Positions 1 to 24,138 of a DNA stretch of 24,138 nt are shown here, piece by piece. Position 1 is the first letter of the stretch; every line of letters begins with the position of its first letter. The stretch comes from a virus, in the IMG/VR virus record IMGVR_UViG_3300033987_000046, positions 1 to 24,138 of that record, one strand, 5' to 3'. The notes under the pieces were generated by a model. The model had not been told where the DNA came from and ran no database searches. It was given only the letters and a program-made list of their open reading frames with translations. A program made the translations under genes and the position numbers.

Positions 1-1
1 G

Positions 2-70
2 GCTGGATTGGCAGCAAGTGGATTCTACAGTAACGTGAAAGAGCCGCTGAAAAGCAAGGAGGGGCAGTGA
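2..70 (+). CDS. C-terminal end of an unidentified upstream gene (partial)
   Basis: The frame starting at base 2 is open to a TGA at 68-70 and gives 22 residues ending SKEGQ. A perfect terminator hairpin overlaps its stop codon, which supports a real gene ending here. Too little is present to name it. Its position just before the early promoter would suit a lysis or lysogeny gene, but that is only inference. Confidence 0.45.
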   Translation, partial: AGLAASGFYSNVKEPLKSKEGQ

Positions 71-84
71 TGCCCCTCTTTTTT
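59..84 (+). terminator. Rho-independent terminator after the left partial gene
   Basis: An 8-bp perfect stem, GAGGGGCA (59-66) with TGCCCCTC (71-78), has the 4-nt loop GTGA and is followed at once by six T. The loop contains the stop codon of the upstream gene. Confidence 0.85.
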
Positions 85-94
85 GTTTTTGGGT

Positions 95-126
95 GCCGTG
101 CATCTTTCGAGGTGCACGGCTTTTTT
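95..126 (+). terminator. Second rho-independent terminator in tandem
   Basis: GCCGTGCA (95-102) pairs with TGCACGGC (113-120), followed by a T6 run. It stands 10 bp after the first terminator. The stem is nearly the same sequence as the terminator at 210-244, so this hairpin appears duplicated around a promoter. Confidence 0.8.
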
Positions 127-135
127 GTTTTGTAC

Positions 136-164
136 TTGATTTTTGCAATTGTATGTGGTATACT
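136..164 (+). promoter_or_regulatory. Sigma-A type promoter for a short transcript
   Basis: TTGATT (136-141), a 17-bp spacer and TATACT (159-164) make a good housekeeping promoter, isolated upstream by two terminators. Transcription should start near 171 and meets the terminator at 210-244 about 70 nt later, before any gene. Confidence 0.65.
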
Positions 165-170
165 ACAATT

Positions 171-246
171 AGGAATCGATTTACAAATCCATTAAATTTT
201 TCTGTCGAGGCCGTGCTACCTAGAAAAAGGTGCACGGCTTTTTTCG
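171..246 (+). ncRNA. Candidate ~75-nt small RNA
   Basis: The segment lies between a well-formed promoter (136-164) and a terminator and has no ORF with a ribosome site. The predicted transcript is an unstructured 40-nt 5' part followed by the terminator hairpin. It could be a phage small RNA, an antisense or decoy RNA, or a leader whose terminator is read through into the early operon. No known RNA family was recognised, and the start point is inferred only from the promoter. Confidence 0.4.
210..244 (+). terminator. Rho-independent terminator of the short transcript
   Basis: GCCGTGC (210-216) pairs with GCACGGC (232-238), extended inward by ACCT/AGGT with one bulged T, and is followed by T6. 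It uses almost the same stem as the hairpin at 95-120, differing mainly in the loop. Confidence 0.8.
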
Positions 247-287
247 TTTTTGGGCGAAAAATTTTTTAAAAAATTTTTGAAAAGGTA

Positions 288-316
288 TTGACAAGTTTAC
301 GACATCGTAATATACT
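288..316 (+). promoter_or_regulatory. Strong early promoter of the main operon
   Basis: TTGACA (288-293), a 17-bp spacer and TATACT (311-316) match the sigma-A consensus closely. A second TATAAT overlaps at 316-321. It precedes the gene at 368 and no comparable promoter was noticed for several kilobases downstream, so it probably drives the whole early region. The operator at 295-344 overlaps it. Confidence 0.8.
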
Positions 317-344
317 ATAATCGAAAGTTGACGATGACGTAAAC
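295..344 (+). promoter_or_regulatory. Inverted-repeat operator over the early promoter
   Basis: GTTTACGACATCGT (295-308) and ACGATGACGTAAAC (331-344) are inverted copies matching at 13 of 14 positions, placed on either side of the -10 box. The left copy is itself a small palindrome, TTACGA-CA-TCGTAA. This is the usual layout of a dimeric repressor operator that blocks an early phage promoter. The repressor is not in the window. Confidence 0.65.
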
Positions 345-367
345 AAAAAAGAAGAGGGGGATTGAAA

Positions 368-1087
368 ATGAAAATCACATTTGAAAAGAGAGGTACAAAA
401 TTTGAGGTGGAGGTTATAAAGGAAGATGCTTATATTACCGCAAAGGGAATACAGGCGATTGCACATCCTTACAAGCATAGACAACACGGCTGGGGATACG
501 AAGTCAGGTACAACAGAGCCTTCCTAAAAGCTCTCGGCGCAGGGCCAGAAATAGAAACCGTATTTATCACCCATGAAAGCGCCGAGCAAGTCAAAAATGC
601 AATAGACGCATATAGAGAAGAAGAAAACGCCAGGAAGCAGAAAGAGAAGGAGGAAAGGAAGCAAAGAATTATTGCTGGGGCAGAGAAAATCAGAGTCAGC
701 TATCACGATGGAGAGTATCTCAGCGGGCATGAGGTCTTAGACGAAGTTGCCGCTGAGTTGCTCGAAGAGCTTGGCCTTGCCAGATATGTTGAAGGTTGGG
801 GATACCATATTGATGAAGAACTTGTGAGGACGTACGGGACAGAGTTTACATATCAGCAAGCGAAAGAATTCGTACAACCACGAAAAGAAGCTGAGGCTAG
901 GAAGCAGAAAGAAAGGGAAGAAATTAGGGCGAAGTTTGAGGAAGCGAAAGCAACAGGAAAGCCTGTAGAGCTTTACAGATTTATCGTCGACTGCAACGAC
1001 CCAAGGCTGGAATGTTCCACCGATATTATCATCGTTTATGCTATGCCGGATGGAAGCAAAGACGAAAGGCGAATACATACCTACTAG
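368..1087 (+). CDS. Early phage protein of unknown function with a repeated GWGY segment
   Basis: A 239-residue protein not assigned to a family. The ATG at 368 is preferred over the in-frame TTG at 362 because GAGGGGG (354-360) sits 7 nt before the ATG but only 1 nt before the TTG. Two GWGY-centred stretches are each followed by a helical region ending in a Glu/Lys/Arg-rich run (RKQKEKEE and RKQKEREE), which looks like an internal duplication with charged helical or coiled-coil linkers. There is no signal peptide and no membrane segment. As the first gene behind the operator-controlled promoter it should be made early and may act on the host or on regulation; this is inference from position. 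Confidence 0.75.
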   Translation: MKITFEKRGTKFEVEVIKEDAYITAKGIQAIAHPYKHRQHGWGYEVRYNRAFLKALGAGPEIETVFITHESAEQVKNAIDAYREEENARKQKEKEERKQRIIAGAEKIRVSYHDGEYLSGHEVLDEVAAELLEELGLARYVEGWGYHIDEELVRTYGTEFTYQQAKEFVQPRKEAEARKQKEREEIRAKFEEAKATGKPVELYRFIVDCNDPRLECSTDIIIVYAMPDGSKDERRIHTY

Positions 1088-1094
1088 GCACAGT

Positions 1095-1184
1095 TGCCCC
1101 GCCCCGGGGCATAAACCGGGGCACACAAAACGCTCCAGCAGTCGAGCGTTAGGCGATTACAAATACCGCTGGATTGAAAGGAGG
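1095..1184 (+). ncRNA. Structured leader RNA, copy A (pseudoknot)
   Basis: AACGCT (1129-1134) pairs with AGCGTT (1145-1150), and the loop bases CCAGC (1135-1139) can pair with GCTGG (1168-1172), giving an H-type pseudoknot just before the ribosome site. Upstream, TGCCCCG/CGGGGCA (1095-1111) forms a hairpin, with a competing partner CCGGGGC at 1116-1122. The spacer GGCGATTACAAATACC (1152-1167) resembles copies B and C. It probably controls translation of the gene at 1194. Confidence 0.55.
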
Positions 1185-1193
1185 TAAAGATGT

Positions 1194-1523
1194 ATGAAGG
1201 CATTCGTGAATAGATACAGTGCTTTAGAGGACGCAATTTACCCTAGAAACCAGCTCCCAGCTCTCTTTGATAAGTTAGGGGTGGATATCATTATCCACCA
1301 AGACGAGGATGTATGGGAGGGCGGACAGAATGCAGGAATTATACTGCTCAAGGGAGAAACGGGGGAGTATAGATATCACGGTTCATGTCGCTACTCAGCA
1401 AGCGACATAGAAAAAGACGCTAAAGAGGCACAAAGCATAGAAGAATTTCTTGCAAGAGTTTGCCGTCACACTCATTTATCGTATATCCACCCTGTAACGG
1501 GACGACCATATGATTTGAATTGA
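1194..1523 (+). CDS. Hypothetical phage protein, 109 aa
   Basis: The start ATG lies 9 nt after AAAGGAGG (1178-1184 region). An ATG at 1190 in another frame stops after seven codons. The protein is mixed alpha/beta in appearance, with no Cys pairs, no membrane segment and no recognised motif; it ends in a proline-containing PVTGRPYDLN tail. It is the first of the small early genes preceded by a pseudoknot leader, which suggests its translation is individually controlled. Function unknown. Confidence 0.7.
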   Translation: MKAFVNRYSALEDAIYPRNQLPALFDKLGVDIIIHQDEDVWEGGQNAGIILLKGETGEYRYHGSCRYSASDIEKDAKEAQSIEEFLARVCRHTHLSYIHPVTGRPYDLN

Positions 1524-1546
1524 TTTTTACTAAGGAGGGTTTTCCT

Positions 1547-1582
1547 ATGCAGTACGCCGTTATTATCGCAGCCAATTTTAGT
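1547..1582 (+). pseudogene. Remnant of a 3' coding end related to the gene at 1679
   Basis: The bases at 1566-1582 are identical to the last codons and stop of the gene at 1679-1942 (encoding YRSQF and TAG) and sit in the same position relative to leader copy B as the real gene end sits to copy C. A ribosome site (AAGGAGGG) and ATG at 1547 precede it, but that frame gives only 17 residues. The simplest reading is a duplicated gene-leader cassette whose gene was deleted. Alternatively the shared bases belong to the RNA element itself. Confidence 0.4.
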
Positions 1583-1673
1583 TACCGCTTCGGCCGTTGA
1601 GCGTATCAGCGGCCACCACACCATAATCGCCACTGGCAGGGCGACTATCAAATACTGCCCGCAGAAAAGGAGG
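1583..1673 (+). ncRNA. Structured leader RNA, copy B (two pseudoknots)
   Basis: First unit: CGCT (1586-1589) with AGCG (1600-1603), loop GGCCG (1592-1596) with CGGCC (1610-1614). Second unit: TCGCC (1627-1631) with GGCGA (1640-1644), loop GGCAG (1635-1639) with CTGCC (1655-1659). The last strand ends six bases before AAAAGGAGG. Relative to copy C both loop-tail helices change sequence but keep pairing, which is compensatory change. No known riboswitch was recognised. Confidence 0.6.
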
Positions 1674-1678
1674 TTGTT

Positions 1679-1942
1679 ATGAAAAAATATTGGATCAATA
1701 AGTGTATCGTAACTCCAGAGGGGGAGTTAATGCCCCAAGGATTTGAACTTCATGTAGGGGAAAGCACAGCGAAAATAGTTGTACCCTCAGACTTGTACGG
1801 TGATACAAATTTGCTTTATGAGGAAGAAATATCGTTGAAGCAAGAAGTATTTAAAGCTACCTATCAAGACGGGAATCCTGTTCATGTCGATGACGGAGAA
1901 GTCATCGGCATGGATCTGGATGAGTATCGCAGCCAATTTTAG
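1679..1942 (+). CDS. Hypothetical phage protein, 87 aa
   Basis: An 87-residue acidic protein starting 5 nt after AAAAGGAGG. It looks mostly beta-stranded with no Cys, no membrane segment and no recognised domain. It is enclosed by leader copies B and C, and its own last codons are shared with the remnant upstream of copy B, so it belongs to a duplicated cassette. The stop codon lies directly against the first stem of leader C, so ribosomes finishing this gene would touch that structure. Confidence 0.7.
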   Translation: MKKYWINKCIVTPEGELMPQGFELHVGESTAKIVVPSDLYGDTNLLYEEEISLKQEVFKATYQDGNPVHVDDGEVIGMDLDEYRSQF

Positions 1943-2036
1943 TTACCGCTTTGGGTGTTGAGCGGTAAATCAGCGCCCACCAGTATCATCGCCAGCCCCG
2001 GGGCGAATAACAAATACCGGGGCAAATGAAAGGAGG
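1943..2036 (+). ncRNA. Structured leader RNA, copy C (two pseudoknots)
   Basis: First unit: TTACCGCT (1943-1950) with AGCGGTAA (1961-1968), loop TGGGTG (1952-1957) with CGCCCA (1974-1979). Second unit: TCGCC (1989-1993) with GGCGA (2002-2006), loop GCCCCGG (1995-2001) with CCGGGGC (2017-2023). The final strand is followed within ten bases by AAAGGAGG. It is the best-paired copy of the three and is placed to control initiation at 2041. Confidence 0.65.
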
Positions 2037-2040
2037 AGAT

Positions 2041-2781
2041 ATGAGAATAAACTTTACATTAGGTGACCGAGTAAAGAAAAGAAATCAAATTGTATTATCT
2101 TCTCATACGAGGATGAGAAGATACCCAGAAATCGACGACAGGTTCGACAGAACCAGATCCAACAACTTTTATGCCGATTATATAGATATAGAATATGTAA
2201 AAGGGAATGCAATAGAAGACTTCTTTATCATCGGCACAATAAGTTATCAAGATGAAAACGCAGATGAACAAAGCTGTTGTATAAGATGTAGGATTTATGT
2301 CGTGCTACAAGCCCCCATAAGCTTAGACGATTTCTTAGACACTACGCCAGGTTTTGTTTTACAAAGACCCTGGCGTAAGTGGGCAGTCGTGGGTTATTGG
2401 GATGATGACAACACTACCGCTCTTAACCTACATCAGTTCATTGAACAGCTTAAAAATGGTGAAAGGGAAACACCTGCTCCTTATAGAGCCGCTATCTTGG
2501 GACATTTACTAGATACCTTAGTACCCGAAGACAATAAAGACAACGTAAAAATACTTGGCATTACAAGTGAAGGTGAGTATTACTTTTACTATATCAATTA
2601 TCTGTTCCCCCCAGGCGATTATGGTCTTAAGGGAATGGATAAAAACAAGTATTATTTCAGTAAATTTACTACAAGAGATAAATTTTACACACATTACTAC
2701 CGTATAGAAAAAGCACCTGGTATGTACGGTAGTAAGGTGGGGTTCCGGATGATGCGACATTTAGAGGAGGTGGAAGCATGA
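2041..2781 (+). CDS. Hypothetical phage protein, 246 aa
   Basis: An unassigned protein. The ATG at 2041 follows AAAGGAGG (2029-2036); an in-frame ATG at 2026 would place the ribosome site inside the gene and is rejected. The N-terminal part is rich in Arg and Asp. There are many aromatic residues and only two adjacent Cys (near residue 80). No nucleotide-binding motif or membrane helix is seen. It ends in a 4-base ATGA overlap with the helix-turn-helix gene at 2778, so the two are translated together. Function unknown. Confidence 0.75.
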   Translation: MRINFTLGDRVKKRNQIVLSSHTRMRRYPEIDDRFDRTRSNNFYADYIDIEYVKGNAIEDFFIIGTISYQDENADEQSCCIRCRIYVVLQAPISLDDFLDTTPGFVLQRPWRKWAVVGYWDDDNTTALNLHQFIEQLKNGERETPAPYRAAILGHLLDTLVPEDNKDNVKILGITSEGEYYFYYINYLFPPGDYGLKGMDKNKYYFSKFTTRDKFYTHYYRIEKAPGMYGSKVGFRMMRHLEEVEA

Positions 2782-3032
2782 GCGAAGATAAATGGCTCAC
2801 CACCTCCGAAATAAGCCAGCGATGGGGCATCGCCGATGCCGCCATCCGCATGGCCATAAAGGAAGGCCGCATCCGGGAAGATGAGTGTCGAAAGACAGGA
2901 TACGGCCCCTACGGCGGCGTATGGCTGGTCAAAGAATCGGCAATAAGAAGGCTGTACGGGAGGCCCAAGCTCACATCAAAGGATATATCCGAGATCGAGG
3001 CTATACAAAGAAAGGGGAATCATCTAAAATGA
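2778..3032 (+). CDS. Small helix-turn-helix DNA-binding protein
   Basis: An 84-residue protein whose N-terminal half (LTTSEISQRWGIADAAIR) has the look of a winged-helix or MerR/excisionase-type helix-turn-helix, followed by a Gly/Tyr-rich wing (GYGPYGG) and a VKESAIRRLYG helix typical of excisionase-like proteins. It overlaps its neighbours by 4 bases on both sides (ATGA), indicating tight coupling. It probably binds DNA in early regulation or in site-specific recombination; which of the two cannot be told from sequence. Confidence 0.75.
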   Translation: MSEDKWLTTSEISQRWGIADAAIRMAIKEGRIREDECRKTGYGPYGGVWLVKESAIRRLYGRPKLTSKDISEIEAIQRKGNHLK

Positions 3033-3691
3033 ATTTTACAATCAAAACCGAGAATTGGAACGGCCATAAAATCAGATTTGTTTGGCACAATGGTGAATGG
3101 TGGGCAGTTTTAGCTGATATTGCTCATCCGCTAGGACTACTGACTAAAAAAGTTGCTCAACGTTTAAGGGAAACAGAAAAACAAATAGAAAAGGAGGTAC
3201 TTTCAAGGTACCCCCTTCCAACACCAGGTGGTCTGCAAGAAATGCTCATCGTCAATGAGTATGGTATTTATGAAGCAATTACTCAAAGCCGAAAGAAAGA
3301 GGCCATTCAGTTCAGATTTTGGGTTTACGATATTCTGAAAGAACTTCGCCAAGCGACAGGACTTGAAGGTTTTCAAATATTCCGCATGTTAGACAAAGAA
3401 CACCAAAAAGAGATGATGAAGAAACTTAAGGAAGGCCTAAAACAACCTGTGAAAGTTGATTTTATCAAAGCAAATGTCATCACCAACAAAGCCATCAGCA
3501 ATATATATGGTTATCCAAAGATGATTAAGAAGGGTGAGATGACGCCAGACATGCTGGTAAAGAGACAAAGTATACTGGAAGATACCGTAGAGCTGATGAC
3601 GGTCAAAGAGAAATATGGCCTCGATATTTCGGTCTCTCAAACAATTTACAGTAAATACAAAGCGATGCAATCGGAGGAGGCAGCGACATGA
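3029..3691 (+). CDS. BRO-N domain phage antirepressor
   Basis: A 220-residue protein. Residues 1 to about 105 match the pattern of the BRO-N/antirepressor domain: IRFVWHNGEWWAVLADIAHPLGL, then EYGIYEAITQSRKKEAIQFRFWVYDIL, which corresponds to the conserved F+ WV...VLp+I end of the domain. The C-terminal half is Lys-rich and helical and probably carries a family-specific DNA- or protein-binding part. Such proteins counter phage repressors or act as early regulators. The ATG at 3029 overlaps the previous stop (ATGA) and follows AAAGGGG. Confidence 0.85.
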   Translation: MNFTIKTENWNGHKIRFVWHNGEWWAVLADIAHPLGLLTKKVAQRLRETEKQIEKEVLSRYPLPTPGGLQEMLIVNEYGIYEAITQSRKKEAIQFRFWVYDILKELRQATGLEGFQIFRMLDKEHQKEMMKKLKEGLKQPVKVDFIKANVITNKAISNIYGYPKMIKKGEMTPDMLVKRQSILEDTVELMTVKEKYGLDISVSQTIYSKYKAMQSEEAAT

Positions 3692-3894
3692 CGCTTGAGC
3701 AACTTGAAAAAGAAAAACCCGAAAAGATTACCGTCGACCAAGCAGCGCAAATAATGGGGGTAACGCCACAATTCTTAAGAATAGCGCTTCAACACAACAA
3801 ATTCCCCTTTGGAACAGCAGTAAAGTTTAAGCGATGGAGCTATTACATTAACACCGCAAGATTTATCAAGTATATGAAAGGCGAAATAGCATAA
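3688..3894 (+). CDS. Small excisionase-like helix-turn-helix protein
   Basis: A 68-residue protein. Residues 17-45 (VDQAAQIMGVTPQFLRIALQ) form a clear helix-turn-helix of the MerR/excisionase type, followed by a short basic strand (VKFKRWSYYINTARF) resembling the wing. It starts in an ATGA overlap with the antirepressor. Likely a DNA-binding regulator or recombination directionality factor; no integrase is visible in the window, so an excision role is not established. Confidence 0.75.
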   Translation: MTLEQLEKEKPEKITVDQAAQIMGVTPQFLRIALQHNKFPFGTAVKFKRWSYYINTARFIKYMKGEIA

Positions 3895-4083
3895 CCCAAC
3901 TAGTAGCACACCGCACCTTGACAACTGAATATCGCCTTACGAGTACCCGGATACTGGTGATGGCGGGTCTGCGGGGATCGCCAAGATGGGTACAAGCCCG
4001 GAGCGGGAGCGGACTGGCAAGCCAGCCCGATGAACGAAGGAGAAAGCAGGGGAGAAACGGAAGGGGAGGAGGGGAGAGAACAG
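3895..4083 (+). ncRNA. Gene-free leader with strong RNA structure
   Basis: No convincing gene lies here. GTACCC (3943-3948) pairs with GGGTAC (3988-3993) and encloses TGGCG/CGCCA (3961-3965 with 3979-3983). Downstream, CTGGC (4014-4018) pairs with GCCAG (4021-4025). CGGG (4004-4007) can pair either with CCCG upstream (3997-4000) or CCCG downstream (4026-4029), so two exclusive folds are possible, as in a riboswitch or attenuator. The last 50 bases are purine-rich and end in the ribosome site of the gene at 4084. No known family was recognised. Confidence 0.45.
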
Positions 4084-4266
4084 ATGAAACCGATGACTGA
4101 TAGAGAGCTCCTTGAGCTTGCGGTTAAGTTGCACATGGCTGTCTCGCTTGCAGTTAAGAAGGGCAAATTCAAGAAAGATACACGCTTTTTTCTGGAACGA
4201 ATGAAAGAAATAGCCGACCAAGCACTAGGACCAATAAACGATGACTTTTATTCATACTACGACTAA
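4084..4266 (+). CDS. Small helical phage protein, 60 aa
   Basis: A 60-residue, mostly helical protein with an acidic and tyrosine-rich C-terminus (INDDFYSYYD). The ATG at 4084 is preferred because GGGGAG (4071-4076) sits 7 nt upstream. An in-frame ATG at 4030 would add 18 residues that merely translate the purine-rich leader. No family recognised. Confidence 0.6.
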   Translation: MKPMTDRELLELAVKLHMAVSLAVKKGKFKKDTRFFLERMKEIADQALGPINDDFYSYYD

Positions 4267-4280
4267 GGAGGTGAAACACA

Positions 4281-4448
4281 TTGCTGCAGCTATACACATA
4301 TCGGCGCAAGCGCCGCTGGGTAACCACAACAAGGTTCTGGGCTATAGTAACAATTTTGGCCATCATAATTGCATACTTTGTTTTCCGCAATGTTTCTATG
4401 CAAGATTTGTGTACAAGCCCATATTGGCGCTATGTGTTCAGTAAATAA
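4281..4448 (+). CDS. Small single-pass membrane protein, 55 aa
   Basis: A TTG start at 4281 lies 7 nt after AAGGAGGTG (4265-4273), an excellent ribosome site. The 55-residue product has a basic N-terminus (YRRKRRW), one hydrophobic helix of about 17 residues (residues 20-37, FWAIVTILAIIIAYFVF), then a short tail with one Cys. The basic-inside rule predicts the N-terminus in the cytoplasm. Its role is unknown; similar mini-membrane proteins are common among early phage genes. Confidence 0.65.
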   Translation: MLQLYTYRRKRRWVTTTRFWAIVTILAIIIAYFVFRNVSMQDLCTSPYWRYVFSK

Positions 4449-4480
4449 AAAAAGAGCTCTCCAAAAAGCTCAAACAAAAG

Positions 4481-4521
4481 CTATCCTGCCTCTATTGTAC
4501 CACGATAGGGCAATAGAGGCA
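4481..4521 (+). promoter_or_regulatory. Leader hairpin with possible pseudoknot
   Basis: TGCCTCTATTG (4487-4497) pairs perfectly over 11 bp with CAATAGAGGCA (4511-4521), loop of 13 nt. The loop bases GATAG (4504-4508) can pair with CTATC (4481-4485) just before the stem, giving a pseudoknot. There is no T run, so it is not a terminator; it stands 5 bases before GGAGGAGGAG and could control translation of the gene at 4543. Confidence 0.5.
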
Positions 4522-4542
4522 ATACGGAGGAGGAGAAATTGA

Positions 4543-4785
4543 ATGAAGTGCCCACTTCTAAGATCTAAACAAGTCAACTACGGGGAGTTCGGCCGGGGGG
4601 AAAGGGAATACTTCTTGGATTGTATTAAAGAGCAATGCGCTTGGTGGAACCCAACATACCAGGAATGTTCTGTGAAAATGGCAACCTGCTTCTTAAATCT
4701 CATCAGGTTAGATACGCAACTTATGAGCACAAGGAGGACAACCCGTGAAAGCAGTTCTCAAGGACAATGTTATAGAAATATATGA
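4543..4785 (+). CDS. Cys-rich small phage protein, 80 aa
   Basis: An 80-residue protein with Cys at 3, 27, 32, 43 and 50, the pattern C-x23-C-x4-C-AWW-x8-C-x6-C suggesting a small metal-binding or disulphide fold. The last 14 residues lie in sequence that overlaps the start of the helicase by 41 bases in another frame, so its 3' end may be less constrained. The ribosome site GGAGGAGGAG is strong. Family not recognised. Confidence 0.65.
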   Translation: MKCPLLRSKQVNYGEFGRGEREYFLDCIKEQCAWWNPTYQECSVKMATCFLNLIRLDTQLMSTRRTTRESSSQGQCYRNI

Positions 4786-6397
4786 TGCTTGCTTAGTAAA
4801 GGACGCAATAAAGGCTATACCAGGGCGGCGCTGGGATCCAAAAAAGAAAGTGTGGACAATCCCAATGACAATTGAAGCTGTGGAGCAGCTCAAATACATC
4901 CCTGGCAAAATTGAACCTATTATACTGGAGCGGTATCGGGAATTAAAGCGCATACAAGATAAAACCATCGAAGAGAAATATGCAGAGCAGGTTGAACCGA
5001 TCGAGCCGATGCCGCTCAAGCCTCATATCAAGCCATATCAGCATCAAATAAAAATCTATAATCTCGGCCTCATCAATCCAAGCTTCGCAATACTGGCTGA
5101 AATGGGGACAGGCAAGAGCTTGACAGCAGTGTCCATAGCAGCCAGACGCTGGCAAAGAGGGGAAGTAAAAAAGCTACTTGTGGTTGCTCCAACATCGGTC
5201 CTACCGGTGTGGCCAAGAGAGTTTGAAGCCTGTACAGTGCCGTATGTGTGTGCAGTGCTGGAAGGCTCAATGCAGGAACGCAGAAAGACGCTTCAACAGC
5301 TCAATAGCATCAAAGATAAGTTATTAGTTGCCGTCATCAATTACGAGGCTACCTGGCGCATACTGGACGACCTACTTGCCTGGAAGCCCAATATGGTTAT
5401 AGCAGACGAGAGCCAGCGTATAAAAAACCACAGCGCAAAGCAATCAAAGGCCTTGCATAAACTTGGCAAAGTCGCAAAGTACAAGCTTATCCTCACAGGG
5501 ACGCCGGTACAAAATCAGCCGCTTGATTTCTTCTCTCAATACAAGTTCTTGGATGAAACCATCTTTGGTACAAGCTTCTATGCGTTCCGGAACAGATATG
5601 CCGTCATGGGCGGATACGGCGGCAAGCAGGTGGTTGGATACCAGAATCTCGATGAGCTCATACGAAAAGCACACTCCATTGCATTCAGAGTTACCAAAGA
5701 GGAAGCGCTGGACCTGCCGGAACAAATTGACCAGTACCAGTATTGTGAACTAGAGCCCGAAGCAGCAAGGCTATACAACGAGATTAAGAAACAGAGCTAT
5801 GCCGAATTGGAGAACGAGCAGGAGATCACCGTCAGGAACGTACTCACCAGGCTGCTCCGGCTACAGCAAATCACAGGGGGCTTTGTCAATACAGATGCCG
5901 GCATTCAGCAGCATGTGTCCAGCGCAAAGCTTAACCTGCTTAAAGAAGTTGTGGCCGATATTATTGATGCAGGCAAGAAGGTTGTCATATTCGCAAGGTT
6001 TCTTCCAGAAATCAAAGCAATTCTCAAAATACTCGAAGATATGCGGCTAGAATACAGCTACATCACCGGCGAGGTACCCAACGAGCAGAGGGGCGAGCAA
6101 GTCAGAGCCTTCCAGGAGGATCCGAACCGCAAGGTATTCGTTGCGCAGATCCAAACAGCAGGACTGGGGATCACGCTCCATGCAGCGGACACGGCAATTT
6201 TTTACTCTGTAGACTTCAATTATGCCAATTATAGTCAGGCACGGGCTAGAATACACAGGATTGGGCAGAAAAACAATTGTACTTATATTCACCTAATTGC
6301 AAAAAACACAGTGGACGAACATGTTTTGAAGGCACTTCAAAGAAAAGAAGATATTGCAAAAATGGTTGTAGATAACTGGAGGATGTACTTTGGATGA
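4745..6397 (+). CDS. SNF2-family DEAD/H-box helicase
   Basis: A 550-residue ATP-dependent helicase or translocase of superfamily 2. Seen in order: an N-terminal domain of about 100 residues (RRWDPKKKVW resembles the HARP-like or SMARCAL1-type substrate domain); Walker A EMGTGKS (119-125); motif II DESQ (221-224), a variant of DEAH; motif III LTGTP (250-254); and motif VI RARIHRIGQ (500-508), the SNF2 signature. Its length is normal for phage SNF2-type helicases. It starts with GTG at 4745 behind AGGAGG. By context it works in phage DNA replication or recombination, probably remodelling replication forks or displacing bound proteins. Confidence 0.92.
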   Translation: MKAVLKDNVIEIYDACLVKDAIKAIPGRRWDPKKKVWTIPMTIEAVEQLKYIPGKIEPIILERYRELKRIQDKTIEEKYAEQVEPIEPMPLKPHIKPYQHQIKIYNLGLINPSFAILAEMGTGKSLTAVSIAARRWQRGEVKKLLVVAPTSVLPVWPREFEACTVPYVCAVLEGSMQERRKTLQQLNSIKDKLLVAVINYEATWRILDDLLAWKPNMVIADESQRIKNHSAKQSKALHKLGKVAKYKLILTGTPVQNQPLDFFSQYKFLDETIFGTSFYAFRNRYAVMGGYGGKQVVGYQNLDELIRKAHSIAFRVTKEEALDLPEQIDQYQYCELEPEAARLYNEIKKQSYAELENEQEITVRNVLTRLLRLQQITGGFVNTDAGIQQHVSSAKLNLLKEVVADIIDAGKKVVIFARFLPEIKAILKILEDMRLEYSYITGEVPNEQRGEQVRAFQEDPNRKVFVAQIQTAGLGITLHAADTAIFYSVDFNYANYSQARARIHRIGQKNNCTYIHLIAKNTVDEHVLKALQRKEDIAKMVVDNWRMYFG

Positions 6398-6402
6398 TTA
6401 AC

Positions 6403-6542
6403 AGGGCGGTGGCGGAATAGGTAGACGCTAAAACCGGGGGTGTACGGTGAGTGAATCTGTGGGGTGGTGCGTATGGAAGCCCACTAGGCGAAAGCTGAAG
6501 GGCGCAGAGGATCATGCAGGGTGCAAATCCCTGCCCGCCCTG
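6403..6542 (+). ncRNA. tRNA-like RNA with an oversized variable region
   Basis: Acceptor strands AGGGCGG (6403-6409) and CCGCCCT (6535-6541) pair perfectly. A D-arm like that of tRNA-Leu follows: GCG (6412-6414)/CGC (6426-6428) with GGTAGA in the loop. Near the 3' end GCAGGG (6516-6521)/CCCTGC (6529-6534) encloses the 7-nt loop TGCAAAT, close to a T-loop but with G where the second T should be. Between them lie a weak anticodon-like arm (ACCG/CGGT, 6433-6448) with no usable anticodon loop and a long hairpin capped by GAAA (6468-6506). At about 139 nt it is some 50 nt longer than a tRNA and has no CCA. It may be a tRNA mimic or a decayed or intron-like tRNA. It sits alone between the helicase and the gene at 6563. 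Confidence 0.55.
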
Positions 6543-6562
6543 TTATAAATGGGGGTGAAAAG

Positions 6563-6823
6563 ATGCCAAAATGTAAAGGATGCGGCGCTGAAATTATCTT
6601 TATTAAAACTGCTGGAGGCAAAGCAATGCCATGCGATGCAAATCCTGTAGTTTACTGGGAGCGCAAAGGAGCAAAGAACAAAATAGTCACACCTAATGGA
6701 AAAGTTAAATCTTGCGAACTTTCCGGAGAAGTAGAAAGAGCTACGGGGATGGGTTACATTCCACATTGGGCAACATGCCCGGCAGCGGAACGATTTAAAA
6801 CAAAAGGAGGCGAGAAACTTTGA
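6563..6823 (+). CDS. Zinc-ribbon phage protein, 86 aa
   Basis: An 86-residue protein beginning MPKCKGCGAEI with a CxxC pair (residues 4 and 7), more Cys at about 24 and 51, and GYIPHWATCPAAERF near the end. This pattern recurs in many Gram-positive phage replication modules next to recombination or single-strand-binding genes. The ATG at 6563 is chosen because GGGGGTG (6551-6557) precedes it; a GTG at 6521 would start inside the tRNA-like RNA. It probably binds zinc; its partner and role are unknown. Confidence 0.75.
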   Translation: MPKCKGCGAEIIFIKTAGGKAMPCDANPVVYWERKGAKNKIVTPNGKVKSCELSGEVERATGMGYIPHWATCPAAERFKTKGGEKL

Positions 6824-7224
6824 CTATCTTTGAATTAGCGGACAAGCTCAAAGAGCTCAAAGAGAGAAAGAAAGCCATTGAAGATGAGCTAAAAAAGATT
6901 AATGCAGAGCTTGAGGCAACAGAAGCAGAACTCGCACAGGCGATGATTAACGAGGAGCTTCCATCCTTTAGCCGAGCAGGGACAACATTCTATGTCAGCA
7001 CAAAAGTTTACGCTTCACCGCTGGCAGAAAAGAAAGCAGAGCTGTTTGATACCCTCAAACAGCGAGGATATGGCGACCTCATATACGAAACAATTAATCA
7101 CAATACATTCAGTGCTTTTATCAAAGAACAGATGTCTGAGAACAACGACCAGCTCCCGGAATGGCTGAATGGGCTGGTGAGCGTGTACGAAAAGACAACG
7201 ATTGGTATGCGCAAATCCAAATAA
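6820..7224 (+). CDS. Coiled-coil phage protein of the replication module, 134 aa
   Basis: It starts with TTG at 6820, overlapping the previous stop, 9 nt after AAAGGAGG. Residues 5-45 are a strong heptad-type coiled coil of Glu, Lys and Leu. The remainder is a compact mixed region with a conserved-looking SAFIKEQMSEN..LPEWL segment. Position and shape recall small phage proteins that accompany recombination or single-strand-binding proteins, sometimes as nuclease inhibitors, but no family was recognised. Confidence 0.7.
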   Translation: MTIFELADKLKELKERKKAIEDELKKINAELEATEAELAQAMINEELPSFSRAGTTFYVSTKVYASPLAEKKAELFDTLKQRGYGDLIYETINHNTFSAFIKEQMSENNDQLPEWLNGLVSVYEKTTIGMRKSK

Positions 7225-7249
7225 AAATTTTAAAAGGAGGAAATGAAGG

Positions 7250-7981
7250 ATGAGCGACAAGAAAGATTTGATGATCAAAGAAGAAAACTTTGTAATGCCT
7301 GTGATGGACAACAATATTGCACAGGCGATGGGCGAAGAGATGGAAGGCCTGCCAATGACATTTACTCGGGTAAAAATCCCGACGGGCGGGGGGTTGGCAT
7401 TTGAAATTCCTGGCGATGATGCGGACAACCCCGAGATGGCAAAGGAAATTATAGGCGTCATAGTGGATCATCACCCTATCAATGCTTACTGGGCGGACAA
7501 GTATTCAGGCGGGAACAATCCGCCAGACTGCAGCAGCATGGACGGCAAGATTGGCGTGGGTACGCCTGGCGGGAACTGCAAAACCTGCCCGTATAACCAG
7601 TTTGGTTCCGATGGAGCAGGGAAGGCCTGTAAAAACATGCATCGTATTTACATCCTGAGAAGCGGTGAAGCGTTCCCGTTGCTGCTTACCCTGCCGCCGA
7701 CCAGCATCAAGAACTTTGGTGATTATGTTCTAAAACGTGTCATTTCTAAAGGCTGCCGGACCTATGAAGTAATAACCAAAATAACTCTCAAGAGAGCCCA
7801 AAACTCAACCGGTATTAGCTATTCACAAGCTCAATTCTCATTAGTGGCACCTTTAGGCACCGAAGAAAAAGAATTTATGCGGAGATACAGCGAAAACATC
7901 AAAGCAGTTACCAGGCAGCTTGTAGTTGATGAGTATGAGGACGCACCTCCACCGCAGGACGGCGAGGAAATGCCGTTCTGA
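7250..7981 (+). CDS. Candidate single-strand DNA-binding protein
   Basis: A 243-residue protein. The body contains several beta-like stretches and a Cys cluster (C-SSMDG..., then CKTCPYNQFG, then CKN near residue 125) that could bind zinc. The C-terminus is DEYEDAPPPQDGEEMPF: a proline linker and an acidic tip ending in PF, the same design as the SSB tail (DDDIPF in E. coli), which docks replication and repair proteins. Its place directly upstream of the primase-helicase fits a single-strand-binding role. Assignment rests on tail and context, not on a recognised fold. Confidence 0.6.
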   Translation: MSDKKDLMIKEENFVMPVMDNNIAQAMGEEMEGLPMTFTRVKIPTGGGLAFEIPGDDADNPEMAKEIIGVIVDHHPINAYWADKYSGGNNPPDCSSMDGKIGVGTPGGNCKTCPYNQFGSDGAGKACKNMHRIYILRSGEAFPLLLTLPPTSIKNFGDYVLKRVISKGCRTYEVITKITLKRAQNSTGISYSQAQFSLVAPLGTEEKEFMRRYSENIKAVTRQLVVDEYEDAPPPQDGEEMPF

Positions 7982-7990
7982 TGCAATACA

Positions 7991-8014
7991 CGGGGAGAGG
8001 AGGCCCTCTCCCCG
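7991..8014 (+). promoter_or_regulatory. Intergenic hairpin before the primase
   Basis: CGGGGAGAGG (7991-8000) pairs perfectly with CCTCTCCCCG (8005-8014), loop AGGC. There is no T run, so it is not a standard terminator. It may protect or cut the transcript, or shield against upstream ribosomes. A small TTGC/GCAA hairpin follows at 8019-8030, then the ribosome site GGAGGTGA. Confidence 0.5.
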
Positions 8015-8025
8015 GCCCTTGCTAA

Positions 8026-10545
<2,520 letters not shown>

Positions 10546-10549
10546 AGCG

Positions 10550-10584
10550 CCTAGGTTACCACTAATTTTTAGTGGTAACCTAGG
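10550..10584 (+). repeat. Perfect 16-bp inverted repeat at the edge of the iteron array
   Basis: CCTAGGTTACCACTAA (10550-10565) and TTAGTGGTAACCTAGG (10569-10584) are exact inverted copies separated by TTT, four bases after the primase stop codon. It contains two iterons head to head. As RNA it would be a very stable hairpin but it lacks a T tail. Confidence 0.85.
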
Positions 10585-10816
10585 GGTAACGCTAGTGGTA
10601 ACGCCCAAAAGCCAGCAATAAAGCGGCTTATAGATATATTGTTACCACTGTTACCACTAAAAATGTAATTTCTCCTATAAAGAAAATGTAAACGAAATGT
10701 AAAAACTCTTATGCACAAACTTTACAAAAAATATATATATGTATTTTCAAAAATTAGTGGTAACAGGTAACAGAGTTATGAAAGCCTTGATACAAGCGGG
10801 TTTGCGGACTTAAAAA

Positions 10817-10850
10817 GTGTTACCACTAAATTTTGAATTAGTGGTAACAC
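10817..10850 (+). repeat. 13-bp inverted repeat at the right edge of the iteron array
   Basis: GTGTTACCACTAA (10817-10829) and TTAGTGGTAACAC (10838-10850) are exact inverted copies with an 8-bp spacer. They overlap a weak promoter-like pair, TTGATA (10787-10792) and TTAAAA (10810-10815, 17-bp spacing), so binding here could also control the gene at 10869. Confidence 0.75.
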
Positions 10851-10868
10851 TCCAAAGGAGGGGTTTGG

Positions 10869-11330
10869 ATGACCAAACAGCAGCAAATTGAGCACATCAA
10901 AGCAAGGCTCAAAAAAGCCTATTCGCTTCCTCTCTCGGAACAAATTAAATGGAAGAAGCAAATCCGAGAGCTTGAACAGGAACTAGCAAGACTACAGGGC
11001 AGCATATCTTTTGATGAAAACAAAGCATTTGAACTTCTTAACCAGGCCAACAAAGAAATCTTACGGGCCTGCGCAGAAAAGCGATACGGCGGCGACTTTT
11101 ATCAATTCTTAAACGACAATCCAGAAGTAGCAAATTACATTGATACAGCACTCTTGGAAATTGACAGAGCATACAAGCTAAAAGATATAGATGCATTCAA
11201 GCAAGCCATTGAACAGTACAAAGCTGCATTCGTCAAAGTAGAGGAATTATACCAGCAGGCCAAAACCACAGGCTTCAGGGAGCTTTTGCCGAACGAAGAA
11301 AAAGAGTTTCAGCTTAGTATATTTAACTAA
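10869..11330 (+). CDS. Coiled-coil phage protein next to the origin, 153 aa
   Basis: A 153-residue, almost fully helical and charged protein. Residues 1-45 form a Lys/Glu/Gln-rich coiled coil, and the rest has amphipathic helices (YIDTALLEIDRAYKLKDIDAF). There is no membrane segment and no Cys pair. The ATG lies after AAAGGAGGGG. It is the first gene after the iteron array, so it could be a replication accessory factor, but no family was recognised. Confidence 0.65.
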   Translation: MTKQQQIEHIKARLKKAYSLPLSEQIKWKKQIRELEQELARLQGSISFDENKAFELLNQANKEILRACAEKRYGGDFYQFLNDNPEVANYIDTALLEIDRAYKLKDIDAFKQAIEQYKAAFVKVEELYQQAKTTGFRELLPNEEKEFQLSIFN

Positions 11331-11349
11331 ACCGAAAGGGAGGAATATT

Positions 11350-11841
11350 ATGGAAAAATATTTTATAGTTTCTCCGAAAGCAGATTTATACAAAGATTAT
11401 TTTAAGTACATTGAAAATAGAAAAGCTGTACATGAGCATGTTAAACGCTTTTTTGATAAACATGAGATAAAAGCCCAATATTACGATTGTTTAGGTAATT
11501 GGCTTTACATCAAGCCAACAGAAGAAGATTTGAAGGTTTTTGGTAGTATGTTGTGCCAAGCTGAACTAAACGGATTGAGGTGTTTTAAAGAGAATTCAAA
11601 AATAGGTAGGGCATGGGCCAAATCATTACAAGAAACCAATCTCAAAGTGCTCTCCAAGCCACAGATACTTCTATATTTGGACCATTATATTCCGCGTTGC
11701 CGTTACAGGTTGTTCCGTGTGGGAACTGTTTTATATGGGTCAATTGAAACTGATAGCGAATTTACTTTGCCGGAAGGTTTTGAAGAAATCAAGGCGAGTG
11801 AGTTTTATCAAAAACTCGAAGAAATAGAAGCTAAAAAATAA
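11350..11841 (+). CDS. Hypothetical phage protein, 163 aa
   Basis: A 163-residue protein of mixed helix and strand, rich in Tyr, Phe and Lys. It contains several separated Cys and an RCRYRLFRVG segment, and the sequence from about 130 on (TLPEGFEEIKASEFYQKLEEIEAKK) reads as a typical phage C-terminal helix. Its base composition is somewhat more AT-rich than its neighbours. RBS GGGAGG. No function can be assigned. Confidence 0.7.
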   Translation: MEKYFIVSPKADLYKDYFKYIENRKAVHEHVKRFFDKHEIKAQYYDCLGNWLYIKPTEEDLKVFGSMLCQAELNGLRCFKENSKIGRAWAKSLQETNLKVLSKPQILLYLDHYIPRCRYRLFRVGTVLYGSIETDSEFTLPEGFEEIKASEFYQKLEEIEAKK

Positions 11842-11860
11842 GTGTCGGAGGTGCGCTGGG

Positions 11861-12163
11861 ATGAGTGAGGCCGAATCCATCATAGTACGAGACATCTTGA
11901 AGTATTTAAACAGCCTGCCGGGATGCTTTGCCTGGAAGCATCACGGCGGCATGTACAGCACCGCTGGGATACCGGATATTATATGCTGCTGCCAGGGCAA
12001 ATTTCTAGCATTTGAGGTAAAAGGGCCAAAGGGGCAACCAACCAAGCTGCAGCTCAAAACAATACAAGACATTCAGGCAGCAGGAGGACAGGCCTACATT
12101 GTGAGGTCCTTGATGGAGGTACAAAAAATCATTGGAGGGGGCGGAGATAATGCAAAGAGGTGA
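11861..12163 (+). CDS. VRR-NUC family nuclease
   Basis: A 100-residue minimal VRR-NUC (PD-(D/E)xK superfamily) nuclease. It shows GIPDII (36-41, catalytic Asp 39), FEVKGPKG (51-58, Glu 52 and Lys 54) and Q64 in TKLQLK, the full motif order D-E-x-K-Q of the family, preceded by an N-terminal helix with conserved Glu. Phage members are stand-alone structure-specific endonucleases, thought to act on branched replication intermediates. RBS GGAGGTG. Confidence 0.88.
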   Translation: MSEAESIIVRDILKYLNSLPGCFAWKHHGGMYSTAGIPDIICCCQGKFLAFEVKGPKGQPTKLQLKTIQDIQAAGGQAYIVRSLMEVQKIIGGGGDNAKR

Positions 12164-12168
12164 GACAA

Positions 12169-12423
12169 GTGGACAATACATGGGAGTATTCAGGATGCTA
12201 TCGCTATCACATAAGCCTAACAAAGCGAAGTGGTATTTGTGAAGTGTGTAAAAAGTATACGCCGGAGCTATGGCTTCAAAGAGAACAAAAACAATATATT
12301 ATTTCAAAAGATTTTGAGTTAAAAGGCCAAATATTTAGGATAGGCGAAATGCATTATACGGAGAAGGGATGCAAGTACTTAGTAGGGCATTATGAGTGTT
12401 TAATAAAAGCGAGGAGGAGATAA
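12169..12423 (+). CDS. Hypothetical phage protein with a Cys pair, 84 aa
   Basis: An 84-residue protein with CEVC near residue 27-30 and Cys at about 68 and 76, possibly one zinc site. The start is uncertain: GTG at 12169 has AGAGGTGA 5 nt upstream, while an in-frame GTG at 12160 overlaps the previous stop codon but has a poorly spaced ribosome site. Rich in Tyr, Lys and Arg. No family recognised. Confidence 0.6.
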   Translation: MDNTWEYSGCYRYHISLTKRSGICEVCKKYTPELWLQREQKQYIISKDFELKGQIFRIGEMHYTEKGCKYLVGHYECLIKARRR

Positions 12424-12426
12424 GAA

Positions 12427-12636
12427 ATGTTTTGGTTTATATTGGGTTTGTTTATAGGTGGCGTTCTAGGCATGATTATACTAGCTTTGGTGTCGACTGC
12501 AAAAGAGACAGACAAACATTTTAACTTTAAAAACAGAGAGGATATAGCTGAATGCTTCTGGTGTGGAGAACGGATGGCAAGTATAAAGAGGCGTTTAGCT
12601 ATGTCGACATTGCGCTGGGCAATGTGCGAATCATGA
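12427..12636 (+). CDS. DUF3789-like membrane segment joined to a broken zinc ribbon
   Basis: A 69-residue protein. Residues 1-25 (MFWFILGLFIGGVLGMII) match the DUF3789 type of tiny phage membrane protein: one transmembrane helix. Residues 42-50 (ECFWCGERM) resemble DCLWCGERM in the next gene, but the second half of the ribbon (CPNCGW) is absent and replaced by an unrelated tail. This looks like a recombination product or a decayed fusion. RBS GAGGAGG. Confidence 0.6.
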   Translation: MFWFILGLFIGGVLGMIILALVSTAKETDKHFNFKNREDIAECFWCGERMASIKRRLAMSTLRWAMCES

Positions 12637-12652
12637 GGTAGGAGGTGAGTTT

Positions 12653-12874
12653 ATGCTTAAGAAAACATGCCCTAAGTGCGGACAAGCCAACTACAGCTCA
12701 ACCGAATTCATGTTGTTGTTCTGCCGGTTCTGCGATGCCAGCCTGCAGGGTGTACAAGCAGAGCTGGCGGATGCGAAAAGCGAGGTAAAAGATTGTCTCT
12801 GGTGCGGTGAGCGGATGGTGAAGCATACAAATGGGAAGAAGGTATGTCCTAACTGTGGTTGGCCGGAACGATAA
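12653..12874 (+). CDS. Double zinc-ribbon protein, 73 aa
   Basis: A 73-residue protein with CPKC (6-9) and CRFC near residue 24-27 forming one ribbon, and CLWC near residue 49-52 with CPNC near residue 65-68 forming a second. Such proteins bind zinc and often nucleic acid or protein partners. The second ribbon is partly repeated in the preceding gene. Strong ribosome site GGAGGTGAG. Confidence 0.7.
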   Translation: MLKKTCPKCGQANYSSTEFMLLFCRFCDASLQGVQAELADAKSEVKDCLWCGERMVKHTNGKKVCPNCGWPER

Positions 12875-12995
12875 AGAGATGGCGTTCGGAAATGAGAGCT
12901 GGATCCAATGAATAAAAGGTGCAGGTATGGCATGAAATGTTAGGGGGTTTGGATTATAAACTTGTTCAAGTAAAAGATAAGGAGGGTTTAAAAAC

Positions 12996-13217
12996 ATGAG
13001 TAAAACACTGGAGCTTTTACCTTGCCCGTTTTGCGGGGGCACGGCAACGCTATACCATACGAACGACAATCATCATAGCCCATATGTAGTATGTGACGGT
13101 GCGATAAGAGCCGATGGCAAACCGCCTTGCTATGCACAAATACAACCGTGGCGGTATAAAACAGACGAGGAAGCCATTGCGGCATGGAATAGACGTGTAA
13201 AACTAGCGGATGATTAG
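12996..13217 (+). CDS. Lar-like restriction alleviation protein
   Basis: A 73-residue protein with the Lar family pattern: LPCPFCGG at 8-15, a central aromatic/Asp/His region with C33 and C45, and EEAIAAWNRR near the C-terminus. Founding members (Rac prophage Lar) reduce host type I restriction by promoting modification; many phage relatives are known only by sequence. If active it would help the phage escape host restriction. RBS AAGGAGGG. Confidence 0.82.
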   Translation: MSKTLELLPCPFCGGTATLYHTNDNHHSPYVVCDGAIRADGKPPCYAQIQPWRYKTDEEAIAAWNRRVKLADD

Positions 13218-13249
13218 AAGGGTAAAAGAGAGAAAGGGAGGGAACGGGG

Positions 13250-13609
13250 TTGGTTTCAATCGCTGAATTCTTGAGCGCAAAACAAAAACTCAAAGAGGCA
13301 GAAAAACAGTATAAAAAACAGAAGCCGAAAGAAAAACACAAAGATTATTTGGGACGCCAGGAACGTGAAGATTTAATGATACTTGCAGCCATAGCGTCGA
13401 AATTGGAAGAGCTCATTGCAAACTGGTACCAGCATCAACGCCCCAAGCAACGCATTACATATGCAAAAACAGCCTTAACTTACACATACAAAGCTATGGA
13501 CTCATATTTCGACGGTTTAACAGAGCAAGAGAAAACTCAGGAAGTATACAGGGTACTGCGGGATTTGAAGCAATGTAGTATCTATTTGGAGAGGGGGCAA
13601 ATACGATGA
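13250..13609 (+). CDS. Helical phage protein, 119 aa
   Basis: A TTG start at 13250 follows AAAGGGAGGG. The protein is helical and very basic, with a Lys-rich coiled coil at residues 8-32, then further helices to the end. No membrane segment, no Cys pair and no recognised family. It may bind nucleic acid given its charge, but that is only suggestion. Confidence 0.65.
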   Translation: MVSIAEFLSAKQKLKEAEKQYKKQKPKEKHKDYLGRQEREDLMILAAIASKLEELIANWYQHQRPKQRITYAKTALTYTYKAMDSYFDGLTEQEKTQEVYRVLRDLKQCSIYLERGQIR

Positions 13610-13639
13610 AGCCTAAATGGACCAAGGAGGGAGTGGCCA

Positions 13640-13936
13640 ATGAACGAGTACAAATATGACCAGGACAAGCCCCGGCTGGACCTTGTCCCGCCGGGGATCA
13701 TTGAAGCGGTGGGCGTTGTGCGAACATATGGGATGAAAAAGTATGGTACGGAAGATGGGTGGCGCAACGTTGAGCCTAAACGGTACACGGCGGCATTGAT
13801 GCGGCATCTGTGCAAATTCCTGCGTGATCCATATGCAGTTGATCCAGAGAGTGGATTGCCACACTTGTGGCATATGGCGTGCAATGTTGCATTCTTGATT
13901 GAATTTTATTGGCCGGAAGGTGAGGAGCATGGATGA
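13640..13936 (+). CDS. dATP/dGTP diphosphohydrolase-type protein
   Basis: A 98-residue protein with the motif order of the dATP/dGTP diphosphohydrolase N-terminal family: KPRLDLVPPGII, YGMKKYG, RYTAALMRHL and SGLPHLWHMACNVAFL. These helical MazG-like folds hold metal through Glu, His and Asp and hydrolyse purine deoxynucleotides. Related enzymes (MazZ) serve 2-aminoadenine phages, but no purZ-like gene is in the window. Here it may tune the nucleotide pool. The next ORF overlaps its end by 8 bases. Confidence 0.8.
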   Translation: MNEYKYDQDKPRLDLVPPGIIEAVGVVRTYGMKKYGTEDGWRNVEPKRYTAALMRHLCKFLRDPYAVDPESGLPHLWHMACNVAFLIEFYWPEGEEHG

Positions 13937-14087
13937 TATGTGCTTACAGCTTGTCGCCCGTATGGTTGTGGCGGTGATGGTTGGCAGATACAAAGTGGTA
14001 CAGGAATTATACGAGCAGTATCTCAGGAAACGGCACCTATATGTAAGCATAAAAGAGATGCTAGAAGCGAAACAAACATCAGCTTAG
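13929..14087 (+). CDS. Small hypothetical protein, 52 aa
   Basis: Overlaps the previous gene by 8 bases and starts at ATG 13929 after GGTGAGG. It encodes 52 residues with a moderately hydrophobic N-terminal half and a charged helical C-terminal half (ELYEQYLRKRHLYVSIKEM). Too short for a family call; the overlap and ribosome site support it. Confidence 0.55.
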   Translation: MDDMCLQLVARMVVAVMVGRYKVVQELYEQYLRKRHLYVSIKEMLEAKQTSA

Positions 14088-14098
14088 GAGGGGAGAAA

Positions 14099-14347
14099 AT
14101 GACAACAGCTCTTTGGATTATGATCTCAATATTAATGTTCTGGTTGGGGTATAAAACAGGGAGCATATCTTTAGTCAAAGCAATGTTAACAGAATTACAA
14201 AAACAAACGAAGGAAAGTGCAAGGTTAGTGGTATCGGAATTAATGACAGATGAAAAATTTAAAAAGTCTTTTGAACAAATATCACAGAATGTACAGGAGC
14301 ACTTAGGCGTGATAAACGCCGAAATAAATAAACATAAAGGGGTGTAA
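14099..14347 (+). CDS. Small membrane-anchored helical protein, 82 aa
   Basis: An 82-residue protein. Residues 2-20 (TTALWIMISILMFWLGY) form one transmembrane helix; the rest is a charged amphipathic helix. The ATG at 14099 follows AGGAGGGG; the longer upstream in-frame reading has no ribosome site and overlaps the previous gene. Likely inner-membrane anchored with a cytoplasmic coiled coil; function unknown. Confidence 0.65.
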   Translation: MTTALWIMISILMFWLGYKTGSISLVKAMLTELQKQTKESARLVVSELMTDEKFKKSFEQISQNVQEHLGVINAEINKHKGV

Positions 14348-14351
14348 AAAT

Positions 14352-14534
14352 ATGTTGCAAAAAGACTGCACAAATTGCGAAAGACGGGACAAGCGCACAG
14401 GTGGGCGTCGGTGTCGGGTTTTTATCGAAAAGCCCGAAAACTGCTGGGCCTGGACAGACGATCCAGACTGGGACGTAAAAGTAGAAGAAGCAATCAGAAA
14501 GCACAGGGAGGGAAAAGTCGAGAATGAGAATTGA
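14352..14534 (+). CDS. Cys-rich small phage protein, 60 aa
   Basis: A 60-residue protein with CTNC (6-9), C21 and C31, a likely single zinc site, then a WTDDPDWDVKVEEAIRKH helix. Its last codons overlap the beginning of the truncated late-regulator copy at 14524, the same kind of tight coupling seen at the intact copy. No family recognised. Confidence 0.7.
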   Translation: MLQKDCTNCERRDKRTGGRRCRVFIEKPENCWAWTDDPDWDVKVEEAIRKHREGKVENEN

Positions 14535-14646
14535 AAGAAGAGTTTTTAGATACGTAGAGTATGAATTATACAATTACGATAATACAAAGAAGGAACTGCA
14601 GCGATACAGGGAAGCAATCCTGGTTGGTACGGTGGGGGCATGGTAA
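14524..14646 (+). pseudogene. Truncated copy of the late regulator gene
   Basis: The 40-residue reading from ATG 14524 matches the first 30 residues of the intact regulator at 18199 at 26 positions (ERRVF..., EYELYNYDNTKKEL, RYRE) and then departs into unrelated residues and a stop at 14644. The DNA is also clearly related over about 95 bases but has diverged. It is the left side of a direct repeat that frames the type IV-B genes. Confidence 0.8.
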
Positions 14647-14930
14647 CGTTTTGCGTTGGCATAGTTAGGTAGGGAAGTGTACGGTGTGGGCGACGCAGTG
14701 CGCGGCGAAGGCGATGCACTGTTCCACACGGCTTGGTAGTGGCATGGCAACGTTTGGTAAAGTTAGGGCATTGTGTGGTAAAGCTGAGTAAAGGATGAGC
14801 GTGGTCATGTATGGCAATGGCAATGCGATGTGTGCCGATAGGGCGGTGTTACGTGTAGTCATGCAAGGGCATAGTGAAGCGATGTGAAGCATAGGCGATG
14901 TCCCGCGCAGTTGTGCGAAGGCTAGCATAG
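14647..14930 (+). other. Gene-free G-rich tract with degenerate repeats upstream of csf1
   Basis: No gene with a ribosome site is present in these 280 bases. The + strand is rich in G and T and poor in C. GGCATGGTAACGTTTTG (14637-14653) recurs as GGCATGGCAACGTTTGG (14741-14757), 104 bp apart. GCGATG recurs several times (for example in GCGATGTG and GCGATGTCC), and ATGGCA-type units follow one another near 14815. There is no promoter or terminator I can support. It could be an untranslated RNA made with the operon, or decayed sequence left by the insertion. Confidence 0.5.
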
Positions 14931-14945
14931 AAAGGAGGTGATAGA

Positions 14946-15584
14946 TTGACTTTAGGTAAACTTCTTTTAGAAGCAACCAAAAGCGAAGCACAAAAAGGCA
15001 ATATCAAAGGCATATGTGTTGTATGCAGCAACGAGACAGAGCAAGGATTACCACTCAAGGAGTGTGTATCCGATAACTTCACTGGTTGGAGCTACTTCTT
15101 CTCAGGAAACTGCATGTGTCCAGAATGCGCATTCCTGTTCAGCGACCAGACGTTCCGCAGAAAATCATGGGTTGCATCACCACAGGAATTTCGAACATTC
15201 AAAAACGACGAAGCACAGCAGGTCCTATTTAACCCGCCAGAACCGCCATTCTTCATCCACATTGCCAAGACTGGCCAGAAACAAACATGGTTGTCATGTA
15301 TCCACAGGGTTGCCCACAATCCACACAAGTACTTCTTTTCGCATGAAAAATACGATGTACCAATATTGTTCGAGCGTGATAAAGCAGAGGTATACCTGCA
15401 GCTTATAGCGGAAGCAATAGCAAAGGGCTTGACCAAAACAGAGCTTACAACGGGGGAATTTAGTACAAAGACGTGGCAAAAAGCAATTGAAGGAGGCTAT
15501 CGTGATTTTCTGCGGGAAGTATCCAAATTCAAAGGCGATATCCTATGGGAGGTGTTGGTGGATGTTTACAGAAAAGCAGATTGA
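14946..15584 (+). CDS. csf1: Csf1, large-subunit-like protein of type IV-B CRISPR-Cas
   Basis: A 212-residue protein beginning with TTG, 7 nt after AAAGGAGGTG. It has a four-Cys zinc finger, CVVC (24-27) and CPEC (58-61), an aromatic-rich middle (FSDQTFRRKSW, PEPPFFIHIAKTGQK) and a helical C-terminus, the known form of Csf1 (Cas8-like) proteins. Csf1 caps the Csf2 filament of type IV complexes. The next gene overlaps it by 23 bases. Identification rests on this zinc-finger layout plus the csf2, csf3 and cysH genes that follow. Confidence 0.88.
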   Translation: MTLGKLLLEATKSEAQKGNIKGICVVCSNETEQGLPLKECVSDNFTGWSYFFSGNCMCPECAFLFSDQTFRRKSWVASPQEFRTFKNDEAQQVLFNPPEPPFFIHIAKTGQKQTWLSCIHRVAHNPHKYFFSHEKYDVPILFERDKAEVYLQLIAEAIAKGLTKTELTTGEFSTKTWQKAIEGGYRDFLREVSKFKGDILWEVLVDVYRKAD

Positions 15585-15945
15585 GGACAAAACGGTCGAG
15601 CTGCTGGCGATAGTGTACAACAGCATAAACTGGAGCAAGATGCACACGAGCAAGAATCCGCACGATATATTCAACCATCGGGTTAGGGCGGCAAGCAGGC
15701 GGGCAACTCTGTTTGAAGCCATATCAAAGTTAGCCAATTATTTTGGGTTGCAATCATTACCGACAGAAGCAATACAGCTTACTCAGGAGCTCCGGCCTTA
15801 CGAGAGGGTAGTGCTAAACAAAATGTACATGGAACATATACCGATGTCTATGATGGCGATTATGCGGGCTAAAGAGAGGCGCAAAAATAAAGGTCAAATC
15901 ACAATCTTTGAAACTTTAAAAGAGGAGGTATTGAAAGATGAATAA
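15562..15945 (+). CDS. cas11: Cas11-like small subunit of the type IV-B complex
   Basis: A 127-residue, nearly all-helical protein in the position that the small subunit occupies in type IV-B operons, between csf1 and csf2. The ATG at 15562 is chosen because GGGAGGTG (15547-15554) lies 7 nt upstream; earlier in-frame starts lie inside csf1 and lack a site. It contains basic helices (RVRAASRRATLFE, MRAKERRKNKG), suiting contact with RNA or the Cas7 backbone. Small subunits diverge greatly, so size, fold and place carry the call. Confidence 0.75.
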   Translation: MFTEKQIEDKTVELLAIVYNSINWSKMHTSKNPHDIFNHRVRAASRRATLFEAISKLANYFGLQSLPTEAIQLTQELRPYERVVLNKMYMEHIPMSMMAIMRAKERRKNKGQITIFETLKEEVLKDE

Positions 15946-16774
15946 GCGATTTTATGAAATTGAGGGCACTATCACGGCTTTGACACCAATTTTTCATGGA
16001 GGGGACGAGAAAACCGGGTCTACACCGGTTTTACGCACAATCATGGTGTATGTAGACGGCATAGGTGAAGTGCCAATTCCGTATATCTCTGGCAATGGTA
16101 TTCGAGGCAAACTCCGCAGGTTGTCCATCAAAGATTTCCTCGACATGCTGGAATATGAAATCACAAATACAAAGTTACACCATGCGCTGTTCTCAGGAGG
16201 CGTGCTTGAGTCCACATCTGACACAACCGGTGTAATCGACCTGGCATTCAGAAAGAAGGTTCGGGAGCTCATGCCACCCGTGGCCATATTTGGTTGCGCT
16301 CTTGGCAATCAAATGATCCAAGGCAACCTTATTGTGGAGCATATGTGGCCAATTTGCGAGGAGTACAAGCCATACTTGCCAGAGGAATACCAAAAAGACC
16401 CACGAGCAGAGCGACCAATACGCACGTTCACAGACCAAAGTTTTATAACTAGGCGTGATGATTTGCGAGAAGAACGGGAAGAGGACGAACAGGCAGTGCA
16501 AATGAAAGTCGATTACGAATGTTTTGTGCCGGGGACGAAGTTTTATCACCGCTTTGTGTTGCAACTGCCAGACCAGCTCCAGCTTAGCTGTTTCGGGCGC
16601 GTATTGGACCTGTTTGAGGCCATGCCGTATGTGGGAGGTAGGAGCTCCAGCGGTGATGGCAAGGTCATGTTGAACTACAAGAACAAGCCAGATGCGTCGC
16701 TATATTTAGAGTTTGTACAGGAAAAGAAAGACGATATTGTAAAACTGCTTAAGGAACTGGAGGAGAAACTATGA
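15938..16774 (+). CDS. csf2: Csf2 (Cas7-family backbone) of type IV-B CRISPR-Cas
   Basis: A 278-residue RAMP-type protein. The conserved Cas7/Csf2 loop is clear at residues 49-61 (YISGNGIRGKLRR), a glycine-rich motif that packs against bound RNA. GGRSSSGDG near the C-terminus is the typical second glycine loop (vGGrssrGfG in relatives). Csf2 multimerises along the guide RNA, about one per six nucleotides in known type IV complexes. It overlaps cas11 by 8 bases and csf3 by 4, so synthesis is coupled. Confidence 0.9.
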   Translation: MNKRFYEIEGTITALTPIFHGGDEKTGSTPVLRTIMVYVDGIGEVPIPYISGNGIRGKLRRLSIKDFLDMLEYEITNTKLHHALFSGGVLESTSDTTGVIDLAFRKKVRELMPPVAIFGCALGNQMIQGNLIVEHMWPICEEYKPYLPEEYQKDPRAERPIRTFTDQSFITRRDDLREEREEDEQAVQMKVDYECFVPGTKFYHRFVLQLPDQLQLSCFGRVLDLFEAMPYVGGRSSSGDGKVMLNYKNKPDASLYLEFVQEKKDDIVKLLKELEEKL

Positions 16775-17544
16775 GCGGTATACTAGAGGAAGTCAAATAC
16801 TTTGTGAGCTTGGCCGAGAAGGCTCCACCTATTCGGTGGGGTCGCTTCCGACCATTCAAAGTGGCGTTCAAAATGGGCTCACCGGTGTGCGTTACCACAC
16901 CATGGATTAGCTTTGATGGTCTAATTGCACATTTGATGTTGCTGGATGCGTTTGGCGAAGACTTCTTTATTACGCCCAAGAAGCTGGATTTGTCGCCGTA
17001 TTTGCCGCACAATCAACGGTTATTACCCATTCTTAAAACTGGCGATATATATCACACCAGTGTAAGCCAGTTTATACCGCACTCGGTAAAGATTACGCAG
17101 ATTTACAAACGGTTTGAAGAACGTTGGAGTGAGAATCTCAAAAACAAAACAATTCGGTTAGGTAGTGGTCATTTTCGAATGTACGCTATGAAACAGCCAT
17201 ATGTACCATGCAAGGAAGTTGTTTACTACGTGAACGGTGATATGGACTTGATAAGACAGCTAATCGAACAGTATTTAGTCGGATTAGGCAACGACATCCG
17301 CATCGGCTTTGGCATGATTAGGGATGTGGTTTTTGAGGAAACCGAAGAAGACTACTCTCTTGTTGCGGAAGGCGTCGCAATGCGGCCAATTCCAGTATCA
17401 ATGTGCGAGGAGTACGAAGACGCTGCATACCTGCCATACAAGGCTCCATACTGGAGTCCGAGAAACGTTGTATTATGTGTACCACCGGGAGCGAGGTGTG
17501 AGTTGAAGGATGAATATCAAAGAAGTTCTAAAGCAGTGGGCTGA
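16771..17544 (+). CDS. csf3: Csf3 (Cas5-like) of type IV-B CRISPR-Cas
   Basis: A 257-residue Cas5-family protein. The first beta-strand block FRPFKVAFKMGSPVCVT is followed by SFDGLIAHLML (47-57), the helix typical of Csf3 (hldglLahl), and GLGNDIRIGFGMI (171-183) is the C-terminal glycine-rich loop of Csf3/Cas6-type ferredoxin folds. It should cap the 5' end of the guide RNA. It starts in an ATGA overlap with csf2. Its last 35 bases overlap the start of the cysH-like gene. Confidence 0.88.
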   Translation: MSGILEEVKYFVSLAEKAPPIRWGRFRPFKVAFKMGSPVCVTTPWISFDGLIAHLMLLDAFGEDFFITPKKLDLSPYLPHNQRLLPILKTGDIYHTSVSQFIPHSVKITQIYKRFEERWSENLKNKTIRLGSGHFRMYAMKQPYVPCKEVVYYVNGDMDLIRQLIEQYLVGLGNDIRIGFGMIRDVVFEETEEDYSLVAEGVAMRPIPVSMCEEYEDAAYLPYKAPYWSPRNVVLCVPPGARCELKDEYQRSSKAVG

Positions 17545-18202
17545 GATGGATGTGCATAAGACGAAGGTAGAAGAAGCGAGGCAAATAATTGCCAAGGCTC
17601 TTGCAACGCATCAAAAGCCGTATGTAGCCTTCTCTGGAGGTAAAGATTCAACCTGCATGCTTCATCTTGTGCTTCAGCAAAAGCCAGACATTATGGTGTA
17701 TCACTGGGATTACGGGCCTTATCTTATGCCAAGAGATGTAGAAAAAGAAGTAATAGAGATTGCAAAGAAAATAGGAACGCAAAATCTTGTTGTGGATACG
17801 TCGAGGCTGTATACATCCCGAGAGGCTACAGGTATTTGGTATAGGGAATTTTTTGGGAGAGTGATAAAGGAATTGTGCCAACAAGGCTATGACTTAGTTT
17901 TTGTTGGAATACGCAAACATGAAAGTTTAAAGCGCAAAAGACGGGTTGAACGAGGCGAAAAACTAACTGTAATTGATGAATGCTGGCCGCTGCAAAATTG
18001 GACGTGGCAGGATGTATGGGCTTATATATTTTCAAACAATTTGCCATATCACAGCGTGTATGATAAATATGCACCAATAGTTGGGTGGGATAATGCAAGG
18101 TTTGTGACTTTTTTTGATCCAGAATTCGATAAAATCGGTGCCAGCAATTTAGATGGTGTGCTAATGTGGAGATGGAGAAACACAGGAGGGAGCAGCGAAT
18201 GA
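17510..18202 (+). CDS. cysH: CysH-like PP-loop ATPase of the type IV-B module
   Basis: A 230-residue adenine-nucleotide alpha-hydrolase (PP-loop) protein with SGGKDS at 42-47, the pyrophosphate-binding loop of PAPS reductases. The active-site Cys motif of real CysH (ECGxH near the C-terminus) and the paired Cys of APS reductases are absent. CysH-like genes recur in type IV-B operons, where their role is unsettled; here the gene overlaps csf3 by 35 bases and the late regulator by 4. A role in activating or modifying a complex component by adenylation is possible, but untested. Confidence 0.88.
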   Translation: MNIKEVLKQWAEMDVHKTKVEEARQIIAKALATHQKPYVAFSGGKDSTCMLHLVLQQKPDIMVYHWDYGPYLMPRDVEKEVIEIAKKIGTQNLVVDTSRLYTSREATGIWYREFFGRVIKELCQQGYDLVFVGIRKHESLKRKRRVERGEKLTVIDECWPLQNWTWQDVWAYIFSNNLPYHSVYDKYAPIVGWDNARFVTFFDPEFDKIGASNLDGVLMWRWRNTGGSSE

Positions 18203-18612
18203 AGATAGAACGGCGAGTGTTTAAATACATCGAGTATGAGTTGTACAATTACGACAATACAAAAAAAGAACTGGCAAGATACAGGGAAATGGTTTTGGAG
18301 AGCTCGCCAATGCCGCAAGAGGTGAAAGTGCAGGGTGGCGGGCAAATGGTATCACAAACAGAATCAAAAGCATTGAAGCTTATTACGTCATCATTCATTG
18401 CACATGCAGAGCGAGTTATAAACGCCATCGATAAGAGCCTCGCTATGCTGACAGAAGACCATAGAAAACTGTTCCACCTTAAGTATCAAGAGTGTTTGCC
18501 GTGGCAGGAGATAATAGTCGAGATGAACATATCGGACAGAACATACTTTCGAATGCGGCGTGAGCTTGTTGCAACGGTGGCAAGGCAACTTGGATTAATC
18601 AATGTTGAATAA
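18199..18612 (+). CDS. DUF1492/RinA-ArpU-like late transcription regulator
   Basis: A 137-residue protein. The N-terminal ERRVFKYIEYELYNYDNTKKEL resembles DUF1492 and RinA/ArpU regulators; residues 88-132 form a sigma-70-region-4-like helix-turn-helix (LFHLKYQECLPWQEIIVEMNISDRTYFRMR). Staphylococcal RinA activates late gene transcription. The gene starts at ATG 18199, 8 nt after AGGAGGG, in a 4-base overlap with cysH, so its translation is coupled to the type IV genes. A 5' fragment of a second copy lies at 14524. Confidence 0.88.
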   Translation: MKIERRVFKYIEYELYNYDNTKKELARYREMVLESSPMPQEVKVQGGGQMVSQTESKALKLITSSFIAHAERVINAIDKSLAMLTEDHRKLFHLKYQECLPWQEIIVEMNISDRTYFRMRRELVATVARQLGLINVE

Positions 18613-18614
18613 TG

Positions 18615-18665
18615 TGGCAGATGGCAGAAAAATGGCAGAAATAAGGGCATAATGTGTGTTATACT
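18615..18665 (+). promoter_or_regulatory. Probable late promoter with three TGGCAGA activator sites
   Basis: TGGCAGA occurs at 18615-18621, 18622-18628 and 18633-18639, just after the regulator gene. A good -10 box TATACT follows at 18660-18665, but the -35 position (18637-18642) has no consensus, typical of a promoter that needs an activator. The RinA/ArpU-like protein encoded just upstream is the obvious candidate. It would drive the packaging and head genes. Confidence 0.65.
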
Positions 18666-18733
18666 GCTAGTGTGGAATTATGCAAAGTTACCCTCTCCTC
18701 CACTGTACAAGCCCGGTTTCCCCCCGCCGGACT

Positions 18734-18762
18734 TTGAAAATCCTTCCTGTGTATGGTATAAT
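18734..18762 (+). promoter_or_regulatory. Constitutive promoter of the DUF4352 moron
   Basis: TTGAAA (18734-18739), 17 bp, TATAAT (18757-18762): a strong sigma-A promoter. The start would be near 18770 and the first gene begins at 18795. No operator-like repeat overlaps it. Confidence 0.8.
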
Positions 18763-18794
18763 AAAACAAAAATATTTCAAAAGGGGGAATGAAA

Positions 18795-19418
18795 ATGTCA
18801 GAAAAAGCAAAGAAGCCGATTTTTAAGCGTTGGTGGTTTTGGCTTATTGTGATTATAGTTATCGGCGCTATTGCAAGCGCAGGAGGAGAGGATAAGCCGA
18901 GAAAAGAGGAACCTGCCGTAACAACAGGCGAACAAACACAAGGACAACCGCAGGAACAAACGCAGGAACGAACGCAAGAACAAGGACAAGCGGCAGAGCA
19001 ACCTAAAGAGGAGACGCCGGAATTCTTCAAGATTGGCGAAACAGCGGTAACAAAAAAGGTTAAGGCGACTATAATCGAAATGGAGAAGTCAGAAGGTAAT
19101 GCATTCAGCAAACCAGCAGAAGGAAACGAATTTGTCTTGTTGCATGTCACAATCGAAAATGTGTCAAACGAGGAATTAGTAGTAAGCTCCGCGCTTGGGT
19201 TTAGTGCTTATGTGGACGATAGCGCAATTAATGAAAGCCTTACTGCGCATACAAGCAAAGATAATCTTAAAACGCTAGACGGGACTGTGGCACCAGGGAA
19301 GAAATTGATAGGTACATTAGCCTATGAGGTCCCGAAAGACTGGAAGAAGCTAGAGATACACTTTAAGCCAGATCAGTTTTCGGATACTACAATCAAGTGG
19401 TTGATTGAAAATAAATAA
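18795..19418 (+). CDS. Membrane-anchored DUF4352-like protein (moron)
   Basis: A 207-residue protein. A basic start (KAKKPIFKRWW) is followed by one transmembrane helix (residues 13-28), a Gln/Glu/Thr-rich linker of short repeats (QEQTQERTQEQ) and from about residue 77 a beta-rich domain of the DUF4352 type (FVLLHVTIENVSNEELVV, GTVAPGKKLIGTLAYEVP). The domain should face outside the cell. It has its own promoter and terminator and interrupts the regulator-to-terminase order, the definition of a moron that can be expressed in a lysogen. ATG 18795 fits AGGGGG better than ATG 18789. Confidence 0.85.
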   Translation: MSEKAKKPIFKRWWFWLIVIIVIGAIASAGGEDKPRKEEPAVTTGEQTQGQPQEQTQERTQEQGQAAEQPKEETPEFFKIGETAVTKKVKATIIEMEKSEGNAFSKPAEGNEFVLLHVTIENVSNEELVVSSALGFSAYVDDSAINESLTAHTSKDNLKTLDGTVAPGKKLIGTLAYEVPKDWKKLEIHFKPDQFSDTTIKWLIENK

Positions 19419-19433
19419 TTTGCATAGTGCGCT

Positions 19434-19462
19434 AAAGAGCCTTTTAGGGCTCTTTTTCTTTT
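19434..19462 (+). terminator. Rho-independent terminator of the moron
   Basis: AAAGAGCC (19434-19441) pairs with GGCTCTTT (19448-19455), loop TTTTAG, followed by a T-rich run. It lies 16 bp after the moron stop codon and just before the HNH gene. Confidence 0.88.
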
Positions 19463-19473
19463 GGGGTGATTAT

Positions 19474-19881
19474 ATGCCGCAGAGGCCATTACGGCCATGT
19501 AAGAAGATTGGTTGTATAAATCTTACAAGGGATAAAACAGGATATTGCGAATTGCACATACAGGAGTATTTGGAATATTTAAAGATGCAGAAGGCTGAAA
19601 GGGATAAGCGTTATGATGAACGGGTTAGACGAATAAGAGATAAACAATACTACGAGTTTTATAAAAGCGATGAATGGGCAAGAACAAAGACGCGAGCATT
19701 GATAAGAGATAAAGGATTGTGCCAATGGTGCTTGTCAAAAGGGATAATAAGAACTGCTGATGTGGTTCATCATATAGTACCGATAAAAGAGAACTGGGGC
19801 CTACGTTTTGATCTACAGAACCTCATTAGCTTGTGCCATGAATGTCATAATGAGTGGCACAGTCGAGAAGGTAGGGGGTAG
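19474..19881 (+). CDS. HNH endonuclease of the packaging module
   Basis: A 135-residue HNH nuclease. CQWC (83-86) and CHEC (121-124) bind a structural zinc; HH (99-100) in VVHHIVP is the first H of HNH, N116 (LQNLISL) the N, H125 or H129 the last. A second Cys set lies at the N-terminus (C9, C14, C25, H28). Such proteins beside terminase genes take part in cos cleavage and DNA packaging in HK97-like phages. ATG 19474 follows GGGGTGAT; upstream in-frame codons lie in the terminator. Confidence 0.92.
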   Translation: MPQRPLRPCKKIGCINLTRDKTGYCELHIQEYLEYLKMQKAERDKRYDERVRRIRDKQYYEFYKSDEWARTKTRALIRDKGLCQWCLSKGIIRTADVVHHIVPIKENWGLRFDLQNLISLCHECHNEWHSREGRG

Positions 19882-20074
19882 GGGGATAGCAAAAATTTTT
19901 ACCTGCCTCTGGGGAACCGGCGGCGGGGGCCTCGCTGCGTACAAAGTTCCCTTTATTTCGCAAAAGAGGGGGGCGGCTCGAAGGCGCACGAGGTTTTTGT
20001 CAAAGGCGGGACAGCAGAGTGTACCAAAACAAGGTGCGCCTCGAAACCGCACGAGCGAAAGAGAGGTGTTAACA
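19882..20074 (+). other. Probable cos site and terminase-binding region
   Basis: This 193-bp gene-free gap between HNH and small terminase is where cos lies in related phages. ACCGGCGGCGGGGGCC (19917-19932) is a GC-rich block, followed by an AAGTTCCC segment and an AT-rich piece, resembling cos regions of Gram-positive HK97-type phages. Farther right AGGCGCAC pairs with GTGCGCCT, and GCTCG with CGAGC outside it, forming a large interrupted inverted repeat (about 19977 to 20055). Exact cut positions cannot be read from sequence alone. Confidence 0.5.
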
Positions 20075-20569
20075 ATGGGGCGGAAGGCAAAACCGATAAT
20101 GTTGCACTTGGCAGAGGGGAAAAAACATCTTACAAAAGCAGAGATAGAGCAAAGATTGGCAGGCGAGCAAGCTTTTGGCATTGGAACAGATAAAATTAAA
20201 CCGCCCAAATGGTTAGACAAGATAGCGCAAAAGGAATTTAAGCGGATAGCTAAGGAAATGGAGCAAACGGGAATACTTACCAATGTTGATGTTGACATGC
20301 TGGCCCTTTACTGCGATGCTTATTCGCAGTATATACAATGTTGTGAGGTAATTCGGCAAGAAGGGTTAATGGTAGAATACACAAATAAGGCAGCAGAGAC
20401 GAACAAAGTACCCCATCCATTGCTTACCAAGAAGAAACAGCTGTTCGAACAGATGAAAGCTATTGCGTCCGAGTTTGGATTTACTCCGAGCGCAAGAGCG
20501 AGAATAGCGATACCTAAGCAAGAGAAGAAGGAAGAGACAAAGTTTGATAGGCTTTTTGGCAATGTATAG
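20075..20569 (+). CDS. terS: P27-family small terminase subunit
   Basis: A 164-residue protein with the P27 family order: GRKAKPIMLHLAEGKKHLT at the N-terminus, then KPPKWLDKIAQKEFKRIAKEMEQTGILTNVDVDMLALYCDAYSQY, HPLLTKKKQLFEQMKAIASEFGFTPSARARI and a KFDRLFG end. It recognises the packaging site and recruits the large subunit. ATG 20075 follows GAGAGGTG; the longer in-frame reading runs back through the cos region and the HNH gene end and is rejected. Confidence 0.93.
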   Translation: MGRKAKPIMLHLAEGKKHLTKAEIEQRLAGEQAFGIGTDKIKPPKWLDKIAQKEFKRIAKEMEQTGILTNVDVDMLALYCDAYSQYIQCCEVIRQEGLMVEYTNKAAETNKVPHPLLTKKKQLFEQMKAIASEFGFTPSARARIAIPKQEKKEETKFDRLFGNV

Positions 20570-20586
20570 GAATTTGGTGATGAATA

Positions 20587-22302
20587 ATGCTGAAGAAGGA
20601 GTTGATACAATATAGCGAAGACGTCATAAGTGGCAAAATTGTTGCATGTCAAAAACACAAGTGGGCTTGTGAGAGGTTTTTGAAAGATATAGAAAGAGAG
20701 GGAACTGAAGAGTTCCCTTTTATTTTTGATGAGGCAAAGGCAGAAAGATTCCTTGAGTGGATGAGGTTGTTTAAACATACCAAAGGGGTTTTGGCAGGAC
20801 AGCACATAGAACCGCACATAACACAAAAGTTCGTCTTTGGTAACATCTATGGTTGGGTTCACAAGGATACGGGATTGAGAAGGTTTAAAAAAGCATATTG
20901 GCAGGTTGCGAAGAAAAACGCAAAGTCTCAGAGCCTTGCGTGTGTGGCAAGCTATGAGGCTATGGCTTTTGGTGAGCCGATGGCTGAGGTTTATATTGGG
21001 GCCACGAAAACAGAGCAAAGCAAAATAGTATGGAATGAAGTAAAAGCACAGTTGGAGCGGTGCGAATATCTAAAAGGGAAATATAGAGTTGCTTATGGGA
21101 AAATAGAACATCTGAAAAGTGGCTCTGTAATAGTACCTCTTTCTAAAGAAGGCCGGAAAACTGGCGATGGCTTAAATGTGCAATGTGGGATTATTGACGA
21201 GTATCATGCACATCCCACAAGCGAAATTTACGACGTGCTTGTTTCAGGCATGGCAGCAAGGCCACAGCCATTGCTTATGGTAATTACAACAGCAGGGTTT
21301 GATTTAAACAATCCGTGTTATGCGGTTGAGTATAAATATGCGTCAAAAATAATTGATCCTAACAGCCCGATTGAAAATGATGAGTATTTTGTGATGATTA
21401 ACGAGTTAGACAAGGATGATGACATTAAGGACGAGGCGGTTTGGGTAAAAGCAAATCCAATTTTGTGCAGTTATGAAGAAGGCTTAAATTTCTTGCGAGG
21501 CGAGTTTAAAGCTGCTTTGGATGTTCCAGAGAAGATGCGAAACTTCTTAACGAAGAACATGGATGTTTGGGTAGACATGAAAGAAAGTGGTTACATGGAT
21601 ATGAGTAAATGGGCAAAAAGTGGAAGAAGTTTGAAAGACTTTGAAGGCTTTGAAGGGAGAGAATGCTATATTGGAGTTGACCTGTCGGCAAAGATAGACT
21701 TAACAAGTGTAGGCTTTGTTTTTCCTAATGCTGATGGTTCATATATTGTATTTTCTCATAGCTTTATACCAGAAGAAACGCTACAAGCAAAAACAAAAAC
21801 AGATAAAGTTCCTTACGACTTATGGGTCAAACAAGGCTGGATAACAGTAACAGACGGTGCGGTTGTAGATTATGAGTATGTCAAAGTGCACATCAAGGAA
21901 GTTATTGCGAAATATAATCTTAAACCCGTCATGATTTGTTACGACCCCTGGAATGCCAGCCAGTTTGCTCAAGACATGGAAAAAGAAGGTTTTGTGATGG
22001 TGGAGATAAGGCAGGGGATAAGAACGCTTGGCGAGGCGACAAAGGACTTTAGAGAGAAGGTTTACCAAGGCAAGATAATTCACAACAACAATCCGGTACT
22101 CACTTGGGCTGTTGGTAATGCTGCTGTTAGGTCAGATGCGAATGAAAATATTATGCTTGACAAAAGCAAAAGCTCGGAGAGGATTGACCCCATAGCTGCA
22201 ATCATTAATGCGTACAGCCAGGCAATGAAAAGACAGGCTTATAAAGTTGACATAAATAAATACGCAGACATTGAGTTTTTAACGAAGCTATGGGGCTTAT
22301 AA
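20587..22302 (+). CDS. terL: Large terminase subunit, HK97 type
   Basis: A 571-residue motor-nuclease. The ATPase half has a Walker A-like VAKKNAKSQ (107-115), the coupling region VYIGATKTEQSKIVW and Walker B GIIDEYH (201-207). The nuclease half starts at GVDLSAKID (363-371), whose Asp 365 and 371 would bind metal, and continues with a DPWNASQF motif. It translocates DNA into proheads and cuts concatemers. It starts 17 bp after terS. Length is usual for the family. Confidence 0.96.
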   Translation: MLKKELIQYSEDVISGKIVACQKHKWACERFLKDIEREGTEEFPFIFDEAKAERFLEWMRLFKHTKGVLAGQHIEPHITQKFVFGNIYGWVHKDTGLRRFKKAYWQVAKKNAKSQSLACVASYEAMAFGEPMAEVYIGATKTEQSKIVWNEVKAQLERCEYLKGKYRVAYGKIEHLKSGSVIVPLSKEGRKTGDGLNVQCGIIDEYHAHPTSEIYDVLVSGMAARPQPLLMVITTAGFDLNNPCYAVEYKYASKIIDPNSPIENDEYFVMINELDKDDDIKDEAVWVKANPILCSYEEGLNFLRGEFKAALDVPEKMRNFLTKNMDVWVDMKESGYMDMSKWAKSGRSLKDFEGFEGRECYIGVDLSAKIDLTSVGFVFPNADGSYIVFSHSFIPEETLQAKTKTDKVPYDLWVKQGWITVTDGAVVDYEYVKVHIKEVIAKYNLKPVMICYDPWNASQFAQDMEKEGFVMVEIRQGIRTLGEATKDFREKVYQGKIIHNNNPVLTWAVGNAAVRSDANENIMLDKSKSSERIDPIAAIINAYSQAMKRQAYKVDINKYADIEFLTKLWGL

Positions 22303-22322
22303 GGAAAGGCAGGTGAAAACAT

Positions 22323-23567
22323 GTGACAATTCTAGAAAAGATAAAGTCGATTTTTATAAGAAGGCCCAAGAATCAAACGTTAACCCTCAACGAGGACGAT
22401 GAATTAATTTTACAGGCTCTCGGCATTTCGCCAAGCGATTATGTCGGCAAGAACTCACTTAAGATAGCAACCGTCTTTGCGTGTATCAGAATTTTGAGCG
22501 AAGGCATTGCAAAGTTCCCCTTGAAGATATACCAAGACCAGGGCGGTAAGCGAAAAGCAGTAGACCATTATCTTTATCCGTTGCTGAAATTGAGACCGAA
22601 TCCTTACATGACAGCTTTTGATTTTTGGAAATGTGTAGAAGCACAGCGCAATACTTATGGCAACGCATTTGTGTGGCTTGAAATGCCTGCAAGGGGGCGA
22701 AATGCAGGCAGAATAACTGCTTTGTGGCCGTTGGATGCGAATAAAGTCCAAATTTGGATTGATGATAAGGGCATTTTTAGCACACAAAGCCGAATTTTCT
22801 ATGTATTTACGGATAATTTAGGCAATCAATATAAGCTTTTGCCCGATGAAATCCTGCATTTTAAGGGATTTTCTTTGGACGGAATAGCTGGTATTAGCCC
22901 TCTGGAATACCTCAGGCGAACGGTTGAAAATGCTGGTAATGCTGAAGAGTTTTTAAACAAATCACTCAAGGGTGGTATGACTGTCAAGGGAATAGTGCAT
23001 TACATCGGCGATTTAAACCCTGAAGCAGAGCAAAAATTCAGGGAAAAGTTTGAACAGATGGCAAACGGGCTGCACAATGCCAACAGAATAGCCTTGCTGC
23101 CCATTGGTTATCAATTTCAGCCCATTAGTTTAACTATGGCAGATGCACAATTTATCGAAAATACCCAGCTTACCATCAAGCAAATAGCTTCAGCTTTTGG
23201 GATAAAAAATCATCAGCTTAACGACCTGGATAGGGCCACGCACACAAACATATATGAGCAGCAAAGAGAATTTTATATCGATACCTTGCTGCCAATTTTG
23301 ACGATGTATGAGCAAGAAATGACTTACAAGCTTTTTGTAGATAGCGAGATAGAACAAGGCTATTATGTGAAGTTTAATGTTGATGCAGTATTGAGAGCAG
23401 ACCTTAAAACACGGTATGAGGCATATCAAAAAGCAATACAAAGCGGTTTTCTGACTCCAAATGAGGTAAGAGAGATGGAAGAAAGAGAACCTATGCCGGG
23501 AGGTGACAGGTTGCTTATAAATGGCAACATGATGCCAATCGAAATGGCTGGCCAACAGTACATGTGA
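22323..23567 (+). CDS. Portal protein, HK97 type
   Basis: A 414-residue portal of the HK97 family. Typical stretches are LKIATVFACIRILSEGIAKFPLKIY, the PLLKLRPNPYMTAFDFWKC region, LHFKGFSLDGIAGISPLEYLRRT and the C-terminal IKQIASAFGIKNHQLNDL..ATHTNIYEQQREF. It forms the dodecameric ring at one capsid vertex through which terminase loads DNA. GTG 22323 follows GGCAGGTG. Length is normal. Confidence 0.95.
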   Translation: MTILEKIKSIFIRRPKNQTLTLNEDDELILQALGISPSDYVGKNSLKIATVFACIRILSEGIAKFPLKIYQDQGGKRKAVDHYLYPLLKLRPNPYMTAFDFWKCVEAQRNTYGNAFVWLEMPARGRNAGRITALWPLDANKVQIWIDDKGIFSTQSRIFYVFTDNLGNQYKLLPDEILHFKGFSLDGIAGISPLEYLRRTVENAGNAEEFLNKSLKGGMTVKGIVHYIGDLNPEAEQKFREKFEQMANGLHNANRIALLPIGYQFQPISLTMADAQFIENTQLTIKQIASAFGIKNHQLNDLDRATHTNIYEQQREFYIDTLLPILTMYEQEMTYKLFVDSEIEQGYYVKFNVDAVLRADLKTRYEAYQKAIQSGFLTPNEVREMEEREPMPGGDRLLINGNMMPIEMAGQQYM

Positions 23568-23589
23568 TTTGAAAGGAGGTGAAAGGGGC

Positions 23590-24138
23590 ATGAGAAAGTT
23601 TTGGGTTTTTAATAAGCTCAAAGAAAACGAAGCAGAGCTTTTGCTTTATGGCCCGATTGGAGATGAAATGTCTTGGGGGGATGAAATTACACCTAAAAAG
23701 TTTAAAGAAGATTTGGAGGCTTTAGGGGATATTGAGACGTTAAATATTTATATTAACAGCGAAGGCGGAGATGTATTCGCAGGACAGGCAATATATTCAA
23801 TCTTGAAAAGGCATAAGGCACAAAAGATTGTCTATGTTGATGGTTTAGCTGCGAGCATTGCCTCTGTAATCGCAATGGCAGGGGATTTAGTTGTTATGCC
23901 CAAAAATGCAATGATGATGATTCACAATCCCTGGACTATTGCGGCGGGCAATGCAAATGATTTTAGAAAGGTTGCTGACGATTTAGACAAAATAAGGGAG
24001 AGTTTAATTGTAGCCTATCAAAGCAAATCAAATCTTTCTAGAGAAAAAATTATAAAGTTAATGGACGCTGAAACTTGGATGACGGCGGAGGAAGCTGTTG
24101 AATACGGATTTGCTGACGAGATAGAACAAGAAAAACAG
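23590..24138 (+). CDS. ClpP-like prohead protease (partial, runs off the right end)
   Basis: The first 183 codons of a head-maturation protease. GLAASIASVIAMAG places the nucleophile at Ser 89 and MIHNPW the His at 112, as in ClpP-type S14 phage proteases; the acidic third residue is not certain. Residues 53-64 (IYINSEGGDVFA) form the oxyanion-hole strand. It cleaves scaffold and capsid precursors during head assembly. AAAGGAGGTG precedes ATG 23590. The frame is still open at the last base. Confidence 0.93.
   Translation, partial: MRKFWVFNKLKENEAELLLYGPIGDEMSWGDEITPKKFKEDLEALGDIETLNIYINSEGGDVFAGQAIYSILKRHKAQKIVYVDGLAASIASVIAMAGDLVVMPKNAMMMIHNPWTIAAGNANDFRKVADDLDKIRESLIVAYQSKSNLSREKIIKLMDAETWMTAEEAVEYGFADEIEQEKQ

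Follow-up and report, generated by a model that had tools for sequence, protein, structure and literature searches.

A phage-borne type IV-B CRISPR-Cas cassette and its possible role as an anti-CRISPR

Assembly of an RNP filament on short RNAs by a type IV-B system has been demonstrated only for that of Mycobacterium sp. JS623, and for this plasmid system the occupation of the RNP by 55–60-nt non-CRISPR RNA, together with a sponge hypothesis, has been published (PMC7937560). Co-expressed type I-E crRNAs were not enriched in such IV-B RNPs (Zhou et al.; PMC7937560), so any preference for crRNAs is only hypothetical. Lytic phages, prophages and one family of archaeal viruses are already on record as carriers of type IV systems (PMC10848311, PMC11656645). 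Given that phage and prophage IV-B systems were thus known in outline, we regard the locus described here as a new member, less novel than an earlier note on this DNA implied. Our literature search found no paper on this phage lineage or its self-targeting.

The window (the whole stretch analysed, 24,138 nucleotides of the IMG/VR record IMGVR_UViG_3300033987_000046) is a tailed-phage fragment, in which positions 14946-18202 hold a complete csf1-cas11-csf2-csf3-cysH operon of five overlapping plus-strand genes:

14946..15584, plus strand: csf1, IV-B large subunit, 212 aa (PADLOC PDLC01721, 5.5e-44)
15562..15945, plus strand: cas11, small subunit, 127 aa (PADLOC PDLC01694, 2.9e-37)
15938..16774, plus strand: csf2, Cas7 backbone, 278 aa (PADLOC, 5.4e-94)
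16771..17544, plus strand: csf3, Cas5-like, 257 aa, with the G-rich loop GLGNDIRIGFG (PADLOC, 4.6e-56)
17510..18202, plus strand: cysH (CasCysH), PP-loop ATP-pyrophosphatase, 230 aa (Pfam PF01507 PAPS_reduct, 7.9e-20)

These profile matches, four to type IV families and one to PAPS_reduct, bear out the five gene identities that the earlier note had proposed. The csf1 gene starts with TTG, preceded by the ribosome site GGAGGTGA, and its product carries the zinc finger expected by the note in the form of the cysteine pairs C24/C27 and C58/C61, all four being invariant in 15 sequences. Its AF2 model (pLDDT 94.5) most closely resembles, among PDB folds, the IV-A Csf1 structures 7xg1_A (E 6e-7) and 8rc3_G (Z 12.4). 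Cas11 has a conserved core, FNHRVRAASRR, in 14 sequences, while Csf3 retrieved a IV-A Csf3 from the PDB at 2.3e-5. Csf2 matched profiles of the IV-C Cas7 (11fs), the IV-B Csf2 (7jhy) and the IV-A Csf2. When aligned to a Csm3, it has lost the slicer Asp, the equivalent position being occupied by Ser28, which is invariant across 13 Csf2 sequences; none of the cassette genes encodes an effector nuclease. In CasCysH the SGGKDS motif is invariant and no cysteine is conserved (14 sequences), and its AF2 model (pLDDT 86) is closest to CysH/PAPS reductase, LarE and the PAPS domain of FAD synthase.

The core set of type IV-B, namely csf1, cas11, csf2 and csf3, is thus present in a single operon, accompanied by a CasCysH which, as is typical of this subtype, has the PP motif and lacks the catalytic reductase cysteine. 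Searches covering the 24.1-kb record, itself an IMG/VR fragment, detected no Cas1, DinG helicase domain or Cas10, no CRISPR array and no Cas6 above cut-off, the lone sub-threshold Cas6 match being csf3; within this fragment the absence of cas1, cas6, dinG and an array stated in the earlier note is upheld. In a Csf2 tree, whose reference set comprised IV-A and IV-B sequences, IV-A splits off at 100/100 and the window sides with the array-less plasmid loci of Rhodococcus, Mycobacterium and archaea. Since array, cas1, cas6, dinG and Cas10 are all missing from the record and the tree excludes IV-A, the locus is, by gene content and phylogeny, of type IV-B. Type IV-A was rejected, as its DinG helicase, Cas6/Csf5 and array are lacking and the tree also opposes it; type IV-C was rejected because there is no Cas10-like HD large subunit and the 212-aa protein folds over its full length like IV-A Csf1.

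The genes around the cassette encode an anti-repressor, an SNF2 helicase, a primase, a sigma/ArpU-like late regulator, an HNH protein, TerS, TerL and a portal protein, in agreement with the placement of a complete phage-carried operon between early genes and a late switch proposed in the note. Its immediate flanks show three features:

18199..18612, plus strand: sigma/ArpU-like late transcription regulator, flanking the cassette on its outside (phrog_36, 1.4e-27)
14522..14613, plus strand: truncated second copy of the sigma/ArpU-like gene, corresponding to its 5' end and 79% identical to 18197-18288
14620..14945, plus strand: G-rich, quasi-repetitive untranslated leader immediately 5' of csf1, detected with a composition model

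The truncated duplicate is probably the footprint of cassette insertion. A composition model built from the leader of a Caldicoprobacter prophage has its sole match in the window at this leader, and the converse is also true. We considered and rejected the leader as a structured guide RNA, given that its fold does not go beyond that of shuffled sequences (z -1.0) and only two loci have it. A crRNA-handle-like element, ATTGAAAC, upstream of csf1 was likewise set aside, being confined to two related phages, and Rfam families gave zero matches in the 24.1-kb record.

About 45 distinct contigs with a whole or partial cassette were recovered when viral contigs and species genomes were scanned. The order csf1-cas11-csf2-csf3-cysH is constant in all whole cassettes, with occasional insertions, and CasCysH is kept in nearly all complete loci. 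DNA homology among the relatives is limited to the cassette (14929 to 18178 in the window), the flanks being unrelated. All five genes have dN/dS values of 0.02-0.09, with frames intact across many phages. A search of 72,556 plasmid records yielded nothing at 60% identity or above, and a class-level genome survey (2/391) was too sparse and added no cases. These observations are best explained by the cassette being a mobile module of temperate tailed phages, with thermophilic Clostridia and others as hosts.

A host link is provided by Caldicoprobacter algeriensis, a named strain rather than a MAG, which has a complete type I-B system (cas6-cas8b-cas7-cas5-cas3-cas4-cas1-cas2) with the Cas3 motifs retained and an array of 296 spacers. 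This array matches the window phage 18 times, as against 0 for shuffled spacers; among the matches are:

19738..19774, plus strand: perfect protospacer (37/37), TCA PAM
449..486, minus strand: perfect protospacer (38/38)
15132..15167, minus strand: protospacer-like match within csf1 (30/36), CCA PAM

In the same strain the cassette is part of an intact prophage of 51.6 kb, which encodes an integrase and whose 66-bp att repeats are located at tRNA-Ser. Six perfect spacers and one of 36/37 from the strain's own array match this prophage; the PAM is the consensus in 4/6 of the perfect self-protospacers and non-consensus (TTC, TAA) in 2/6. No match of at least 90% was found between the spacers and 360 kb of other contigs of the strain, nor any between shuffled spacers and the prophage. 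In a Kapaibacterium chromosome (a MAG), about 71 spacers match its own IV-B prophage, 57 of them perfectly, and 45 (34 perfect) match an 8-kb element of the same chromosome, with nothing more in the ~0.9 Mb tested; TTA or TTG is present at 101 of the first 106 matches. A Calditrichia MAG has one 37/37 spacer match to its own IV-B contig. Some IV-B genomes have no detected self-target, their IV-B contigs being short. The cas operons look intact in two of the hosts, and perfect, PAM-flanked self-targets beside an intact-looking CRISPR-Cas system are seen in the Caldicoprobacter and Kapaibacterium relatives, the window genome being a phage fragment. Type I-B hosts thus tolerate perfect self-targets in their IV-B prophages, and tolerated self-targeting is a signature of anti-CRISPR activity.

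We accordingly rank highest, at a probability of roughly 0.45, the reading that the phage IV-B system is an anti-CRISPR, a non-cleaving RNP disabling host crRNAs. Csf2 and Cas11 would assemble a non-cleaving filament along short RNAs, and the RNP, made by phage or prophage, would remove crRNAs or their precursors from the type I-B system of the host, such that interference is blocked while spacer acquisition continues. In a second step CasCysH would probably adenylate a component or the bound RNA. Here we infer IV-B to be the cause of the tolerance, crRNA to be the bound RNA, and the CasCysH step. A sponge model by itself does not account for the conserved CasCysH. Somewhat more tentatively, an entire Cas effector complex may have become an anti-CRISPR, with an array-less Cas7/Cas11 filament disarming crRNAs and CasCysH modifying RNA or protein, whereby prophages survive spacer-rich arrays. 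Among the functions suggested in the earlier note, it is interference with host crRNAs that gains support from the tolerated self-targeting.

The tolerance might instead come from another factor, such as cas genes that are silent, a mixture of populations or a small anti-CRISPR protein, with IV-B having a different role. This is a possible though rather doubtful explanation: self-targeting is generally frequent, about 20% of CRISPR-bearing bacteria having self-targeting spacers, with small Acrs or cas mutation as known causes (PMC10810201), the prophages contain many small ORFs that are unannotated, and MAGs make up two of the three hosts. However, the two intact-looking cas operons and the named strain speak against it, as does a pattern common to three unrelated phyla in which the targeted element always bears IV-B, although, the loci having been picked for IV-B, the common pattern does not amount to a comparison with controls.

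An RNA-guided weapon, in which the RNP, using scavenged host guides or phage RNA, would silence competing phages or plasmids in the manner of IV-A and without cutting them, appears unlikely. The helical Cas7/Cas11 architecture does display RNA for pairing (PMC7937560), plasmids are silenced by IV-A (PMC11656645), and one relative (L042) has a true 4-repeat array 0.8 kb behind the cassette. Against this, the window lacks array, Cas6 and DinG-type helicase, and almost all relatives lack an array close to the cassette. Furthermore, the available crRNAs aim at the IV-B prophage in two genomes, and five Kapaibacterium spacers match the cassette proper; crRNAs used as guides would therefore turn the complex against its own phage. 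The suggestion in the note that the phage uses the system against competing elements is accordingly disfavored where host crRNAs would be the weapon.

Quite improbable, too, is an enzymatic RNP, in which a filament with optional guide offers a putative RNA or DNA substrate to CasCysH for adenylation or modification, so that phage genes are controlled or an RNA-sensing defence is evaded. It is consistent with the near-universal CasCysH, its invariant motif, missing reductase cysteine and fold, and with the presence of DUF3440, a second PP-loop enzyme, and a ParB-like gene beside the cassette in several phages and similarly in two archaeal plasmids. However, the unique leader RNA occurs in two loci only, and the phage gene control envisaged earlier is unsupported. 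A neutral passenger without function, for which the partial duplication at the flank would speak as with inserted cargo, is refuted by the selection on all five genes and their intact frames in many phages.

If the anti-CRISPR reading is correct, viruses have turned an entire Cas complex against CRISPR, which would fill a gap in the picture given in PMC11656645, where viral inhibitors are recruited from CRISPR RNAs but, with rare exceptions, not from Cas proteins. The self-targeted prophage of C. algeriensis makes the crRNA-sponge idea directly testable in a named bacterium. A comparable case is Xanthomonas albilineans (AcrIC11, AcrIF12; PMC10810201), with a functional CRISPR and many prophage self-targets, but there small Acr proteins rather than a Cas complex do the blocking.

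Among type IV systems, the Fuxiviridae, viruses of Bathyarchaeia, resemble the window in their virus-borne csf1, cas11, csf2 and csf3 with an adjacent CasCysH; adaptation genes are absent except for a separate Cas4 homologue, and a host spacer matches their cas7 (PMC10848311). Theirs is an archaeal virus, whereas the window belongs to a tailed phage, has no array and is linked to Caldicoprobacter by spacer matches. The actinobacterial megaplasmid loci (Mycobacterium sp. JS623, PDB 7jhy; Rhodococcus) share the order csf1-cas11-csf2-csf3, the lack of an array and a nearby CysH, but are plasmid-borne, with Csf2 at 26-32% identity and CysH often divergently placed. The IV-B-like locus of a Thermococcus nautili plasmid has the same order of RAMP, Cas5/Cas6-like and PAPS-reductase-family genes and a Csf2 of 42% identity, but its carrier is archaeal. 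Finally, type IV-C (PDB 11fs: Cas10IVc, Cas7c, Cas11c) provides the closest PDB profile match for Csf2 (1.2e-21), yet it has a Cas10-like protein of 608 aa as its large subunit, in contrast to the 212-aa Csf1 and CasCysH of the window.

Profile searches of this 24.1-kb IMG/VR virus fragment recovered csf1 (5.5e-44), cas11 (2.9e-37), csf2 (5.4e-94) and csf3 (4.6e-56) with PADLOC, and cysH as the Pfam family PAPS_reduct (7.9e-20). The cassette and the leader preceding it are placed as follows:

Window 14946-18202: csf1, cas11, csf2, csf3 and cysH, five overlapping genes.
Window 14620-14945, and 32900-33390 of the Caldicoprobacter contig C41 (L080/L033): G-rich, quasi-repetitive untranslated leader directly upstream of csf1.

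The leader is present in one copy per genome, its two versions being similar in composition and barely alignable. Phage genes surround the cassette (anti-repressor, SNF2-type helicase, primase, HNH, TerS, TerL and portal), with a sigma/ArpU-like regulator gene immediately downstream. Cas1, a DinG helicase domain, a CRISPR array and Rfam families were not detected within the 24.1-kb record, and Cas6 searches of it gave nothing above cut-off. Just downstream of the cassette, 18789-19415 encodes a membrane-anchored protein weakly similar to superinfection-exclusion families (phrog_4980, phrog_8545).

The PDB matches of the Csf2 profile were, best first, IV-C Cas7, IV-B Csf2 (7jhy), IV-A Csf2 and Csm3. 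A maximum-likelihood tree built from 51 Csf2 proteins, none of them IV-C, split off the six IV-A representatives at 100/100 and grouped the window protein with other viruses and with plasmid loci lacking arrays. The Csf1 model (pLDDT 94.5) had a good match to IV-A Csf1 only (E 6e-7; Z 12.4). The IV-C large subunit is a 608-aa Cas10-like protein, whereas the window's Csf1 spans 212 aa. By all features tested, including CasCysH (the cysH product) and the lack of an array, the cassette is type IV-B. Target RNA cleavage by Csf2 appears unlikely, because in an alignment to a Csm3 the slicer-aspartate position is taken by Ser28, invariant in 13 of 13 sequences. CasCysH has SGGKDS in all 14 sequences and lacks a conserved cysteine, and its model is similar to CysH, LarE and the FAD synthase PAPS domain. 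This suits an ATP-pyrophosphatase or an adenylating enzyme better than a reductase, and the same has been argued for plasmid CasCysH (PMC8175902).

Scans of viral contigs and species genomes yielded about 45 distinct contigs with a whole or partial cassette, and the order csf1-cas11-csf2-csf3-cysH is kept in every whole one, some carrying one inserted gene. Purifying selection acts strongly on all five genes (dN/dS 0.02-0.09 where dS was estimable, dS being near saturation). DNA similarity of the window to its closest relatives begins about 14 bases upstream of csf1 and ends within the 3' end of cysH, the flanks being unrelated. Upstream of the cassette, 14522-14613 (92 bp) repeats in truncated form the beginning of the downstream regulator gene, with 79% identity to 18197-18288, and is probably a footprint of cassette insertion. 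In at least 12 contigs the cassette is followed on the same strand by a terminase gene at a distance of roughly 0.5-9 kb, and in several RusA lies directly upstream of csf1; thus, the early region repeatedly ends with the cassette. Across 15938-17544, Csf2 is 97% identical to that of two compared loci (L002, L003) and the neighboring Csf3 just 65-70%, which could reflect either within-cassette recombination or faster change in the Cas5 and CysH subunits.

Several phages have a DUF3440 PAPS-reductase-family gene and a ParB-like gene (IbrA/IbrB-like) adjoining the cassette, sometimes accompanied by a methyltransferase and a 290-aa protein of no assigned function. Two haloarchaeal plasmids (L070, L076) show a similar neighborhood; DUF3440 adjoins the Natrinema locus, and ParB together with another PAPS-reductase gene adjoins the Actinarchaeum locus. 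Features noted beside cassettes in the compared loci are:

L033 13093-14753; also L002, L012, L013, L014, L019, L032 and L056: DUF3440 and ParB-like pair.
L008 ~1183 and L010 ~8969: in two related phages, type I-B crRNA handle-like sequences (GATTGAAAC / GATGGAAAC) directly preceding the start of csf1, which may be due to chance.
L042 4044-4299: true CRISPR array of four 36-nt palindromic repeats, 0.8 kb downstream of the cassette in a MAG; array-bearing IV-B loci are rare.

Caldicoprobacter algeriensis TH7C1 has the cassette, with a Csf2 sharing 96% identity with that of the window. The cassette is part of an intact prophage of 51.6 kb, which encodes integrase, TerL, capsid, tape measure, amidase and holin and is delimited by a perfect 66-bp repeat at tRNA-Ser. 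The type I-B locus of the strain is complete, with Cas6, Cas8b, Cas7, Cas3 and Cas1 identified by profile, Cas5, Cas4 and Cas2 assigned from position and sequence, and the Cas3 motifs kept. With 18 matches to the window phage, two of which are perfect, the strain's 296-spacer array points to Caldicoprobacter or a close relative as the likely host of that phage. Against its own IV-B prophage the array has six perfect spacers and one matching at 36/37; four of the six perfect protospacers have PAMs as in the other matches (TCA, TTA, TCA, CCA) and two deviate (TTC, TAA). No spacer matched at 90% or above across 360 kb of the genome's other contigs, and reversed or shuffled spacers gave zero matches. 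The same self-targeting occurs on a larger scale in Candidatus Kapaibacterium, a metagenome-derived single-contig chromosome, where about 71 of 437 I-B spacers match its own IV-B prophage (57 perfectly; five target the cassette itself) and 45 match a second, 8-kb element (34 perfectly):

Kapaibacterium chromosome 114-122 kb (L129, L166): the small self-targeted element, integrated and carrying a recombinase-like gene.

TTA or TTG precedes the protospacer in 101 of the first 106 Kapaibacterium matches, and about 0.9 Mb tested gave no further match. In a Calditrichia draft MAG, a single spacer perfectly matches the MAG's own IV-B contig. Among seven IV-B genomes with arrays, four lacked a match, their IV-B contigs being just 4-10 kb.

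Cells with an active I-B system do not normally survive perfect, PAM-flanked chromosomal targets. Survival with such self-targets therefore means that acquisition continued in these strains while interference was blocked or silent. The targeted prophages have in common IV-B, a known RNA-binding filament without nuclease (PMC7937560), and we infer that it may be the cause of the tolerance. Conventional anti-CRISPRs could also account for it; the loci compared were picked for carrying IV-B, self-targeting is present in about one-fifth of CRISPR-bearing bacteria (PMC10810201), and the sole purified IV-B complex showed no crRNA preference (PMC7937560). If IV-B is responsible, crRNA removal fits better than crRNA hijacking, because these crRNAs would guide the complex to its own prophage.

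In an incomplete literature search, we found no prior report of this bacterial phage lineage, of host arrays self-targeting it, or of the DUF3440 and ParB-like pair that recurs beside the cassette. Type IV is already on record in prophages, lytic phages and an archaeal virus family (PMC10848311, PMC11656645), and hence the window locus is a further member of the known phage- and virus-borne type IV systems.
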